Origin: a bacterium HR29 | GTDB taxonomy: Bacteria; Chloroflexota; Dehalococcoidia; Tepidiformales; Tepidiformaceae | Direction: 5' to 3' | Assembly (NCBI GenBank): GCA_002898215.1 | Contig: BEIF01000002.1 | Coordinates: forward strand, 343,936 to 407,935 | DNA length: 64,000 bases | Shown: positions 1 through 64,000 of the stretch, one piece after another | Layout: every line of letters starts with the position of its first letter | How positions within the stretch are numbered: position 1 is the first letter of the stretch | The notes under the pieces: model-generated | Seen by the model: only the letters and a program-made list of their open reading frames with translations | Told to the model about the DNA's origin: nothing | Databases searched by the model: none | Made by a program: the position numbers and the translations under genes

Positions 1-1
1 G

Positions 2-136
2 CAGGTCACCATCCACGATGTCGGTAACGCTGCCGTCTTCCTCTGCAGCGATGCCGCATCGGCCATCACCGGCGAAATCCTCTACGTCGACGCCGGGTAC
101 AACATCATGGGCATGCCGCCGCTCGACGACGAGTGA
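2..136 (+). CDS. fabI: Enoyl-[acyl-carrier-protein] reductase (NADH), C-terminal 44 residues only
   Basis: Only the last 44 codons lie in the window; the start is beyond base 1. The fragment carries the end of the short-chain dehydrogenase fold typical of FabI: the helix-preceding stretch [19 protein letters not shown] followed by [10 protein letters not shown], which in FabI closes the NADH and substrate site. FabI catalyses the last reduction of each cycle of type II fatty-acid synthesis in the cytosol. The TGA stop overlaps the GTG start of the next gene (GTGA), so the two are probably co-translated. Other SDR enzymes share the fold, but the [10 protein letters not shown] ending is FabI-like. 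Confidence 0.85.
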
Positions 137-693
137 CCTCCCCGTTCGCGCGCATCGAACCGTACGACCGCTCCCGCCACGCCGAGGGGCCCTGGCAGGT
201 GGTGGCGGCCGTCTTCGACGAGTACGGCTTCCCGTTCGCCGCTTTCGATTACGATGCCGACCTCCGTGAACCGGAGCAGTGGTATCCCCCCGATCGGGGA
301 GGTATGGCGGTCGCCGTGGACGGGGCGGGCGACGTCGTCGGCTGCGTCGCCGTCGAGGGGAACCCTGGTGGCGTCTTCGAACTGCACCGGCTCTACGTGC
401 TCGCCAGGGCTCGCCGCCGGGGTATCGGCGAGGCCCTCGTCCGCTGGGCGGTCGCCCGCGCGCGGGAGCTTGGGGGCGTCGCCCTGGTAGCCTACTCGGA
501 CATCGCCTTCACCGATGCGCATCGCTTGTACGAGCGGCTCGGCTTTCGGCGTTTCCGCTTCCGGTACGCGCCCGACCCCTGGCGCAGCCGTGAATGGGGC
601 TTTCGCCTCGACCTCGCCTCCGCTCAGTCGCAGGCTGCGCCACCCACGGCGATCGCGTGCGAAGCGAAGAGTGGGTCGCGGTCGGCGAAGTAG
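133..693 (+). CDS. GNAT-family N-acetyltransferase
   Basis: A 186-residue single-domain acetyltransferase. The acetyl-CoA pyrophosphate-binding loop RRRGIGEA is at about residues 94-101, preceded by the beta strand FELHRLYVL and followed by the long helix of the fold; LYERLGF near residues 132-138 is the usual C-terminal GNAT signature. The GTG start overlaps the fabI stop by four bases. The substrate cannot be read from sequence. The last 70 bases overlap, tail to tail, the end of the hydrolase gene on the other strand; the final 25 residues look like an unstructured extension. Confidence 0.85.
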
Positions 694-2105
694 AGCACGA
701 TGTGCACGCGGTAGCAGCCTGGGGCGTCGAAGACGATCGTCGCCGAGCTCTCCCCTGCGTCCAGGAACTGTCCGCCGCTCGCGCTCCACTGCGCTTGCAA
801 GAACGCTGTCCCGTCGAGCCCCGTTGAGGCGTTCACGAGCGTAACCTGTTCGCCCACCTCGGCCGATGCCGGCCCCGAAATGCGTGCTTGCGGGTCAGCC
901 GGCGTCGGCGTGGCGGTCGGCGTCGAGGTGGGTGTGGGTGTCGGCGTGGGCGGAACGGGAGTTGGCGTCGCGGTCGCCGGCACGCGCGTCGGGGGCCGCG
1001 CCGTGGGCGAGGTCGCAGCCGTGGCGGTTGCGGCGGCTCCCGCTGGCCGGGGCGTCGGCGTCGATGTCGCGGTCGCCGTCGGCGAAGCTGGGCCGGGCGT
1101 CCGTTCCCCAGCGACCTGGTGCGTCGGGGCCGGCGTCTCGGTGCCGCTCCTGGAAGCGGGTGGCGACGAGTCGCCGTTGCCCGTGAGGAACGAGGCCCCC
1201 ACCAACGCCAGCCCGCCGGCTACGAGCAAGCCCCCGAGCACGGTGAGCACGGTGTTCACCCGCTCACCGCCACGACCCCCCTGAGGCAGGTAGCCGATCT
1301 CCCGCGCGAACTCGACGACCGCCCGCTCGAACCGTTCCGGGGATTCCAGGTTTGCGGCATGCCCGGCTCCCTCCAGCGTGACGGCTCGCGCGAGGCCTGG
1401 CGGCAGCGCTTTCAGGAGCTTCGGAGCGTTCTCGACGAATTCGGTGTCCCGGTCGCCGATGACCACCAACACCGGCACCTGCAGCTCGCGCAGCCGCTCG
1501 ACCGCGTTGACGTTCGCCACCAGCTCGGCGGCGGTGTGCGCGATCCCCTGGGGCGTCAACCGGTCGAAGTCTTCGGTAAGGAGCTGCTTCGCGCGCTCGG
1601 GCAGGCGTCGCGAATGCGCAGGGTACAGCCGCGTCGACTTCAGGAACGCCGTCCCTTCGCGGCGAACCCGCTCCGCGAGGGCTTCGAGGTTGGCCCGCGC
1701 CTCTTCGCGCCAGACCGCATCGCCGGCGGCGGAGTTCGAGTTGATCACGATGACGCCCGCCGTCCTCTCCGGATGTTCGAGGGCGAAGAGGAGCGCGAGC
1801 GCCCCGCCCAGGGAGTGGCCGCAGAGGAGGGCCTGGCGATACCCCAGCTCGTCGAACAGACCGAGGAGGCGTTCCAGTGCCCGCTCCGGCCGATAGGCAG
1901 CGGGGTGGTCCGGCGCGTCGGAGTCACCATGGCCGAGGAGCTCCACCGTCGTGACCTCGAAGTACTGCCGGAGTCCCTCGATGTTGTCGGCGAAGGAGGC
2001 GCTGCTGGCGGTGAAGCCGTGAAGGAGGACGATCGGCGGCCCCTCGGCCGCGCCCCGAAAGACGAAGTACGCGATCCGTTCGCCGGGCGGGCCGAACAGC
2101 GGCAT
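624..2105 (-). CDS. Alpha/beta hydrolase fused to a membrane segment, Thr/Pro-rich linker and PKD-like domain
   Basis: 493 residues from the ATG at 2105; 56 further upstream codons are open but do not look like hydrolase. Residues 1-275 are an alpha/beta hydrolase with nucleophile elbow GHSLGG (Ser98), acid in GDRD (Asp218) and the His249 of GAGHA, so the triad is complete. A hydrophobic segment follows at about 284-306, then roughly 90 residues of Thr/Pro/Ser/Ala, then an Ig/PKD-like beta domain to the end. The arrangement predicts a cytoplasmic enzyme tethered to an exported domain. GTG codons at the membrane segment (residue 283) leave open a separate internal start for the distal half. 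The substrate is unknown. Confidence 0.8.
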   Translation of the reverse strand: MPLFGPPGERIAYFVFRGAAEGPPIVLLHGFTASSASFADNIEGLRQYFEVTTVELLGHGDSDAPDHPAAYRPERALERLLGLFDELGYRQALLCGHSLGGALALLFALEHPERTAGVIVINSNSAAGDAVWREEARANLEALAERVRREGTAFLKSTRLYPAHSRRLPERAKQLLTEDFDRLTPQGIAHTAAELVANVNAVERLRELQVPVLVVIGDRDTEFVENAPKLLKALPPGLARAVTLEGAGHAANLESPERFERAVVEFAREIGYLPQGGRGGERVNTVLTVLGGLLVAGGLALVGASFLTGNGDSSPPASRSGTETPAPTHQVAGERTPGPASPTATATSTPTPRPAGAAATATAATSPTARPPTRVPATATPTPVPPTPTPTPTSTPTATPTPADPQARISGPASAEVGEQVTLVNASTGLDGTAFLQAQWSASGGQFLDAGESSATIVFDAPGCYRVHIVLYFADRDPLFASHAIAVGGAACD

Positions 2106-2183
2106 GTGCCGAATGTATTCGGCCCCGCGCCTTCGCGAAAGCGCCGCCGCGGCTGTACCGTTCCCTCGGCTACGATGGTCCCC

Positions 2184-2597
2184 ATGGACCTCGACTTCGC
2201 GCTCGTGGCTGACTACGCAGAAGTGATCGCCGGCAAGCTCTACCTCATGGGCGGCGGTTGGGACACCCTCCACGTTCCGAACGTCCCCGCCGCTATCCGC
2301 TTCGCCGTCGCGCTCGGCGTCCGGTTCGAATGGGACGAGACGAACCGGCAGGTGCCCATCCGCGTCACCGTCGAAGACGACGACGGTGCGGCCTACGCTC
2401 GCGCCGAGGGCTCCGTCTCCGTCGGCCGGCCGCCCGATCTGCCGCCGGGAAGCCCGCAGGTCGCGAAGCTGGCGCTCGTCCTTGGCCTCTCCCTGCCCCG
2501 GTACGGCGGGTACCGGGTGCTCGTCACCGCGGGGGAAGGGGAAGCCGAGCGGACCCGCTCGCTGCCGTTCCGGCTGGTTCGCGCCCCTACGGTGTGA
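2184..2597 (+). CDS. Hypothetical protein, DUF6941-like
   Basis: A 137-residue protein beginning MDLDFALVADYAEV, followed by KLYLMGGGWD. This opening resembles small proteins I associate with the DUF6941 label in Actinobacteria and Chloroflexi; the name is from memory and unchecked. The body is predicted mostly beta strand with no catalytic motif. An ATG nine bases upstream (2175) is an equally possible start. The gene diverges from the hydrolase (start codons about 80 bases apart) and overlaps the following lipoprotein gene tail to tail by 11 bases. No function can be assigned. Confidence 0.7.
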   Translation: MDLDFALVADYAEVIAGKLYLMGGGWDTLHVPNVPAAIRFAVALGVRFEWDETNRQVPIRVTVEDDDGAAYARAEGSVSVGRPPDLPPGSPQVAKLALVLGLSLPRYGGYRVLVTAGEGEAERTRSLPFRLVRAPTV

Positions 2598-3069
2598 CTT
2601 CGAACGCCCAGCTCACCAGCTGGCGGGGCGGCTCGTTCAGGTTGAACGGGTTCTGCACCGCCACCGCCGCCTCATGGACCCCCAACGGCAAGCCCTCGGG
2701 CGGCTGGTAGCACGCCGTCCCTTCCTGCGAATCCAGCGTCGAGAGGTACCACACCAGCCGGTCCGTCACCTCCACGCCGTCGACAGCCATCCGGAACCAG
2801 AGGGTTCGTTCCGGCAGCCCGCCGAAACTGGCTCGAACGCAGACGCCTCGCGGTGCCTGGAGGCCGTCGCTGCGGGTCTCGGCCTGCGAGACACGCGAAG
2901 CGTGAGCCGGAGTCACCGCGAGCACGTTCCCTCCCAGCGAAGGCGGCGGTCCGAACGGGTCCTCGGTCGGCGTCGGCGACGCCGTTCCTCCCCCGTCGGA
3001 GCCTCCGCACGCCCCGACCACTGCGGCGATGGCGGCGAGAGCGGCAATCAGTAACACCGAGCGGCGCAC
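2587..3069 (-). CDS. Putative lipoprotein of unknown function
   Basis: 160 residues from a GTG at 3069. The N-terminus RRS followed by a strongly hydrophobic stretch ends in VVGACGG, a lipobox-like site, then a Gly/Ser/Thr/Pro-rich spacer, so the mature protein is predicted to be lipid-anchored outside the membrane. The remaining ~110 residues contain two Cys (in GVCVRASF and GTACYQPP) and alternating beta-type segments ending in SWAFEVTP; this looks like an immunoglobulin-type ligand-binding fold but no family is recognised. No ATG lies near the signal, hence the GTG choice. Confidence 0.7.
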   Translation of the reverse strand: MRRSVLLIAALAAIAAVVGACGGSDGGGTASPTPTEDPFGPPPSLGGNVLAVTPAHASRVSQAETRSDGLQAPRGVCVRASFGGLPERTLWFRMAVDGVEVTDRLVWYLSTLDSQEGTACYQPPEGLPLGVHEAAVAVQNPFNLNEPPRQLVSWAFEVTP

Positions 3070-3543
3070 GTCGCGAAGGCTACCAGAGGCTGCCGCCTCG
3101 GGCGACGCGGTACGGCGAGCCGTTGGCGTTCCCACTACCGATGCAGACGGCGGAGGTGAACGCGTGCGGCGGTGGCCGCTCCTCGAGCCCTCTCCCGCTC
3201 TCCCGACCGAGCTCGGTCGTGTCGTTCCCCTCCCGTAGGCTCCCCGCGCTGCGCGCCTTCGACCGCTTCCCCATGCCCTCACCGACCCGGCGATTCCATC
3301 GTGGGCTTCCCCGGGGCGGAACCCCGGAGGAGTTCGCGGCCGGCCAGGGAGCGGGCCGCTGCCTCGCCGAAGCCGAAGCCGGAGGCGCGGCTTCGGGACG
3401 GCTCCACCTGGGGTGGCCTTGCGGGATCTCCGAACAAAGATGCCGCAGCCGTCTCGGTCCGGTCCCGATTGACCGGCCCCGCGACCGCTGCGACACTCCC
3501 ACGTCGTGGACGCCGCGAACGAGCCGACTCGCCGGGCGCAGGC
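3070..3543. other. 474-base intergenic region between the lipoprotein gene and ktrB
   Basis: A very GC-rich divergent spacer. All frames stay open only because stop codons are rare; their translations are Arg/Pro/Ser-rich and match nothing. A small hairpin with 6-bp arms (CCGGGG at 3311-3316, CCCCGG at 3322-3327) and a possible ktrB promoter near 3469-3497 are the only structures I can support. I looked for a c-di-AMP or potassium riboswitch ahead of ktrB and did not find one. Confidence 0.5.
3469..3497 (+). promoter_or_regulatory. Possible ktrB promoter with an inverted repeat over its -35
   Basis: TTGACC (3469-3474) is followed 17 bases later by GACACT (3492-3497). The -35 lies in the inverted repeat CCGGTC-N6-GACCGG (3459-3476), which could be a regulator site. 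The -10 matches the consensus at only three positions, so this is tentative. Confidence 0.3.
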
Positions 3544-4938
3544 ATGACCGTCCGCCGCCCGATTCGCCGGCGCCTGATGGGCACGCACGTGGCCACCGTG
3601 CGGGCTCCCCGGCCTGCGCGGGCGGTGGGCAGCGGCTCGGTCCAGTTTCTGCTCGGCTTCGGGAGCATCCTCGGCGTAGGAACGCTGCTCCTCTCCCTCC
3701 CCGTGTCCACCGAATCCGGGCATGCGACGCCGGTTCTCGACGCGTTCTTCACCGCCACGTCGGCCCTCTGTGTCACTGGCCTGGTGGTGGTCGATACCCA
3801 GGCCCACTGGAACTTCTTCGGCGAGGCCGTAATCCTCGCCCTCATCCAAATCGGCGGGCTTGGCTACATGGCCGGCGCGAGCGTGGTGCTCTGGATCATC
3901 GGCGGCCGGCTGGGCGTTCGTGACCAGTACATGCTCCGCCTCTATTACGGCGCCCCCACCATGGGCGAAACGTTGACGTTCGTCCGACGCGTGGTGCTCT
4001 ACGCGGTCGGCTTCGAAGCGGTGGGTGCGCTCGTCCTCTTCCTCGCCTTCGGCATGGCCGGCGTGGGATGGGCCCGCTCCGTTTGGTGGGGCATCTTCCA
4101 CGCCCTTTCGGCCTTCAACAACGCCGGCTTCAACGTCACCGGCGTCGACCTCATCCCCTTTGCCGACGTCCCGTACGTCATCATCCCCCACGCCATCCTC
4201 ATCGTCTTCGGCGGATTGGGAGCGGTCCCTGTCCTGACAGCCCTTCAGCGCCGGTCGTGGCGGCGCCTGAATCTCGACTCGCGGCTCATCTTCGTGACGT
4301 CGGCCTGCCTCATCCTGGGCGGTACTGCCTTCATCGCCGCGGCGGAGTGGCGCAACGAGGCGACGCTCGGCGCCCTCTCGCCGTGGCACCGCATCGATGT
4401 CGCCTTCTTCCAGGCGGTCACGCCTCGCACGGCTGGCTTTTCGGCGATCGACATCGGCAAGGCGAGCGAAGAGTCGCTCTTCTTCCTCCTCGGCCTCATG
4501 TTCATCGGTGGCGCGGCCGGGTCGACCGCCGGGGGTATCAAGGTCGGAACGTTGGCGATCCTCATCGCCGCGGTGGTGGCGGTGCTGTTGGGCCGGGACG
4601 AGGTGTCGGCCTTCGGCCGCCGCGTCCACCGAGGAGTCATCTTGCAGGCGCTCGCCATCGTGGTGACCTTCCTGGCGATGCTCTTCGTGCTCACGGTGGC
4701 GCTCTTGGCCACGACCGACTTCGACTCCTTGGCCACCCTCTTCGAAGTGCAGAGCGCGATGGGGACCGTGGGGCTCTCGACGGGCATCACCCCCTCGGTG
4801 GGCGCGGCAGGGAAGGTGATCCTCATCGTCGGGATGCTCTTCGGGCGCTTCGGTCCCCTGGTGATGGTCCTCGAAATGACGCGGGTCCGCCGGAAATCGA
4901 TCTTCCGCCTGCCGGAAGATAGCATTCGCCTCGGATAA
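3544..4938 (+). CDS. ktrB: Potassium uptake protein, TrkH/KtrB family channel subunit
   Basis: 464 residues, the usual length of KtrB. The four pseudo-repeated pore loops with selectivity-filter glycines are visible: TSALCVTGLVV (72-82), AFNNAGFNVTG (190-200), TPRTAGFSAID (293-303) and QSAMGTVGLSTG (403-414). The Gly-rich stretch IGGAAGSTAGGIKVG (321-335) is the gating loop of the third repeat. It is an inner-membrane K+ (or Na+-coupled K+) channel gated by the RCK subunit encoded nine bases downstream, with which it forms an operon. Start chosen at 3544; an ATG at 3577 is an alternative. Confidence 0.95.
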   Translation: MTVRRPIRRRLMGTHVATVRAPRPARAVGSGSVQFLLGFGSILGVGTLLLSLPVSTESGHATPVLDAFFTATSALCVTGLVVVDTQAHWNFFGEAVILALIQIGGLGYMAGASVVLWIIGGRLGVRDQYMLRLYYGAPTMGETLTFVRRVVLYAVGFEAVGALVLFLAFGMAGVGWARSVWWGIFHALSAFNNAGFNVTGVDLIPFADVPYVIIPHAILIVFGGLGAVPVLTALQRRSWRRLNLDSRLIFVTSACLILGGTAFIAAAEWRNEATLGALSPWHRIDVAFFQAVTPRTAGFSAIDIGKASEESLFFLLGLMFIGGAAGSTAGGIKVGTLAILIAAVVAVLLGRDEVSAFGRRVHRGVILQALAIVVTFLAMLFVLTVALLATTDFDSLATLFEVQSAMGTVGLSTGITPSVGAAGKVILIVGMLFGRFGPLVMVLEMTRVRRKSIFRLPEDSIRLG

Positions 4939-4947
4939 GGAGTTCCC

Positions 4948-5592
4948 ATGGATGTCGCCATCCTTGGCCTCGGGCGCTTCGGCACCCAGCTCGCCCGAGA
5001 GCTCGTTCGCCTCGGCGTCCAGGTCCTCGCGGTCGATCGCGACGAGGAGCGGGTCAACGAGGTAGTCGAAGAGGTCTTCCTCGCCGCCCAGGGGAACGTC
5101 GCCGACGTCGAGTTTCTGGAGTCATTGGGCCTGCACAGCTACGACTCCGTGGTCGTCGCCATCGGCAACGACGTTGCGACGAGCGTCCTCGTAACCCTCA
5201 CGCTGAAGCAGCACCTCCGCCACCGCCACGTGGTCGCCAAGGCTCGCGACGACCAGCACACCCGGGCGTTGGAGCTGGCAGGGGCGGACGTCGTTACGAA
5301 TCCGGAGAAGGAGGCGGCCATTCGCTTGGCCCATACCCTCGGCGCCCGGACCGTGAGCGACTACATGGCCCTGGTGGGCGACTACGGCCTGGCGCGTGTC
5401 CGCGCGCCCGTGAGCGCGCATGGCCACACGCTCGAAGAGCTGGACATCGGCAAGCGTTACAAGGTTTTCCTGGTGGCCCGCATCCGGGGCGACAAGGTGA
5501 GCTTCAACCCGGCGCTGGACGAGGTGGTCCAACCTGGCGATGCCTGGATCGTCGCCGGTCGGGACGCCGACATCCGCGAGCTGCAGCGGTAG
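4948..5592 (+). CDS. ktrA: Potassium uptake regulatory subunit, RCK_N/RCK_C (KtrA/TrkA)
   Basis: 214 residues with one RCK unit, so KtrA-like rather than the double-length TrkA. The N-terminal Rossmann domain begins AILGLGRFGTQLA (GxGxxG nucleotide-binding loop), with the conserved acidic end of the second strand in AVDRDEERV. The C-terminal RCK_C domain, a site known in some KtrA proteins to bind c-di-AMP, covers about residues 140-214. An AAGGAG ribosome site lies just upstream. It forms a cytosolic ring that opens or closes the KtrB channel. Confidence 0.93.
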   Translation: MDVAILGLGRFGTQLARELVRLGVQVLAVDRDEERVNEVVEEVFLAAQGNVADVEFLESLGLHSYDSVVVAIGNDVATSVLVTLTLKQHLRHRHVVAKARDDQHTRALELAGADVVTNPEKEAAIRLAHTLGARTVSDYMALVGDYGLARVRAPVSAHGHTLEELDIGKRYKVFLVARIRGDKVSFNPALDEVVQPGDAWIVAGRDADIRELQR

Positions 5593-5655
5593 GCCCTCTC
5601 GACACGCTCCGCGGTATCGGGCAGTCTTGCCGCGAGACCTCCGGGGAGGGGCGTC

Positions 5656-6105
5656 ATGGCGGCCGAGTTCACTCCAGCCCTTGCTTCTCTGCTCTTCGAG
5701 CAGGCGCCCGACGGCATCATTTTCGCCGACCGCGACGGAGTCATCCGCGCCTGGAACGCCGCCGCCGAGCGGATCTTCGGCTTCCGACGCGAGCACGCCG
5801 TGGGCCAGAGCCTCGACCTCATCATCCCCGAGCAGTTCCGGGAGGCGCACTGGCGGGGCTACCGTCGGGCCATCGAAGAAGCTTCCACCAAATACGAGGG
5901 CCGTCACATGCCCACCCGTTCCCATCGGGCCGACGGCTCCACCCTCTACGTCGAGCTGAGCTTTTCCATCGTCACGGAAGGCGGGCGGGCCATCGGCGCG
6001 CTCGCCCACGTGCGCGACATCACCGAGCGGTTCCAGCGGGAGCGCGAGAACCGAAAACGAATGCAGGAGCTCGAACGTCGACTGGAAGCGCTGCAGACGG
6101 GGTAG
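5656..6105 (+). CDS. Stand-alone PAS domain protein
   Basis: 149 residues: one PAS domain (about 10-125) with the typical opening LFEQAPDGIIFADRDGVI and the signature WNAAAERIFGF, then a PAC-like end GALAHVRDITER and a short coiled-coil tail rich in Arg/Glu. There is no kinase, cyclase or DNA-binding domain, so it must sense and pass a signal to a separate partner, or act by dimerisation through the coil. GGGGAGG precedes the ATG. It follows ktrA by 63 bases on the same strand, which suggests but does not prove a link to K+ uptake. Confidence 0.88.
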   Translation: MAAEFTPALASLLFEQAPDGIIFADRDGVIRAWNAAAERIFGFRREHAVGQSLDLIIPEQFREAHWRGYRRAIEEASTKYEGRHMPTRSHRADGSTLYVELSFSIVTEGGRAIGALAHVRDITERFQRERENRKRMQELERRLEALQTG

Positions 6106-6108
6106 GGC

Positions 6109-6513
6109 TCAGCCGCTCCGCAGCGCCTTCAGGGCCTCGTTGACCGCGAGGGGTACGCTCTCCTCCGGGAAGGGCTTCGTAAGCGCTTCCACCACCGGCG
6201 TGAGCGTCGGCGTGACGAGTGAACGCAGGACGTGGTGCGCGCCTTCACGGAACCAGGGAGACTCCACCCGCTGCAGGAGCCGCTCGAGCAGGGGTATCAC
6301 CGCTGCTTCGCGCAGTTCGATGAGCGCCACGGCCGCCAGCCAGCGAACTCCGCCGTCCTCGTCTTCCAGCGCATCCAGCAAGGCGGGAATGGCTGCCGGG
6401 TCCCGCAGGGCCGCCAGCTCCCGGCAAGCACGGGCCCGTTCGGTGTCGCTGCCGTTCCGCAGCCGTTCGATAAGCTGCTCGCTGGTGCGCGGCTCCGACC
6501 GTTCGCTCGTCAC
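6109..6513 (-). CDS. HEAT-repeat protein
   Basis: 134 residues from a GTG at 6513 with GGAGG seven bases upstream. Three or so HEAT-type helical repeats are visible, for example ERARACRELAALRDPAAIPA, then DGGVRWLAAVALIELREAAV. Such short alpha-solenoids mediate protein-protein contacts and have no catalytic residues. The gene is convergent with the PAS gene, separated by three bases, and downstream of the ribonucleotide reductase gene on the same strand (115-base gap). Partner and role are unknown. Confidence 0.85.
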   Translation of the reverse strand: MTSERSEPRTSEQLIERLRNGSDTERARACRELAALRDPAAIPALLDALEDEDGGVRWLAAVALIELREAAVIPLLERLLQRVESPWFREGAHHVLRSLVTPTLTPVVEALTKPFPEESVPLAVNEALKALRSG

Positions 6514-6628
6514 AGGCGCCTCCTCGCACGAACGTGTGTGGCATGTGCCCCTAACCCTGCCATGATGGCCGCCCCGCTGCCAAGCGCCAGTCGACACCGA
6601 ACGGATTCCCCCTTCGGGCCCCCGAGCG

Positions 6629-8410
6629 TCACGTCGAGCAGATGCGGCACTCGCCAGTGAACTCCGCATGTGCGACGGCGCGTTCGCCGGCCACGAACGA
6701 GGGCACGCGCCCCAGCTCGAGCACCTGCTCACCCCGGCACCCGTAGCGGAAGACCGTGATCCCCTTGCAGCCCAGCTCGTAGGCCAACCTGAAGACCTCC
6801 CGTACGGCCTCCACCGAGGCGTTGGAGGGCAGGTTCACCGTCTTCGAAACGGCGTTGTCCGTGTGCCGCTGGAAGGCGGCTTGCATCCGCACGTGCCAGG
6901 CCGGCTCCAAGTCGAGCGCGACCGGGAAGAGCCGACGGATATGCTCCGGCACCTCCGCGACGTTGCGCACGGAGCCGGTCGCCTCCACGCGCTTCAGCAC
7001 CGCCTCAGGGTCGAGACCTTCGCGGCGGAGCGCCCGGACGAAGAGCTGGTTGACTTCGGGGAGGTCCTGTCCGTCGAGCACGGTACGGTGATAGGCCAGG
7101 GCGAAGAGCGGCTCGATACCGCTCGAGGTCCCCGCGATGATGCTGATGGTCCCGGTCGGCGCGACGGTGGTCACCGTGGCGTTGCGCAGCGGCGGTAGGC
7201 CCCTCGCCTTCCACACGCTCCGCTCGAAGTTCGGGAAAGGGCCACGCTCCCTCGCGAGCAATGCCGATGCCTCCCGAGCTCCCTGGGCGATGCGCTCCAT
7301 GAGGCGTTCCGCAAACGAGAGCGCCTCGTCCGAGTCGTACGGGATGCCGAGCTCGATCAGGGCATCGGCGAAACCCATCACGCCCAAGCCGATCTTGCGG
7401 TTCGCCTTCGTCATCTCCGCGATGGCCGGGAGGGGGAAACGGTTCACTTCGATCACGTCGTCGAGGAAGCGCACCGCTAGCTGCACGAGCTCGTCGAGCC
7501 GCTGCCAGTCGAAGGCGCCCCCTTCCGCCAGCCGGGCGAGGTTGATGGAGCCGAGGTTGCACGATTCGTACGGGAGGAGCGGCTGTTCGCCGCAGGGATT
7601 GGTGGCCTCGATTCGGCCAGCCTCCGGCGTCGGGTTGTGCCGGTTCACCTCATCGATGAAGAGCAGCCCCGGGTCGCCGTTCCGCCACGCCGCCTGACAG
7701 ATGAGCTCCCACAGCTCGCGGGCGTCGACCGTCCTCACCCGCTCGCCGGTGCGGGGGTTGACGAGCGGGAACTCCGTCCCTCGTTCGATCGCCTCCATGA
7801 AGGCGTCGCTCACCGCCACGGAGAGGTTGAAGTTCGTCAGCGCGGTCCGGTCGTCCTTCACGGTGACGAAGGTCTCGATGTCCGGATGTTCCACGGCGAG
7901 GACGCCCATGTTCGCCCCGCGACGGCGTCCGCCCTGCTTGATGACGTCGGTGGCAACGTCGAACACGCGCATGAAGGAGACCGGACCAGACGCCACGCCA
8001 CCCGTCTCCGCCACCACGTCGCCCGCTGGCCGGAGGCGGGAGAAGGAAAACCCCGTTCCGCCGCCCGTCTGATGGATGATCGCCATCTCGGCTACGGCGC
8101 CGAAGATGCCGGGGATGCTGTCGGGCACCGGGAGGACGAAGCAGGCCGAAAGCTGGCCGATGGCGGTGCCGGCGTTCATCAGCGTCGGAGAGTTGGGGAG
8201 GAACCATCGGCCGGCCATCGCTTCGTAGAAGGCGGCCTCCCAACGGGTTCGCTCCTGGGGGCGGAAGCGCTCCTCGGCCAGGGCGACCGCAGCCGCCACC
8301 CGGCGGAAAAGCTCCTCGGGCGTCTCGATGACCCGCCCTTCGGCATCCTTCCGCAGGTAGCGGTGGCGGAGCACCGCCAGGGCGTTCGGCGTCAGCCCTA
8401 GGTCGTCCAT
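6629..8410 (-). CDS. nrdJ: Adenosylcobalamin-dependent (class II) ribonucleoside reductase
   Basis: 593 residues from ATG 8410, placed 9 bases after GAGG; an in-frame ATG at 8419 has poorer spacing. The ten-stranded barrel signatures are present: LSACFVLPV with the first redox Cys (Cys90), TNPCGEQPLLPYESCNLGS with the radical Cys (Cys273) and Glu275, and the C-terminal reductant pair CRIC (588-591). PNSPTLMNAG and TVAPTGTISIIAG are typical of NrdJ. It makes deoxyribonucleotides without oxygen or an NrdB subunit, using B12, and is reduced by thioredoxin; trxA/trxB are in this window. No ATP-cone or intein is seen. It is shorter than many NrdJ proteins, which carry extra C-terminal zinc modules. 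Confidence 0.95.
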   Translation of the reverse strand: MDDLGLTPNALAVLRHRYLRKDAEGRVIETPEELFRRVAAAVALAEERFRPQERTRWEAAFYEAMAGRWFLPNSPTLMNAGTAIGQLSACFVLPVPDSIPGIFGAVAEMAIIHQTGGGTGFSFSRLRPAGDVVAETGGVASGPVSFMRVFDVATDVIKQGGRRRGANMGVLAVEHPDIETFVTVKDDRTALTNFNLSVAVSDAFMEAIERGTEFPLVNPRTGERVRTVDARELWELICQAAWRNGDPGLLFIDEVNRHNPTPEAGRIEATNPCGEQPLLPYESCNLGSINLARLAEGGAFDWQRLDELVQLAVRFLDDVIEVNRFPLPAIAEMTKANRKIGLGVMGFADALIELGIPYDSDEALSFAERLMERIAQGAREASALLARERGPFPNFERSVWKARGLPPLRNATVTTVAPTGTISIIAGTSSGIEPLFALAYHRTVLDGQDLPEVNQLFVRALRREGLDPEAVLKRVEATGSVRNVAEVPEHIRRLFPVALDLEPAWHVRMQAAFQRHTDNAVSKTVNLPSNASVEAVREVFRLAYELGCKGITVFRYGCRGEQVLELGRVPSFVAGERAVAHAEFTGECRICST

Positions 8411-8443
8411 CGGCTCCATCCTCGCCCTGGCAGAGGCGGCCCT

Positions 8444-8555
8444 GCAAGCATTCGTTTCGCGGCTGACGGGACCTTCACGTCTCCGCGCGGACACGTGCTT
8501 TGCGGACAGCAGCGGGGGCGGCGCCGCGAGCATTCGTCTCTCGGCTGGCGGGACC
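8444..8555. repeat. Imperfect 30-bp direct repeat upstream of nrdJ
   Basis: Two copies, 8444-8473 and 8526-8555, agree at 26 of 30 positions and are 82 bases apart. Each contains GCATTCGT (ACGAATGC on the nrdJ strand). The nearer copy includes the 12-mer CGAAACGAATGC, read on the nrdJ strand, 38 bases ahead of its start codon. The same 12-mer in the same orientation precedes the methylmalonyl-CoA mutase gene at 23722-23733. It is probably a regulator site. Confidence 0.5.
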
Positions 8556-8645
8556 GGTACCGGCGCCCCAGCCGGAGCTGAGCGGGAACGATGGACCGTT
8601 CGGGGCTGGAAATTGGGGTCGCTCGGCCCTCGGAACGGCGGTGAC

Positions 8646-8655
8646 GGTAGCTACC
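8646..8655. promoter_or_regulatory. Palindrome GGTAGCTACC upstream of hsp20
   Basis: A perfect 10-base palindrome 34 bases ahead of the hsp20 start. It is not CIRCE and no recognised heat-shock operator matches; it is noted only as a possible operator. Confidence 0.25.
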
Positions 8656-8689
8656 CTCGCAATCGGAATCCCACAGCGAGGAGGTCGGA

Positions 8690-9130
8690 ATGGCGCGCGA
8701 AGTCGTCACGTGGGACCCCTTCCGCGAACTTGCAGCCTGGCGCGAACGGCTGCAGCGCCTCTTCGGTGAGTGGCCGGAGGTCGGCGAGTTCGAGGGCACG
8801 GCCGGTCTGGCCATCGACGTCTACCAGGACGACCGGGGCTACGTCGTGAAGGCGGCGGTTCCCGGCGTCAAGCCCGAGGACGTGGAGATCACGGTCGACG
8901 ACGACGTGCTCCGCATCAAGGCGGAATCGAAGCAGGAGGAGGAGGTGAAGGAGGACCGGTATCTCCGCCGCGAGATCCGCTGGGGTGCGGTGCAGCGTGC
9001 GCTGCGCCTGCCGCCGGACGTCGACGTCGACAAGATCGAGGCGAGCTTCGAGAACGGCATCCTGACGCTCCGGCTGCCGAGGAAGCCGGAGGCGAAGCCC
9101 CGCACGATCAAGGTGCAAGCGAAGGGCTGA
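8690..9130 (+). CDS. Small heat shock protein, Hsp20/alpha-crystallin family
   Basis: 146 residues. The alpha-crystallin domain covers about residues 38-135: it opens LAIDVYQDDRGYVVKAAVPG and ends with the signature ASFENGILTLRLPRKPEAK. The N-terminal arm contains WDPFRELAAWRERLQRLF, the usual oligomerisation segment. It is an ATP-independent holdase that binds unfolding proteins in the cytosol. GAGGAGG precedes the ATG. A strong hairpin 33 bases downstream probably ends the transcript. No C-terminal IXI/V motif is obvious except IKV in the last residues. Confidence 0.95.
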   Translation: MAREVVTWDPFRELAAWRERLQRLFGEWPEVGEFEGTAGLAIDVYQDDRGYVVKAAVPGVKPEDVEITVDDDVLRIKAESKQEEEVKEDRYLRREIRWGAVQRALRLPPDVDVDKIEASFENGILTLRLPRKPEAKPRTIKVQAKG

Positions 9131-9162
9131 GTGGCCGAGACCGGACGGCCGCCAACACGGAA

Positions 9163-9193
9163 GGACAGGCCGGGGTTGCTTCCCGGCCTGTCT
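9163..9193. terminator. Hairpin terminator between hsp20 and the DUF2267 gene
   Basis: A perfect 11-bp stem (GACAGGCCGGG at 9164-9174 with CCCGGCCTGTC at 9182-9192) and a 7-base loop. It lies between convergent genes, so it may act on both. There is no long T run. Confidence 0.75.
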
Positions 9194-9214
9194 GCCATTC
9201 CTACGAGGGCCCCA

Positions 9215-9640
9215 TCAGGCGCGCTCGAGCAGCTCCCGCACGCCTTTCGGGAGAGACTGGAACACGTCTTCCACTTCGCCAGCGCTAACGTGTTTCCGAA
9301 GCACTGCCCATGCGGCGGGGATCGCCTTTTCCGGGTCGATGGTCTTCACCGGGCAGCGCTCCATGAAACGGGCGACGAATTCGTCGCCGCCACGTTCGTG
9401 GAGCAGGTCGTGTCCTGGGTCCCAGCCCTCGTAGAAGAAGCCCCGCAGTAGGACCGGGAGCTGCGCCGCCAACTGTGCAGCTTCGTCGACCTGCAGGTGG
9501 TCGCGGAGAAGCTGAAGGAACGTCCGCAGCGCTTGGAAGCCATGGTGGCGGTCCGAGCCCATCCGCTCCGCCACTTCGTCGATCCAGGTGTAGGTGAGTT
9601 GTACCGTCTCGTCGATACCTTCGAGTCCGCGTTCCGCCAT
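9215..9640 (-). CDS. DUF2267 domain protein
   Basis: 141 residues, all-alpha, covering one DUF2267 domain: paired helical halves containing AFQALRTFLQLLRDHLQVDEAAQLAAQLPVLLRG-type sequence (split here by motif: LQLLRDHL and AAQLPVLLRGFFYEGW) and a second half ending in VFQSLPKGVRELL. GGAGGTGA lies ahead of the ATG at 9640. The family is common in stress-related loci, but its molecular role is unknown; lying beside hsp20 is consistent with that. There is no membrane segment or catalytic motif. Confidence 0.85.
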   Translation of the reverse strand: MAERGLEGIDETVQLTYTWIDEVAERMGSDRHHGFQALRTFLQLLRDHLQVDEAAQLAAQLPVLLRGFFYEGWDPGHDLLHERGGDEFVARFMERCPVKTIDPEKAIPAAWAVLRKHVSAGEVEDVFQSLPKGVRELLERA

Positions 9641-9989
9641 CGCTCACCTCCGTCCTTGGGAATCACACTTTCCGCTCTCCAGCGTAGGGGAGCAGGGGAA
9701 GCCCCGAACCGCCGATCGGCCCCGGACGGCGGGGCCGATGGTGCCGTGATGGGATGGAGGAGGTGGCGAGGTCTCGAGGCTCGGCGCCGGGTCCCCCTCG
9801 CGACGGTCGGGGGCCACGGCCTCGCCTGGGGTTGGCGGCGCCGCGTCTCCGCATCGTCCGCTGGCAGCGGCTCGGCCCGCACCGGCTAGCGCGGAAGCCT
9901 CCTCCAAGCGCCGTTCGGAGTGTGAGCCCTCGGTGCGGATGGGCGGCAACCGTTGCCAGGTTCACGCCCCGAAGGACGGCGCGGTCCCC
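9641..9989. other. 349-base spacer between thiC and the DUF2267 gene
   Basis: No credible gene. It contains a perfect 9-bp hairpin (TCGGCCCCG at 9716-9724 and CGGGGCCGA at 9730-9738, loop of 5) and a short palindrome GGCAACCGTTGCC near 9943-9956. One of these may end the thiC transcript, though neither is followed by a T run. Confidence 0.5.
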
Positions 9990-11312
9990 TCAACTCCCCG
10001 AGCCTCGGTGCACGCCGAGCTCCACCTTCTCCCCCCTCCGGAGGACCGCCTCCACCAGGTTCATGGGGCAGAAGGGCCCACACATGCTGCACGCCTTCGT
10101 CATAGAGCCTCGTTCCTCCTTCAGGCGGCGGGCCTCCTCGGGGAAGAGGCAGAGGGCGAACTGCCCCTCCCAGTCCAAGCGGTAGCGAGCCTCGGACATG
10201 CGCCGGTTCCGCTCCAGCGCTCGAGGGTTACCCCGGGCCACGTCCGCGGCGTGGGCGGCGATCTTGAAGGCGATGACCCCTTCCTTCACGTGCTCCACCG
10301 TGGGCAGGCCCAGGTGCTCCGCGGGGGTGAGGTAGCAGAGCATGTCCGCCCCCAGCCACCCTGCCATGGCCCCACCGATGGCCCCGGCGATGTGGTCGAA
10401 GCCAGCGGCAGTGTCCACGGGGAGCATCCCCAGGATGTAGAAGGGCGCGCCCCCGGTCAGCTTCTTCTGCACCTGGACGTTGGTGGCGATCTCGTTCAAG
10501 GGGATGTGCCCTGGGCCCTCCACCATGGCCTGGACCCCTGCCCGCCGGGCCCTCTCCGCCAGCTCCCCGATGGTGAGGAGCTCGGCGACTTGGGCGCGGT
10601 CGGTGCTGTCCGCCAACGACCCCGGCCGAAGCCCGTCCCCGAGGGAGAGGGTCATGTCGTAGGTACGGGCGATGTCCAGGAGGTCGTCGAAGCGGGCGTA
10701 GAGAGGGTTCTCCTCTCCGCGGTGGAGCATCCAGGCGGCCATGAGCCCGCCTCCTCGGCTCACAATGCCCGTGGTTCGCGAGGTGTGACGGTACGCCTCC
10801 AAGCTCTTCAGGGTCACGCCGACGTGAACGGTGATGTAGTCGACCCCTTCCTGTCCGTGCTCCTCGATGACCTCGAAGAGCTCGTCCGCGGACATGTCGA
10901 AGAAGCTCTTCCGTCGGGCGGCCCGGAACTCCGCCTCGTAGATGGGCACCGTACCCAGGGGGACGGTGGCCACCTCCAGGATGCGCCGCCTGACCGCCTT
11001 GAGGTCGCCCCCCGTGGAGAGGTCCATCACCGTATCCGCTCCGTACGCGATGGCTACCCGGGCCTTCTCCACCTCCTCCTCCGGGTTCACGTAGTCATAA
11101 GAGGTCCCGAGATTGGCGTTCACCTTGACGGAGAGGCCCTCCCCGATGCCCTTGAAGTCCCGGAGGGTGTGGTGATTGGGGTTCCGCGGGATGACGATCC
11201 GCCCCGCCGCCACTCTCTCCCGGACGAACTCGGGGGAAACCCCTTCCTGTTCGGCCACGTACGCCATCTCGTCGGTGACGATGCCTCGCTTCGCTGCTTC
11301 AAGCTGGGTCAT
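9990..11312 (-). CDS. thiC: Phosphomethylpyrimidine synthase ThiC
   Basis: 440 residues, the short ThiC form without the extra N-terminal domain. It converts aminoimidazole ribotide to HMP-P in thiamine synthesis, as a radical-SAM enzyme with a 4Fe-4S cluster. Seen: the start KRGIVTDEMAYVAEQE, the core motifs ADTVMDLSTGGDL and VEGPGHIPLNEI, and the cluster cysteines near the C-terminus in CSMCGPFC (Cys408, 411, 415). The last spacing is three residues, whereas the textbook motif is CX2CX4C. GGGAGGAAAGG precedes the ATG. Codon choice looks different from its neighbours, with repeated AGG arginine and GGG glycine. A TPP aptamer lies about 660 bases upstream. Confidence 0.95.
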   Translation of the reverse strand: MTQLEAAKRGIVTDEMAYVAEQEGVSPEFVRERVAAGRIVIPRNPNHHTLRDFKGIGEGLSVKVNANLGTSYDYVNPEEEVEKARVAIAYGADTVMDLSTGGDLKAVRRRILEVATVPLGTVPIYEAEFRAARRKSFFDMSADELFEVIEEHGQEGVDYITVHVGVTLKSLEAYRHTSRTTGIVSRGGGLMAAWMLHRGEENPLYARFDDLLDIARTYDMTLSLGDGLRPGSLADSTDRAQVAELLTIGELAERARRAGVQAMVEGPGHIPLNEIATNVQVQKKLTGGAPFYILGMLPVDTAAGFDHIAGAIGGAMAGWLGADMLCYLTPAEHLGLPTVEHVKEGVIAFKIAAHAADVARGNPRALERNRRMSEARYRLDWEGQFALCLFPEEARRLKEERGSMTKACSMCGPFCPMNLVEAVLRRGEKVELGVHRGSGS

Positions 11313-11976
11313 GCCTTTCCTCCCGAGAGGTCAATGGCTGCCGCGTCCCGCCACGGGGAACGCCAGCGCGGTTCCGCTCGCATCGTGTAGGGACCAGTAG
11401 CGCCCTGCCCGACCTCCGAGCGCGACGGGGGTGCCGGCCTTCCCTTCGCCCGGGAAGGGGGAACGCCCGCGCGCCGCAGGTCCGGAGAGCCGAGGAAAAC
11501 AGGCGGGGTTTGCTGTCCCGCCCGAACCGGGGACGGCGGAGGCTCCTCCGCCCCTGGGAGGCCCTGCCTCCGTCGCCGGAAGGGGAACGGTCAGCGCGCA
11601 GCCGGAGCAAGCGGACGTGCATCAGCGGCACGCGGTCGGCGCGTCGGACGGACGCCGGCTCCGGTCGGTCGTTCGGAGGTGAGGGCGGTCGGGAGCGGCG
11701 CATTCGTGCGGCCGTCCGCCTTCCGCGGGCCCCGGCTGAGCTGGCACGCCATCGGCCCGCCCCGCCCCACGCCCCCCTCCCTCTGCCAACGGCGCGTTCC
11801 GTGCGGTCGACGAGCCCCTGGCGTGTCCAGCGCGGTCCTCGGGGCGTTGGCCGCGAGAATCCGGCGACCGACGCGTCGCTCCCTCCGCGGGCGACCGTTG
11901 TTCGGGTTGCTCCGAGGGGAGCCGGCCGGTGCGGTCCGAAGAGGGGGAGCGAGGTCCATGAAGGGGGGTCGTGCAT
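11313..11976. other. 664-base non-coding stretch between thiC and its presumed riboswitch
   Basis: Open reading frames exist on both strands, including a 225-codon one starting one base after the aptamer, but their Arg/Pro/Gly-rich products and the simultaneous openness of several frames argue against coding. It holds a minus-strand terminator-like hairpin near 11494-11522. It could be a decayed thiamine gene or a long leader. Confidence 0.5.
11494..11522 (-). terminator. Intrinsic terminator-like hairpin between TPP aptamer and thiC
   Basis: On the minus strand GGCGGG (11522-11517) pairs with CCCGCC (11507-11502) around a 9-base loop, then TGTTTTCC follows. It would stop transcription about 180 bases before thiC. 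Confidence 0.5.
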
Positions 11977-12069
11977 AGGCTTCCCTCCGCCGGCATTACC
12001 CGGATCAGGTTCCGAGGGTTGCTGGGAAGGACCCAGCTCTCAGCCCTTCGATTCGGGCACCCCTAGCCT
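11977..12069 (-). promoter_or_regulatory. TPP (THI-box) riboswitch aptamer
   Basis: All universally conserved segments are present on the minus strand: the P1 arms AGGCT and AGCCT at the two ends, GGGGTGCCC, the CTGAGA element, then GAACCTGATCCGGGTAATGC and GGCGGAGGGAAG. It binds thiamine pyrophosphate and normally represses thiamine genes. It sits directly after a TATAAT -10 box, and the next gene on the same strand is thiC. Confidence 0.97.
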
Positions 12070-12083
12070 GCCAAGCCGTCGCC

Positions 12084-12089
12084 ATTATA
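12084..12089 (-). promoter_or_regulatory. -10 box (TATAAT) of the TPP riboswitch transcript
   Basis: A perfect TATAAT on the minus strand, 15 bases before the aptamer's first paired base; transcription would begin near 12077. No clear -35 is visible at 16-18 bases. Confidence 0.6.
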
Positions 12090-12256
12090 CGCCCGGAGGA
12101 GGGGCGCGTCTGCCGCACACCGCCGCGCGTCGGGCTCCGCTCGGCCTTCGGCATTTCTTGCCTCCTTCTCGGCGCCTGGGCGCTCGGGGGCATCTTCGTT
12201 CGACGGTCGCGTCCCTGAGCCGTTGTCCCTCACGGCATCGGGTGCGCGCGAAACGC

Positions 12257-12288
12257 CGGCGGGCCGGGTCTGGTGGCCCGGCCCGCCG
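12257..12288 (-). terminator. Terminator of the secreted-protein gene
   Basis: A perfect 12-bp stem (12257-12268 with 12277-12288, 8-base loop) begins 27 bases after the stop codon at 12315 and is followed on the minus strand by GCGTTTCG. Confidence 0.75.
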
Positions 12289-12314
12289 ACAACGGATGGA
12301 GCCGTGAACCAGCG

Positions 12315-13040
12315 TCAGTAGCGGAACGAAGTGGTTGTGCTCGTCGAGCTCGAGGAGTCCGAATCCGAATCGTCAGGCTTGCCGAACCATCCGTGGCGAT
12401 GGTGCCCGCGGCCGAATCCCTTGAAGGCCGGAACGGCGTCGATGATGGAGTCGAGGTTCGCGGTGAAGCTCTCGAGCTTCGCGTCCGCCTCCTCCTGGGT
12501 AATCCGGCCGTTGGCGACGGCTTCGTCGAGCTTCGCCTTGACCTGGTCCGTGAGGAAGGTCTTCAGCTCGTCGCGCGACTTGCCGTGCGCCTCGGCGATC
12601 TGCGCCAGCGACTTCCCACTCTGAATCTCGCTCCGGAGGGTGGCCACGTCGGTGCCGAGGAAGGTCGCCAGCTCCTCGAGGCTCGTTCCGCACAAGCCGG
12701 GACCGAAGCCGAAGCGGCCGAACCCGCGCGGTACTCCGAACCACACGGTATCGGAGCTCTCGATCTTCTCGCGGATGGCGTCGGCGGTCTCCTGGCTGAT
12801 GACCCCCTCCTGGACGAGCTGGTCGAGCTGCTCGAGGTTCGTGTCCTTGATGGCCTGCTTCAGCGTGTCGACGTCGACCCCCAGGCGGTTGGCCAGGCTC
12901 TGGAGGTACGCCTCCTTGCGGTCCGTCTCGCTGCCGTTGGTCTGGGCGAAGACGGTGATGACGCCGCCGGCGATGACCACGGCCAGCAGGGCCGCGGCCA
13001 ATCCGACGAGCAGGGCGGGGAACTTCCGGTGCGTGGTCAT
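12315..13040 (-). CDS. Secreted or membrane-anchored helical protein of unknown function
   Basis: 241 residues. An N-terminal signal or anchor (FPALLVGLAAALLAVVIAGG, about residues 7-26) is followed by two helical modules of the same plan: a first with ANRLGVDVDTLKQAIKD and a second with ATFLGTDVATLRSEIQSGKS then LAQIAEAHGKSRDELKTFL. These resemble the repeated helix pairs of YckD-like or DUF2680-like exported proteins. A Gly/His/Arg-rich segment and a Ser/Asp/Thr tail end the protein. GAGGAGGT precedes the ATG. It is downstream of the two-component genes, with a cluster of TGAGAG sites in the spacer, so it is a likely target of that system. Confidence 0.8.
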   Translation of the reverse strand: MTTHRKFPALLVGLAAALLAVVIAGGVITVFAQTNGSETDRKEAYLQSLANRLGVDVDTLKQAIKDTNLEQLDQLVQEGVISQETADAIREKIESSDTVWFGVPRGFGRFGFGPGLCGTSLEELATFLGTDVATLRSEIQSGKSLAQIAEAHGKSRDELKTFLTDQVKAKLDEAVANGRITQEEADAKLESFTANLDSIIDAVPAFKGFGRGHHRHGWFGKPDDSDSDSSSSTSTTTSFRY

Positions 13041-13149
13041 AGGCTATGTACCTCCTCTGTCGAGCTGAGGGGTCCGCTCTGGTCGTTCATGCAGCCTCCT
13101 ATCGGTGGTGTCCGGGCGCCCGCCCGGCACCCTCGACCGTAAAGGCAGT

Positions 13150-13190
13150 CTCTCAGCCTTCCCTGAGAGCTTCATGAGAAGGCTCTCACC
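13150..13190. promoter_or_regulatory. Cluster of TGAGA repeats, probable response-regulator binding region
   Basis: Within 41 bases: CTCTCAG (13150-13156), CTGAGAG (13163-13169), CATGAGA (13173-13179) and CTCTCAC (13183-13189). The TGAGAG and TGAGAA copies on the plus strand start 11 bases apart, the spacing typical of OmpR/PhoB-type direct repeats. It lies 110-150 bases ahead of the secreted-protein gene. Confidence 0.5.
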
Positions 13191-13285
13191 GTATCCGGGC
13201 CTTTACCTGAGCTCATGGCTCGAAGGGAGCCGCCCTTCGCCGTGCCGGTTCGAAGGGGCTTCTCGGCTACGTTGCCGCGAGGGAG

Positions 13286-14536
13286 TTACGCGGCCGGGAG
13301 CGTGACCTCGAATCGCGCCCCGCCTTCCGGGCTCTCGCGGACCTCGATGCGGCCCCGGTGCGCCTCGGCGATGCTCTTCGCGATGGCGAGCCCGAGCCCG
13401 GTGCCGGGCAACGCCCGAGCCTCCGGTCCCCGGTAGAAGCGCTCGAACACGCGCTCCCGGAGCTCGGGAGGAATTCCGGGGCCGCTGTCGTCGACGTCGA
13501 CGACCCATCGCCCCCCTTCGCGCTGGGCACGCACCCGCACACGGCCGCCCCGCGGCGTGTACTTGAGAGCGTTGTCGAGGAGGATGGCGACGAGTTGGCG
13601 CAGGCGCGTGCGGTCCGCGGTGATGCTGCCCGGCTCCGCTTCCGCCGCGATGTCGACCCCGCGCGCGGCGGCGATGGCCTCGCGGTCGCGCAGAAGCTCT
13701 TCGAGGAACGGGCGGAGCTCGAACGTCTCCCGCTTGAGGGGCAGCCGGTCTTCGTCGGCTCGGGCCAGCGTGAGCAAATCGTCCACCAGCCGTGACAGCT
13801 GTGTCGCTTCGTCGGCAAGCGCAGCGACCTGGTCGATGTTCTCCTCGATCGTCTGGTTGGGGTGGCGCAAGAGGAGCTCCGCGTTCGCCTTGATGACGGC
13901 CACAGGCGTGCGGAGCTCGTGGGAGGCGTCGGAAATGAAGCGGCGCTGCGACTCCAATGTCCGGCGGATGGGCACGAGCGCGCGACCGGCCAGCCAGAAC
14001 CCACCGGCCGCGGAGAGCAACAGTCCGGCGCCTCCGGCCAGGGCGAACGTGAGGGCCAGGCGGCGCAACTGGAAGTCACGCGCCTCCAGGGAACGGCCAG
14101 CCACGAAGGTTATCTCGCCCAGGGGAGTGGACGCCGCAGCCGACTTCAGTCGGTAGCGCGCTCCGTCAACGGAGACGTCCCGCGCCGACCCCGGGTGCTC
14201 CGCCAGCTCCGCGAGCGGCAGCTCCTCCTCTTCTAGCCTGCTCGGGTTGGCGAGCACGTTCCCAGCGGGGCCGACGAGCACGTAGAACACGTCCGTCGAG
14301 AGCACCTCCGACTCCGTCTCCGGGGCGAACCGGCGCCCCCGTGGCACGCCTTCGGCGATGACCTCCCGCACCGGTGCCCGAAGTAGCTGTGCGAGCGCCC
14401 GGTCGAGCGAGTCATCGATCTCCCGGTCGATGGAGCGAGCGAGCAGCACGTACGCACCGATGCCGAGCACCAGCAGGATCGCTGCCAGCACTCCCGTGTA
14501 GTAGGCCGTGAGCCGAATGCGCGCAGCTTCAAACAC
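13286..14536 (-). CDS. Sensor histidine kinase (partner of the OmpR-type regulator)
   Basis: 416 residues from a GTG at 14536, overlapping the regulator's stop by eight bases. Two membrane helices (about 15-33 and 161-182) flank an extracytoplasmic sensor of some 125 residues. A HAMP-like linker leads to the H-box SDASHELRTP with phospho-acceptor His206, then an N-box LLDNALKYTP, G1 DDSGPGIP, F-box ERFYRG and G2 GTGLGLAIAKSI, so catalysis should be intact. It will autophosphorylate and pass phosphate to the regulator encoded just upstream. The sensed signal is not apparent. Confidence 0.93.
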   Translation of the reverse strand: MFEAARIRLTAYYTGVLAAILLVLGIGAYVLLARSIDREIDDSLDRALAQLLRAPVREVIAEGVPRGRRFAPETESEVLSTDVFYVLVGPAGNVLANPSRLEEEELPLAELAEHPGSARDVSVDGARYRLKSAAASTPLGEITFVAGRSLEARDFQLRRLALTFALAGGAGLLLSAAGGFWLAGRALVPIRRTLESQRRFISDASHELRTPVAVIKANAELLLRHPNQTIEENIDQVAALADEATQLSRLVDDLLTLARADEDRLPLKRETFELRPFLEELLRDREAIAAARGVDIAAEAEPGSITADRTRLRQLVAILLDNALKYTPRGGRVRVRAQREGGRWVVDVDDSGPGIPPELRERVFERFYRGPEARALPGTGLGLAIAKSIAEAHRGRIEVRESPEGGARFEVTLPAA

Positions 14537-15212
14537 GCTCGCCTCGAATCGCGTACCCTGCCCCGCGCACGGTGCGGATGAGCTTCGGCTCGAAGTCCTT
14601 GTCGACCTTCGTGCGCAGGTAGTGGATGTAGGTGTCGACGATGTTCGACTCGATGGCGGCATCGTAATGCCACACCATGTCGAGCAGCTGCGAGCGGGTG
14701 AGCACCTGGCCGGGATGCCGCATGAGCGCCTCCAGCAGGGCGAACTCCTTCGCCGTCAGCTCGATCCGTCTCCCCTGCCGGCGAGCCTCGCGGGCGCGCA
14801 GATCCAGCTCCAGGTCCCCCACGCGCAACACGTGGGGTTCGGATGCGGACATGCGCGCCCGACGGTCGAGCGCCCTCAGCCGTGCCAGCAGCTCGGAGAG
14901 CGCGAACGGCTTCACCAGGTAGTCGTCGGCCCCCGCATCCAGCCCGGCAACCCGGTCGGGGATGGCGTCCCGCGCCGTGAGCATCAGGATGGGGGTGGTG
15001 CGCCCCTTGGCGCGCAGCTCCCGCGCCACGCTGAAACCGTCTTTCCCGGGCAGCATCACGTCGAGGATGATGGCGTCGTACTCCTCCACGAGCGCTTGGT
15101 AGAGCCCGTCCTCTCCGTCGTAAACGACATCGACGACGTGCCCCTCCTCTTCGAGGACACGCCGGACCGCAGCCGCCAGCCGTCGTTCGTCTTCGACGAG
15201 CAGGATGTGCAC
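14529..15212 (-). CDS. OmpR/PhoB-family response regulator
   Basis: 227 residues. Receiver domain: acidic pair in LLVEDE, phospho-acceptor Asp51 in LDVMLP, Thr in MLTA, Lys101 in VKPF. C-terminal winged-helix domain: LTAKEFALLEALMRHPGQVL with the recognition helix in SNIVDTYIHYLRTKVD and the wing ending RGAGYAI. It is first in a two-gene operon with the kinase. CTCTCATG lies 43-50 bases ahead of its start, similar to the repeats ahead of the secreted-protein gene, which suggests autoregulation. Confidence 0.95.
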   Translation of the reverse strand: MHILLVEDERRLAAAVRRVLEEEGHVVDVVYDGEDGLYQALVEEYDAIILDVMLPGKDGFSVARELRAKGRTTPILMLTARDAIPDRVAGLDAGADDYLVKPFALSELLARLRALDRRARMSASEPHVLRVGDLELDLRAREARRQGRRIELTAKEFALLEALMRHPGQVLTRSQLLDMVWHYDAAIESNIVDTYIHYLRTKVDKDFEPKLIRTVRGAGYAIRGERV

Positions 15213-16183
15213 GCTTCCATTACAGCAGCGGCGCCCGACTTCCGCATGAAAAATCTCTCATGGAGCATCGGGGCGGTCAGCCGGAGGCCAGGAGCTGCGC
15301 GACCGCCGCGGCCCCCAGGTCGGTGGTGCGCACCACTTCCGGCCCGTCGCGCGCGGCCCGACATCGCAGCGGCCCGCTGGCCGGGAGCGCGAGTCAGGCG
15401 CGGGAGCGACAACGGCGTCGCCGCACGGGGTCGCTCCCGTCCGATGGGTGGGGCCGAGGCCGCTGTGTTCGGTCTTGGGCCGTCGCGGTCGGCGCGCCGG
15501 GCGCCAGGTACGGCCGTGCCAACTCTGTCGGATGTCACACCCCCGCCGGCGATGGGCCCGTACGTGGCCCTCCGAGCGACCCCTCGGTGGTCCCCCGCTC
15601 CTCGGCGCCGGCCGCCTTCCGAGCTCCGCCCCGGCCGATGCGACGTTTTTCCCGCCGTCGAACCAGAAAGCCGCCACCGCTGAGTGGCTGCGCTTGACCG
15701 CCGCGGACGCGGGACCCTTCCCAGGGCGATGCCGAGATGACCGGCTATGCGCGCCCGAAACCGCGCGCGTCGGGGAAGAGACTCCTGCCGAGAACCGCCC
15801 CCGGGGGAGCAGGCCCGCGGACGAGGCCGGGACGTTGGAGCGGCGCTGCTTGCCACGGCCTTCGGGAGCGCCGCGCGAAACGCGGCAGCCTCGCGCCCGG
15901 GCCGGTGGAACAGCGACCCTCCGGGGCTCCGGCCCGTCCCGCAGGGCAGGACGCCAGCCCTTGCCCGTGACGTCGGAATCCGCGAGCCTCCTTTGCCGGT
16001 CTGGCCGTCTGTTCGAACGCGCAGTGAGCCGGGTATTTGAAAAGGCGAGCAAGCGCCCTCGCGCCGTCGACGACCGAGCTCGTTGGCCGCCTGCGCTTGC
16101 AGGGCTGCATCGGCTGTGGCTCCGCCCAGAAGGCTCCGGTTGCTCCGGCCCTCAGGGAGCCGTCTCGCCGCAAGCACGAAAGC
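15213..16183. other. 971-base region with no recognisable gene
   Basis: The longest unexplained stretch. Translations in every frame are Arg/Pro/Gly-rich, and several frames are open at once, so I do not call a gene. I looked for RNase P RNA, tmRNA and SRP RNA core motifs and did not find them. It contains a 10-bp hairpin (CGGGAGCGAC at 15401-15410 with GTCGCTCCCG at 15430-15439) whose 19-base loop can pair again, and an isolated TTTTT near 15645. Confidence 0.5.
15245..15262. promoter_or_regulatory. CATGA/TCATG inverted site ahead of the response regulator
   Basis: CATGAA (15245-15250) and CTCTCATG (15255-15262) form a short AT-rich inverted site 33-50 bases before the regulator's start. 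On the minus strand it reads CATGAGAG, matching the TGAGAG copies at 13150-13190. Confidence 0.4.
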
Positions 16184-16261
16184 TGGTCGGGGTGCCCAGA
16201 TTTGAACTGGGGACCTCTGCGTCCCGAACGCAGCGCTCTGGCCAGGCTGAGCTACACCCCG
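16184..16261 (-). tRNA. tRNA-Pro (anticodon CGG)
   Basis: Acceptor arms CGGGGTG and CACCCCG, anticodon stem CTGCG/CGCAG closing the loop TTCGGGA (anticodon CGG, reading CCG), T loop TTCAAAT, discriminator A, and an encoded CCA (16184-16186). Confidence 0.95.
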
Positions 16262-16320
16262 ACCCACCCGAATCGTAGCAGCGCCCGCCAGCTCACGAAA
16301 GGCGCTGAACGCCGACTGCC

Positions 16321-17634
16321 CTACCGCTGGGGCGGCCCGTTCCGGTTGGCCTTCTTGAGGACGTAGTACGTAGCCGCGCGGAGGATCGCGTCCCGCCGTC
16401 GCTTCGCGAGCGGGGCAGCGTTCGATTCCCCCCTGGCGCAGAACTCGGCCAAGGGCGCGATCACCCGGTCCCACGAGAGCTCGTCGGCGATCGCTGCCAG
16501 GTTTCGTCGGCATTCCGCCGCGAAGTCCGCGTCGTCCAACACCCGTTCGATGGCCCTCGACACCGCCTCGACATCCCGCTCGGGGACGGCCACGCCGAGC
16601 GGGTCGCGCTCCACCCGCTCGGCGAGGACGTCCCCGCGCGTGCACACCAACGGGAGCTGCGCTCGAAAGGCGTCGACGTACCGTGTCCGAAAGGCGAACC
16701 GGCTCTCGACCGTCTCGTAGCCCAAACAGATCCCCGCGTCGGCCTCGGCCAGGTAGGAGTCAATCGCGTCGTACGGAACCCAGCCCGGGAGGAAGAACAC
16801 CGACTTCCCCTCGATACCGAGCTCGCGCGCCTTTGCGACCGCTGCCCGCAGCTTCCCCGCGTTCGGCCCGAAAACGTAGTCGGGGTGGTCGACGCCCATG
16901 AAGACCAGCCGGAGGTCGCCTCGCTTCTGGCCGAGCCGGTGCACGGCCTCGATGGCGGTGATGGGGTCGTTCCAGTCCGTGACCGCGCCGTGCCAGAGGA
17001 GGATGCGGTCGTTCGGGCCGATGCCCGGCACCACCCCGCGCATCGCCGGACCGTTCGGCGAGAGCGGCGTCGGGGGCACGCCGTAGGGGACGACCCCGAC
17101 CAGGCTCCGCACGCTCGGGTCCCGTTCGTACACCTGCGACGGGAGGAGGGCCAGCGCCACCAGCATCCCGATCCAGTGGTCCCGCTGCCGCTCATCGGCG
17201 CAGAAGATGTAGTCGGCCATCGTGAGTTGAAGGTTCACGTACCACCGGTTGCTGGCCGACCAAACTCTCCGCCAGCGGGGGGCGATGTCTCGCTCGGCCA
17301 GCTCGAGCCATTCGATGAGGAGCGGCGTGTAGCCATCGAACGCCAAAAGCGTGCGCCCCATGAGGGCGATGAAGTAGGGAGGGAAGTTCCGCGCGATGGC
17401 GACGTCGTGCTGTCGCGCCAGGCGCACCAGCTCCCAGTTCGAACGGTAATCGACGATGCGAACCGACGGTTCCGGGGGCGTCACCGGGTCCTGCCCCGCG
17501 GGACGTGCGAGCGTGACCCGCGCCTCGGGGAGCGCCCTCGCCAAGGCGCCTGCGATCTGGTACGCCCGAATGCCCGGGCTCGCCATCCGCGGCCCCACGG
17601 CTGCCCGGCTGATGACGAGGATCGAACGGCTCAT
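16321..17634 (-). CDS. GT4-type glycosyltransferase (paralogue 1)
   Basis: 437 residues from ATG 17634, which overlaps the previous gene's stop (ATGA). The N-terminus SILVISRAAVGPRMASPGIRA gives the first Rossmann strand and loop. The C-terminal half carries the nucleotide-sugar domain: RILLWHGAVTDWND, then FLPGWVPYDAIDSYLAEADAG, and the loop after it in which family members place the acidic residue. It is cytosolic, transferring a sugar from a nucleotide donor to an unknown acceptor. It is clearly paralogous to the next gene; together they suggest sequential steps of one surface glycan. Confidence 0.88.
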   Translation of the reverse strand: MSRSILVISRAAVGPRMASPGIRAYQIAGALARALPEARVTLARPAGQDPVTPPEPSVRIVDYRSNWELVRLARQHDVAIARNFPPYFIALMGRTLLAFDGYTPLLIEWLELAERDIAPRWRRVWSASNRWYVNLQLTMADYIFCADERQRDHWIGMLVALALLPSQVYERDPSVRSLVGVVPYGVPPTPLSPNGPAMRGVVPGIGPNDRILLWHGAVTDWNDPITAIEAVHRLGQKRGDLRLVFMGVDHPDYVFGPNAGKLRAAVAKARELGIEGKSVFFLPGWVPYDAIDSYLAEADAGICLGYETVESRFAFRTRYVDAFRAQLPLVCTRGDVLAERVERDPLGVAVPERDVEAVSRAIERVLDDADFAAECRRNLAAIADELSWDRVIAPLAEFCARGESNAAPLAKRRRDAILRAATYYVLKKANRNGPPQR

Positions 17635-18938
17635 GGCTTGGTCGCCCAGACGTACACGGCTCTTCGTCCCAGGTAGGCTGCGATGCGCTGCACGAGGCCC
17701 GGGAAACGCTCGGCCTTCGGCGAAATCGGGTCCCAGCCGTCGCGGCAGAACTCGATCAGTGGCCGTTGGGTGACCTCCCACTGCAGCTCCGCCCTGGCTG
17801 CGGCCAGGTTGCGCCGGCATCGCTCCCAGAAGGCTTTATCGTCGGCGAGCTTCGCGATCGCCCTTGCCAGGGCCTCGGCATCCTGCTGAGGGACCACGAT
17901 GCCCCACCCGCGGCGTTCCACCTCCTCGGCGAGGATGTCCCCGTGGGTGCAGATGAACGGCCGCTCGGCCCAGATGAGGTCGAGGAAGCGGGTGCGGTGG
18001 GCGTACCGGGTCTCGAGGTTGTCCCAGTACGTGCACACGCCGATATCGGCCTCCAGCACGTAGCGTGCTGCCTCTTCGTGCGAAACCCAGCCCTCCTCGA
18101 AGAACACCGTCCGCCCGAGCTGGCCGTTGGCCGCCGCGATGGCCTTCGCGTTCTGGAACCGCGGCCCTTTCCCAAGGTCGCCGATCCCCGGGTAGCTGGC
18201 TCCCAGGAAGAGGAGTTTGATGTCGTCCCGGCCCAACCGCCGCAGCGCCTCGAGCAGCGTCCCGGGGTCGTACCACTGGATGATGCCCCCGTTCCACACC
18301 AGGATCGTGTCCTTCTCTCGGAAACCCGGGTGCACGCCGCGCAGCACTCGCGGGCCGGACCAATCCGGGGGCTCGCGCCGGACCCCGTGGGGCGCCGAGT
18401 CGATGAGCCGCCGCAGCGTTCGGTCGGCAGCGTAGGCCCGGTTCGAAACGATACCGAGGGAGAACATCGTGCCGAGGTAGCTGTCCCGCTGGCGTTCGTT
18501 GTTGCAGATGACGAAATCTGCCGCCGTGAGCTGCATCGCCAGCCAGGTGCGCGTCCGCTCCACCCAGGCGCGACGCCCGAAGCCGTGGTAGTGCTGAAGG
18601 CCGACCTCCATCCACTCCATCGCGTACTGGGAGAAGAGGTCGGCCACGAAGCGCTTCTGGAAAAAGAACGGTGCTATCTGCGGCGGCAGCCCCGAAGAGA
18701 TGATGATGTCGTGCTCCGCCACCAGGCGGAGGATGTTCTTCGAGGTCCAGGGCACGACGCGATAGGGGGCGTCCGGCGGGGCGGAGGCGTCGCCGTTCTG
18801 GCCGGCCAAGGTCACCTCGGCGCCTGGCACCTGCTCCGCGAGCACCTGCGCCTGCGCCGAGGCACGGATCCCCGGCGCCGACATGTGCGGCCCCACGTTC
18901 CCCCGACAGATGATGAGGATGCGTCGGCCCCGCGCCAC
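17631..18938 (-). CDS. GT4-type glycosyltransferase (paralogue 2)
   Basis: 435 residues from a GTG at 18938. It shares the plan of its neighbour: N-terminal ILIICRGNVGPHMSAPGIRA, central ICNNERQRDSYLG, donor-domain TILVWNGGIIQWYDPGTLLE and FFEEGWVSHEEAARYVLEADI. The pair overlaps by four bases and must be co-translated. These lack the EX7E motif in an obvious form. A divergent SAM methyltransferase starts about 115 bases upstream, consistent with glycan decoration. Confidence 0.88.
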   Translation of the reverse strand: MARGRRILIICRGNVGPHMSAPGIRASAQAQVLAEQVPGAEVTLAGQNGDASAPPDAPYRVVPWTSKNILRLVAEHDIIISSGLPPQIAPFFFQKRFVADLFSQYAMEWMEVGLQHYHGFGRRAWVERTRTWLAMQLTAADFVICNNERQRDSYLGTMFSLGIVSNRAYAADRTLRRLIDSAPHGVRREPPDWSGPRVLRGVHPGFREKDTILVWNGGIIQWYDPGTLLEALRRLGRDDIKLLFLGASYPGIGDLGKGPRFQNAKAIAAANGQLGRTVFFEEGWVSHEEAARYVLEADIGVCTYWDNLETRYAHRTRFLDLIWAERPFICTHGDILAEEVERRGWGIVVPQQDAEALARAIAKLADDKAFWERCRRNLAAARAELQWEVTQRPLIEFCRDGWDPISPKAERFPGLVQRIAAYLGRRAVYVWATKP

Positions 18939-19052
18939 GGCCCGAATGGTACGGTACGCGGCCCTACGCGCTATTGCCCGCTTGCCTCTGGCGCGCGGAG
19001 GGCGATACTAGCTCCATTCGGGGGCGGTCAACACCTTGGGGGCAAGGACGCC

Positions 19053-19796
19053 GTGGCTCGGACTCCCGGACGCATCGTCGTCGACCTCGGTTGCGGGTTC
19101 CGCAAGCACCCGGGCTCCCTCGGCGTCGACATCGCCCCGCTTCCCGGCGTGGACGTTCGCGCCGACATCACCCGCACCCTCCCCTTCCGCGACTCCTCCG
19201 TCGACGAGGTCCACGCCTCGCACGTCCTCGAACACCTGGACGACCTGGTGAGCTTCCTCAACGAGGTGTACCGCATCTGCAAGCCCGGGGGGCTCGTCCA
19301 CTTCCGCTTCCCCCATGGCTCCTCGAACTACATCACCTGGAAGGACCCGACTCACCAGCGAGCCCTCTTCCTCGACACGCTCGCCTACTTCGACCCCTAC
19401 ACGCCGGACGGGTTCCTCTTCCACTACTACCACCGGGCGCGCTTCCGCATCGTCCGCAAGCGCCTCACCTTTAACTTGAACACGGACACCTTCGCGCCGC
19501 CGAGCCGTTTTCGACGCGTGCTGGGTCGCATTCTCGACGCCCTCGCGAACCGCAGCCCCCGCGCCCAGTACTACTGCGAGCGGTTCTGGGGGCACCTCTT
19601 CGGCATCGAAGAGGCGCACATCTGGCTCCGGGCCATCAAGCCCTGGCCTCCCGAGGAGGCCCACGGTGCCGCCGCCGAGGCGGAGGCGGAGCCTATCGGC
19701 CCCGGGTCGCCGCAGCTTCCTCCGGATGGGACGACTCGGGCGAAGCGCTCGGCAACTCGATCCACCGCTCCGCCCACGCCGACACCGCCTCGATGA
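19053..19796 (+). CDS. SAM-dependent methyltransferase
   Basis: 247 residues from a GTG with GCAAGGA upstream; no ATG is available. The SAM-binding loop VVDLGCGFRKHPGSLGVDI is at residues 9-27. The typical class I continuation is present: LPFRDSSVDEVHASHVLEHL and YRICKPGGLVHFRFPH. The last ~50 residues are Ala/Glu/Pro/Thr-rich and overlap the hxlR-like gene on the other strand by 104 bases; a shorter real C-terminus cannot be excluded. Divergent from the two glycosyltransferases, it probably methylates a glycan or lipid intermediate, though the substrate is not shown by the sequence. Confidence 0.85.
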   Translation: MARTPGRIVVDLGCGFRKHPGSLGVDIAPLPGVDVRADITRTLPFRDSSVDEVHASHVLEHLDDLVSFLNEVYRICKPGGLVHFRFPHGSSNYITWKDPTHQRALFLDTLAYFDPYTPDGFLFHYYHRARFRIVRKRLTFNLNTDTFAPPSRFRRVLGRILDALANRSPRAQYYCERFWGHLFGIEEAHIWLRAIKPWPPEEAHGAAAEAEAEPIGPGSPQLPPDGTTRAKRSATRSTAPPTPTPPR

Positions 19797-20070
19797 CCGA
19801 CTGGAGGGCTCGCCCCTTCTCGGTGAGGTGATACTCGACCCTCACGGGCGTTTCCGGGCGCACCACCCGCACGACGATGCCCTCCGCCTCGAGCTCCTTC
19901 AGCCGCTCCGAGAGCAGGCGGTCGCTCAGCCCCGGCACCGCTTGCCGGAGCTCGCTGAACCGAACAGCGTCGTGCAGCATCGCCCGCAGAATCGCCCCCG
20001 TCCATCGCCGGCCGATCAGTTCGACGGCACGGTGAAATCGAGGGCAGAACGCGCCGGATTCCTCCGCCAT
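19693..20070 (-). CDS. HxlR-family winged-helix transcriptional regulator
   Basis: 125 residues. HxlR signature: CPRFHRAVELIGRRWTGAIL, then FSELRQAVPGLSDRLLSERL (recognition helix) and the wing RVEYHLTEKG. The single Cys at residue 9 sits where HxlR members often carry a redox or aldehyde-sensing Cys. The start lies 15 bases after the stop of the degenerate kinase gene on the same strand, so the two may be co-transcribed. Targets are not evident. Confidence 0.92.
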   Translation of the reverse strand: MAEESGAFCPRFHRAVELIGRRWTGAILRAMLHDAVRFSELRQAVPGLSDRLLSERLKELEAEGIVVRVVRPETPVRVEYHLTEKGRALQSVIEAVSAWAERWIELPSASPESSHPEEAAATRGR

Positions 20071-20084
20071 ACGCCGCGATCGTA

Positions 20085-21374
20085 TCACGCTCCCGACTTC
20101 GCCGCTCCGGAGGCTTCCGAGACGCTGCTCGTTCGCGGCAGCCGAATCACCACCCTCCCCGGCGCTTCTTCGAGCACGCTCCCGCCGTGGAGCGCGACGA
20201 TGCGCCTTGCTACCTCCGTGCTGATGTTCGGACCCGGCGGAAGGTCGGAGGCGGGCGGCGGCCCTTCGATGGTGCAGGCCAGCTCCGTACCCTCCGAAGA
20301 GATGCTGAGCCGGGCCGGCACGGAACCGCGGCGTACCAGCCCGCCCACGAACGCGGCCAGGGCCCGGCGCAGGCGCGGTACGTCCCCGAACACGGTGGCG
20401 TCGCCGCCGGTGGTCTCGATGACCGGCGTGACTTCGCTCCGCACCGCCCGCACTTCGGTTACCGCAGCCTCGGCGATGGCCCGCAGGTCGGCCTCTTCCC
20501 GTACCAGGGTGAGCCCGTCGGTCTCGAGTGCTGCGTAATCGAGGAGGTCCTCCACCAGGCTCGTGAGGCGGCGCACGCTCCGCGCGATCTCCTGTGCCAG
20601 GGGAGCGAGGGAAGGGTCGCCGCTCGCCGGAAGGTCTCGCGAAAGCATGTCCGCGGCCAGCGCCAGGGCCGTCAGTGGCCCCCGCAGCTCGTTGGTGGCC
20701 GCGCCGAGCAGTTCGCGCCGCTCCTCGGCGAGGCGGCTGGCTGCGAGCGCGAGCTCTCGAGATTCCCGCGCTGCCTGGCGTACGCGTCGCATGGTCGCGA
20801 GGGTGCGCGCCGCAAGCGCCAGCGTCGCCGCCAGGGCGACCATCCCTAGCCCGAAGAGCACGAACGCGCCGACCGTGGCTCGGAGCTGTGCATCGCGGCG
20901 GCTTTCGACGTGCCTTTCGAGCCGTGCGACGAGCTCCTCTCCTGCCTCTCCGAACGCGGAGAAGAGCTCCGCCGAGCGGCCGGTTTGGGCGAGCGCCGCC
21001 GCGCCCTCCCGGTTGCCGGCCTCGGCCATCGCGATGAGGATGGCCGGGCCCTCCCGCACCCATCGCTCGAACGCCTGCCCTACCTCTTCCGCTGCCGGCT
21101 CCCGGTCCTGGAGATGCGCGAACTCTTCCCGCGCGGCCGCGGTGGCCGCTTCGTACTCTGCTCGAAGCCCCGGTCCTCCACTGAGCAGGTACGCCAGGGC
21201 CGACGCTCTCGCGTCCGCTGCCAGTGCCAACGCCTGGTGCGCGCGGGCCAACATCCGTTCGGCCTCGTACGTCTGCTCTTCGGCCGAATCCGCGATGTGG
21301 ACGGCCGCCAGCGGCGCCCCGATGGCTGCCCCCAGGAGCAGCGCGATCGCCAGGAGTTCCCCCGCCCACCGCAT
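20085..21374 (-). CDS. Degenerate sensor histidine kinase lacking the phospho-acceptor His
   Basis: 429 residues: membrane helices at about 5-27 and 165-188 around an all-helical extracytoplasmic sensor of CHASE3 type, a HAMP-like linker, then a HisKA-like helix pair. The H-box reads LLGAATNELRGPLTALALA, with Asn228 where the phosphorylated His normally stands. The ATPase domain is also eroded: no N-box, and the G1 position reads TIEGPPPASDLPPGP; only the last helix VARRIVALHGGSV resembles a kinase. It cannot phosphorylate itself by the usual chemistry and is more likely a scaffold or signal-transducing pseudokinase. It is followed by the HxlR-like regulator. Confidence 0.85.
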   Translation of the reverse strand: MRWAGELLAIALLLGAAIGAPLAAVHIADSAEEQTYEAERMLARAHQALALAADARASALAYLLSGGPGLRAEYEAATAAAREEFAHLQDREPAAEEVGQAFERWVREGPAILIAMAEAGNREGAAALAQTGRSAELFSAFGEAGEELVARLERHVESRRDAQLRATVGAFVLFGLGMVALAATLALAARTLATMRRVRQAARESRELALAASRLAEERRELLGAATNELRGPLTALALAADMLSRDLPASGDPSLAPLAQEIARSVRRLTSLVEDLLDYAALETDGLTLVREEADLRAIAEAAVTEVRAVRSEVTPVIETTGGDATVFGDVPRLRRALAAFVGGLVRRGSVPARLSISSEGTELACTIEGPPPASDLPPGPNISTEVARRIVALHGGSVLEEAPGRVVIRLPRTSSVSEASGAAKSGA

Positions 21375-21497
21375 CGCACGGGCCTCCGGATACCGGCAAC
21401 CCTACTCCGGCGGTCATGCCCGTACAAGGATCGGGATCGGCCGCCGTGCGGCGGTCGGCTTGTCCCTCCCGGCAAGCCCCGGCATTGTGAACGCTGC

Positions 21498-22013
21498 ATG
21501 CGCCCTTTCGCCTGGTTCCTCCTCGGCGCCCTTGCCGGTATCGTCGGCACGGTCATGTTCTACACCCTCGACCCCATCTTCCGGGGGGACGAGGGGGAGA
21601 CTTCGGGCGGGGGCAACCTCCGCCTCGTCATGGATGCCGAAGCGGTCTCCACCCTGGTCGAGCGCGTGGGGGCCGACCTCGCCGAGCCCGTCGCCGGCCG
21701 GGTCGAAATCGAGGCGCGCGCCGTGGTCGAAACTTCGGGCCTCGTCGACCTGGAGCTCGAGGTCCGGGATGACCGTCAGCTCATCGCCTCCGGAGCGGCA
21801 GCCTTCGACCCCGAGATCGCCGACGGTGCCCTCGCGTTCACCGTCGTTCGGGATGGACTGCCAGGCCTCGTGGACGCCCAGGCCCTCGCCGAAGGGATGA
21901 GCCGGGAGCTCGCTGGCTGGCTCGACCAGGTTGCCATGGACCGCCCCTACCGGGTCGTGGCTATCGCCACGGCCGACGGCCGCCTCGCGGTGGAGATCGC
22001 CTTCCGCGACTAA
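21498..22013 (+). CDS. Hypothetical protein with N-terminal membrane anchor
   Basis: 171 residues. One membrane helix (PFAWFLLGALAGIVGTVMFY, residues 3-22), then a basic/acidic linker and an extracytoplasmic domain of about 140 residues rich in alternating beta strands (VEIEARAVVETSGLVDLELEVRD is typical). No cysteine, catalytic motif or family is recognised. It is divergent from the degenerate kinase gene and overlaps the rubrerythrin-VIT gene tail to tail by four bases. Confidence 0.7.
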   Translation: MRPFAWFLLGALAGIVGTVMFYTLDPIFRGDEGETSGGGNLRLVMDAEAVSTLVERVGADLAEPVAGRVEIEARAVVETSGLVDLELEVRDDRQLIASGAAAFDPEIADGALAFTVVRDGLPGLVDAQALAEGMSRELAGWLDQVAMDRPYRVVAIATADGRLAVEIAFRD

Positions 22014-23182
22014 CTGATCCCGGTCGAAACGCCGATTCCCCGGCCGATGCCGAAGGTGATACCCGCGGCCGAAAGCCCGAAGGCCACCATCCGGGCGGCC
22101 GAGAACCAGACGTCCCGACCGGTGAACACGCTCGTGATTGCCCCCGTAAGCACCAGTCCGAGCGTGCTGGCGACTACGCTCCCGGCCACGCCCGCGAACC
22201 CGGAGAGGAAGAGCCAGGGGACCACCGGGAACGCGGCTCCCACGCTGAAGGTGAGGAAGGAGGCGGCCGCCGCCACCCACGGGTTCTGGCCGTGATCGTC
22301 GGGCGAAATTCCCAGCTCTTCGCGGGAGAGCGTCTCGAGTGCGGCCTTCTGGTCGGCGATGATTCGCCGCGCGGTTGCGCGCGCCTCCTCCTCGGGGATC
22401 CCTCGCGACATGTAGATGAGCGTGAGCTCCTCGATCTCCTCGTCCGGGAGGTGGCGGATCTCGTCCAGCTCGATGCGCACTTGTCGTTCGATGAGCTCCG
22501 CTCCGCTGCGCACGCTGATCCATTCGCCCAGGGCCATGCTGAGCGACCCGGCGAGGAGGCCGGCGATCCCCGAAAGGAGCACGATCTCCGGTCCCGGGCT
22601 CGCCCCGGCAACGCCCATCACCAGCGAAAGGTTGGAAACGAGCCCGTCGTTCGCACCGAGCACCGCCGCCCGCAATGCGTTCCCCGTCGCTGCCCCGTGA
22701 CGTCCTTCGATCCTGGCGATGTCGATGGCCGACGTCCGCCGCACGCCCTGCCGGGCGATCTCCCGGAAGACGCGCGCATGGGAACGCTCGTCCGCCGGGA
22801 GGCCGTGGGCCACGGCCTCCGGCTGGTCGTCGTACATGGAGTAGGCGGCGACTTCCATTTCGGCGACGATCGGTGCCACCAGGTTGGTGCCGAAGTGCCG
22901 GGCCAGCCAACCCAGAACCCGCACCCGCAGCGACGGCCGGTACGACGGAATGGGTTCGCCCGCTTCGCGCAGCTTCTCCTCCCAGAGATGGCGGTGCCGC
23001 CGCTCGCTTTCGGCCAGACGCTCGTACACGAGCTTCAGGTGCGGGTCTCGCTCCGCCTCGGCCATCGATCGGTACAGGGCCTCGCCGTCCACTTCGTCGC
23101 GGAGGTTTCGCCGGAACCGCTTGATGTCCTCGGGAGAGGGCGGGCGAGCCGGGGCCGCTGCTTCACCACGCACCCGATTCAT
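22010..23182 (-). CDS. Rubrerythrin-like diiron domain fused to a VIT1/CCC1-type metal transporter
   Basis: 390 residues. Residues 18-150 are a ferritin-like four-helix bundle with diiron ligands: Glu34 in EVDGEALY, Glu60 and His63 in ESERRHRHL, Glu108/110, and Glu132/His135 in DERSHARVF. Residues 168-388 are a VIT1/CCC1 transporter opening NALRAAVLGANDGLVSNLSL, with five hydrophobic segments and an amphipathic metal-binding helix bundle between the second and third. The fusion suggests Fe2+ is captured or oxidised and passed to a pore that moves Fe2+ or Mn2+ out of the cytosol. ATG 23182 overlaps the stop of the upstream gene (ATGA). Confidence 0.92.
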   Translation of the reverse strand: MNRVRGEAAAPARPPSPEDIKRFRRNLRDEVDGEALYRSMAEAERDPHLKLVYERLAESERRHRHLWEEKLREAGEPIPSYRPSLRVRVLGWLARHFGTNLVAPIVAEMEVAAYSMYDDQPEAVAHGLPADERSHARVFREIARQGVRRTSAIDIARIEGRHGAATGNALRAAVLGANDGLVSNLSLVMGVAGASPGPEIVLLSGIAGLLAGSLSMALGEWISVRSGAELIERQVRIELDEIRHLPDEEIEELTLIYMSRGIPEEEARATARRIIADQKAALETLSREELGISPDDHGQNPWVAAAASFLTFSVGAAFPVVPWLFLSGFAGVAGSVVASTLGLVLTGAITSVFTGRDVWFSAARMVAFGLSAAGITFGIGRGIGVSTGIS

Positions 23183-23652
23183 GGCATGACCTCCTCGCTG
23201 GCTAGCGATTGGAGCCAGGCGACGTACTCGGCTGGCAGGCCGTGCTCGCGGGCGCCCTCGAGGAGGGTGGCCAGGTAGCGTGCGCTCGGGCGGCCTTCGC
23301 CGCGGGGCGTCACCACGCGGTACAGTTGCGCCCGCACCGGCCACCCGTCCGCACTTACCACCTCCAGCGTGAGGCGCCGGTATCGCTGCTCGTCCACATC
23401 CTCGTAATCGTCGAGGATGGCCCAGTGCTCGGGGTGGAGTCGCCAGAGGACGCCCCAGACCGTCGAGCCAGGTTCGGGGAGCACATCGGCTACCCAGCCG
23501 CCCCAGTACCGACTGGGTAGGTCGAACGCGAGTCGATACCCCTCCAGCCGGGCCGGGCCGTACGCCGTTGCGCCCGGACAGCGCGTCGCCATTTGGCGCG
23601 CGGACATGTTGGAGCCGTAGGCGAAGTACCAGCTGCCGTCCTGACGTTCCAT
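23179..23652 (-). CDS. Gamma-glutamylcyclotransferase-like (AIG2/GGCT fold) protein
   Basis: 157 residues. The signature YFAYGSNM (residues 9-16) forms the anion-binding loop of this fold, followed by YRLAFDLPSRYWGGWVADV and the LDDYEDVDEQRYRR region with the acidic residues. Family members release 5-oxoproline from gamma-glutamyl compounds, but many are uncharacterised. It is first in a two-gene operon with the rubrerythrin-VIT fusion, four-base overlap. A link to glutathione-like thiols is only inference. Confidence 0.88.
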   Translation of the reverse strand: MERQDGSWYFAYGSNMSARQMATRCPGATAYGPARLEGYRLAFDLPSRYWGGWVADVLPEPGSTVWGVLWRLHPEHWAILDDYEDVDEQRYRRLTLEVVSADGWPVRAQLYRVVTPRGEGRPSARYLATLLEGAREHGLPAEYVAWLQSLASEEVMP

Positions 23653-23714
23653 CCTCAGGCGACCACTTTACCCCGCGACCGCCGCTCGAAGCCTTCGGCT
23701 ACGCTTGGGGGATC

Positions 23715-23760
23715 CATTCGACGAAACGAATGCCAGGATGGAGCACCCATCGGGTAGACT
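23715..23760 (+). promoter_or_regulatory. Inverted repeat and -10-like box upstream of methylmalonyl-CoA mutase
   Basis: CATTCG-N6-CGAATG (23715-23732) includes the 12-mer CGAAACGAATGC (23722-23733) also found ahead of nrdJ. TAGACT (23755-23760) is a plausible -10, 22 bases before the start codon. Confidence 0.45.
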
Positions 23761-23781
23761 GGGGGGACCAGGAGGTGTGCT

Positions 23782-25488
23782 ATGTCGGACGGGACCGCCG
23801 TTCAGCCCACCCTCTTCGCCCCGGAGGTGCTGGCCAGCCTTTCGCGCAAGCTTCACGCCTGGGAGGAGGGCACCCTGGCGAAGACCCTCCAGCGCCAGCC
23901 GGAACGGAACGTCGAGTTCGCCACGAGCAGCATGCCGGTGCAGCGGCTGTACACGCCGCTCGATGTCGCTGACCTCGACTACGAGCGCGACCTCGGTTTC
24001 CCGGGCGAATACCCCTTCACCCGCGGCATCCAGCCCACGATGTATCGCGGCCGCATCTGGACGATGCGGCAGTACGCCGGCTTCGGCACCGCGGAGGAAT
24101 CGAACCAGAAGTTCCGCTACCTCCTGAGCCAGGGGCAGACTGGGCTTTCGGTTGCGTTCGACCTGCCCACCCAGTTGGGCTACGACTCCGATGACCCGAT
24201 GGCCATCGCCGAGGTCGGGCAGGTAGGCGTCGCCATCGACTCCCTCTACGACATGGAGACCCTGTTCGAAGGCATCCCGCTGGACAAGGTCTCCACGAGC
24301 ATGACCATCAACGCCCCCGCGGCCGTCCTCCTTGCCATGTACATCGTGACCGCCGAGAAGCAGGGAGTTCCTCCCGAGAAGCTCAACGGCACGGTCCAGA
24401 ACGACGTCCTGAAGGAGTACATCGCGCGGGGGACGTACATCTTCCCGCCCGGCCCAAGCATTCGTCTGGCGGCGGACATCATCGAGTACTGCGCCAAGTA
24501 CGTCCCCAACTGGAACACCATCAGCGTCAGCGGCTACCACATGCGCGATGCGGGGGCGACGGCGGCACAGGAGATCGGTTTCACCTTCGCCAACGCCTGC
24601 ACCTACGTCGACGCCGCCTTGGCCCGTGGGCTCGATATCGACGAATTCGCGCCGCGGATCAGCTGGATATTCAACACCCACAACAACTTCTTCGAGGAGA
24701 TCGCGAAGTACCGTGCCCTGCGCCGCCTCTGGGCGCGCATCATGAAGGAGCGGTACGGGGCGAAGGACCCGCGCTCCATGATGCTCCGCACCCACACGCA
24801 GACGGGCGGCAGCACCCTGATGGCGCAGCAGCCCGAGAACAACATCGTGCGGGCCGCCATTCAGTGCCTCGCGGCCGTCATCGGTGGCGTGCAGAGCATC
24901 GCTTTGAGCTGCTTCGACGAGGCCCTCGCCCTTCCCACCGACGAAGCCCAGCGCATCGCCCTGCGCACCCAGCAGATCATCGCCCACGAGACCGGCGTCA
25001 CCGACACGGTCGACCCGATGGCCGGCAGCTACTTCGTCGAGTACCTCACCAACCGCCTCGAAGAGCAGGCGAAGGAGTACATGCGCCAGATCGAGGAGAT
25101 GGGCGGAGCTGTACGCGCCATCGAATCGGGCTGGATCCAGGCACAGATTGCCGAAGCAGCCTGGAAGTACCAGCGGCTGGTCGACGAAGGGAAGGCCATC
25201 ATCGTCGGGGTCAACGCCTACACCGAGGGCGGGGAGCAGCCACCCACCATCTTCCGGGTGGATAAGCGGCTCGTGGAGCACCAGTTGAAGCGGCTGGAGC
25301 ACCACCGCCGCGAGCGTGATCCCGAGGCGGTACGCCGGACACTCGACGAGCTGGAACGCGCCTGCCGGGGGAACGACAACCTGATGCCGTACATCATCGA
25401 GGCGGTCCGGGCCTACGCCACGCTCGGCGAAATCTGCGGCACCATGCGGAAGGTGTTCGGCGAATACCGGCCGCCCACGGTCATCTAG
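23782..25488 (+). CDS. Methylmalonyl-CoA mutase, catalytic (large) chain without B12 domain
   Basis: 568 residues, about the length of the catalytic TIM-barrel chain alone; the cobalamin-binding domain (DXHXXG) is absent and must be a separate small subunit outside this window. Seen: [18 protein letters not shown] with the substrate Tyr, [34 protein letters not shown] with the Arg that binds the CoA ester carboxylate, and [11 protein letters not shown] with the catalytic His. The Tyr and Arg favour methylmalonyl- over isobutyryl-CoA, an inference from family knowledge. It interconverts methylmalonyl- and succinyl-CoA using adenosylcobalamin. AGGAGGTG precedes the ATG. Confidence 0.93.
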
Positions 25489-25508
25489 GGCTCCGCAGGG
25501 GAAGACCT

Positions 25509-25539
25509 CGAGGGCGGGGGAATCGCTTCCCCGCCCTCG
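25509..25539 (+). terminator. Terminator of the methylmalonyl-CoA mutase gene
   Basis: A perfect 11-bp stem (CGAGGGCGGGG at 25509-25519 with CCCCGCCCTCG at 25529-25539) starts 21 bases after the stop codon, between convergent genes. Confidence 0.75.
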
Positions 25540-25561
25540 GTCCGTGTGTGGCGTTCCGGTG

Positions 25562-25637
25562 TGGTGGGCCCGGTAGGATTCGAACCTACGGCCAACCGGT
25601 TATGAGCCGGCCGCTCTCACCGCTGAGCTACGGGCCC
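25562..25637 (-). tRNA. tRNA with anticodon CAU (elongator Met or Ile2)
   Basis: Acceptor arms GGGCCCG and CGGGCCC, anticodon stem around the loop CTCATAA (anticodon CAU), T loop TTCGAAT, discriminator A and an encoded CCA (25562-25564). Sequence alone does not separate Met from the lysidine-modified Ile2; the absence of an initiator-type mismatch at 1-72 excludes fMet. Confidence 0.93.
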
Positions 25638-25688
25638 CGCGGCGAGTATAGCCCCGAAACGGCGGCAGCGTGGACGAGCCGCTGCCTG

Positions 25689-26024
25689 CTACCAGCGGCG
25701 CCCGCGCCCACCGCCTCGCTGCGTGCCGAACGAGGGGCGCGGGGAGCTGGGTCGGTAGCAGTCGCTGCAGTAGACCGGTCGGTCTCCGCGCGGCTCGAAC
25801 GGGAGCTGAGCTTCCCGGCCGCAGGAAGCGCAGACGGCGGAATACGTGGTCCGCTGGGACCGGTGTCCCCCCGAGGATTCGCCCCGACGAGCGCGCCGGC
25901 AGGTGGGGCAGCGCTTCGGCTCGTTCGTGAACCCCTTCGAGGCGTGGAACTCCTGTTCACCCGCGGTGAACGCGAACGTGGCGCCGCAATCGGCGCAAAT
26001 CAGGCTTTTGTCGGTGTATGCCAC
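25689..26024 (-). CDS. Zinc-ribbon domain protein (CxxC-type)
   Basis: 111 residues from GTG 26024 with TTGGAGG upstream. Three Cys pairs are visible: CADC (residues 10-13), CPTC (39-42) and CASC then CSDC further on, separated by a conserved-looking EQEFHASKGFTNEP. The first two pairs with the intervening Phe-rich strand form the zinc-ribbon I associate with a small family widespread in Chloroflexi; the tail is Arg/Gly-rich and might touch nucleic acid. The function is unknown. A 256-base spacer separates it from the divergent prs. Confidence 0.85.
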   Translation of the reverse strand: MAYTDKSLICADCGATFAFTAGEQEFHASKGFTNEPKRCPTCRRARRGESSGGHRSQRTTYSAVCASCGREAQLPFEPRGDRPVYCSDCYRPSSPRPSFGTQRGGGRGRRW

Positions 26025-26228
26025 CCGACGACCTCCAACCAGAATTTCGGACCCCTTCGGTCATCGGGCGGGGGTAGTCGCCTCCCAGCGAGGCCGATGC
26101 GACGAGGGTTACCTGCGCGCAGGCTACCAGGTTTCCAGCCCCCTGCCAAGCGCGACCCCGGAAGCCCTGGAGACTGGAGCGGAGCCGTGGTACAGTGCAA
26201 CCGCTACCAGTCAGACGCCCAAAGCCCC

Positions 26229-26254
26229 GTGCCGGGAGGTCGTGCTCCCGGCAC
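26229..26254 (+). promoter_or_regulatory. 10-bp hairpin in the prs leader
   Basis: GTGCCGGGAG (26229-26238) pairs perfectly with CTCCCGGCAC (26245-26254) around a 6-base loop, 26 bases before the start. A TACAGT -10-like box lies about 40 bases further upstream. There is no T run, so translational control or mRNA stability is more likely than termination. Confidence 0.4.
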
Positions 26255-26280
26255 GACCACGTAGGGAGCCTCGCAGCGCC

Positions 26281-27222
26281 GTGTACAGCGACCTCGCTTG
26301 CTTCTCCGGCCGAGCCCATCCCGAACTCGCCCGAGCGATCTGCGAGCGGCTCTGCATCCCGCTTGGGGATGTCGACGTTTTCGAGTTCTCCAACGAGAAC
26401 ATCTTCGTCCAGTACCGGGAGAACATCCGCATGCGGGATGTCTTCCTCATCCAGCCGTTCGCTCGACCGGTGAACACGTCGATCATGGAGCTCCTCATCA
26501 TGATCGACGCCGCCCGCCGTGCCTCGGCAGGACGCATCACAGCCGTCATCCCCTACTACGCGTACGGCCGCTCCGACAAGAAGGACCAACCTCGGGTGCC
26601 CATCACCGCCCGTCTCGTGGCGAACCTTCTGGAGACGGCCGGCGCCGACCGCGTCCTCACCATGAACCTCCACGCGGGGCAGATTCAAGGCTTCTTCAAC
26701 GTGCCGGTCGACGAACTCAACGCGCTCTACCCGGTGAGCGCATACCTTCGGTCCCTCGGCCTCGAAAACTACACGGTCGTCGCGCCCGACGTCGGTGACG
26801 AGAAGCGCGCGCGCGACATGGCGGCCCGCCTCGACGCTCCCCTGGCGATCATCGAGAAGCGCCGAATCGGCAACACGGGCCGAGCGGAGGCGGTCAACGT
26901 CATCGGCGACGTGCGGGGGCGGAACGTCCTCATCATCGACGACGAAATCGATACGGCCGGCACCATGGCGGAAGCGGTCCGCATCCTCCGGGAGCACGGC
27001 TGCCGCGACGTGATGATCGTCGGGTATCACGCTGTGCTCAGCGGCCCGGCCGTCGACCGCCTGCGGGAGGCCGCCGTCCGGGAGATCGTCGTCACCGATT
27101 CGCTCCCCATTCCCCCCGAGAAGCGCCTGCCGAACATGACCATCATCCCGGTCGCCCCGCTCTTCGGCGACGCCATCAGCCGCATCCATTCGGGGCAGAG
27201 CGTGGGGGCGCTCTTCCAGTAA
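26281..27222 (+). CDS. prs: Ribose-phosphate pyrophosphokinase (PRPP synthetase)
   Basis: 313 residues from a GTG at 26281, where the N-terminus YSDLACFSGRAHPELA aligns with the usual family start; a GTG at 26242 is an alternative. It makes PRPP from ribose-5-phosphate and ATP for nucleotide, His and Trp synthesis. Seen: FEFSNENIFVQYRENIR, the ATP/flexible loop segment YYAYGRSDKKDQPRVPITA with the catalytic basic residues, HAGQIQGFF, DVGDEKRAR, and the PRPP loop LIIDDEIDTAGTM. It is cytosolic and oligomeric. A perfect hairpin lies in its leader. It is convergent with the small zinc-ribbon gene downstream. Confidence 0.93.
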   Translation: MYSDLACFSGRAHPELARAICERLCIPLGDVDVFEFSNENIFVQYRENIRMRDVFLIQPFARPVNTSIMELLIMIDAARRASAGRITAVIPYYAYGRSDKKDQPRVPITARLVANLLETAGADRVLTMNLHAGQIQGFFNVPVDELNALYPVSAYLRSLGLENYTVVAPDVGDEKRARDMAARLDAPLAIIEKRRIGNTGRAEAVNVIGDVRGRNVLIIDDEIDTAGTMAEAVRILREHGCRDVMIVGYHAVLSGPAVDRLREAAVREIVVTDSLPIPPEKRLPNMTIIPVAPLFGDAISRIHSGQSVGALFQ

Positions 27223-27246
27223 TGCCGTCCGGGAACGGTGGCCCTC

Positions 27247-27426
27247 CTAGAAGCGCCACTCCGGAACGCGCACGTGGCACCGCCGGCAATAGCGGTCCGT
27301 CGGCTCGTAGGGAGCGGCGCATTCGGGGCATCGGCGCTGTTCGGCAGGCCGGACGAGCACGTACGACGGTACCCGCAGCCGCCACACGAGCCGCTGCCAC
27401 CACGATTCGTAGCCACGTCGAAGCAT
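27247..27426 (-). CDS. 59-residue zinc-ribbon protein downstream of a c-di-AMP riboswitch
   Basis: A short gene easily missed by size cut-offs. GGGAGG seven bases before ATG 27426; stop TAG at 27247-27249. The product starts MLRRGYESWWQRLVWRLRV, an amphipathic Trp/Arg-rich segment that may sit at the membrane surface, then PSYVLVRPAEQRR, then a compact zinc ribbon CPEC (33-36) and CRRC (47-50), ending HVRVPEWRF. No family is recognised. It is the only gene on this strand between the riboswitch (27507-27632) and the convergent prs end, so it appears to be the riboswitch's sole local target. Confidence 0.75.
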   Translation of the reverse strand: MLRRGYESWWQRLVWRLRVPSYVLVRPAEQRRCPECAAPYEPTDRYCRRCHVRVPEWRF

Positions 27427-27776
27427 CGGTGTGCCTCCCGTTCAGTGCCGGTTCCCCGGCGTTCTCCCGCGAGAGGCAACGTCGGCAGGCTGAGCGGCTG
27501 CCGGCCGCCTCTCTCACGCCTACGGGGTTAGCTGCCGGGTTCGGTGGAGAAAGTCACCTATCCCGCCGTGGCGGGAATTCACCCCACAATGTCGGGTCCC
27601 CCGTTCCGCTCGGCAGCGGATTCGGCAGCCCAAGCGTACCACACCACTGCAAGCCCCCCGAGCCGAGCAGATCCGAGAGTCGCCTTCGAACGTAAATCGA
27701 TCGGTCGACACCTGCGAATCGTTCACGCCACCGCAATTGACCGCCACCCCCACCGACACGTCGGAAGGAGCGCCAC
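27427..27776. other. 350-base spacer holding the c-di-AMP riboswitch and the P450 leader
   Basis: Apart from the riboswitch (27507-27632) and the 80-base leader of the zinc-ribbon gene, the remaining ~140 bases before the P450 gene are relatively AT-richer and include TTGACC near 27737, a possible -35, without a convincing -10. No further gene is seen. Confidence 0.5.
27507..27632 (-). promoter_or_regulatory. Cyclic-di-AMP (ydaO/yuaA) riboswitch
   Basis: On the minus strand the conserved blocks occur in order: GCTGCCGAATCC, CGGAACGGGGGACCCGACA, GGGGTGAAT, a variable hairpin (CCCGCCACGGCGGG), ATAGGTGAC, and the hallmark CCGAACCCGGCAGCTAACC then CCGTAGGCG. This matches the two-fold ligand-binding core of ydaO-type c-di-AMP riboswitches as I know them. 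It lies about 80 bases ahead of the 59-residue zinc-ribbon gene. No classical terminator with a U run follows, so translational control is plausible. Confidence 0.9.
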
Positions 27777-28976
27777 GTGCCGTACTTCGACCCCGCTCGA
27801 CCGTCGTACCTCGAGAACCCCTACCCCGCCCTCGCCCGCCTTCGCCGCGAAGCTCCCGTTGCCTGGATTCCTACGCTGCAGGCATGGGTGGTCACCGCCT
27901 GGGACCCCCTCGCCGAGGTGCTCCACGACCACGCTTCCTTTTCGGCCGACCCCGCCTCCGCCGGCGGCGAGTTCGGGGCTCGTGTCCGCGCCTCGCGCGC
28001 CCGCATACCCCTGGGCGGTGCCCCCATCATGGGGAATAGCGACCCGCCCCTCCACGACCTGCTCAGGCGCCGGGTGAACCGCTGGTTCACCCCCGCCGCG
28101 GTTGCCAGGCTTCGCGCCGACGTCGAACGCGTCGCCAGCGCCCTTCTCGGTGATCTCCCATCGGACGCCCCTGTGGACATCATGGGGAGCTTCGCCGAGC
28201 GCCTTCCCGTACAGGTCATCCTCCACCTCCTCGGCGTCCCGGCGTCCCAGCAGGCGGCCTTTCGGACGGCCTGCCTGGCTATCATGCGTGCGCGGAACGA
28301 AGGCGCCGGGAACCCCGAGGTCGTGGCCGACGCGGCGAACGCCGTGGAGCGCCTTGACCGCGTCTTGAGGGAAGCTCCTCCGGACAGCCTCATCGGGCGG
28401 CTCCGTGGCGAAGCGGTGCCCGAGGAGCTCCCGCCGGAACATCTCCTGATGCTCGTGGTCCACCTCGCCACCGCCGGCAACGGACCCCTGGCGCTCTTCA
28501 TCGGCAACGCGGTGCTCGCCCTCGCTGCGAACCCCGAAGCCGCCGAGGCTCTCCGGCAGGGGAGCGTCTCGTGGGTCGCCGCCCTCGAAGAGCTCGCTCG
28601 GTTCGATACGCCCACTCACGTCATCTCCCGTTGGGCGAAGGCGCCCGTCGCGCTCGCCGGCCGTTCGGTTCGGCCCGGCGACACGGTGCACTTGGTGCTC
28701 GGCGCGGCGAACCGCGACCCCGCTCGCTTCTCCGAGCCCGACCGTCTCGATTTCGGCCGCCGGCCGGGTCGGCACGCCGCCTTCGGCCTCGGCGTTCACT
28801 TCTGCCTGGGGGCAAACCTGGCCCGTCTCGAGGCCGAAGTTGCGCTTCGTCTTCTCCTGGAGCGCTTCCCCGACCTGCGGGTGCTGTCCGTGGAACGGCT
28901 CCCGTCCTTCCAGCTCCGCGGTCCGCGCCGGCTCGTTCTCGCGCCTCCCTCGTCCTTCGTGCCCGTTCGGCCATGA
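27777..28976 (+). CDS. Cytochrome P450
   Basis: 399 residues, a soluble bacterial P450; GTG start with GGAAGGAG upstream. The heme-binding loop FGLGVHFCLGANLARLE places the thiolate at Cys343. The ExxR motif is EELARF and the following TPTHVISRWA is the usual substrate-recognition strand. The I-helix is odd: it reads LATAGNGPLALF (residues 230-241), with Gly-Pro in place of the acid-Thr pair that normally delivers protons to O2. That may mean altered chemistry such as peroxide use or fatty-acid-type reactions. No ferredoxin or reductase partner lies nearby; the substrate is unknown. Confidence 0.93.
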   Translation: MPYFDPARPSYLENPYPALARLRREAPVAWIPTLQAWVVTAWDPLAEVLHDHASFSADPASAGGEFGARVRASRARIPLGGAPIMGNSDPPLHDLLRRRVNRWFTPAAVARLRADVERVASALLGDLPSDAPVDIMGSFAERLPVQVILHLLGVPASQQAAFRTACLAIMRARNEGAGNPEVVADAANAVERLDRVLREAPPDSLIGRLRGEAVPEELPPEHLLMLVVHLATAGNGPLALFIGNAVLALAANPEAAEALRQGSVSWVAALEELARFDTPTHVISRWAKAPVALAGRSVRPGDTVHLVLGAANRDPARFSEPDRLDFGRRPGRHAAFGLGVHFCLGANLARLEAEVALRLLLERFPDLRVLSVERLPSFQLRGPRRLVLAPPSSFVPVRP

Positions 28977-29033
28977 AAACGGGGCCCGAACGGCCGCCGA
29001 ACGGAAGCCAGCTGCCTCCGAGGCTGGGGAGTG

Positions 29034-30347
29034 ATGGGTCACGCGCGTTCCGCCGTTCCGGCCGATGACCGCGGCTACCTCCCCTTCATGGCAGGTGGGA
29101 TCGGCGCAGGGGTGGGCGTGGGCTTCGTGCTGGCAGCGTACGTTCCGTTCGCCGCAGCGGGGCTTTTGGGCCGCCGCGAGGACGTTCCGTTTCTCGTCCA
29201 GGCCCATGGCGCGGCTCAGCTCCAGGGGTGGGCGGGGCTCTTCGTCGCGGGCATGGCCTTCCGGCTCGCCCCACGGCTCGCCGGTCGGCGCCCCGTCGAC
29301 GCCCGACTCTCGTGGGCGACGTTCGCCCTGCTCGCCTCGGGAGCCGCCGGGCGCGTCGTCGGGCAATCGGTGCCCGGTCTCGAACAGCTCTGCCTTCCCG
29401 CGGGTATCGCTGCTGCTCTGGGCATGCTCCTTACCGTCGCGGTCCTCGGCTGGTACCTCCTTCGCACCCGACGGCCGGGGGCGTGGACGCTGGGGTTCGC
29501 GGCGGGGGCGGCCTGGTGGGCGTGGTGGGCGGCGGCGACGTCCCGCTCGGGGATGCAGCTTGCGGAGAGGCGCTACCTCCTGTTCCCCGAGCACGATCCG
29601 GTGCTGTGGACGGTCATGCTCGGTGCCATCGGCAACTTCGTCTGGGCGGTCCAGTCGCGCAGCGTGCCGACCTTCTTCGGCCGCGGCCAGCCGTCGATCC
29701 GCCGTTTCGCCCTCCCTTGGGCGGCGCTGAACGTCGGCCTCGTCGTCGTCGCTTTGCAGGTCTTCGAGCCCCTTCGGTCGGCGCGGGCGGAGGGTTCCGG
29801 TCTCGCTCTGGCCGCGGCCGGGATGGCCGGCCTCGCCGTGATGGTCGGCGCGTTCCACGCTCGCGCGCATCGGCTCCGCCCGCGGGCTCGCCCGGCGGCG
29901 CGCTACGTCGCGGCAGCGGACTGGTGCGCCCTCGGCGCCGCCGCGGCGCTCCTCTGGGCCGGGGTGCACACCGCCGCTGCCGGCGTCTATGCCGACCCCG
30001 GCCTCCGCGACGCTGCCCGTCACCTCTTCGGCGTGGGCACCATCACCATGCTCATCGTGGGAGTCGCGCAGCTCATCGCGCCCATCTTCGCCCTCGGGCG
30101 GGCGGAGCCTCGGCCGCCGGGCCTGGCGGACCACGCCGCCTTCTGGGGTCTTGCCGGCGCCGCTGCGCTGCGCGCGCTTGTCGGGGTGCTCACCCCGTGG
30201 GTCGCCTACGACCACAGGATGGCGTTGGCCGGCCTGGCCGGGGTGCTCGCCTGGTACGGTATCGCCCGCTTCGCCTGGTTAGCGCTCGACGCTTACCGCA
30301 ACGAGGCCCGCATGCTGGAGCTTCTCGCGCGGGGCGCAGCGCACTGA
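29034..30347 (+). CDS. Polytopic membrane protein, NnrS-like
   Basis: 437 residues with about 12 hydrophobic segments. VQAHGAAQLQGWAGLFVAGMAFRLAPRL is the His/Gly-rich stretch typical of NnrS, a heme- and copper-containing family associated with nitric-oxide tolerance (quoted motif core: QAHGAAQLQGWAGLFV). Further His residues at segment ends (for example GVHTAAAGVY, ARHLFGVGTIT) could be metal ligands. A GTG codon three bases upstream is an alternative start. It follows the P450 gene by 57 bases on the same strand. The NnrS assignment is by pattern only. Confidence 0.75.
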   Translation: MGHARSAVPADDRGYLPFMAGGIGAGVGVGFVLAAYVPFAAAGLLGRREDVPFLVQAHGAAQLQGWAGLFVAGMAFRLAPRLAGRRPVDARLSWATFALLASGAAGRVVGQSVPGLEQLCLPAGIAAALGMLLTVAVLGWYLLRTRRPGAWTLGFAAGAAWWAWWAAATSRSGMQLAERRYLLFPEHDPVLWTVMLGAIGNFVWAVQSRSVPTFFGRGQPSIRRFALPWAALNVGLVVVALQVFEPLRSARAEGSGLALAAAGMAGLAVMVGAFHARAHRLRPRARPAARYVAAADWCALGAAAALLWAGVHTAAAGVYADPGLRDAARHLFGVGTITMLIVGVAQLIAPIFALGRAEPRPPGLADHAAFWGLAGAAALRALVGVLTPWVAYDHRMALAGLAGVLAWYGIARFAWLALDAYRNEARMLELLARGAAH

Positions 30348-30371
30348 GGGGCTCATCTCCCCGAAGAGGGC

Positions 30372-30461
30372 TGGCGGAGAGGGTGGGATTCGAACCCACG
30401 AGGGGCAAGCGCCCCTACACGCTTTCCAGGCGTGCCTGATCGGCCACTCCAGCACCTCTCC
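30372..30461 (-). tRNA. tRNA-Ser (anticodon GGA)
   Basis: Acceptor arms GGAGAGG and CCTCTCC, the anticodon loop CTGGAAA (GGA, reading UCC/UCU), a long variable arm TAGGGGCGCTTGCCCCTC typical of class II tRNAs, T loop TTCGAAT, discriminator G and encoded CCA (30372-30374). Confidence 0.96.
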
Positions 30462-30507
30462 GCGCGGTGGCCTCCAGCCCGGATCGTACCAGCTCCCGTT
30501 CCTTTGC

Positions 30508-30708
30508 TCAGGGCTGCCGCTGCTGCCGCCGGGGACGCCCCGTCTTCGCTTCGAAGCGGCGCCACCCTTCCTCATAGCCCTCGCGCGCTCCAGCCCGGGC
30601 CTCTTCCAGCATCGTCTTCGCCGTGTCCCGGGCACCGAGGAGCGCGGCCCGCACCCAATCCGCGAGCGCGAAGCTCCGCGTGCGTTCGCTGCCGGGACCC
30701 CCGCTCAC
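30508..30708 (-). CDS. Small helical hypothetical protein
   Basis: 66 residues from a GTG two bases after the stop of the upstream gene, with GGGAGG overlapping that gene's last codons. The centre ADWVRAALLGARDTAKTMLEEARAGAREGYEEGW is one long amphipathic helix reminiscent of YtxH-type stress proteins (central motif: DTAKTMLEEARAGAREG). The coupling to the adjacent membrane protein suggests a shared role. No function is known. Confidence 0.65.
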   Translation of the reverse strand: MSGGPGSERTRSFALADWVRAALLGARDTAKTMLEEARAGAREGYEEGWRRFEAKTGRPRRQQRQP

Positions 30709-30709
30709 G

Positions 30710-31171
30710 TCAACGCCTCCCGCGCCGGCGCCGTACGCTCTCCGGGAACGTCCTTACCGCCCGCAGCCCGCGCCGCACGCCCCGATACACCGAGTAGACG
30801 CGAATGATCGGCGAGGCCACGCTCTCGCCGGCGAACTCCACCGTCCCCCGGACCTCGTCCAACGTCGCCTTCAGGGACTCGAGTGCGGGCACGAGCTGCT
30901 GGCGCACCACCCGCCGAAGGAGCAGGATGAGCGCGATCGCTGCCACGAGGGTGACGATCCCAAGGAGCGCGCTCACCACCAGGAGCGCTCCGAGCACCAC
31001 GATTACCACGTCGCGCCATTCGCTCCAGCTATCGGGGGCCGACCAGCTCTCGGGCGCCCAGCGGTCGGGATAGATGTCGGCGCCGAAATACCCGTCGGCG
31101 ATGCCCGCCACCGCCAGATACACCACGACGATGAGCAGCGCCGCGAAGACCACCGTGAAGAAGAATCGCAT
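30710..31171 (-). CDS. Two-TM membrane protein of unknown function
   Basis: 153 residues from ATG 31171. The first hydrophobic segment is FFFTVVFAALLIVVVYLAVA (3-22); a Trp-rich outer loop YPDRWAPESW and SAPDSWSEW follows; the second segment is a long VVIVVLGALLVVSALLG stretch continuing into ALILLL. The cytoplasmic tail contains VPALESLKATLDEVRGTVEF, an amphipathic coiled-coil-like helix as in DUF948-type proteins, and a basic C-terminus RRRRGRR. It is translationally coupled to the small helical protein downstream. Confidence 0.75.
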   Translation of the reverse strand: MRFFFTVVFAALLIVVVYLAVAGIADGYFGADIYPDRWAPESWSAPDSWSEWRDVVIVVLGALLVVSALLGIVTLVAAIALILLLRRVVRQQLVPALESLKATLDEVRGTVEFAGESVASPIIRVYSVYRGVRRGLRAVRTFPESVRRRRGRR

Positions 31172-31275
31172 CCTGCTTTCCCCTACGTCGTGGCCGATGA
31201 TAGGCGCACCTGCCGCGCGAACGCAAAGGGAGGGGCTCTTACGCCTTTCGGGAGCGCTTCCGATCCATAAGTTGA

Positions 31276-31294
31276 GGGATATCCCCAATATCCC
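31276..31294. promoter_or_regulatory. Inverted repeat GGGATAT-N5-ATATCCC
   Basis: Perfect 7-bp arms (31276-31282 and 31288-31294), AT-rich for this genome, in the divergent spacer between the two-TM protein and the response regulator gene. It is a candidate operator. Confidence 0.35.
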
Positions 31295-31391
31295 CCATCA
31301 GGGAATGGCGAAAGAATGGCCGAAGGAAGGGTACGAGCGGGACGACGGTGAGAAGGCGACATGGGACGGAAGTCGGCGAGGCGGAGACGAG

Positions 31392-31787
31392 GTGGCTGCG
31401 CTCATACTGGTCATCGATGACGACGAGCCCGTGCGAGTGATGCTCGCGCGGCTGCTCGCGGGCCAGGGCTACCAGGTCATCGAGTTCGAGAACGGCCTCG
31501 CCGCCCGGGAATGGCTCGATGCCAACCGCCCCGACCTCGTCATCACCGACATCGTCATGCCGGGGCTCTCCGGAACCGAGCTGCGGCGGTACATCGCCCG
31601 GAAGTACCCGCGCCTGCCCGTCATCCTGATCAGCGGCTACAGCGCCGACGAGCCGGCAGAGTTCGCCGCCCGCTCGCCTCACACGGTCTTCGTTCCTAAA
31701 CCCTTCGCTGCGGACGAGCTTCTCGAGCTCATCGAGGAGATGTTGCCGGAAGACAAGATTCCGCCTCGGCGCCACCCGGCGCCGTAG
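31392..31787 (+). CDS. Single-domain response regulator (CheY-like)
   Basis: 131 residues from a GTG at 31392 preceded by GAGG; an upstream in-frame ATG (31305) would add a charged, non-conserved leader. It is a receiver domain only: acidic cluster VIDDDEP, phospho-acceptor Asp in ITDIVMPGLSG, Ser in LISGYS in place of the usual Thr, Lys in VPKPFA. With no output domain it must act by binding a partner or as a phosphate shuttle. There is no kinase next to it. Confidence 0.88.
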   Translation: MAALILVIDDDEPVRVMLARLLAGQGYQVIEFENGLAAREWLDANRPDLVITDIVMPGLSGTELRRYIARKYPRLPVILISGYSADEPAEFAARSPHTVFVPKPFAADELLELIEEMLPEDKIPPRRHPAP

Positions 31788-31792
31788 GCTTC

Positions 31793-33163
31793 CTATTGGG
31801 CCGGGGCGAGTCGGAGGGCGTCGATCGCCGAGCCGAGGACGGCCGGGTGCGCCGCCTGTCCCAGGAGTCGGTCGAGGTAGGCGAGCTGGAAGGGGTCGCC
31901 CTCGGGTACCCCCGCGATGCCCGCCAGGGCCCGCACGTACTGCCGCGCGAGCTCCTCCGTGGGCGATTCGTTGAAGCGGACCATGTCGTAGGCCTGGATG
32001 ACGTAATCACCGAAGGAGCGCGCCTCCGATGTGCTACCCGGCAGCGCGTTCTCCACCTTCGGACTGGGAAGGACGCCCACCGATTCGGGGACCCAACGGC
32101 CGCTGTTCAGGAATGCCAGCAGGTCGATGTTGAGGGAACGGGCCATCGGCGTGCCCTCCAGAGCCAGATCGGGGATGGCCGCGACCAGGCGGAGGTAGAG
32201 GAACGCGTCGAACGCCGTCGCCGCAACCTCTTCCCAACGCCCGTCGAAGGTATCGCAGTGGATGGCCTCGTGCGCGAGGAGCGGCATGAGGAACTCCAGC
32301 CGTTCCCCCTCGAGCCGCGGGTTCAGCCATATGGTCCGTCGACCGCCGGAGTCGTGGGTCACCCGGGCGAGCATCTCGGGGTATTCCGGGGGTGGCGCGA
32401 ACACGATGGAGGCGGGCTGCCCGGTGCAGTTCTCGTCGGTGAGCAGCCACGCGATGGCCGGCTGGGCGAACGTCCCGGTGAGCGCGGCCAACGCTGCCCG
32501 CGCCTTCGCCGACGGCACGAGCGGGGGCGGGATGGCGTCGTACAGGGAAAGGGCTGCCGTCTCGACCGTGGCCGAAGCCCCTCGTGCCCGGAGGTGAGCG
32601 CGGAGCTCCTCCCGCATCACCGCCGGGTCACGATCGGCCTCGGTTACTTTCGGTGTTCTGCGCACTTCGATCACCGCCGGGTCTGTGAACTGCCAGGGGC
32701 CGTTGGCGAGGGCCGCCTGTAGCAACGGGAATCCGCCCTCGATGCGCGCCTCGAGCTGGTCGGTGGCTCCAGGGACGAAAGCGCGACGCTCCACGGCCAC
32801 GCGCGAGCCCTCGGATACGACGGCCTCCACAACCAGCTCGACCACGTCGTCCCGACCCGCGGGCCGTTCGGCTTGCTGCACGAAGAGCTCGCGCTCCCCG
32901 CTCGGGAGCGCCAGCACCACCTTGAAGTACGATGCCAGCGGGATGTCCCGGCGAACGGTCCGGAACTCGCGGTCGAATTGGACCCGGATGCGGGTGCGTA
33001 CCTCGGCCACACCTGCCTCGCTGACGGACCGCTCGGCCGACGCGGAGAGGATGCGCGGCGTCTCGACCGCTGTCTCCCGCCCGCAGGCACCCGCGGCGGC
33101 GAGCACCGCTGCCGCCAGCCAGCCGGCCACGCCGAGGCGCTGCAATGGAGGCATTACCGCCAT
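31793..33163 (-). CDS. Putative exported metalloprotease lipoprotein (HExxH)
   Basis: 456 residues from ATG 33163 (GTG 33172 and ATG 33154 are alternatives). The signal GVAGWLAAAVLAAAGAC ends in a Cys that may be lipidated. The last third holds LLAHEAIHCDTFDGRWEEVA: the HExxH zinc-binding pair His298/His302 with Glu299, and a Glu 10-11 residues further that could be the third ligand, as in gluzincin-like enzymes. Cys pairs in DENCTG and IHCDTF may form a disulfide. The N-terminal ~170 residues look like a separate beta domain. No named family is recognised. The start region overlaps that of the divergent DUF402 gene. Confidence 0.75.
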   Translation of the reverse strand: MAVMPPLQRLGVAGWLAAAVLAAAGACGRETAVETPRILSASAERSVSEAGVAEVRTRIRVQFDREFRTVRRDIPLASYFKVVLALPSGERELFVQQAERPAGRDDVVELVVEAVVSEGSRVAVERRAFVPGATDQLEARIEGGFPLLQAALANGPWQFTDPAVIEVRRTPKVTEADRDPAVMREELRAHLRARGASATVETAALSLYDAIPPPLVPSAKARAALAALTGTFAQPAIAWLLTDENCTGQPASIVFAPPPEYPEMLARVTHDSGGRRTIWLNPRLEGERLEFLMPLLAHEAIHCDTFDGRWEEVAATAFDAFLYLRLVAAIPDLALEGTPMARSLNIDLLAFLNSGRWVPESVGVLPSPKVENALPGSTSEARSFGDYVIQAYDMVRFNESPTEELARQYVRALAGIAGVPEGDPFQLAYLDRLLGQAAHPAVLGSAIDALRLAPAQ

Positions 33164-33707
33164 GGACCGCACTCAGCATACGCGCCCGCTATGGCCGCGA
33201 GACGATCTCCCGCCTGTCGTCGAAAGGAAAGTGAAAGCCGACGGGGGCGTCGAGGAATACGGCTGCCGTCTGCTCGGCCGAACCTCCAGCCTCGCAGTTG
33301 TGCTGTACCCCCTTCCCGAGGGTGGCCGTCCTTTCCGAACGCCCCTCCCCATCCCGCCGGGCTCGGTTTCGATCGGGTTCTTCTGGCGTCGCCGGCCGTA
33401 CGCGGTCTACCGGTTCCGTTCCCCGGAGGGGGCGCTGCTCGGACACCGCCTCGATGCCGTTTCCGAGGTGCGGCTCCTGCCGGGCGTGGTCGAGTTCCGT
33501 GACCTCATCCTCGACTGGTGGCTCGACGCCGCCGGCGCGCTCGTCCGGGCCGAGGACCGCGAGGCCTTCGAGGAGGCCCTCGCGGCGGGGCGTCTCGACC
33601 CCCGGGCCGTCGCACGCGCCCGCCGGGCGGAACGGGTAGCCTTGGCGCCGAATCGGCTGCTCGCTGAACTGCAGGGCATCGAGCGGGAGTTCGGGCTCTT
33701 GTCCTGA
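33162..33707 (+). CDS. DUF402 domain protein
   Basis: 181 residues. The DUF402 barrel is seen in GSVSIGFFWRRRPYAVYRFR and the signature FRDLILDWWLDAAGALV followed by EDREAFEEALAAGRLD. Relatives include FomD-like phosphohydrolases and ribonuclease-type nucleotide hydrolases acting with metal, but this member is uncharacterised. Its ATG shares the CATG with the ATG of the divergent lipoprotein gene; an internal GTG at 33231 is an alternative start that would remove the overlap. Confidence 0.85.
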   Translation: MDRTQHTRPLWPRDDLPPVVERKVKADGGVEEYGCRLLGRTSSLAVVLYPLPEGGRPFRTPLPIPPGSVSIGFFWRRRPYAVYRFRSPEGALLGHRLDAVSEVRLLPGVVEFRDLILDWWLDAAGALVRAEDREAFEEALAAGRLDPRAVARARRAERVALAPNRLLAELQGIEREFGLLS

Positions 33708-33737
33708 CGTCTCCGAAGGCCGCATACTCGCGCGTAC

Positions 33738-33941
33738 ATGTGGAGCTTCCTCCGCCGCCAGGCCCTGATCATCCTCGCCGGGTTCGTCGTCACCTTCCTC
33801 GTCTACCTCTTCGTTCGCTTCAATGCCGACGACATCCTTCTCGGCATGGCTATCGGCGCCGGAGCGGGCGTCGCGCTGGCGGTCATCATCTTCCTTCTCG
33901 AACGGCAGTTTCCCGAACAGCGCAACCCTCCGCCGGGCTGA
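33738..33941 (+). CDS. Small two-TM membrane protein
   Basis: 67 residues: two hydrophobic segments (LIILAGFVVTFLVYLFV, and a second rich in Gly/Ala/Val/Ile ending VIIFLL) separated by RFNADDILLG, then a charged tail ERQFPEQRNPPPG. It lies 30 bases after the DUF402 gene and 25 before the glycosylase gene on the same strand. No family recognised. Confidence 0.7.
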   Translation: MWSFLRRQALIILAGFVVTFLVYLFVRFNADDILLGMAIGAGAGVALAVIIFLLERQFPEQRNPPPG

Positions 33942-33966
33942 CGTCGAACCCCTACGATCGTCGCCG

Positions 33967-34674
33967 ATGTCGTCCGCACACCCGGATGCGCCGCTGCGGC
34001 GCCTCACCCTGACCGAAGTGTTCGCCGCGTTCGAAGCGATGCACGGCGGCGAACACTGGCATTGGACCCCGGAGACTCCGCCGTTCGAAATCATGGCCGG
34101 CGCGGTCCTCGTCCAGCGCGCTGCCTGGACGAACGCCGAGCGCGCCCTCGACCGGCTGCGGGCGGCGGGAGCCCTCTCGCCGGAAGGGGTCCTGGCGCTT
34201 CCCGTGGCTGCGCTTGAGGAGCTCGTGCGACCGGCCGGCTTCTTCCGGACGAAGGCCCGGAAGCTTCGGGCGTTGGCATCAGCCGTCCAGGAGCACGGCG
34301 GGCTCGATGCTTTCCTCGGGTCGCCTCCCGAGGAGCTTCGCGCCCGGCTGCTCGCCGTCTGGGGCATCGGTCCGGAGACGGCCGACGCGATTCTCCTCTA
34401 CGCCGCGAAACAGCCCGCCTTCGTCGCCGACGCCTATGCGGCGCGCGTATTCCGCCGCCTCGGTCTCGGCCCGGACCGAGACTCCTACGACGCATGGCAG
34501 GCGTGGTTCGTGCGGCAGCTGCCCGTGGACCCCGCCCTGTGGGCTCGGCTCCATGCCCTCATCGTCCTGCACGGGAAGCGGCGGTGCCGGAAGCGACAGC
34601 CGCGCTGCGCAGACTGCCTCCTCCTCGGGCGCTGTCCAGGTGCTATCACGGCCCCGGAGCGCGGGCTACCCTGA
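33967..34674 (+). CDS. Endonuclease III-like DNA glycosylase (HhH-GPD, 4Fe-4S)
   Basis: 235 residues. The helix-hairpin-helix is AVWGIGPETADAILLYA (130-146), the catalytic Asp is Asp155 in VADAYAARVF, and the iron-sulfur cluster ligands are Cys207-X6-Cys214-X2-Cys217-X5-Cys223 in the C-terminus. The lysine that gives EndoIII its lyase activity is replaced by Glu137, so a monofunctional base-excision glycosylase, possibly 3-methyladenine specific as in MagIII, is likely. It is followed five bases later by the YchF-like gene. Nearby ogt adds a second alkylation-repair function. Confidence 0.9.
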   Translation: MSSAHPDAPLRRLTLTEVFAAFEAMHGGEHWHWTPETPPFEIMAGAVLVQRAAWTNAERALDRLRAAGALSPEGVLALPVAALEELVRPAGFFRTKARKLRALASAVQEHGGLDAFLGSPPEELRARLLAVWGIGPETADAILLYAAKQPAFVADAYAARVFRRLGLGPDRDSYDAWQAWFVRQLPVDPALWARLHALIVLHGKRRCRKRQPRCADCLLLGRCPGAITAPERGLP

Positions 34675-34678
34675 GCGT

Positions 34679-35776
34679 ATGCGTCTCGGCATCATCGGCC
34701 TTCCGCTGAGCGGCAAGACCACCTTCTTCAACGCCGTCACCCGGAGCCGCGCCCAGACCGGTGGCTACGGCTCGCAAACCCAGCCGAACGTGGGCGTCGT
34801 CCAGGTGCCCGACGAGCGCGTCGACCGCCTCGCCGAGCTGTATCGACCGAAGAAGAAGACGTACGCCACCATCGAGTACGTCGATTTCCCCGCCGGCTCG
34901 GAGGCCTTCGGCAAGGGAGGGGGCATCGGCGGCCGCTTCTTCAACGAGCTCGCTCGTATGGACGCTCTCATCGGGGTTGTCCGCGCTTTCCGAAACGATA
35001 CGGTGCCCCACCCGGAGGGGTCCGTCGACCCGGACCGCGACATCGCGACGCTCGAGATGGAGCTCGCCTTCGCCGACTTGGCCATCATCGAGCGCCGTCT
35101 GCAGCGGTTGGAGACCGAAATCCGCTCGCTCCGTGCGGGTGAGCGGGACCGCCCCCAGCGTCTCGCCGACCTTCTTCGCCGCCTGAAGGAAGGGCTCGAG
35201 GGCGAGATGCCGATCCGCGCGCAGCCGCTCTCGACCGACGAACACGAGCTGTTGGAAGGCACCCAGTTCCTTACCGCCAAGCCGCTCCTGCTCGTCATCA
35301 ACATCGGCGAGGAAGACCTGCCGCGGCGGGGAGCGATCGAAGCCGCCTACCGGGAGCGTTACCGTGCCCCCGCTCGGGATGCTGCCGCCATGTGCGCGAA
35401 GTTCGAAGCGGAGTTGAACGAACTGTCGGAGGAGGAGGCGGCGGCCTTCCGGGCCGACGCGGGAGTGAGCGAGAGCGGCGCGGCCCAGGCCATCCGCGCC
35501 AGCTACGCCCTGCTCGGTCTCATCAGCTTCCTGACGGCGGGGCCGGACGAATGCCGCGCCTGGACGATTCGTGCCGGAGCCACCGCTCCCGAAGCGGCCG
35601 GGAAGATCCACTCCGACCTCCAGCGGGGGTTCATCCGGGCCGAGGTCATCCGCTTCGAAGACCTTGTAGCGGCGGGGAGCGAGGCCGAGGCGCGCAAACG
35701 GGGGCTTGTCCGCACGGAAGGGAAGAGCTACGTCGTCCAGGACGGCGACGTGCTCCACATCCTGTTCAGCGTGTAG
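34679..35776 (+). CDS. ychF: YchF/Obg-like P-loop nucleotidase with TGS (DUF933) domain
   Basis: 365 residues with YchF architecture: N-terminal G domain with P-loop GLPLSGKTTFFNAVT (7-21), a DxxG-region DFPAGSEAFGKGGGIGGRF, a coiled-coil insertion (EMELAFADLAIIERRLQRLE core), the base-recognition strand LLVINIGEEDL, and a C-terminal TGS domain beginning SFLTAGPDECRAWTIRAG and ending DGDVLHILF. YchF proteins hydrolyse ATP in preference to GTP and bind ribosomes. The switch motifs differ from the classic DIAGLVKGAS, so this may be a divergent paralogue. The start codon lies four bases after the glycosylase stop. Confidence 0.88.
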   Translation: MRLGIIGLPLSGKTTFFNAVTRSRAQTGGYGSQTQPNVGVVQVPDERVDRLAELYRPKKKTYATIEYVDFPAGSEAFGKGGGIGGRFFNELARMDALIGVVRAFRNDTVPHPEGSVDPDRDIATLEMELAFADLAIIERRLQRLETEIRSLRAGERDRPQRLADLLRRLKEGLEGEMPIRAQPLSTDEHELLEGTQFLTAKPLLLVINIGEEDLPRRGAIEAAYRERYRAPARDAAAMCAKFEAELNELSEEEAAAFRADAGVSESGAAQAIRASYALLGLISFLTAGPDECRAWTIRAGATAPEAAGKIHSDLQRGFIRAEVIRFEDLVAAGSEAEARKRGLVRTEGKSYVVQDGDVLHILFSV

Positions 35777-35783
35777 GCCGGCG

Positions 35784-36335
35784 CTAGGCGCGCAGCGAGG
35801 TGGTGGCCGGGAGGGGGGCTCCTTCGAGGCGCAACAGCCGCTCCTTCAGCGCCAGGCCGCCCCCGTAGCCGTGGAGCGACCCATCGGCGGCGACGACACG
35901 GTGGCAAGGGACCCAGATAGGGAGCGGATTCGACCCCACGATGCGGCCGATGGCCCGCGCCGCCCCCGGTCGCCCGACGCGTGCCGCCATCCAGCCGTAG
36001 CTCCGCACTTCGCCGCGGGGGATCTCCCGCAGTGCGAGCCAGACCGCTTTCTGAAGTGGGGTGCAAGGAGGCAGGTCCACGGGGAAGCTCTCGATGGGCA
36101 CCGGCGCTCCTTCCGCGTAGGCGCGGATGAGCCGGGCGGCATCGCTCAGGCGCTCGTCGGCGATATCGAAGCTCCCTCCCGCCGCGATTGCCTCGGCCTC
36201 CGCTTCGGCCCGGGAGGGACGAGGGAGGGTTGCGTACCGGAGGCCGCGAGGGCCCATCACCAGCCCCACCCAACCTAGGGCCGTTTCGGTCACGTGCGTG
36301 GGGAGTGCGCCCCCACCTCGATGCGTGGCCTTCAT
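35784..36335 (-). CDS. ogt: Methylated-DNA-protein-cysteine methyltransferase
   Basis: 183 residues. The active site is PIWVPCHRVVAADG with acceptor Cys144; RGEVRSYGWMAARVG is the DNA-binding helix-turn-helix with the base-flipping Arg. It removes alkyl groups from O6-alkylguanine once per molecule in the cytosol. AAGGAGG precedes the ATG, which overlaps the stop of the transglutaminase-type gene (ATGA), so it is the last gene of the moxR operon. A DNA-repair gene at the end of this membrane operon is unusual and may only reflect read-through. Confidence 0.95.
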   Translation of the reverse strand: MKATHRGGGALPTHVTETALGWVGLVMGPRGLRYATLPRPSRAEAEAEAIAAGGSFDIADERLSDAARLIRAYAEGAPVPIESFPVDLPPCTPLQKAVWLALREIPRGEVRSYGWMAARVGRPGAARAIGRIVGSNPLPIWVPCHRVVAADGSLHGYGGGLALKERLLRLEGAPLPATTSLRA

Positions 36336-38623
36336 TCCGGGCCTCCTTCGGATTTGTCGCGCAGGTGCAGCACCTTCTTCACGAGGGCGTTCCGCAAGCG
36401 CACGTACGAGCGCTGGGTTTCATCCGGGTCGGCGCGCACGAGGTCGGGGCGTCCGTACCGGGTCTCCTCGTAGGCGGCGGCAAGCGTCGTCGCTGCCTTA
36501 GGCCGGCGCACCGCAGCCCCCAACCTCGCGGCGTACTCCCGGGGCGTCTCGAAGTGCACCGGACGGATTCCTGCCCAGCTTCCCAACCGCTGCACCTTCG
36601 CCCACAGCGCTGCCGTCGCCGGGAGCCCGCCGAGACCCCATCCCCACGCCAGCCTCGCGCCCGTGGCGGCAGCAGCGAGGATTGCGACCAAGGCCGCCAG
36701 CGCCCAAATCAGCGTCCACGGCGGGCCTGCGGGAGCGTTCGTCGGCGGCTGCGCCAACGAGGTCCCAACGCCGCCGGGGATGTCGCTGAAGAGCGGGTCC
36801 TCGGGGAAGAGCTGGTCGAGCGGCAAGAAGTCCTCCAAGTTCGGCACCTGGCTCGGGTCGATGGCGATGTCGCTTCCTGCCGGGCGGTCGGCGGTGGGGT
36901 TGAAGGGGACCCAGCCGTAGCCGGGGAAGTACACCTCGACCCACGTGTAGGCGTCGTCCTTCCGGACCGTGAAGGTCGCCCCGTTCTGGTCCTTCGGGTC
37001 GAGGGCGTAGCCGGCCGCGACGCGTGCCGGGATGCCGATGGACCGGAGCATCACGGCCATGGCCGACGCCTGGTAATCGAAGTAGCCGCGCTTCAGGTCG
37101 AAGAGGAAGAATTCCACTGCGTCGCGTCCCGGAGGCGGAGCCGGAACGCTCGGGTCGAAGGGGAATTGGCGGAGGTACGCCTCGAGGGCGACGGCGGCGT
37201 CGTACGGGTTCGTGGCCCCGGCGGTCACCCGTTCGGCCTCGCGGCGCACCGACTCGGGGAGGTCGGCCGGCAGCTGCAGGTAGCGCTGCGTCACCCAATC
37301 GGGATACTCGGCGCCAGCGCTCCGGAGCTGGTCGGGGGTGGCGATGGAGACGGAGCCGACGGCGTTGTAGGTGTCGCCCTCGCGTAACACACGCCGGCTA
37401 CGGATCTGGACGATGTCTCCCGCGTGGACCTCCGAGAACTCCATCACGGTGTTCCGGTTCGAAGCCAGCGGGGCGCCGGGGAAGAAGAGCGTGCTTTCGT
37501 CGCTGCGCATGGTCACCGAAATCGTCGTGGCCACCCGGCTCTCGGCGATGTCCTCGCTGCTGAGCTCCGGTAGAGTCCCCGCGTCGAGCCGCCGCTGCTC
37601 CCGGCCCGTCGCCCGCCAGCCGCTGCCGGTGTACGTGTCGTAGCTGGTGCCGTAGAGGAAGCCGCCTTGGATACCCGTGACCTCGAACAGCACCCGCTGG
37701 CCGAGCTCCACGTTGCCGCGGATGGGCAGCACACCCTGGAACTTGTGGAAGTTGCCCCCCGCGCCGAACTGCAGGTTCACGTTGCTGAACAGGCGCACAG
37801 CATCGTTCGTCAGGCCTTCGAACGGCTGCACGAAGAAGAGCGCCACGTTCTTCGCGGCGCTCGCCTGCTTCCCCAAGGGCACGCTCCAGGCCAAGGCCAC
37901 GAAGAGCAGCGTGAGGGTGACGGCCACCTGGGCGGCGTTCAGGCTCACGAAATCGGGGTAGGGAACCCCCATTCGTCGCCACTGCGCCTGTAACCGTTGG
38001 AGGTAGACACGCGAAAGCAGGAGCAGCCCCCCGAGGAGGTAGAAGAAGAACGGCGCGCTCGGCTGCCCCTTAATCAGGCTGATGTTCAGGAGGAGCACGA
38101 CGCCCCCGGGGATCAGGGCGAACCAGGGGTTGTACCAGCGGAAGGTCACCCACGTTCCCACGTACAGCCCCGCGTAGGTGGCCGCGTGCACGAAGATGAC
38201 GAACGGCAGGTTGTCGGTGCTGATGTCGCCGGCGACCACGACCCGGTACCACTCGACCATTCGGAACCGGACGTCGGCGATGCGGTCGGCGATGGTGGCG
38301 CCGTCGGCGAAGCTCTGGGCTGCCAGCAGCACGACGGCTCCGCCGGCGAGCAGGCCGGCGAGGTGGAGTACGCTCCAATGGAGCCGAATCCGCGCCGCCA
38401 GCAGCCCGGCAACGAGGCCCGCCACCGCGGTCGGGACCAGGGCCGGCATGCCGGTTACCCACTCCCCCTGCTGTACGGAGGCGGCGACCGAGAGGGCGCA
38501 GACGGCAAGCGCGGCGAGGGTGAACCAGTCCTCCCAGCTCAGGAAGATCCGCGGAGCGCCCACCGCCGCAGCCCCGACGCGGCGTCCCAGCGACCGCTGC
38601 GCGTGGAGGTTCAGCTCTGCCAT
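36332..38623 (-). CDS. Membrane protein of the TgpA/transglutaminase type with a degenerate catalytic triad
   Basis: 763 residues. About six membrane helices fill residues 35-250, an extracytoplasmic region follows, then a transglutaminase-like domain (470-580), one more helix near 640-660 and a cytoplasmic DUF4129-like tail. The fold markers are clear: KRGYFDYQASAMAVMLRSIG and DAYTWVEVYFPGYGWVPFN. The triad residues are all replaced: Phe515 for Cys, Tyr559 for His, Asn575 for Asp/Glu. A dead enzyme that keeps a binding role is the likely reading. It overlaps the DUF58 gene upstream by 13 bases and forms an operon with moxR. Confidence 0.9.
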   Translation of the reverse strand: MAELNLHAQRSLGRRVGAAAVGAPRIFLSWEDWFTLAALAVCALSVAASVQQGEWVTGMPALVPTAVAGLVAGLLAARIRLHWSVLHLAGLLAGGAVVLLAAQSFADGATIADRIADVRFRMVEWYRVVVAGDISTDNLPFVIFVHAATYAGLYVGTWVTFRWYNPWFALIPGGVVLLLNISLIKGQPSAPFFFYLLGGLLLLSRVYLQRLQAQWRRMGVPYPDFVSLNAAQVAVTLTLLFVALAWSVPLGKQASAAKNVALFFVQPFEGLTNDAVRLFSNVNLQFGAGGNFHKFQGVLPIRGNVELGQRVLFEVTGIQGGFLYGTSYDTYTGSGWRATGREQRRLDAGTLPELSSEDIAESRVATTISVTMRSDESTLFFPGAPLASNRNTVMEFSEVHAGDIVQIRSRRVLREGDTYNAVGSVSIATPDQLRSAGAEYPDWVTQRYLQLPADLPESVRREAERVTAGATNPYDAAVALEAYLRQFPFDPSVPAPPPGRDAVEFFLFDLKRGYFDYQASAMAVMLRSIGIPARVAAGYALDPKDQNGATFTVRKDDAYTWVEVYFPGYGWVPFNPTADRPAGSDIAIDPSQVPNLEDFLPLDQLFPEDPLFSDIPGGVGTSLAQPPTNAPAGPPWTLIWALAALVAILAAAATGARLAWGWGLGGLPATAALWAKVQRLGSWAGIRPVHFETPREYAARLGAAVRRPKAATTLAAAYEETRYGRPDLVRADPDETQRSYVRLRNALVKKVLHLRDKSEGGPE

Positions 38624-39858
38624 GCCGGCACCCCTCCCGGCGCGCTCAAGGCGAGCGTGAGGTCGTCGCCGTTCGCGACGACGTACGTCATGATGTCGCT
38701 CGCTGTGAGCTCACCATACAGCATGAGCGGCGAGCGGGTGGCGCCGAAGGTGCTGGGGTCGACGAGGACCACCGCCATCCGCACCCCGCGTTGTGCGAGG
38801 GAGAGCGCCGCCGGAAGCCAATGGTCGTCGGTCGAAGGCGTCACGATGACCAAGGTCGTGTGTCGCCCGAACCGCCGCTGCTCTTCGAACAGAAGGTTGC
38901 CGAGCGGTACGTCCCCGACGGCCTGGGCGAGGGCGAGGCTCTCCAGGATGCGCGTGAGCTGCTGCGGCCCGCGCTCCGCCTCGACGATGTCGAGGTCCCG
39001 CCCGAAGCTCAGGAGCCCCACGGAGCGGTTGGCGATGAGGTAGTGCCGGGCGATGCTCGCCGCGGCTCGGACGGCGTACTCTTCGGTGCTTTGGTCGCCC
39101 GAACCGGCGTGGGCGCGGCGTTCGAGGTCGAGAATGACCCAAACGTCGCTCGCCGGGTCGAGCTCGAACGTCTTCACCATCAGCTCGCCGGTGCGCGCCG
39201 TGCTCGGCCAGTGGATGCGCCCGAGCGAATCGCCGGGCTGGTACTCCCGGATGCCGCTCGCGTTCGGCGTCACGTAGTGCGTCCTTCGCCGGAAGCGCCC
39301 TTCGCCCGGCAGGTTCGCCGGCGGCGCCTGGAAATGGGGGATGTCGAACACCGGCGGATACACGAGGATCTGTTGCGTTCCGCCGAACGTCCGCGTGAGC
39401 CGGAAGATGCCGAACGGGTCGGTGCCCGTCACCCGCAGCGGGCCCCATTCGTACAGGCCACGGCGGACGAGCGGCGTGTCCACCAACCAGCTTCGCGAGC
39501 GCCGTGGCGGGATCACGGTTACCCGCTTCGCCTGGTGGCCCGGCATGGTGCTGGGGTCGTCGACCTCCAGCCAGATCTTCGGCCAGAACCCCCGATTGCG
39601 GACCTCGATCACCTCCTGAGCCTCCTGGCCCACCTGCGCCCGCTCCGTGCGCCGTTGGACGGTCGCCTCCAGGGCCCGCACGTTCGCCCAGGCGGTCACG
39701 TACGCGGCCGGGATGAGGAGGGCGAGGACGTAGGTCAGGCGGAAGACGAGCCAGAAGCCAGAAGCGCCGGCCCAGAACGCCGAGAAGACGAGCAGTCCGA
39801 CGAGAACGGTGAGCGTCCGCCGCTGCGGGGAGAGCGCGTGGCGCACGAAGGCGCGCAT
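38611..39858 (-). CDS. DUF58 domain protein (von Willebrand factor A-like)
   Basis: 415 residues. Two N-terminal membrane helices (about 18-53), a beta-rich section, then the DUF58 signature IREYQPGDSLGRIHWPSTAR (centre) and a vWA-like domain starting VWVILDLERRAH with further strands VGLLSFGRD and TLVIVTPSTDD. Family members act with MoxR ATPases as chaperone-like pairs that assemble or insert metal into membrane or secreted complexes. It lies three bases after moxR and overlaps the transglutaminase-type gene, so all three should be made together. Confidence 0.9.
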   Translation of the reverse strand: MRAFVRHALSPQRRTLTVLVGLLVFSAFWAGASGFWLVFRLTYVLALLIPAAYVTAWANVRALEATVQRRTERAQVGQEAQEVIEVRNRGFWPKIWLEVDDPSTMPGHQAKRVTVIPPRRSRSWLVDTPLVRRGLYEWGPLRVTGTDPFGIFRLTRTFGGTQQILVYPPVFDIPHFQAPPANLPGEGRFRRRTHYVTPNASGIREYQPGDSLGRIHWPSTARTGELMVKTFELDPASDVWVILDLERRAHAGSGDQSTEEYAVRAAASIARHYLIANRSVGLLSFGRDLDIVEAERGPQQLTRILESLALAQAVGDVPLGNLLFEEQRRFGRHTTLVIVTPSTDDHWLPAALSLAQRGVRMAVVLVDPSTFGATRSPLMLYGELTASDIMTYVVANGDDLTLALSAPGGVPAWQS

Positions 39859-39861
39859 CGT

Positions 39862-40812
39862 TCATGCCCTCGCGCGAGCACCCGGTACCGGAACCCGGTT
39901 CAGGCAGGCGGTCACCACCTCCTCGGGGGTGGTCCCCTTCACCCGGGCACCCGGGCTCACGATGATGCGGTGGGCCAGCGTCGCGTGGGCGAGCGCTTTC
40001 ACGTCGTCGGGGGTGACGAAATCGCGGCCGGCCAACAGCGCCCGCGCTTGCGCCGTCCGGAAGAGGGAGAGCGAGCCGCGAGGGCTGGCTCCCAAGTAGA
40101 CCGCCTCGTGCTGCCGCGTAGCGTTCGCCAAGGCCACGATGTACTGCTTGATGAGCGGGTCGACGTAAATCTCCTTCACGGCTGCCTGGAGCTGCAGGAT
40201 CTCCGTTGCGTTCGTGACCTGCTCGAGGGAATCGACCGGGTGCTGGACCTGTTGCGCGTCGAGCACCAGCACCTCGTCCGTCGGGCTGGGATACCCGAGG
40301 TGGATCTGGGCCATGAACCGGTCGAGCTGAGCCTCCGGGAGGGGGAAGGTCCCTTCGTACTCGATCGGGTTCTGCGTGGCGATGACCATGAAGGGCTGCG
40401 GCATGCGGTGGGTCACGCCATCGACCGTCACCTGGCGCTCCTCCATGGCCTCCAGCAGGGCGGACTGCGTCTTCGGCGTGGCCCGGTTCACCTCGTCGGC
40501 CAACACGACCTGGGCCATGATCGGCCCGGGTCGGAACTCGAAGTCGCCGGTCTTCTGGTTGTAGATGGAGACGCCGGTGATGTCGCTCGGCAGGAGGTCG
40601 GGCGTGAACTGGATGCGGCGGAAGGTCAGCCCTGTCGAGCGGGCCAAGGCCCGGGCCATCATCGTCTTGCCCACGCCGGGCACGTCGACGATGAGGAGGT
40701 GGCCGCCGCACATGAGCACCGTGATCGCCAGCTCGATCTCCTTTCGCTTCCCGACGATCACGCGCTCGACGTTCTGGATGATCCGTTCCGCAATGAGCTT
40801 TGGGTCCTCCAC
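39862..40812 (-). CDS. MoxR-family AAA+ ATPase
   Basis: 316 residues from a GTG at 40812 with GGGAGG upstream. Walker [11 protein letters not shown], Walker [21 protein letters not shown], sensor 1 [20 protein letters not shown], arginine finger in QLDRF, and the MoxR lid with [20 protein letters not shown]. It works in the cytosol as a hexameric chaperone for the products of the two downstream genes. It is the first gene of the moxR-DUF58-transglutaminase-ogt run. A 74-base gap separates it from the tetR gene upstream on the same strand. Confidence 0.93.
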
Positions 40813-40886
40813 CGCACGCCTCCCGGACGTCCGTCGATGCGGCCGATACCGCGCCGGTATTCTAGCAGCGGCGCGGAACGCCGCGG

Positions 40887-41474
40887 TTAATGCGGGCGCA
40901 AGGCATCGGTGAGGAGGGCCACGGAAGCCCGCACGGCGTCTTCGAACGGCCACTCCTGGCGGAGGTGGAGGAACACGAAGGGGATCGTGGCCCGGCAGAA
41001 CGCCGCCAACAGCGGGGGCGGGAAGTCGCTTCGGATCTCGCCACGCTCCACGCCGCGCGCGACGATCCGAGTCACCCGCGCCTCCAGCTCTCGCTTCAAC
41101 TCGGCGGGGATGAGGTCGTCGGGCACCCGAACGCCGAGTTCCATGCCCGTAATCAGCTCGAAGATGCCGCGGCCCCGCTCCGCCAGGCCGCAGGCCCTTG
41201 CCACGAGGTGGCGCAACGCATCGATGGCGTACGGGTTCGCCTCGGCCTCGGCGATGATGCCGCGGACCTCCTCCAGCGTCTCGGCGATGATGGCCGAGAC
41301 CAACGCCTCCCGCGTGGGGAAGTGGCGGTACAGCGTCCCGACGGCCACGCCGGCACGCTCGGCGATTTCCCGCATCTCCGCCGCCTCGCCGCGCTCGGCC
41401 AGGACCTCGCGGGCGGCGGCGAGCAGCCGCTCTCGGTTCAGGCGCGCGTCCGAACGCTCGCTCTGGGATGCCAT
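40887..41474 (-). CDS. TetR/AcrR-family transcriptional regulator
   Basis: 195 residues. The N-terminal helix-turn-helix domain is [16 protein letters not shown], then [20 protein letters not shown]. The ligand domain contains Cys in [11 protein letters not shown] and [10 protein letters not shown]. It is divergent from the MMPL exporter gene with an 18-base perfect palindrome between them (41513-41530), the standard arrangement for repression of an exporter by a TetR protein. The inducer is unknown, probably a lipophilic compound or acyl-CoA. Confidence 0.93.
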
Positions 41475-41505
41475 CGTGCCCGCATTCTACCCGTTTCCCC
41501 GGCCA

Positions 41506-41530
41506 TTGACGAGAACCGGAGTTCCGGTTC
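41506..41530 (+). promoter_or_regulatory. TetR operator overlapping the MMPL promoter
   Basis: GAACCGGA-GT-TCCGGTTC (41513-41530) is a perfect 8+8 inverted repeat. TTGACG (41506-41511), a good -35, ends two bases before it, so bound TetR would cover the spacer and the -10 region. Confidence 0.7.
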
Positions 41531-41579
41531 AACCTTGGATCCGAAACGCATCGTTCAGATTACGCCCGGGAGGCACGCC

Positions 41580-43745
41580 ATGAGCCGCCGTTCTGCCCTC
41601 GAACGATGGGGACGCTTCGTCGCCCGACACCGGGGTCCCGTCCTCCTCGCCTGGCTCGGCGTTATCGCCGCCCTCGGCATCGCGGCTGCGCGGTTCGGCG
41701 GGGAGTTCGGCGGCAACTTCAGCGTCCCCGGCACCGAATCCCAGGCGGCGCAGGACCTGCTCGAGGTGCGCTTCCCCCAGCAGGCCGGCGCTCGGGCGGA
41801 CGTCGTCTTCCGCTTCGAAGGCTCCTTCGCCGATCCCGCAGTCCAGGGGCGGATCCGTTCCGTGCTCGACGAGATCGCCGCGCTTCCCGGTATCGCCGCT
41901 GTCGAGACGCCTTTCGATCACCCGCGCTACGTGTCGCCCATCGCGCCCATCGCCCGCGCGGTGGTCATCTTCGAAGAAGAGGCTGGGCAGATCGAATCGG
42001 CGGACGTTCGGCCCCTCCTCGATGTGGTCGACCGCGCGAGCGGCCCCGGATTCCGCGTCGAAGCGGGCGGCCAGGCCGTGCGGGTCGTGGAGCTCCCCCA
42101 CTTCGGAACGGCCGAGTTCTACGGACTCGGGGCGGCGGCGGTGGTGCTCGTGGTGGCCTTCGGGTCGGTGGTGGCGGCCGGGCTGCCCATCGGGGCGGCT
42201 GTCTTCGGACTGGCGCCGGGCTTCGCCCTCCTCCTCATCGCTGCCCGCTCGGGCCAATTCCCGGAGTTCTCGCCCCAGTTCGCCGTGATGATCGGCATGG
42301 GCGTCGGCATCGACTACAGCCTCCTCGTCATCACCCGCTTCCGGGAAGGGCTCCATGCCGGCCTGCCCGTCGACGAAGCTGTGGGACGGGCGGTCGCCAC
42401 TGCTGGGCGGTCGGTCATCTTCGCGGGGGCGGTCGTCGCGCTCTCCTTCCTCGGCCTCCTGGTCATGGGGTTGCCCTTCGTGGGCGCCATCGGGATCACC
42501 GGGACGATCATGGTGACCGCCGCCGTCATCGTCGCCCTCACGGTGACCCCGGCGGTGCTCGCCTTCCTTGGCCGACGCGTCGATTCCCTTTCGGTCCCCT
42601 ACTTCCGCGGCACCGAAGGGGTCAACCCCCGGAGCATCTGGTACCGCTTCAGCCGGGCTATCCAACGTCGGCCGTGGCCCGCCTTCCTCCTCGCCCTGGT
42701 GATGCTCCTCGGCCTCTCCTTCCCCGTGCTCGATATGCGCCTCGGGTTCACCGACGCGGGCAACAAGACCACCGATTATCACACGCGCCGCGCGTACGAC
42801 TTGCTCGCCGAGGGCTTCGGCCCCGGGTTCAACGGCCCGCTCATCGCCGTGCTGGACGGTCCCAGCGCCGCCGCGGCCGCCGAGGAGCTGGGACGCCGGC
42901 TGGCAGCCCTTCCGGGCGTGGCCGCCGTCGGCGAGCCGATCGCGCGCCCCGATGGCCAAACAGCCATCGTCACGGTCATCCCTGCGTTCGCCCCGCAGGA
43001 CGAACGCACCGACGCTCTCATCGGCCGTGTCCGCGCCGAGGTACTCCGTCCCTTCTCGGCCGAAACCGGACTCACCGCCCTCCTCACCGGGCCCACGGCC
43101 GCCTTCGTCGACATCGGACACCGCATCACCGAGCGGATGCCGTATCTCTTCGCCGGGGTCATCGGCATCTCCTTCCTCCTCCTCATGACGGTCTTCCGCT
43201 CGGTGGTCATCGCCGTCAAAGCGGCAATCCTCAACATGCTCTCCATCGGGGCGGCGTTCGGTGTGGTCGTCGCTGTCTTCCAGTGGGGCTTTCTCGCCGA
43301 CCTCGTGGGCATCAAGGAAGGGCCCATCGAGACCTTCCTCCCCATGATCCTCTTCGCCATCCTCTTCGGCCTCTCCATGGACTACGAGGTATTCCTGATC
43401 AGCCGCGTGAGGGAGGAGTACGTGCGGACCGGGGCCAACGGGGTCGCCGTTGCGAACGGGCTCGCCGCCACTGCCCGCGTCATCTCCGCGGCCGCCGCCA
43501 TCATGGTCGTCGTCTTCCTGTCGTTCGTGACGCTGCCCGACCGCACCATCAAAGAGTTCGGCGTCGGGCTGGCGACGGCAGTCTTCATCGATGCCACGGT
43601 CGTTCGCCTCGTCCTCGTCCCTTCGGCCATGGAGCTCCTTGGCCGGGCGAACTGGTGGTTCCCCCGCTGGCTGGACCGCATCCTGCCGCGCATCGATGTC
43701 GACGTGCCCGAAGCGGCAGGGACGGTGCCGGCCGGAGGGCGCTAA
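41580..43745 (+). CDS. MMPL/RND-family transporter
   Basis: 721 residues with twelve hydrophobic segments in two RND halves, each with a large outer loop after the first helix. Seen: FGGEFGGNFSVPGTESQAAQ at the first loop, the family's TM4-like signatures MIGMGVGIDYSLLVITRFRE and ILFGLSMDYEVFLISRVREE (one per half), whose Asp residues conduct protons. It exports lipids or hydrophobic compounds with proton antiport, like MmpL/YdfJ. GGGAGGCACGCC precedes the ATG. Expression is probably repressed by the divergent TetR. The following acyl-CoA dehydrogenase gene may be in the same transcript. Confidence 0.93.
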   Translation: MSRRSALERWGRFVARHRGPVLLAWLGVIAALGIAAARFGGEFGGNFSVPGTESQAAQDLLEVRFPQQAGARADVVFRFEGSFADPAVQGRIRSVLDEIAALPGIAAVETPFDHPRYVSPIAPIARAVVIFEEEAGQIESADVRPLLDVVDRASGPGFRVEAGGQAVRVVELPHFGTAEFYGLGAAAVVLVVAFGSVVAAGLPIGAAVFGLAPGFALLLIAARSGQFPEFSPQFAVMIGMGVGIDYSLLVITRFREGLHAGLPVDEAVGRAVATAGRSVIFAGAVVALSFLGLLVMGLPFVGAIGITGTIMVTAAVIVALTVTPAVLAFLGRRVDSLSVPYFRGTEGVNPRSIWYRFSRAIQRRPWPAFLLALVMLLGLSFPVLDMRLGFTDAGNKTTDYHTRRAYDLLAEGFGPGFNGPLIAVLDGPSAAAAAEELGRRLAALPGVAAVGEPIARPDGQTAIVTVIPAFAPQDERTDALIGRVRAEVLRPFSAETGLTALLTGPTAAFVDIGHRITERMPYLFAGVIGISFLLLMTVFRSVVIAVKAAILNMLSIGAAFGVVVAVFQWGFLADLVGIKEGPIETFLPMILFAILFGLSMDYEVFLISRVREEYVRTGANGVAVANGLAATARVISAAAAIMVVVFLSFVTLPDRTIKEFGVGLATAVFIDATVVRLVLVPSAMELLGRANWWFPRWLDRILPRIDVDVPEAAGTVPAGGR

Positions 43746-43790
43746 GCCGTCCCGTTCCCCACCACCGGCCCCTGACGTACCCTGGGCGGC

Positions 43791-44978
43791 ATGACGCGCA
43801 CCCCGGAGGAGTGGGTCGCTCTCGCCCGCGAGCTCGCCCGCCGCTTCGCCGAACGCGCCCCCAGGCACGACCGAGAGGGCTCCTTCCCGTTCGAGAACTT
43901 CGAAGAGCTTCGAGCTGCTGGGTTCCTGGCGCTGACGGTTCCCCGTCGGTACGGCGGTGCCGAACTCCCTCTTCCCGACTACCTCCGGGTCCTCGAGGAG
44001 CTGGCCGCGGGCGATGCCTCGACGGCCCTCGGACTCGCCATGCACCTCGTTCGGTTCGGGGCCGAACGAGAGGCGCCGACCATCCCCGAGCGGTGGTTCG
44101 CGCAGCTCTGCCGGGGCGCGGTCGAGCACGGGTGGCTGGTCAACACCGCGGCCACCGAAGAGGGCTTGGGCAGCCCCGCCGGCGGCGGCATCCCCGAAAC
44201 CCACGCTGCCGCGACCGAAGGGGGATGGGTACTGAACGGCCGGAAGACGTTCACCACCCTTGCCCCCGCCCTTCGCGCCGCGATCGTGTCCGCTCGCATC
44301 GCCCTGGCCGACCCAGGCCCACCCGTCATCGGCAACTTCCTCGTCTTCCTCGACGACCCCGGCGTGCGCATCGTCGAAACCTGGGACAGCCTGGGGATGC
44401 GGGGCACGGGGAGCCACGACCTCGTGCTGGAAGACGTCGTCCCTCCTCGCGACCGGCTCCTTAACCAGCGGTCGGCTGGCGCTCCCGACCCGCGCGGGGA
44501 AGCCGCCTTCGCTTGGTTCGCGCTCGGCATCGCCGCCGTCACCATCGGGGTCGCCCGGGCCGCCCGCGACGAGGCGGTTGCCTTCGCGCGAGAGCGGGTC
44601 CCGCTCGGACAGCGGCCGATTCGGGAGATGCCCGGGGTCCGCGCGCGCATCGCCCGCATCGAGCTTCTCCTCCACCGGAGCCGGACGCTCGTCTGCGACG
44701 CTGCCCGCGCTTGGCACACGCGCTCCACGGAGCCGCCCCCGGTTGCCGACCGTGTCGCCATGGCGAAGGTCGAGACGCTCAACGCCTGCATCGAGGCGGT
44801 AGACCTCGCCATGCGTGTGGTGGGCGGCGTGAGCCTGCTGAAGCGTCGCCCCCTCGAGCGGTATTACCGCGACGTCCGCGCCGGGCTCCACAACCCGCCG
44901 TTGGAAGACCGCGCCCTGGAGCAGCTGGCTCGCCGCGCCCTCGATGAGCCTCAAGCCCCCACCGGGGCCGTCGAGTGA
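43791..44978 (+). CDS. Acyl-CoA dehydrogenase-family protein
   Basis: 395 residues with the three-part fold: N-terminal helices (GFLALTVPRRYGGAEL), middle beta domain (VNTAATEEGLGSP, WVLNGRKTFTTLAPALR), and C-terminal helices with VGGVSLLKRRPLERYYRDVRA. The middle domain matches the FAD-binding segment of the family. The usual Glu base is not obvious at the end, so a sulfur-oxygen or hydroxylating relative (DszC-type, which lack it) is possible. It lies 45 bases after the MMPL gene, which suggests processing of a lipid or aromatic substrate. Confidence 0.88.
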   Translation: MTRTPEEWVALARELARRFAERAPRHDREGSFPFENFEELRAAGFLALTVPRRYGGAELPLPDYLRVLEELAAGDASTALGLAMHLVRFGAEREAPTIPERWFAQLCRGAVEHGWLVNTAATEEGLGSPAGGGIPETHAAATEGGWVLNGRKTFTTLAPALRAAIVSARIALADPGPPVIGNFLVFLDDPGVRIVETWDSLGMRGTGSHDLVLEDVVPPRDRLLNQRSAGAPDPRGEAAFAWFALGIAAVTIGVARAARDEAVAFARERVPLGQRPIREMPGVRARIARIELLLHRSRTLVCDAARAWHTRSTEPPPVADRVAMAKVETLNACIEAVDLAMRVVGGVSLLKRRPLERYYRDVRAGLHNPPLEDRALEQLARRALDEPQAPTGAVE

Positions 44979-44988
44979 GGCCTGTCGG

Positions 44989-46380
44989 TCATCCGCCTGG
45001 AAGGGTGAAATCCTGCCCGATGGTGATGACGACGTCCGGTAACGTGCTATCCGTTCGCTGTGCCGTGCGGATGGCCGAAGGCGGGAGGTTCAGCCACTCC
45101 GCGATGTCCTCCGCGAGCTCCCGTTTCTCCGGGCTGTACAGCGTCACTGTGGTGGATGGCTGCGGCGCCGACGCCGGCCCCAAGTACACTTCCGGGAGCC
45201 CCTTCACGTACCGTAGGTAACGCCCCAACGCCTCGACCCGAGCCTCGCCGCCCGGCCCGTACCCGTTCTGGATCTCCACGTGCGCCCCGACGTAGCTCGT
45301 CTTGGGGAAGACGACGTTCAGCCAGTAGCGCACGTTGTCGGGGTTCGGAATGAGGACCGCCGCGCCTGCTTCCGTGGTGTACGGCACCAGCGTCGGCACA
45401 CCGTCGACCGGGTCGCCCAACGAGTACGTAGCGATGTCGCCACCCGTCTGCTTCAAGAGGAGCGCGTATCCCGGGATCTTCGCGGCGGGGATGTCGGTCA
45501 CCACCATCCCCTTGTAGGCGTTGTACAGGTCCAGAGCCTTGTCGAGCAGACCGGTGGCGAACGCCTTCCGCAGTGCGGCCTGCAACACGAGCTCCTGGCG
45601 CTTAACGCGGTTCAGGTCCGTGTCGTTCCGGTAGCGGCCGAAGGCCACGGCATGGTAACCGTCGAGGAAATTCCGCCCTGGCGGAATGGTCACGTCCGTG
45701 TAGTGGATGTCATCCTTGCTGTACCGCCAGGTGGGAACGGCGAGCTCTTCGGGGACGTCGACCTCGATGCCCCCGAGCGCATCGACCAGTGCTTCGGCCC
45801 CCTCGAAGTCGAGGATGACCCAGTGGTCGATGGAAACGCCGAAGTTGAACTCCAGGTCGCTCGCGAGCTGCCTCGCACCGGCCTCGAAGGTGCCGCCGTA
45901 CTCGATCCCGCGCCCGTAGGAGGTGTTGATGCGGTCCTCGACGATCTGTCCGTCGGGGAGCTTGATCTTCACCCACATATCCCGGGGGAAGCTCAGCAGC
46001 GCCGCCTGCTTCGTCACCGGGTCGATCGTGGCGACCATGATCGCATCGGTGCGGTAGGCATCGAGAAGCTCGTATCCCGGCCGACGGTCGATGCCGATGA
46101 CGAGCAGGTTGATCCGACGGTTGAACACGCTCTGCGAACCCGGTGCGCTGACCCCGACGGGGCCGGGCAGGGCGCCGACCACGTTCGCCAACGGGGCAGT
46201 GCTTCCCGGGAATACGGCTGGATACGCCCGCGTGAGCGTTCCCAGGGCCGCGTAGAGGGAGGCAAGGGTCAGCACTCCCAGCGCGACCACGAACAGGAAC
46301 CGCTGGCTCGGGGTGGGGCGGGGTTCCTCTGCGGGGAAACTGGCCCGTCGGATGGGGCGGGGTGACGTTCCGGCGGCCAT
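44989..46380 (-). CDS. LytR-CpsA-Psr (LCP) family protein with LytR_C domain
   Basis: 463 residues. A single membrane helix (about 28-50), an LCP domain (93-260) with the conserved blocks INLLVIGIDRRPGYELLDAYRTD (core RRPG), LLSFPRDMWVKI, DRINTSYG, and AFGRYRNDTDLNRVKRQE, and a C-terminal LytR_C domain (325-460) with VEIQNGYGPGGEA. LCP proteins sit on the outer face of the membrane and attach glycopolymers to the cell wall or another acceptor, using Arg/Asp residues in these motifs. This supports a monoderm-like envelope with surface glycopolymers and fits with the glycosyltransferase genes at 16-19 kb. Confidence 0.93.
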   Translation of the reverse strand: MAAGTSPRPIRRASFPAEEPRPTPSQRFLFVVALGVLTLASLYAALGTLTRAYPAVFPGSTAPLANVVGALPGPVGVSAPGSQSVFNRRINLLVIGIDRRPGYELLDAYRTDAIMVATIDPVTKQAALLSFPRDMWVKIKLPDGQIVEDRINTSYGRGIEYGGTFEAGARQLASDLEFNFGVSIDHWVILDFEGAEALVDALGGIEVDVPEELAVPTWRYSKDDIHYTDVTIPPGRNFLDGYHAVAFGRYRNDTDLNRVKRQELVLQAALRKAFATGLLDKALDLYNAYKGMVVTDIPAAKIPGYALLLKQTGGDIATYSLGDPVDGVPTLVPYTTEAGAAVLIPNPDNVRYWLNVVFPKTSYVGAHVEIQNGYGPGGEARVEALGRYLRYVKGLPEVYLGPASAPQPSTTVTLYSPEKRELAEDIAEWLNLPPSAIRTAQRTDSTLPDVVITIGQDFTLPGG

Positions 46381-46442
46381 CGACAGCCTCGACCGTACGG
46401 CCGCGAGGGGCTTGGGTCAACGCGGATGGCGGACGCTTTGAC

Positions 46443-46853
46443 CTACCCCAGCCCGAGCTCGTCCAGCCGGTCGTCGTCGATGCCGAAATAGTGCGCCAGT
46501 TCGTGTAGGACGGTAATCCTCACCTGTTCGCGGATCTCGTCGTCGGTCCGGCAGATCGACTCGATCGGCTCCTGGTAGATGGAGATCTTGTCGGGCGGCA
46601 CGAGGTTGTACCCCAGCGATCCCCGCTGGGGAAGGGGGATGCCGTGGTAGAGACCCAAGAGGAGCTGTCCTGGTGGCACTCCCGCGAGCTTCCGGTCGGC
46701 GGCGGTCGGGCGCTGTTCGACGACGATGTCGACGTTCTCGATGCGCGCCAACAGCTCGGGCGGGAGCGATGCGACGGCTTCGCGCACCAACCGACGGAAA
46801 TGCGCCCGGCGGGCTCGGAAGGCGCGCACCCGGTTCCGGCGAAGGTCATCCAT
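46443..46853 (-). CDS. Minimal zinc metallopeptidase-family protein
   Basis: 136 residues from ATG 46853; a GTG at 46904 would add 17 residues. The motif ITVLHELAHYFGIDDDRL gives HExxH (His117, Glu118, His121) with an Asp six residues later as a possible third ligand, typical of the small MtfA/DUF1025-type zincins. FRRLVREAVASLPPELL is the usual N-terminal helix, followed by VDIVVEQRP and LLGLYHGIPLPQRG. It is a cytosolic protease-like fold with unproven activity. Confidence 0.9.
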   Translation of the reverse strand: MDDLRRNRVRAFRARRAHFRRLVREAVASLPPELLARIENVDIVVEQRPTAADRKLAGVPPGQLLLGLYHGIPLPQRGSLGYNLVPPDKISIYQEPIESICRTDDEIREQVRITVLHELAHYFGIDDDRLDELGLG

Positions 46854-46949
46854 CGAGGGCCATCGTACCCAGCGACTGTCCCCCAATGCGACGCGATCGT
46901 TCACCGCTTGGCTACCCGCCGGCGCGGGCTATCCGCCGATCATTCCAAC

Positions 46950-47357
46950 GTGCTCGGTTCATTCCGGCAACAGCGCGCAGCAGGTACGGTTCGGGAGCTC
47001 GTCCGCCGCGGCGTCGGCGTGCGCGAGGCCTCCTGGGCTCTCCCCGAGCCCGGCGCGGAAGGCGCGTTCGTCGAGGAGGTGCGAGCCTGGATGGCGGAAT
47101 GCGGTGCCGGCATGCGCCGTCCGTATGGCGTCGACCACGTGGCCCTCGCCCTCTCGTGCCGCGACCAGGACGGGCGTGCCCGGTGCTCGACGGCGCTCGG
47201 CATCCGGCCGCTCGGCGAATACCTCGGTCCCCGCGGGGAGCGAGAGCTGCTCGGCTTCATCCGTGACGCCCGCCTCGCTTCGCCGGAGGGCGGCACGGTG
47301 AAGGTCGTCTTCCTCTCCATGGGCGACCTCCTCGCGGCCCTCGAGACGGCGGCCTAA
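46950..47357 (+). CDS. Hypothetical protein
   Basis: 135 residues from a GTG at 46950. Strong G/C bias at third codon positions supports real coding. The sequence alternates helix and strand with no known motif: FVEEVRAWMAECGAGM, VDHVALALSCRD, LGEYLGPRGERELLGFIRD and TVKVVFLSMGDLLAALE. The start is uncertain (a TTG at 46908 also lies in frame). It diverges from the zincin gene and precedes another unknown gene by 41 bases. Confidence 0.55.
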   Translation: MLGSFRQQRAAGTVRELVRRGVGVREASWALPEPGAEGAFVEEVRAWMAECGAGMRRPYGVDHVALALSCRDQDGRARCSTALGIRPLGEYLGPRGERELLGFIRDARLASPEGGTVKVVFLSMGDLLAALETAA

Positions 47358-47398
47358 CCGGCCTGGCCCCTGCTCGGCGGGCCGCGTACCATTCGCTC

Positions 47399-47731
47399 AT
47401 GCCCGTTCGTTCCAACCCTGCCCGCGCCCGTGCCCGCTTGGAGGAGCTGCTCAAGGGCATCGCCGCCCTGCGCGGCTCCGGTCCCAACCCGTTCGACTAC
47501 GACCTCTGGGAGAACCGCGCTCGGGAAGTGCTCGAGGCGATGTACGGCCCCGACTCACCCGAATTCGCTCGGTACGCGGAGGCGGTGCTGAAGCGCGGCC
47601 GTTTGCCGGGAGTCCGGGGCCTGGAAGAGAACATGACCCTCAACATCCATGGCCCGTGGGGTATCCTCGCCCGTCTGGACAGGGCCGAAACGGTCCTCCG
47701 TCAGCTCCTGGCCGAACTCCCCTCTGCCTGA
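47399..47731 (+). CDS. Hypothetical protein
   Basis: 110 residues, mainly helical: ARLEELLKGIAALRG, then FDYDLWENRAREVLEAMYGPDSPEF and a long C-terminal helix ILARLDRAETVLRQLLAEL. The pattern resembles small abortive-infection-like or toxin-partner helical proteins, but I do not recognise a family. The last 31 bases overlap the rimI gene tail to tail. Confidence 0.65.
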   Translation: MPVRSNPARARARLEELLKGIAALRGSGPNPFDYDLWENRAREVLEAMYGPDSPEFARYAEAVLKRGRLPGVRGLEENMTLNIHGPWGILARLDRAETVLRQLLAELPSA

Positions 47732-48318
47732 AACCGCGGCCATTCCCAGTCGCGGGCGGCGCGGAGCTGGGCTGCCGAGCCGGGGATGAGAGCTTCCAGC
47801 TCCTCCTCGAGACGGGCGAGCCGCGCTTGGTAGGAGGGGCTCCGCAACGACTCCGTGGTCATGATGAGGGCGTCCTCGCCGTCCGCGTAGTACCGCTTTC
47901 TCCGGCCCACCTCGTAGAAGCCGTATTTCCGGTACAACGCCCGCGCCGCTTCGTTCGAAGGACGGCACTCCAGCGTCAGCGAATCCAGCTCGTGTCCCAG
48001 GGCGATGGCCCCGAGGGTGTGGACCATCAGCCGTCCCAGTCCGCGCCGCCGCCACTGCGGGGCTACGGCGACAGTGACGACGTGGCCCTCGTCGAGAACC
48101 ACCCAGAGCCCCGCGAAGGCGGCGACCTCGCCGCCGACCAGCGCGACGGCGTAACGGGCGACGCGGTTCTCCAGGAGCTCGCGCCGGAACGCTGCCGGCG
48201 TCCACCCCCGTTCGAAGGATGCGTGTTCGATGGCCGCAGCCGCGGCCACGTCTTCGAGCCGCATGGGCCGCAGGGTCGCTGTGAGCGGCTCGGTACCGAG
48301 GGTCGTCACGTCTCGCAT
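47701..48318 (-). CDS. rimI: Ribosomal-protein-alanine N-acetyltransferase
   Basis: 205 residues, longer than the ~150 of E. coli RimI because of a C-terminal helical extension (YQARLARLEEELEALIPG region). The GNAT core shows GHVVTVAVAPQWRRRGLGRLM (acetyl-CoA loop QWRRRGLG) and LECRPSNEAARALYRKYGF, which is the RimI signature including the Asn and Tyr of the active site. It modifies the N-terminus of S18 or other proteins. It is followed on the other side by folC upstream on the same strand, 15 bases apart. Confidence 0.88.
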   Translation of the reverse strand: MRDVTTLGTEPLTATLRPMRLEDVAAAAAIEHASFERGWTPAAFRRELLENRVARYAVALVGGEVAAFAGLWVVLDEGHVVTVAVAPQWRRRGLGRLMVHTLGAIALGHELDSLTLECRPSNEAARALYRKYGFYEVGRRKRYYADGEDALIMTTESLRSPSYQARLARLEEELEALIPGSAAQLRAARDWEWPRFQAEGSSARS

Positions 48319-48332
48319 CCTACCGCGTCGGG

Positions 48333-49670
48333 CTACCGCCGGGTTCGAGCTGCATCTCCGAGGACGTGCGCCCGCCCCTCGGCGACCACGTAGAGGGAGC
48401 CCGTCACCACGATGAGGTCGTCTTCACGGGCGTGGTGGCGGGCTGTCTCGATGGCTCCGGCGACGCTCTCCTCCGCCACGGCCGCCGGGCCCAGGAAACC
48501 GATCTCCTGGATGAGCACGTACGGGTCCATCGCCCGCGGGTTGGCGAAACGGGTGCAGATGAGCAGATCGGCGATGCGCGAGAGCGCCTGGCCGATGCCG
48601 CGCACGTCTTTGTCGGCTGTGCACCCCACCACCACGAAGCAGCGTCGCCACGTGAAGTACTCCCGCAGGGCGCGCACCAAGGCCGCCGCGCTCTCCGCAT
48701 TGTGCGCCCCGTCGGCGACGATGAGGGGCCGCTGCCCCATCACCTCGAGCCGTCCGGGGATACGTGCCCGGGCGATGCCCTCCGCGATGGCGGCAGGGGT
48801 GATCGGGACGCCCCTCGCAGCCAGCGCTTCGGCCGTCGCCACCGCCGTCATCGCGTTCTCGGCCTGGTGCCAGCCCAGAAGCGGTGTGCGCAGATGGTGC
48901 CGGCCGCCGGGCCCCTGCACGGTGAACGCCTGGCCCCAGGGGTGGTGTTCCCCCCGCTCCGCCCGATACGACGCGGCCACCTCCACGAGCTCCGCCCCCA
49001 CCGCCTCGCACCGCTCCCGGACGACCTCGACGACTCCCGGTGACCGCTGTGGGGCGAGGATGCAGACGCACCCCGGTTTCACGATGCCGGATTTGTCCCG
49101 TGCGATGGCCTCGGGAGTCGGTCCCAGGATGTGCGTGTGCTCGAGCGAGACCGGACCGATGATTGCCGCCTCCACCCGCTCGAAGACGTTCGTCGCGTCC
49201 CATGTGCCGCCGATGCCCACTTCCACCACCTGCCACTCCGCGCCGGCCTCGCGCGCGAGCCAGAAGAAGAGCGCCGTGAGGATGCCGAAGGTGCTGACAT
49301 TGCCCCCCGTGGCGGCCTGCTCGGCCTCGACCGCAGCCCGAATCGCCTCCAGCCCATGGGCGAAGACGTCCTCGTCGACGGGCAGGCCGTCGATAGCGAT
49401 GCGCTCGGTGAAGGAGTGCAGGTGCGGGCTCGTGTACAGCGAGGTCCGAAAGCCGGCCTCGCGGAGGATGGCATCGACCATCGTGCTGATGCTCCCCTTC
49501 CCCTTCGAACCGGTGACGTGGATGGTCCGCCGTCCCTCCTGCGGGTTTCCGAGGCGCGCCAGGAGCGACCGCATCGACTCGAGGCTCTGAGCAGGGCTGT
49601 TCGAGACCTGCACGCCCCGCTCCATATCGGTGAAGGACAGGATGTACCGCAGCGCCTCGTCGTAGTTCAA
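48333..49670 (-). CDS. folC: Folylpolyglutamate synthase/dihydrofolate synthase
   Basis: 445 residues from a TTG at 49670 with GGGAG upstream; the product opens NYDEALRYILSFTDMERG. The Mur-ligase-type P-loop is IHVTGSKGKGSIST, followed by TSPHLHSFTERIAIDG (the substrate-binding omega loop) and VVEVGIGGTWDATN. The C-terminal domain has LIVADGAHNAESA with the ADP-binding motif. It adds glutamates to folates (and may form dihydrofolate). It lies directly upstream of rimI in one transcript. Confidence 0.95.
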   Translation of the reverse strand: MNYDEALRYILSFTDMERGVQVSNSPAQSLESMRSLLARLGNPQEGRRTIHVTGSKGKGSISTMVDAILREAGFRTSLYTSPHLHSFTERIAIDGLPVDEDVFAHGLEAIRAAVEAEQAATGGNVSTFGILTALFFWLAREAGAEWQVVEVGIGGTWDATNVFERVEAAIIGPVSLEHTHILGPTPEAIARDKSGIVKPGCVCILAPQRSPGVVEVVRERCEAVGAELVEVAASYRAERGEHHPWGQAFTVQGPGGRHHLRTPLLGWHQAENAMTAVATAEALAARGVPITPAAIAEGIARARIPGRLEVMGQRPLIVADGAHNAESAAALVRALREYFTWRRCFVVVGCTADKDVRGIGQALSRIADLLICTRFANPRAMDPYVLIQEIGFLGPAAVAEESVAGAIETARHHAREDDLIVVTGSLYVVAEGRAHVLGDAARTRR

Positions 49671-49691
49671 GGGCGGCTCCCGTTCGTCGGC

Positions 49692-50180
49692 CTACTCGTC
49701 GAATTCGACCGCGCGGCGCTCCCCGCCGATGCCGCGCATGAGCACCAAGCGCCGGGGGACGATGCAGTAGAGCGCGAAGCTGGCCGCGAAATCGGCCGCG
49801 GGGCGGTGCTTGGCGCGGAAGCCTTGGAGGAAGCGCTCGTATCGCGCGTCGGAGGGGGGCACGCGCTCGGCCCGGCCCTCGACCACGATCCGCGTGAAGC
49901 GTCGCCAGTCCTCGCGGATGACTTCGCGGTTGTCGATGAGGAAGGAAACCTCGGGGGTGGCGGCCAGGTTGCGCGCGTGCTGGGTGCCCGGCTGGCTTCC
50001 GAAGACGATGGTGCCGTCGTCTTCCATGTGGAAGAAGACGAACGTCACGTACGGCGTGCCGTCTTCGGCGTGCATGGTCGCGAGCGTGCCGCCCAGCTGC
50101 TCGCGGGCGAAGGCAGCCGCCTCGCGCAGGATGAGTGCTCGTTCCTCGGCAGCGGCTGCGGTTGCGCCCCCCTCGCTCAT
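49692..50180 (-). CDS. Pyridoxamine 5'-phosphate oxidase-family (split-barrel flavin) protein
   Basis: 162 residues. It is a split barrel with the opening LATMHAEDGTPYVTFVFFHM, GTIVFGSQPGTQHARNLAA and VSFLIDNREV, typical of heme-utilisation (HugZ-like) and F420/FMN-binding members of the superfamily. Substrate and cofactor cannot be chosen from sequence. Its start is ten bases after the HNH gene's stop on the same strand, 21 bases before folC. Confidence 0.88.
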   Translation of the reverse strand: MSEGGATAAAAEERALILREAAAFAREQLGGTLATMHAEDGTPYVTFVFFHMEDDGTIVFGSQPGTQHARNLAATPEVSFLIDNREVIREDWRRFTRIVVEGRAERVPPSDARYERFLQGFRAKHRPAADFAASFALYCIVPRRLVLMRGIGGERRAVEFDE

Positions 50181-50190
50181 GGCTGCCGGG

Positions 50191-50721
50191 TCACCCCGCG
50201 GCCGAAGTCGCCGGCTCGAACCCCGGCACGAACTTCCGCCATTCGTGGCGGCCGACCAGGTACGGCAAGAACGCGTGGTAGAGCGACACCTTCGGTGGCG
50301 CCGGCTCCCGGAGCAGTCGCATGCGCGCCTCCTCCGGGGTGCGCCCCGCCTTCCGATGGTTGCAGGCTCGGCAGGCGCTCACCAGGTTCTCCCAGGTGTG
50401 TTCCCCGCCCCGGTGCCGTGGCACGACGTGGTCGAGGGTGAGGTCGCGCGTCACCTTGCCGCAGTACTGGCACTGCCAGCCGTCCCGCTCGAACACTTCG
50501 CGACGGGTCAGCCGCACCTTCGGCCGCGGTCGCCGGATGAAGTTCACCAGGCGGATGACCGAAGGGAGCGGAAACACCCGGGAGGCGGAGCGGATGACCT
50601 CGCGGCTCGCTTCCACGATCTCCGCCTTCCCCCGCAGCACGAGGACGATGGCGCGCCGCACGGGACACACGCTCAGCGGTTCGTAGTTCTGGTTCAGCAC
50701 GAGCACCGCCTGGCCGGTCAT
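50191..50721 (-). CDS. HNH endonuclease-family protein
   Basis: 176 residues. The N-terminus AVLVLNQNYEPLSVCPVRRA is typical of a conserved bacterial HNH family. The nuclease core is CQYCGK, LTLDHVVPRHRGGEHTWENL and ACRACNHRKAG, with two CxxC pairs holding a structural zinc and His/Asn/His metal ligands. GGGAGG precedes the ATG. Free-standing members are chromosomally conserved, and their biological role (repair, defence or RNA) is unresolved. Confidence 0.92.
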   Translation of the reverse strand: MTGQAVLVLNQNYEPLSVCPVRRAIVLVLRGKAEIVEASREVIRSASRVFPLPSVIRLVNFIRRPRPKVRLTRREVFERDGWQCQYCGKVTRDLTLDHVVPRHRGGEHTWENLVSACRACNHRKAGRTPEEARMRLLREPAPPKVSLYHAFLPYLVGRHEWRKFVPGFEPATSAAG

Positions 50722-50810
50722 GGCCGCCTCCCTGCGTACGCTCAGCCCGCCCCGTCGCCGCCCGCCTTCATGTTTGGCCTCATTGTATCCCGCCGAGCGC
50801 CGCCTGCACG

Positions 50811-51110
50811 TTAGCGCGCCACGTGGCCGCACCAAAGCCGCAGCGCCCGTCGGAGCTGGGCGAGCGCCTCGGCCTTCAACGTCCCTTCGCCCACGATGCA
50901 CCGCTCGACGTGACGCTCCAGAACGAGGACCCCAGCCTGCTCGAGCCCCGAGCGCGCCGCCAGCAGCTGCGTGAGTACCTCTTCGCAGGCGCGGTCTTCC
51001 TCTAGCATCCGCCGCAGGCCCCGGATTTGGCCTTCGACGCGCGCCAGGCGGTCGAGCAGCTCCTTCCCGGCGGCGGCTTCGGCCGTCCCTGCGCAACCCT
51101 CCGTTGACAT
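50811..51110 (-). CDS. csoR: CsoR-family copper-sensing repressor
   Basis: 99 residues, all helical: LLDRLARVEGQIRGLRRMLEED is the DUF156/CsoR N-terminal helix. The Cu(I) ligands are Cys42 (DRACEEVL), His67 and Cys71 (ERHVERC), the X-Cys-His-Cys pattern of true copper CsoR; the persulfide sensor CstR lacks this His. It is a tetrameric repressor that releases DNA when it binds Cu(I). A perfect CsoR operator lies four bases ahead of its start codon, inside a divergent promoter pair shared with trxA. Confidence 0.92.
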   Translation of the reverse strand: MSTEGCAGTAEAAAGKELLDRLARVEGQIRGLRRMLEEDRACEEVLTQLLAARSGLEQAGVLVLERHVERCIVGEGTLKAEALAQLRRALRLWCGHVAR

Positions 51111-51133
51111 CGGATACCCCCTAGGGGTATGAT
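51104..51133 (+). promoter_or_regulatory. trxA promoter with CsoR operator in the spacer
   Basis: TTGACA (51104-51109), 18-base spacer, TATGAT (51128-51133). The spacer and -10 are covered by the CsoR palindrome, so repression should be direct. The -35 overlaps the csoR start codon on the other strand. Confidence 0.75.
51114..51130. promoter_or_regulatory. CsoR operator
   Basis: ATACCCC-CTA-GGGGTAT, a perfect 7+7 inverted repeat matching the known CsoR consensus. It doubles as the AGGGGG ribosome-site region of csoR on the minus strand, allowing autoregulation. Confidence 0.88.
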
Positions 51134-51139
51134 GAGGTC

Positions 51140-51167
51140 ATCCTAACACCCGCCGCGACCTTGTCAA
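51140..51167 (-). promoter_or_regulatory. csoR promoter
   Basis: On the minus strand TTGACA (51167-51162), 16-base spacer, TAGGAT (51145-51140). Transcription would begin near 51133, immediately ahead of the operator. Confidence 0.6.
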
Positions 51168-51194
51168 CGGCGGGAGTTGCCGAGGAGCTGTGCA

Positions 51195-51524
51195 ATGGCC
51201 GAACCGCGCGATGTCACCGACGCCACCTTCGAGAGCGAAGTGCTGAAGAGCGACCTCCCCGCTCTGGTGGACTTCTGGGCGCCGTGGTGCGGCCCCTGCC
51301 GGATGATCGCCCCCATCGTCGCTGAGCTGAGCGCCGAGTACGCGGGCAAGGTGAACTTCTTCAAGCTCAACACCGACGAGAACCCCTCGACGCCGGCCAA
51401 GTACGGCATCCGCAGCATCCCGTCGCTGCTCATCTTCAAGAACGGCCAGCTCAAAGGCACCATCGTCGGCTTCCGGCCGAAGAGCGACCTGAAGAAGCGG
51501 CTCGACGAGGTGCTGGCATCCTGA
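51195..51524 (+). CDS. trxA: Thioredoxin
   Basis: 109 residues from ATG 51195 with GAGGAG eight bases upstream. The active site is [14 protein letters not shown] with Cys32 and Cys35, and the cis-Pro loop [12 protein letters not shown] is conserved. It reduces protein disulfides in the cytosol, including the C-terminal cysteines of class II ribonucleotide reductase, which is encoded in this window. It is the first gene of a trxA-trxB operon apparently controlled by CsoR. Confidence 0.96.
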
Positions 51525-51609
51525 AGCGGATGCTGCGGGACTCCTCTACGCCGCGGCGGGCAGGGTCGCCGCCGTCGCGGTCCCAAGCTCCCCTCGGGAG
51601 GGCGTCTCC

Positions 51610-52557
51610 ATGACCCTCGAGTACGACGTCGCGATCGTCGGTGCCGGGGTGGCCGGGCTTACCGCCGCCATCTACAGCAGCCGCGCCCGCCGGCGGACCG
51701 TCGTCTTCGAGCGCGAGCTCGTCGGCGGCCAGATCGCTACCACCGACCGGGTCGAGAACTACCCCGGTTTCCCCGAAGGAATCGGTGGGCTGGAGCTCGC
51801 CCAGCGCTTCCAGCAACAGGCGGAGCGCTTCGGCGCCGAACTTCGCTACGAAAGTGTCGAAAGCATCGAACGTCTGCCCGATGGCCGATTCCGGCTCGTC
51901 ACCACAGCCGGTGACTATCGCGCCGCGGCGGTGATCGTGACCGCGGGAGCCCAGCACCGGAAGCTCGGAGTTCCAGGCGAACAGGAATTCGCCGGCAAGG
52001 GTGTGAGCTACTGCGCGACCTGCGACGGCGCCTTCTTCCGCGACCAGGACGTCGTGGTGGTCGGCGGCGGCGATGCCGCCCTCGACGAGGGCATCTTCCT
52101 GACCCGCTTCGCACGCTCCGTCACCATCATCCACCGCCGGGCCCAGCTCCGCGCCTCGGCTGTGCTGCAGCAGCGGGCCTTCGCCAATGAGCGCATCCGT
52201 TTCCTTTTCGATACGGTCGTCACCGCCATCGAGGGCGGCGAGGTGGTCGAGCGGGTCCGGCTACGCAACGTGCGCACCGGCGAGGAGTCGGTCCTCCCTG
52301 CGGCGGGCGTGTTCATCTTCATCGGCCAGGTCCCCAACTCCCACCTGCTCGCCGGGCTCGTCGAGCTCGACGAAGGCGGCCACGCCAAGGTCGACCTCGA
52401 AATGCAAACCTCGGTTCCGGGGCTTTTCGTGGCGGGCGATGTGCGCTGGAAGGCGGCCCGCCAGCTGGTGAGCGCCGCCGGTGACGGTGCCACCGCGGCC
52501 ATCGCTGCCGAGCGCTACTTGCAAGAGCATCTCGGACCGCCTCCGCTCGAGGGCTGA
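51610..52557 (+). CDS. trxB: Thioredoxin-disulfide reductase
   Basis: 315 residues. FAD-binding GxGxxG in AIVGAGVAGLTAAIY, redox centre SYCATCDGAFF with Cys135/Cys138, NADPH-binding VVVGGGDAALDEGIFL, and the FAD C-terminal motif GLFVAGDVRWKAARQLVSA. It uses NADPH to reduce TrxA. GGGAGGG lies ahead of the ATG, 85 bases after trxA. All key residues are in place. Confidence 0.96.
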   Translation: MTLEYDVAIVGAGVAGLTAAIYSSRARRRTVVFERELVGGQIATTDRVENYPGFPEGIGGLELAQRFQQQAERFGAELRYESVESIERLPDGRFRLVTTAGDYRAAAVIVTAGAQHRKLGVPGEQEFAGKGVSYCATCDGAFFRDQDVVVVGGGDAALDEGIFLTRFARSVTIIHRRAQLRASAVLQQRAFANERIRFLFDTVVTAIEGGEVVERVRLRNVRTGEESVLPAAGVFIFIGQVPNSHLLAGLVELDEGGHAKVDLEMQTSVPGLFVAGDVRWKAARQLVSAAGDGATAAIAAERYLQEHLGPPPLEG

Positions 52558-52607
52558 GCTTCGCCGGAGGCGTTTCCACCGCGCTCCGGATCCGCTACGC
52601 TTCCCGC

Positions 52608-52904
52608 ATGCCGCTCTACGAGTATCAGTGCACGGCTTGCGGCGCGCGCACCGAAATCTTCGTTCGCCGTCCCACCGATGACGTCCGCGTGCCTCCGTGC
52701 CCCTCGGGTGCCGGCGAGGCGCACCGGATGGTTCGCGTGGTGAGTGTTTTCGCCCGACACCTGACGCTGAAAGACAAGATCGCCGAGGCCGAGGCGAAGT
52801 GGGGCAAGGAAGTCGATGCCGCCATGGGCCCGCCTCCCGATGTCGGCAAGTACGCCCGCCGCTACGAGCAGCTCGCCAAAGACCTTCCCCCGCGTCGCGA
52901 GTGA
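52608..52904 (+). CDS. FmdB-family zinc-ribbon protein
   Basis: 98 residues. The N-terminus PLYEYQCTACGARTEIFV is the FmdB-type putative regulatory zinc ribbon. The second half-site is incomplete: it reads VPPCPSGAGEAHRM, with one Cys and a His where most relatives have CPxC. A helical C-terminus (KDKIAEAEAKWGKEVDAAM) follows. The role of FmdB proteins is unsettled. The gene lies 50 bases after trxB on the same strand. Confidence 0.88.
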   Translation: MPLYEYQCTACGARTEIFVRRPTDDVRVPPCPSGAGEAHRMVRVVSVFARHLTLKDKIAEAEAKWGKEVDAAMGPPPDVGKYARRYEQLAKDLPPRRE

Positions 52905-52974
52905 CACCCCTGCCAGCTCCGGTGAGCGTATACTCGGCCCATGGCCCCGCGGCCTCGCCGCGCGGAGGTGCGAC

Positions 52975-53520
52975 GTGTCCGAGACTGCTCAGTACCGCGC
53001 TGAACTCCTCGCCCGCCTGCGGAACGCTACCGACGATCTCGCCTGGGCCGTGCGGGGTGTAACCGAGGCCGGTGCCCGCTACAAGCCCTCTCCGGAGGAA
53101 TGGAGCATCCACGAGCACCTCTCCCACGTTCGCGACATGGAGGAGCACGTCTACCTGCCCCTCCTCCGCTGGGCCACGGTCCCCGACATGCTCGAACCGA
53201 AGGAGTACTCGCGCCACGCCTGGCACCAACAGCGGTACCGCCCCGACGAGCCCCTTCGCAGCATCCTCGACGACCTCCTCCGCATGCGCGACGAGGAGCT
53301 GACGATTTTCCGGCAGCTCACCGACTACGACTGGACGCGCTACCGCACCGACACCCGCTGGGGACCGCTCACCTGCCAGTGGATTGCCGAGGTGATGTAC
53401 CGCCACACGCTCGACCATCTCCAGTGCATCATGGGCCTGCTCCAGGACCTCCACCTCGCGGCGCTTGCGCCGGGGAGCGCCGTCGTCGGCGGCTACATCG
53501 GCGGCGAGGAGGGGCGCTGA
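52975..53520 (+). CDS. DinB-family protein
   Basis: 181 residues from a GTG with GGAGGTG upstream. It is a four-helix bundle with the three metal His of the DinB/YfiT fold: HEHLSHVRDMEEHVYL near residue 45, HAWHQQRY, and MYRHTLDHLQCIMGL near residue 145. Family members include thiol-dependent transferases such as mycothiol or bacillithiol S-transferases, so a thiol link to the nearby trx genes is possible but unproven. Confidence 0.88.
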   Translation: MSETAQYRAELLARLRNATDDLAWAVRGVTEAGARYKPSPEEWSIHEHLSHVRDMEEHVYLPLLRWATVPDMLEPKEYSRHAWHQQRYRPDEPLRSILDDLLRMRDEELTIFRQLTDYDWTRYRTDTRWGPLTCQWIAEVMYRHTLDHLQCIMGLLQDLHLAALAPGSAVVGGYIGGEEGR

Positions 53521-53524
53521 TCGT

Positions 53525-54337
53525 ATGCGCCTGCGGAGCGTCCTCGCGATCCCTGCCGGTACCCCTGTGGGCCGTGAGCAGCTCGAATCATCCGCCGATG
53601 CCATCCTCCTCACCCTGGCCGACGCCCGTGTGCCCGTGGGGCGCCTCCGGCATCTGGCGCTCGAAGCGCTTCCGGCCATCGCCAGCGCCGGAAAGCTCGC
53701 GCTCGTCCGCGTGAACCATCCGCGCACCGGCCTCCTCCGGGACGACCTCGATGCTCTTACGGGGCCCCATCTCGACGCGGTTCTCGTCAACCACACGGTG
53801 GAGCCCCAGGACCTCCGCGATACCGCTGTGCTGCTGCGCGAGTTCGAGCTCGGGCGCGGGGTCGAGCCAGGCCGCGTGCGCGTCTTCCCGGTCATCGATA
53901 CGGCTCGGGCCCTGCTGCGGGCTGCCGACATCCTCCAGGCAGTTGCCCGCTGCGCCGGCCTCGTCTTCGACCCCGCCGGCTATGCGTGGGACGTCGGCGC
54001 CCGCGAGGAGGAGCTGGGGCCGCGGCTCGCCTACGCCCGGGGCCAGGCGGTGGCCGCCGCTCGGGCCTTCGGGCTCCTGCCGCTCGTTGCCGCCAGCCCG
54101 TTCCAGCTCCGTTTCCTCGCCCAATCGGGCTTCGCGGGCGCTATCCTCACCGACCCGACGATGGTCTCCGTGGCGAACGAAGTCTTCGGTACCAACCAAT
54201 TCGCCCGCCGCCGTGCCGAAGCCGAGCTCCAGGCGTACGAAGCCGCTCGCGCGGAGGGCGCCGCCGTGGCCCGCTACGGTGAACGCGTGATCGATGCCGA
54301 GGCTGCGCGCCGCCTCCGCCAGCGCCTCGAGAGTTAG
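53525..54337 (+). CDS. HpcH/HpaI aldolase/citrate lyase (CitE-like) family protein
   Basis: 270 residues, a TIM barrel of the CitE type. Seen: an N-terminal RSVLAIPAG (family: RSxLFVPG), LALVRVNHPRTGLLRDDLDAL with the CoA-binding Arg, and GLVFDPAGYAWDVG where the metal-binding acidic residues lie. It cleaves or forms acyl-CoA C-C bonds (malyl-, citramalyl- or citryl-CoA type); the exact substrate is open. ATG starts four bases after the DinB stop, so they are probably co-translated. Confidence 0.85.
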   Translation: MRLRSVLAIPAGTPVGREQLESSADAILLTLADARVPVGRLRHLALEALPAIASAGKLALVRVNHPRTGLLRDDLDALTGPHLDAVLVNHTVEPQDLRDTAVLLREFELGRGVEPGRVRVFPVIDTARALLRAADILQAVARCAGLVFDPAGYAWDVGAREEELGPRLAYARGQAVAAARAFGLLPLVAASPFQLRFLAQSGFAGAILTDPTMVSVANEVFGTNQFARRRAEAELQAYEAARAEGAAVARYGERVIDAEAARRLRQRLES

Positions 54338-54528
54338 GTCGCCTGTCCCTCCCCGGTCTTCGGCTCCCAGAGTCCGCAGGTGGTTTCGGTCTCGTCCAAG
54401 AACGGCCCCACGCAACGGAGCCCTTCCCGTGCGATGTGCATGCATCGATTCGTAAGGTCCCCCGACGATCCCTCGTCGAACGTGAGCCGGAGCCATCGGC
54501 AGCGGGCGGCGTACCGCGGTCCGTTCAC
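54334..54528 (-). CDS. 64-residue four-cysteine hypothetical protein
   Basis: A short gene starting at GTG 54528, which overlaps the stop of the glycerate kinase gene (GTGA), the usual sign of coupled translation. The product contains four Cys (10, 29, 39, 51) in YAARCRWL, NRCMHI, LRCVGP and TTCGLW, enough to bind a metal ion or iron-sulfur cluster, with no membrane segment. No family recognised. Its end overlaps the CitE-like gene by four bases. Confidence 0.6.
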   Translation of the reverse strand: MNGPRYAARCRWLRLTFDEGSSGDLTNRCMHIAREGLRCVGPFLDETETTCGLWEPKTGEGQAT

Positions 54529-55649
54529 GGCGTTCCTGCCAGTGTGCGCGCAGCCCACCCCGCTGCCGCCTCCTCCAGCAGCTCGCGGACGTGGGCCATC
54601 CTGAGGCTGGGGTCGGGTTCCAACACTGCGAGGTCGATGAGGGTGGCGTCGGCGGGCGCCGCGACGCCCTCGGCGAGGCTCGCGACGAAGATCGCTGTCG
54701 GCTTCCCTTTGCGCCGAGCCAGCGCGAGGACCTGCCCCGTCACCTTTCCCTGCAGCGACTGACCGTCGAACCGTCCCTCGCCCGTGACGACCACGTCGGC
54801 GCGGGTCAACCGCTCCTCTAGCGCGACCGCCTCCGCGACGAGGTCGAATCCGCTCGCGATGCGAGCTCCCAGGAAGGCGGCGAGCCCGGCTGCCAGGCCG
54901 CCGGCCGCTCCCCCGCCGGGCACGGCCGCCATATCGAACCCCAGCGAACGACGGACGGCCGCTGCCCAACGCGTCAGCGCCGCCTCCAGGAGGTCGACCT
55001 CGGCCGGGTCGGCGCCTTTCTGCGGCCCGTATACGGCCGTCGCGCCGTCCGGCCCAAGGAGCGGATTCCGGACGTCGACCGCCACAACCGCCTCGACGCC
55101 TGCCAGCGAGGCCGGCGGCTCCCAGTCGATGCGCGCGATGTCGGCCAACGCCGCGGCGCCCGGCGGGAGGGGACGCCCCGCGCTGTCCCACAGACGGGCT
55201 CCGAGCGCCCGCGCCATCCCTGCCCCGCCGTCGTTCGTTGCGCTCCCGCCGACGCCGATGACCAGGCGTCGCGGCCGGCCCTCGAGTGCCCGGGCGATGA
55301 GCTCCCCGACGCCGAAGGTATCCGCTCGGAGCGGGTCGCGTTCCTCCGGCCGCAGGAGGGCGAGCCCGTTCGCCTGCGCCGCCTCGATGACGGCCGTGCC
55401 ATCTTCGAAGACGAGGAACTCGGCCTCCCTTGGTCTCCCCAGCGGGTCGTGGACGGTTGTCCGAAGGATGCGCCCGCCTCGGGCGGCGTGCAGAACCTCG
55501 AGGAACCCCGGCCCGCCGTCGGAGAGGGGGCACTCGTCGACTGCGGCGCCGGGCACGGCGCGCCGGATCCCCGCCGCGAGCGCCCGGGCCACCTCGGCGG
55601 CGGAGGCGCTGCCCTTGAACTCCTGCGGGGCTGCCAGCACCCTCACCAT
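54525..55649 (-). CDS. glxK: Glycerate kinase (type 1, GlxK/GarK family)
   Basis: 374 residues. Family markers: PQEFKGSASAAEVARALAAG at the N-terminus, LSDGGPGFLEVL, VIGVGGSATNDGGAGMA (the glycine-rich ATP/substrate loop), GPQKGADPAEVD and VVVTGEGRFDGQSL. It phosphorylates D-glycerate, probably to 2-phosphoglycerate, feeding glyoxylate or serine-derived carbon into glycolysis. It is flanked on the same strand by two tiny genes, one coupled at each end. Confidence 0.95.
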   Translation of the reverse strand: MVRVLAAPQEFKGSASAAEVARALAAGIRRAVPGAAVDECPLSDGGPGFLEVLHAARGGRILRTTVHDPLGRPREAEFLVFEDGTAVIEAAQANGLALLRPEERDPLRADTFGVGELIARALEGRPRRLVIGVGGSATNDGGAGMARALGARLWDSAGRPLPPGAAALADIARIDWEPPASLAGVEAVVAVDVRNPLLGPDGATAVYGPQKGADPAEVDLLEAALTRWAAAVRRSLGFDMAAVPGGGAAGGLAAGLAAFLGARIASGFDLVAEAVALEERLTRADVVVTGEGRFDGQSLQGKVTGQVLALARRKGKPTAIFVASLAEGVAAPADATLIDLAVLEPDPSLRMAHVRELLEEAAAGWAARTLAGTP

Positions 55650-55653
55650 GCCT

Positions 55654-55833
55654 TCAGAATCCGAGCTGCCACAGCCGGTACGCGCCTAGCGCGAAGACGA
55701 GCAGGATGTAGACCCAGGCGGCGTTCCGGAGCCAGATGAGCATCCTCCTCGCTTCGCGGGAGCGGAAGACGAAGGCTGCCACCGCCAGCACGGTTGCCGA
55801 GGCCAGAACCAGGTCGAAGGCGAGGCTGCGCAC
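55654..55833 (-). CDS. 59-residue two-TM membrane protein
   Basis: A short gene from GTG 55833 to TGA 55654-55656, ending four bases before the glxK start codon. The product has two hydrophobic segments (FDLVLASATVLAVAAFVF and WVYILLVFALGAYRLW) joined by the basic turn RSREARRM, so both ends should face outward. The close placement suggests it is co-expressed with glxK, although its ribosome site is weak. No family recognised. Confidence 0.6.
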   Translation of the reverse strand: MRSLAFDLVLASATVLAVAAFVFRSREARRMLIWLRNAAWVYILLVFALGAYRLWQLGF

Positions 55834-55858
55834 GCCCGCAGCATGCGCAACCGGCAGG

Positions 55859-56248
55859 CTAGGAGTCCAGCGTGACGTCCCGCCGCCGGAACCGCCACCC
55901 CTCCGCCGTGCGGACGAGCTGGTCGCGATAGACGCCGGTCGCCATGATGCGCGGGCCTCCGTCCCCGAGGACGTACAGGGCCAGGTAGCAGCTCCCGCGC
56001 GCCTCGCTCCCGTCCCCCTCGATGACCAGGTTGTTCGTCCAGTGGCGGCCCTTCATCTGCCGGGAGAAGGCCTCCGCGAACGCGCGGAGGGCCTCCCTCC
56101 CGACGGTCTCGCCCCGCGCCGACGACGCGAAGACGCCGTCCGGGGTGAAGCAGCCGGCCCACGCGTCCGCGTCACCGAAATCGATGGCGTGGTTGTACCG
56201 GGCGTACAGCTGCTGAATGGCAAGCATGTCCTCGGCCGAAAGCGTCAT
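55859..56248 (-). CDS. SnoaL-like/NTF2-fold protein
   Basis: 129 residues. A cone-shaped alpha+beta barrel with IQQLYARYNHAIDFGDADAW, CFTPDGVF, HWTNNLVIEGDG and GVYRDQLVRTAEGWRFRRR. Tyr/Asp/His residues line the pocket as in ring-cyclising SnoaL and scytalone dehydratase-like members. It could be a small hydrolase, isomerase or binding protein. It lies upstream of the tiny two-TM gene in the same orientation. Confidence 0.88.
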   Translation of the reverse strand: MTLSAEDMLAIQQLYARYNHAIDFGDADAWAGCFTPDGVFASSARGETVGREALRAFAEAFSRQMKGRHWTNNLVIEGDGSEARGSCYLALYVLGDGGPRIMATGVYRDQLVRTAEGWRFRRRDVTLDS

Positions 56249-56336
56249 GTCCGTACTCCTCCCAACGAGGGCTCGGGAGGCACTCTACCCGAAGCGGCCG
56301 CTGCTTGCCTGCCCACGCCTGCGTTACGATGACGTC

Positions 56337-57044
56337 GTGACGGGTGCGGGCATCCTCATCGCCGTATTCGCCCTTGCGGGGGCCCTGTTCGGCGCCTGCG
56401 GAGAGGGTGGCGTTCGTTACCCGATGGACCTGCCCGATGAGGCGCACGACCTCGAGGCGATGGCGCTCCGTGAGGAGGACATGCCCGAGGCCGGGCTTCG
56501 CCGGCAGTTCGCCGATTCCTTCGACAACGAGGAGTGGGCAGCTGCCTTCGAGAACATCGTCGGCGACCTCGATGCGGAACAGAAGCGCATCCAGCTCGAG
56601 AGCCAGGGGCGGATCCGCGGCTACGTCGCCGCCTTCGCCTGGGACGAGCCCATCCGACATCTGGGCAAAGTCCAGTCCATCGAGTCCACGAGCACCCTGT
56701 ACCGCGATGCCGCGGCGGCTTCCCAGGCCATCCGGCGGAGTGCCTGTGGCCTCCTCATCTCCGACGCGGAGCCCCTCGAGCCGTTCGAGGTACCCCACCT
56801 GGCGGACGAGGCTACCGGCTTCTTCCGCTACCACGACGACGACACCCTCGGCGTCTACGTCGAAACGGTGGTCTGCTTCCGCACGGGGCGCCTGGTACAT
56901 GCCGTCACCCAAGGCGGCCTCGATGGGACGCAGCGCATCGAACTCTCCGTGGATTTGGCCCGCAAGATGTTGGAGCGTGTGAACGCGGCCTTCGCCCGTG
57001 CGCGCCAGGGGGATGAGACCACGCCTTCGCCCGGTGGCGGCTAG
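56337..57044 (+). CDS. Putative lipoprotein of unknown function
   Basis: 235 residues from GTG 56337. The N-terminus ILIAVFALAGALFGACGEGG has a lipobox-like GAC, so the protein should be lipid-anchored outside. The rest is alpha/beta with DAEQKRIQLESQGRIRGYVA, then FFRYHDDDTLGVYVETVVCF and RLVHAVTQGGLDG, repeating strand-helix units that resemble PknH-like or DUF-type exported sensors; no family is certain. It is divergent from the SnoaL-like gene and overlaps the thioesterase gene tail to tail by four bases. Confidence 0.75.
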   Translation: MTGAGILIAVFALAGALFGACGEGGVRYPMDLPDEAHDLEAMALREEDMPEAGLRRQFADSFDNEEWAAAFENIVGDLDAEQKRIQLESQGRIRGYVAAFAWDEPIRHLGKVQSIESTSTLYRDAAAASQAIRRSACGLLISDAEPLEPFEVPHLADEATGFFRYHDDDTLGVYVETVVCFRTGRLVHAVTQGGLDGTQRIELSVDLARKMLERVNAAFARARQGDETTPSPGGG

Positions 57045-57454
57045 CCCCGGCGGAAGGCGTACAGCACCCGGCCTTTGGCGCACAACGTTCCGCGCTCGTC
57101 GACGATCGCGACCTCGATGGCGGCGAGCTGGCGGCCCTTGCGCAGGACGGTGGCCTCGGCCCAAACGGCCTTCCCGAGGGCCGGGCGCAAGTAGGTGATG
57201 CCCAGCTCCGCCGTTCCGGCGGGACGGTCGCCTGGTTGGAGCATCGGGAAGAGCGCCTGGAGCATCGCGATGTCGACCAGCGCCGCCAGCACCCCGCCGT
57301 GGACCGAGCCCTCCACTCCGCCCGTCACGTTCGGACCGATGTCGAGACGAACGCGAGCGAACCCGGGTCGCCGCTCCTCGAGCTGAACCCCGAGGAACCG
57401 GTGGAGCGGCAGCGCCTCGAAGGCATCCCTGACCGGGTCGGGGGTCGCGGCCAT
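57041..57454 (-). CDS. PaaI-type hotdog-fold thioesterase
   Basis: 137 residues from ATG 57454, which overlaps the stop of the upstream enoyl-CoA hydratase gene by one base (TGATG). The hotdog core has GFARVRLDIGPNVTGGVEG, VHGGVLAALVDIAM (the catalytic helix with the acidic residue) and GTAELGITYLRPA. It hydrolyses acyl- or aromatic-CoA esters. Coupling with the hydratase gives a small beta-oxidation or aromatic-degradation unit. Confidence 0.92.
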   Translation of the reverse strand: MAATPDPVRDAFEALPLHRFLGVQLEERRPGFARVRLDIGPNVTGGVEGSVHGGVLAALVDIAMLQALFPMLQPGDRPAGTAELGITYLRPALGKAVWAEATVLRKGRQLAAIEVAIVDERGTLCAKGRVLYAFRRG

Positions 57455-58353
57455 CACCAGGGGGCAGGAGCCGGGCGTGGCGCGTCGGCCGGCGCGCTCC
57501 CGTAGTCGCCGAAGGGGCCATCGCGCCAATCGAGGGCCGCCTTCAGCCCCTTCTCCCTTGCGATCCGGCCGAATTCGCCCCCACCGGGGCGCACCCGGCT
57601 CAGCTCTTGGATGTCGCCGCCGACGGCAAGCGCGGTCCGGATCCCCATGATCTCGTAGGCTCGGTTGATCTGGCGCTTCGTCATCTGCAAGAGCGCGCTA
57701 TCGATGTTCGCAATCCGTTCCGCGAACGCCTCCGTCGCCTCCGCGAGCTGGTCGATGGGGTAGGCCCGGTTCGCCCAGCCCAGTTCGACCGCCTCCTTCC
57801 CCGTGACGCTGTCGCCGGTGTACAGGAGCTCACGCACCTTCCGCTGATGCATGTGCCACGGATGGTAGAGGATGTCGACGCTGGTCATCGCCCGAAGGGG
57901 CGGGTAGCCGATGATGGCGTCTTCGGCCACGAACATCAGGTCGCACATCGAGGCGAGCTCCGTGCCGCCGGCGAGGCAGTAGCCGTGCACCTGTGCGATG
58001 ACCGGCTTCGCCAGCTCCCAGATGATCCAATAGCCGCTCAGGAGGTGCTGAGGCCACTGCCCCTGGCCGGGGTGGATGGGCCCGACGTTCGGCAGGCCGC
58101 TACGACGGTCGACATAATCTCTGTCGTCGGGCGTCTCGCTGATGCCGGACAGGTCGTAACCGGCCGAGAAAGCCCGCCCCGAGCCGCGGATGATGATCAC
58201 CTTCACGTCTGGGTCGGCTTCGAAGTCCTTCAACGCGTCGAAGAGCTCCGCCCGCAAGTTGTGGCTCAAAGCGTTCATCTTCTCGGGGCGGTTCAACTGA
58301 ACGATGCCGTGCCGTTGGCGCTTGATGGTGAGGATGTCACGATACTCCTTCAT
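57454..58353 (-). CDS. Enoyl-CoA hydratase/isomerase-family protein
   Basis: 299 residues. The crotonase fold is clear: IVQLNRPEKMNALSHNLRAE, the oxyanion-hole segments GRAFSAGYDL and HGYCLAGGTELASMCDL, and PPLRAMTSVDILY in place of the usual catalytic Glu region, which makes the exact reaction uncertain. It has an ~15-residue Pro/Ala-rich tail. It is coupled to the thioesterase downstream. Confidence 0.93.
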   Translation of the reverse strand: MKEYRDILTIKRQRHGIVQLNRPEKMNALSHNLRAELFDALKDFEADPDVKVIIIRGSGRAFSAGYDLSGISETPDDRDYVDRRSGLPNVGPIHPGQGQWPQHLLSGYWIIWELAKPVIAQVHGYCLAGGTELASMCDLMFVAEDAIIGYPPLRAMTSVDILYHPWHMHQRKVRELLYTGDSVTGKEAVELGWANRAYPIDQLAEATEAFAERIANIDSALLQMTKRQINRAYEIMGIRTALAVGGDIQELSRVRPGGGEFGRIAREKGLKAALDWRDGPFGDYGSAPADAPRPAPAPW

Positions 58354-58464
58354 GGCGCCGTCGATTCTACGCCCCTCGCGAACGTTCGCCAGGTGCTTCG
58401 CCCCTCCCGAAATTCATCGCCCGTTGGCACGCCCGGAACGTCCCGCCGCGGTCGGAGGTCGAGA

Positions 58465-59009
58465 ATGGAGGCATATCGGTCGAGCTGCGCGACGGGCGCT
58501 CGTGTGTCGTTCGCCCCAACGAGCCCGAGGACTGGCGCGGGCTTCGGGCGCGGCGCCGCCTCCGCTTCTTCTCCGAGCTTCGGAACCTGCCCGAGGGCAT
58601 GGCGCGCCGCGTTCCGGCCATCGACCGCGAGAACCAAGCCGCCTCCGTCGCGGTCGACCTCCAGCAGGAGGCGATCCGGGGCGTCGCCCGGTACGCGCGG
58701 GTGCGCGGCGACCCCGATGCGGCGGAGACCGCCGTCGTGGTCGAAGACGCGCACCAAGGGGTCGAGCTTGGAGGGGAGCTGCTCCTCCGTCTTGCTGGCC
58801 ATGCCTCCGCCGCAGTCCTGCGTCGGCTCGTGGGCAGCTTCCTCGGAGAGAACGACGCGATGCTGGCGCTCTTGCGGGCGCTCGGCTTCGCCGGCTGCGA
58901 GCGGCCCGGCCTCGACGCCATCGCATTCGAGCCGGACCTCCCGCGGCGGTCCGTTCAGCCTTCCCCCGCCAGCTGCAGCGCCAGATGGACGAGCGGCCGC
59001 ACGGCTTGA
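58465..59009 (+). pseudogene. GNAT-family acetyltransferase with an apparent frameshift just after the start
   Basis: The conserved frame runs from about 58470 to 59009 and gives a Pat-like GNAT domain: ISVELRDGRSCVVRPNEP, LRFFSELRNLPEG, then VAVDLQQEAIRGVARYAR, VVEDAHQGVELGGELL and NDAMLALLRALGF. That frame has no ATG, GTG or TTG before 58599. A perfect ribosome site (GGAGGT) and ATG at 58465 sit one frame off. Inserting one G in GGAGGC after ATGGAG joins the two exactly. This is either a sequencing error in a G run or a recent inactivation. The end overlaps pepA by 55 bases. Confidence 0.65.
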
Positions 59010-60469
59010 CCGGACGCTCCCTTCACGATCCACCCTCGGTCCTTCTCGGCCATATCCACCCCCGCGATATCGAGGTGGACCCAGGGCGTCCCCTCCACGA
59101 AGCGCTCGATGAACTTCGCGCCCGTGATGGTGCCCGCGTTGCGGCCCCCCGTGTTCTTGATGTCGGCCACGTCGCTCTTCAGCTGCTCCTCGTACTCCTT
59201 GAACATGGGCAGCCGCCAGGTGCGTTCGCCGGCGGCCTGCGCCGCAGCCTCGACCTTGCGTGCCAGTTCATCGTCGTTGGCGAGGAGCCCGTAGCACTGG
59301 TCGCCCAGCGCCACCGAGACCGCGCCGGTCAGCGTGGCGACGTCGACGATGCGGCGGGCACCGAGCTGCCGCGCCCAGCAGATGGCGTCGGCCAACACCA
59401 GACGGCCTTCGGCGTCGGTGTTGACGATCTCGATGGTCTTTCCATCGAGCGCCACCGCCACATCCCCCGGCTTTGTGGCGTGTCCGCCGGGCATGTTCTC
59501 GGTGCAGGGCGCGATGGCGAGGACATCGACCTTCACCTTCAACCGTGCGATCGCCCCGATGGCGGCGATCACCGCTGCCGCACCCGTCATGTCGGCCTTC
59601 ATGGCCTCCATGTTCTGGGCGGGCTTCAAGCTGATCCCGCCCGTATCGAACGTGATCCCTTTCCCGATCAGTGCCAGGTCGTACCCTTCGCCTCCTTTGC
59701 CGCGGTAGGCGAGCCGGATGACCTTCGGCGGCTCGTCGCTCCCTCGGGCCACGGCCAGGAAGGCGCCCATTCCCATCCGCTCGGCGTCAGCCCGCTCCAG
59801 GATCTCGCATTCGAGCCCGAGCTCGCGAGCGAGCTCCTGGGCTCGTTCGGCGATGACCGTGGGCGTGGCGTAGTTCGAAGGCTCGTTGGCGAGGTCGCGG
59901 GCGAAATTGGCTGCCTCGGCGAGGATCCGGCCCCGCTCCACGGCGGCCTGCATTTCGGGGACCTTGGCCGCGTCGTGTTCGACGATGATCAGCCGCTTGG
60001 GACCCTCGGCGTTCTCCTCCTTCGTCCCGGCACCCTTGCGCCGTGTGAACCGGTAGCCGCCCAGGAGCGCTCCCTCGGCGATGGCTTGGGCGCAGGCCGC
60101 CGGGGGAAGCCCGGCGATTCCCGCCCCATGGGCGATGGTTGCCACCGTCTCGATGCCCGGCCGGCGCAGGTAGCGCACCAGCTTCCCTGCCAGATTCCGC
60201 ACGCTGTCGATGGTGAACTCGCTCGATTTCCCGAGCCCCGCGACGACCACCCTCGGCGCAGGGATGCGCCCGTGGGTGTAGAGGAGGACGAACTCGTTCG
60301 CCTTGCCGGTGAGGTCGCCCAGACGGATGGTCTCGCTAATCGCACCGCCGAGAGCGCGGTCCACCGCGCCGGTACCGCCTCCTGGCGTTTTCACCCCTTC
60401 GAACAGGTTCACGACCACGGCGTCGGCCGCGGCACGGGTGATATCGCCGGCTTCGACGCGAATCTCCAC
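58955..60469 (-). CDS. pepA: Leucyl aminopeptidase (M17)
   Basis: 504 residues from a GTG at 60469 with AGGAGG upstream. The catalytic domain has LALIGKGITFDTGGISLKP (metal-binding Lys and Asp), GDVAVALDGKTIEIVNTDAEGRLVLAD with the family signature NTDAEGRL, and a typical C-terminal PTGA-type region DVATLTGAVSVALGD. It uses two zinc or manganese ions to remove N-terminal residues from peptides in the cytosol as a hexamer. The N-terminal domain (about 1-165) is normal in length. Confidence 0.95.
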   Translation of the reverse strand: MEIRVEAGDITRAAADAVVVNLFEGVKTPGGGTGAVDRALGGAISETIRLGDLTGKANEFVLLYTHGRIPAPRVVVAGLGKSSEFTIDSVRNLAGKLVRYLRRPGIETVATIAHGAGIAGLPPAACAQAIAEGALLGGYRFTRRKGAGTKEENAEGPKRLIIVEHDAAKVPEMQAAVERGRILAEAANFARDLANEPSNYATPTVIAERAQELARELGLECEILERADAERMGMGAFLAVARGSDEPPKVIRLAYRGKGGEGYDLALIGKGITFDTGGISLKPAQNMEAMKADMTGAAAVIAAIGAIARLKVKVDVLAIAPCTENMPGGHATKPGDVAVALDGKTIEIVNTDAEGRLVLADAICWARQLGARRIVDVATLTGAVSVALGDQCYGLLANDDELARKVEAAAQAAGERTWRLPMFKEYEEQLKSDVADIKNTGGRNAGTITGAKFIERFVEGTPWVHLDIAGVDMAEKDRGWIVKGASGQAVRPLVHLALQLAGEG

Positions 60470-60534
60470 GGGCTCCTCCTACGGATGCGCTTCGGCGTGC
60501 AGTGTACGCAGGGCCGCCGGTCTCGGCATTGCCC

Positions 60535-60864
60535 CTAATTGCTCGACAGCTCCGCTGGGGACACCTCGACGGCTGCGAAGAGCTCCACCTGGAACTCCTC
60601 GAGGTGGGGAATCCATCGCTCCCAGGTACCGCGCGCGTAAGCGGCCTGGGGGCTTTCCAGCGCCGAGCGTACCGTCTCCGCGTCCTCGAACTGGTAGAGG
60701 GCGAGCATCGTCCCGCCCGGGGTGACCCCCCAGCGGATAGCGGCGATGCCGGGGATGCGCCGGACGTCGCGCAGGTGGACGGTTCGCACCCAGCGCAGGA
60801 ACTCCTCGCGAACGGCATCCCGTGGCGCTGCTCGCACGAGGAAGAACGGCGCCGGCTGCCTCAT
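60535..60864 (-). CDS. Small alpha+beta (ferredoxin-like) protein of unknown function
   Basis: 109 residues. FFLVRAAPRDAVREEFLRW, IPGIAAIRWGVTPGGTMLALYQFED and WIPHLEEFQVELF give the alternating beta-alpha-beta pattern of dimeric alpha/beta-barrel proteins (EthD, DUF4286 or monooxygenase-like). The start ATG overlaps the stop of the kinase gene upstream by four bases. The function is not readable. Confidence 0.8.
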   Translation of the reverse strand: MRQPAPFFLVRAAPRDAVREEFLRWVRTVHLRDVRRIPGIAAIRWGVTPGGTMLALYQFEDAETVRSALESPQAAYARGTWERWIPHLEEFQVELFAAVEVSPAELSSN

Positions 60865-61415
60865 CGCGCCTCCTGTGCCGCCAACCGTTCGACGAGCGCG
60901 AGGCTCGGCTCGGGCGGGTACCGCGTGTCGACGACGACCGTGGGCACGCGGAACGGCTCCGGTCGCTCTCGCATCTGCTCGAAGACGTCGACACCGGCCT
61001 CGGAGAAGCCTTCCCGTGGTGACGAAAGCCGACTGCGCACGACGCTCTCCGGGGCCGTGAGGCGGACAGCCACCAACCCTGCGCCGAGGCGCGCCGCTAG
61101 GGTGACGAAGCGCCGTCGGTCCCGCTCCGTGAGGTTCGTGGCGTCGAGGATGACCACCCGGCGGGCGGCGAGGGCCTCCTCGGCCAGCCGCTCCAGCTCG
61201 TCGAACACCCGTGCGCTCTCTTGGGGCGTGTAGTTCGGTGTGGGGAACATGGAGCGCCGTACGGCGTCGCTTTCAAGGTGGCGCGCGCGAAGCCGGGGGG
61301 CCAACGCCCGCGCGAAGGTCGTCTTGCCGCTCCCGGGCAGCCCCGAGAGCAGAACCAGCACGCCCCGCTGCGGCGGGCGCTCGTTGCCGTCAGGGGTGCC
61401 GTGTGGTAGCTTCAA
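60861..61415 (-). CDS. P-loop (AAA_33-type) kinase-like protein
   Basis: 184 residues from TTG 61415; GTG 61361 (starting [15 protein letters not shown]) is an equally good start closer to the P-loop. Walker A is [13 protein letters not shown], Walker B-like [17 protein letters not shown], and [16 protein letters not shown] is the nucleoside/substrate segment. This is the zeta-toxin/phosphotransferase-like AAA_33 family, often acting on small molecules or nucleic-acid ends. It is divergent from rpsO and coupled to the small downstream gene. Confidence 0.85.
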
Positions 61416-61456
61416 GCCGAGAACACGATAGGACGAAGGAAGACAGAAGCGGAAGG

Positions 61457-61723
61457 TTGCTTACCAAAGAGCGCAAACAGGAGATCATCGCCCAATTTGC
61501 ACGACACCCGGGCGACACTGGCTCGCCCGAGGTGCAGGTCGCGCTTCTCACCGAGCGCATCAAGTACCTCACCGAGCACCTCCGGCAACACAAGCACGAT
61601 TACCACACGCGGCGCGGGTTGCTGAAGCTGGTCGGCGAGCGTCGCCGCCAGCTCCGCTACCTGAGCGAGCGGGACGTGAACCGGTACCGTGAGCTCATCG
61701 CCCGACTCGGCCTCCGCAGATAG
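61457..61723 (+). CDS. rpsO: 30S ribosomal protein S15
   Basis: 88 residues from a TTG at 61457. [30 protein letters not shown] is the S15 N-terminus (core: [13 protein letters not shown]), followed by [22 protein letters not shown] and [12 protein letters not shown]. It binds the central domain of 16S rRNA. It precedes pnp, the conserved rpsO-pnp order, with a terminator over its stop codon. GGAAGG lies close to the TTG. Confidence 0.97.
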
Positions 61724-61734
61724 CGGAGGCTTTT
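61710..61734 (+). terminator. rpsO terminator
   Basis: GCCTCCGC (61710-61717), loop AGATA, GCGGAGGC (61723-61730), then TTTT. The stem includes the stop codon, so rpsO and pnp are separated by a partial terminator. Confidence 0.85.
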
Positions 61735-61866
61735 CGCATTCTGCGCACGCCGCTCCCGGACGCGGGGCACGAGGGAATCGGGTCGGCTCGGGGCCGTTGC
61801 GCGAGGCCAGCCGGCGGAGTCCACGTTTGCTGTGCGGGACAGTCACAACCCACGAAGGAATGAACC

Positions 61867-64000
61867 ATGATCCGACGATACGAAGTTGAAGTGGGCGGAA
61901 AGCCCCTCATCATCGAGCACGGCCTCCTCGCCCACCAGGCGAATGGTGCCGTGACCGTCCGCCAGGGCGACACCGTTGTTCTCGTGACGGCCTGTATGGC
62001 CGAGGCTCGCGAGGGCATCGACTTCTTCCCCCTCACCGTCGACTACGAGGAGCGGCTGTACGCCGCCGGCCGCGTCCCCGGCTCCTTCCCCCGCCGCGAG
62101 ACCCGGCCGAGCCCCGAGGCGATTCTCACCATGCGCCTCACCGACCGGCCCCTTCGCCCCCTCTTCCCCAAAGGGTTCCGGAACGAAGTCCAGATCATCG
62201 CCATGACGCTCTCGGCCGACCGGGAGCACCAGCCCGACACCCTGATCACGGTCGGTGCCAGTGCGGCTCTCACCATCAGCGATATCCCCTTCAACGGCCC
62301 CGTCAGCTCGGTCCGTGTCGCCCTCGTCGACGGCGAGTACATCATCAACCCCACCTTCCAGCAGGCCGATGCCGGCATCCTCGATATCGTCGTCGCCGGC
62401 ACCGACGAAGCGGTCGTGATGGTGGAGGCCGGGGCGAAGGAGTGCAGCGAGGAGCAGGTTCTCGAGGCGATCGAGCGCGCCATGGAGGCGAACCGGGCCA
62501 TCAACGCCATCCAGCGCCAGATGCAGGCTGAGCTCGGCGTCCCCAAGAAGCCCTACACCCCCGCGAAGGAGCCGGAAGAGGCCATCGCCGCCATCGCCGA
62601 GTACCTGAAGGACCGGATGGATGAGGTGATGGCGACGGCGACGAGCGAGCGAAGCGATGCCAACAAGGCCCTCCGTGCCGAGCTCCTCGAGGTCTTCGGC
62701 GACCGCTTCACCCCGGTGGAAATCGCGGAGGGACTCTGGAACGTGATCAAGCGGGAGATGCGGCGCCGCATCCTCGAAGAGAACCGGCGCGCCGATGGGC
62801 GCGGCCTCAAGGACATCCGTCCGCTCGACATCAAGGTGGGCATCCTTCCCCGCACCCACGGCAGCGGCCTCTTCCAGCGAGGCCAGACGCAGGTTCTCAC
62901 CATCGCCACCCTCGCGAATCTGGGCATGGCCCAGAAGCTCGATACGCTGTCGCCCGATGAGTCGAAGCGGTTCATGCACCACTACAACTTCCCGCCCTTC
63001 TCGGTCGGGGAGGTTCGGCCCCTCCGGGGCGCGGGGCGCCGTGAGATCGGGCACGGCGCCCTCGCCGAGCGCGCACTCGAGCCGGTGATCCCGTCCGAGG
63101 AGGAGTTCCCCTACGTCCTTCGCCTCGTGAGCGAGACCCTTTCCTCCAACGGCTCCACCTCCATGGCGAGCGTCTGCGGTTCCACCCTGGCCCTCATGGA
63201 CGCGGGCGTGCCCATCAAGGCGCCGGTCGCGGGCATCGCCATGGGCCTCGTCATGGGGGAAAACGGTGAGTACCGCATCCTCACCGACATCGCCGGTCAG
63301 GAAGACTTCATGGGCGATATGGACTTCAAGGTGGCCGGCACACGCAAGGGGATCACCGCTCTCCAGATGGACATCAAGGTGAGCGGTGTCTCCCGGGAGC
63401 TGCTCCGCGAGGCGCTCGAACAGGCTCGGGAGGCGCGCCTCTATATCCTCGACCGGATGCTCGAGGTGATCCCGGCCCCACGAGCGGAGCTATCGCCCTA
63501 CGCCCCGAAGATGTACCGCCTCACCATCAACCCCGACCTCATCGGGCTCCTCATCGGCCCCGGCGGCAAAACCGTTCGCCGAATCCAGGAGCAGTCGGGC
63601 GGGACCACCATCGACATCGAGGAAGATGGCACGGTGTACGTCTCGGGCACCGACCAGGAGTCCATCGCCAAGGCCGTGCAGATGATCGAGGCCCTGACGA
63701 AGGAGGTGAAAGTCGGCGAGATCTACACCGGCAAGGTGACGCGCCTCCTCAATTTCGGCGCCTTCGTCGAAATCCTGCCGGGGAAGGAGGCGCTCGTTCA
63801 CATCGCCGACCTCGCGCCGGAACGGCCGCAGCGGGTGGAGGACGTGGTCAAACCCGGCGACGAGGTCACCGTCATCGTCACCGAGATCGATGCCCTCGGC
63901 CGCATCAACGCCTCGCGGAAGGCGTTGATGGGCCCAGGGACGCGCGAAGAGGCCCAGGAGGCGGCCCGCGCCGCGGCGGCCGCCCGTGCCGAGGCCGGCG
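61867..64000 (+). CDS. pnp: Polyribonucleotide nucleotidyltransferase (PNPase), 3' end cut off
   Basis: 711 residues are visible; the stop is outside the window. Two RNase PH domains are present (FPLTVDYEERLYAAGRVPGSF; FNFPPFSVGEVRPLRGAGRRE-type second core, motif SVGEVRPLRG), separated by the helical PNPase domain. The KH domain has LIGPGGKTVRRIQEQSG and the S1 domain begins VGEIYTGKVTRLLNFGAFVEI. It degrades RNA from the 3' end with phosphate as part of the degradosome-type machinery. AAGGAATG precedes the ATG. The end beyond S1 turns into an Ala/Arg-rich tail. Confidence 0.96.
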   Translation, partial: MIRRYEVEVGGKPLIIEHGLLAHQANGAVTVRQGDTVVLVTACMAEAREGIDFFPLTVDYEERLYAAGRVPGSFPRRETRPSPEAILTMRLTDRPLRPLFPKGFRNEVQIIAMTLSADREHQPDTLITVGASAALTISDIPFNGPVSSVRVALVDGEYIINPTFQQADAGILDIVVAGTDEAVVMVEAGAKECSEEQVLEAIERAMEANRAINAIQRQMQAELGVPKKPYTPAKEPEEAIAAIAEYLKDRMDEVMATATSERSDANKALRAELLEVFGDRFTPVEIAEGLWNVIKREMRRRILEENRRADGRGLKDIRPLDIKVGILPRTHGSGLFQRGQTQVLTIATLANLGMAQKLDTLSPDESKRFMHHYNFPPFSVGEVRPLRGAGRREIGHGALAERALEPVIPSEEEFPYVLRLVSETLSSNGSTSMASVCGSTLALMDAGVPIKAPVAGIAMGLVMGENGEYRILTDIAGQEDFMGDMDFKVAGTRKGITALQMDIKVSGVSRELLREALEQAREARLYILDRMLEVIPAPRAELSPYAPKMYRLTINPDLIGLLIGPGGKTVRRIQEQSGGTTIDIEEDGTVYVSGTDQESIAKAVQMIEALTKEVKVGEIYTGKVTRLLNFGAFVEILPGKEALVHIADLAPERPQRVEDVVKPGDEVTVIVTEIDALGRINASRKALMGPGTREEAQEAARAAAAARAEAG

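Follow-up and report, generated by a model that had tools for sequence, protein, structure and literature searches.

A c-di-AMP riboswitch dedicated to a small zinc-ribbon gene in the Tepidiformaceae, and likely to act as a translational OFF switch

The genes placed under c-di-AMP riboswitches encode, according to the sections consulted of two papers, potassium, amino-acid and other transporters, osmoregulatory functions and wall-remodelling enzymes (PMC7266159, PMC3766115). The ydaO switch of Bacillus subtilis is described as terminating transcription (PMC9960051), and the solved ligand-bound ydaO aptamer is reported to contain a pseudoknot (PMC5393176); on our own matching of the sequence printed there, this pseudoknot would consist of CUCCUUC and GAAGGAG. 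A different mode of control was proposed for the nlpC gene of Corynebacterium glutamicum, where mRNA was unchanged and reporter protein was lower, so that a translational OFF switch was suggested (PMC9960051). In the literature searched we found no earlier report of a c-di-AMP riboswitch joined to a zinc-ribbon gene; the target tables of Nelson 2013 and Block 2010 lay outside that search. The locus described here carries a riboswitch of this class (RF00379) dedicated to one conserved zinc-ribbon gene of about 60 residues, and it is likely that the element is a translational OFF switch, with the protein made when c-di-AMP is low. This gene, ZR1, would add a new class of target to a riboswitch class already known.

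The window is the whole stretch of 64,000 nucleotides that was analysed, from bacterium HR29. The features of the locus within it are as follows.

27247..27426, minus strand: ZR1, predicted single zinc-ribbon protein gene of 59 codons, stop included in the coordinates (ORF list, orthologues, selection, conservation)
27433..27438, minus strand: Shine-Dalgarno sequence (SD) GGAGGC (GGAGGC in 20 of 21 leaders, GGAGGA in one)
27471..27477, minus strand: anti-SD GCCUCUC (GCCTCTC in 20 of 21 leaders, TCCTCTC in L010)
27483..27503, minus strand: hairpin CGGCAG...CUGCCG between tail and anti-SD (conserved over 20 aligned leaders)
27507..27515, minus strand: aptamer tail GAGAGAGGC (read from the sequence; GAGAGG in 21 of 21 leaders)
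27547..27553, minus strand: aptamer loop CUUUCUC, 5' side of the pseudoknot (UUUCUC pairs with GAGAGA of the tail)
27502..27637, minus strand: c-di-AMP riboswitch aptamer (ydaO/yuaA, RF00379; cmscan, 88.7 bits)
27636..27643, minus strand: TGTGGTAC, putative promoter -10-like element (TGTGGTA conserved directly 5' of the aptamer)

The match of 27637-27502 (-) to RF00379 spans the full model, positions 1-134, and scores 88.7 bits where the gathering threshold is 38 (E 2.1e-19, taken over the whole window), and 27150-27760 is without any other Rfam match at E<=1. An earlier note, made from the letters of this DNA, had placed a ydaO/yuaA aptamer at 27507-27632 (-), which is the same element; the note would have abandoned the idea had the RF00379 score fallen below threshold, and the score lies far over it. 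The pseudoknot between aptamer loop and 3' tail can be formed with 5-7 pairs in 21 of 21 leaders, and we infer that the window copy binds c-di-AMP. Directly upstream, TGTGGTA is conserved over the 20 leaders of the alignment, apart from one departure each in L009, L014 and L017, and is also present in the 16 upstream regions listed. TGTGGTAC may thus be a promoter -10-like element; a sigma-70 consensus scan of 27200-27800 found nothing. In one relative (L010:285-506) the aptamer measures 222 nt, with about 85 nt inserted, and still scores 80.4 bits. A TPP riboswitch lies elsewhere in the window, at 12074-11965 (-), with 76.6 bits.

The ZR1 frame starts with ATG, has GGAGG 7 nt before it, and in the window encodes a single CPEC...CRRC ribbon preceded by W9 and W10. 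The next gene downstream runs in the opposite direction, with its stop at 27222 (prs is the earlier note's name for it, and the name also suggested by eye). The ORF list agrees with that note in making 27247-27426 the sole gene before the convergent prs, and the good ribosome site and the one ribbon that it described are both present. A search of 99 genomes, the host's own included, gave some ZR1 match at E<=0.001 in 33; in 21 of these (own included) the match is full or nearly full-length, and the others match the ribbon only. The 20 other orthologues are 43-64% identical to the window protein, that of G004 being matched over residues 18-59 only. When a profile was run against 393 genomes of the class, the same 21 came back at E<=2.2e-26, with alignments that start at model position 1 or 2 and end at 59 or 60, and the next match came at E 3.2e-7; outside the family the strongest (E 1.4e-6) covers the ribbon only. 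All 21 copies fall within the Tepidiformaceae, where they are spread over 12 of the 18 genera and 21 of the 38 genomes, with Tepidiforma flava and Dehalococcoidia MAGs among the named records. Full-length ZR1 was not found in the other 17 of the 38 family genomes, several of which are incomplete assemblies and some more than 95% complete.

The protein database holds 139 ZR1 homologues, and 105 of the 120 listed are 56-62 residues long, in a search that considers only lengths of 0.55-1.75 times the query. Few of those 120 are named ('hypothetical', OB-fold protein, paraquat-inducible protein A, amidophosphoribosyltransferase), and two carry a precomputed zinc-ribbon-type Pfam label. C33, C36, Y40, Y46, C47, C50 and P55 are invariant in 120 aligned sequences, E56, W57 and R58 are 98% kept and the last glycine is present in 118; toward the N-terminus, conservation is 78% for W9, 75% for W10 and 87% for R12. 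Over the last 29 codons, in all pairs of the 21 copies (pairs that are not independent), codons with a single change were synonymous in 1488 cases and non-synonymous in 618, where 22% synonymous would be expected without constraint. Because the frame has orthologues in 20 other family genomes and is constrained at the codon level, it is, by sequence comparison, a real gene. The window copy is atypical in having CRRC for CPxC and in missing both the final glycine and a conserved 3' element (see below).

The riboswitch accompanies the gene throughout. RF00379 lies upstream on the same strand at 21 of 21 ZR1 loci (cmscan, 80.4-100.1 bits), ending 75-118 nt before the start codon (21 loci, with the L014 start set 3 nt early), and at the nine ribbon-only loci no RF00379 was found within about 1.5 kb (0/9). 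A pattern for the expression platform, GAGAGGC-GGCAGCC-CAGCCTGCC with at most 3 mismatches, was found in 20 of the 21 gene-bearing genomes; the one missed, G001, has a 2-nt insertion in its leader. Among the 17 family genomes in which the gene was not found, the pattern occurs in one (G006), away from all four riboswitches of that genome, and so at no riboswitch in any of them. Since the pattern is present with the gene and absent from riboswitches without it, gene and platform come and go together. That the RF00379 element is dedicated to ZR1, as the earlier note had proposed for the 59-residue gene, is therefore strongly supported, the pair being conserved over 12 genera. The note had asked whether the riboswitch-gene pair is conserved, and it is kept in all 21 copies found; loss of the frame with the aptamer retained, which would have counted against the proposal, did not occur: where the gene was not found, the platform pattern was found at no riboswitch. 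Because the riboswitch is retained with the gene in all 21 genomes, ZR1 apparently belongs to the c-di-AMP response.

The leader alignment comprises 20 leaders, L010 being left out because of its aptamer insertion. The elements follow one another in the order TGTGGTA, aptamer, tail GGGAGAGGC (GAGAGAGGC in the window), hairpin GGCAG...CUGCC, GCCUCUC, a variable stretch, GGAGGC and the start codon; in L016 the hairpin is GGCGG/CCGCC, a change that keeps the pair. In the family, the aptamer loop CUCCC(U) pairs with the tail GGGAGAGGC at (A)GGGAG, while in L005 the pairing by sequence is UUUCUC:GAGAGA. This pseudoknot covaries: U-A, A-U and C-G all occur at one position, and cognate loops and tails form 5.88 Watson-Crick pairs on average vs 5.44 for shuffled ones, a cognate mean that is reached by 2 of 2000 shuffles (16 distinct loop/tail sets).

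The same tail can also pair downstream. In the window tail GAGAGAGGC, the 3' side of the pseudoknot (27515-27510) overlaps the anti-anti-SD GAGAGGC (27513-27507), which is complementary to GCCUCUC over 7 bp in 20 leaders (L005 by sequence) and over 6 bp in L010. The pseudoknot and the tail:anti-SD helix share the GAG of the tail and are mutually exclusive. GCCUC can in turn pair with GAGGC of the SD in 20 of 21 leaders, and in L010 both sides are changed, to UCCUC and GAGGA; this covariation, C/G in 20 of 21 and A/U in L010, is a single event. A C after GGAGG is uncommon at the candidate starts of long frames: in the window it occurs at 5 of 21 such sites, and in the family loci at 14 of 81. 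No run of five T occurs between aptamer and start in any of the 21 ZR1 leaders, and no terminator-like site was found in 27200-27800. An anti-SD with two partners (tail and SD) by complementarity, and no canonical terminator between aptamer and gene, are the features of the nlpC type. An alternative pairing of GYAGGC in the aptamer with GCCUGC was dropped by eye, as L016 breaks it.

These segments suggest how the switch might work. With c-di-AMP bound, the aptamer tail would be held in the pseudoknot, leaving GCCUC free to mask the SD and stop translation; without c-di-AMP, the tail would hold GCCUCUC, the SD would be open and ZR1 would be made. Both the direction (OFF) and the level of control (translation) are thus proposed from the sequence. 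In folding calculations with the aptamer formed and five tail bases of the pseudoknot held, anti-SD:SD pairing exceeded 0.5 in 17 of 20 leaders (L010 left out), the freeing of the anti-SD being partly built into this model; the exceptions were L008, L012 and L014, with pairing of 0.28 or less. Mean SD openness was 0.08 with the pseudoknot held vs 0.35 with the tail:anti-SD helix formed, and it was lower with the pseudoknot held in 20 of 20 leaders, though only slightly in L012. The translational OFF scheme is favored because, with the pseudoknot held, the anti-SD:SD helix forms and SD openness drops.

Without the pseudoknot, both free folding and folding with the aptamer forced gave mixed answers and did not settle the direction. 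With the aptamer forced, the tail:anti-SD helix had a probability above 0.5 in 14 of 20 leaders, and anti-SD:SD pairing went up in L006, L020 and L022 and down in L017, L019 and L024. One might therefore propose the reverse switch, in which c-di-AMP turns ZR1 ON because the intact aptamer lets tail:GCCUCUC form and frees the SD, especially as the tail hairpin is placed (by eye) like the terminator of an ordinary OFF switch. However, the tail bases are needed for the aptamer pseudoknot, which covaries here and has a reported counterpart in the ligand-bound ydaO structure (PMC5393176), and c-di-AMP riboswitches are called OFF switches (PMC9960051), making the reverse direction quite improbable. 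A transcriptional switch, in which the tail:GCCUCUC hairpin is a terminator without a U run, or a Rho site is exposed, and c-di-AMP ends transcription early, has a precedent in termination by the B. subtilis ydaO switch (PMC9960051). It could also draw on the leaders of a second riboswitch-linked gene, ZR2 (see below): in 9 of 22 of them, at least six consecutive T stand before the start, downstream of the aptamer and of what by eye is a hairpin. Yet the ZR1 leaders have neither the T run nor, in the window region scanned, a terminator-like site, and a terminator would not need the covariation of the L010 SD with its anti-SD. Transcriptional control is accordingly rather unlikely for ZR1, and translational repression by bound c-di-AMP is the reading that we retain.

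Two further alternatives concern the gene product. That ZR1 is no gene at all, with a riboswitch that is orphaned or controls something else, might be suggested by a window copy that is short and adjoins a convergent gene, but with the frame open in 21 of 21 loci, the codon-level constraint and the invariant ribbon, this is hardly credible. The protein might instead be a ribosome- or RNA-bound factor with a bL32-like zinc ribbon, and not a regulator of ions or osmolytes. Its length and CxxC spacing are similar to those of bL32, and over residues 21-51 the profile built from the 120 sequences gives a weak match to bL32 (E 0.012). That profile, however, matches an artificial consensus zinc-finger protein more strongly (E 0.0018), a Pfam search of ZR1 at E<=10 did not bring up PF01783, and the genome has its own bL32 elsewhere, the sole PF01783 match. 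A bL32-like factor is thus improbable, and identity of ZR1 as a bL32 paralogue was rejected, given the weak profile match in a genome with its own bL32.

By size (under 70 residues) and by two conserved CxxC pairs, with all four cysteines invariant in the 120 sequences, ZR1 is a one-domain zinc-ribbon micro-protein, and it is predicted to bind zinc through the ribbon. The AlphaFold model has a mean pLDDT of 75; residues 31-50 reach 90-91, and the first 20 stand at 56-57. The amphipathic N-terminus proposed in the earlier note is not well supported, given the latter values and the incomplete conservation of W9 and W10. Pfam DZR and Zn_Ribbon_1 (PF12773, PF13240) match residues 30-50 in part, below their cut-offs (20.9 vs 27.3 bits for DZR, 19.4 vs 25 for Zn_Ribbon_1), and neither the Trp/Arg-containing N-terminus nor the PEWR[FY]G end is covered by the match. 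A fold search of the model against solved structures gave no match with E<=0.001; many of the top matches were short zinc fingers of the RanBP/NZF type, and comparison with solved structures by sequence and fold together gave nothing beyond generic zinc ribbons. ZR1 could perhaps be a small adaptor that binds a protein or RNA partner by means of the ribbon together with the almost invariant PEWR[FY]G end.

The region 3' of the gene has features of its own. A conserved 3'UTR element stands right after ZR1 at L018:1672-1765, at L020:1669-1763 and in 16 more ZR1 loci, but not in the window. It comprises UUCCCUCCUC, a hairpin with loop CCCCUGG that covaries, and a hairpin resembling a terminator, with double changes at 9 of 17 predicted pairs. 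A model of it, R1, was built from 16 of these loci. Of the 21 genomes with the gene, 18 have an R1 match behind ZR1, among them G001 and G017 from outside the building set, while G000, G004 and G009 have none; six further matches are weak (E 4.6e-4 to 9.5e-4). The element reaches the gathering score of no Rfam family. Pairing of UUCCCUCCUC with the SD was rejected, since over 16 loci 525 of 1000 shuffles did at least as well as the cognate sequences. The prs-like frame, at window 25846-27222 (+), is 24 nt from the ZR1 stop. Such a frame is near ZR1 in 9 of the 17 regions compared (the window and 8 relatives), convergent in the window and upstream on the same strand in L043-L046 and L048-L051; it was not seen in the available flanks of the other 8 regions, some of which are cut by contig ends. 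With the frame near in 9 of 17 regions only, and in differing orientation, synteny was set aside as a clue to function. The convergent prs-like frame in the window would fit a local rearrangement that removed the 3' element.

The host appears equipped for c-di-AMP signalling. Its genome encodes one DAC-domain protein (E 1.7e-42), in a 275-residue frame that we take to be of the CdaA type, followed by a 438-residue frame that by eye looks like CdaR. The KtrA/KtrB system that the earlier note saw in the window is represented by a TrkH/KtrB-type match at about 3715-4872 (+) and an RCK_C match at about 5398-5589 (+). RF00379 occurs in 37 of the 38 family genomes, with 169 matches by the summed table, and 104 loci were examined: the 21 ZR1 loci and 83 others (80 fetched plus L001-L003). 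Behind 22 of these 83, one per genome in 22 genomes, lies ZR2, a near-invariant protein of 72 residues with CPKC...CIMC (L003:1715-1933 in the host's own genome; also L061, L085 and L098). ZR2 has 117 database relatives at 1e-5, from Dehalococcoidia or Chloroflexota where the source names anything other than a numbered bacterium, and neither ZR1 nor ZR2 appeared in the other's homology search. With a second riboswitch-linked zinc-ribbon gene in the family, the ZR1 case is less of a one-off.

Other targets include an MFS-type transporter (PF07690, E 2e-4, below cut-off) and a KamA-type radical SAM enzyme (TIGR03820, 1e-24, below cut-off in a frame cut by the locus end); frames resembling SulP and glycosyltransferases were also recognised by eye, as were two unnamed families with proteins of some 160 residues, and a few of the examined loci have no recognisable target. 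The four RF00379 riboswitches of the host genome stand before ZR1, ZR2, the MFS-type gene and a KamA-type pair. The KamA-type (lysine 2,3-aminomutase-like) gene is found at L002:2228-3135, L057, L100 and L107, with a small protein frame between it and the riboswitch in L002, L057 and L100; through it, c-di-AMP might be tied to a beta-amino-acid osmolyte. Frames downstream of RF00379 in L106, L108 and L112 contain, by eye, a third small Cys-rich motif, C-x-HHW...RCKxCG, and an SRPW[EQ]-type stretch recurs, likewise by eye, in several leaders (L101, L106, L112 and L121).

In other systems c-di-AMP governs K+ and osmolytes. Because of this, and because other genes behind the same riboswitch in the family look like transporters and a KamA-type enzyme, ZR1 might by analogy serve K+ or osmotic adjustment. 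The earlier note's idea of a new class of c-di-AMP effector, possibly an osmotic or membrane-associated regulator, is likewise conjectural. It is also possible, though we hold this only tentatively, that c-di-AMP represses a set of stand-alone ribbons (ZR1 and ZR2, each with its own riboswitch and a different platform) that are released as c-di-AMP falls and retune a shared machine, be it polymerase, ribosome or K+ channel. If true, this would give c-di-AMP signalling a new layer of output. In any case, ZR1 is a small, testable candidate in the c-di-AMP response, and it adds the Chloroflexota, where such signalling seems little studied in the literature searched. The comparison of its leaders, covariation included, makes a case for translational control by the RF00379 class.

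Among known systems, the B. subtilis ydaO/kimA element of RF00379 shares with the ZR1 leader a complete aptamer with closing helices and tail pseudoknot before one gene; what differs is the target, here a stand-alone small zinc ribbon, and that no terminator was found. The micro-proteins of Haloferax volcanii with one zinc-finger domain resemble ZR1, as those papers describe them, in having fewer than 70 residues and two C(P)xC-type motifs (PMC6562870, PMC11241148, PMC10716476), but they are archaeal and the sections consulted mention no riboswitch. In its proposed mechanism, the C. glutamicum nlpC riboswitch is similar, as it too has no canonical terminator and has a C-rich stretch complementary both to an upstream G-rich stretch and to the ribosome site (PMC9960051). 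It belongs to another phylum and serves another target, and at ZR1 the competing segments are conserved over 21 genomes, with one compensatory change seen.
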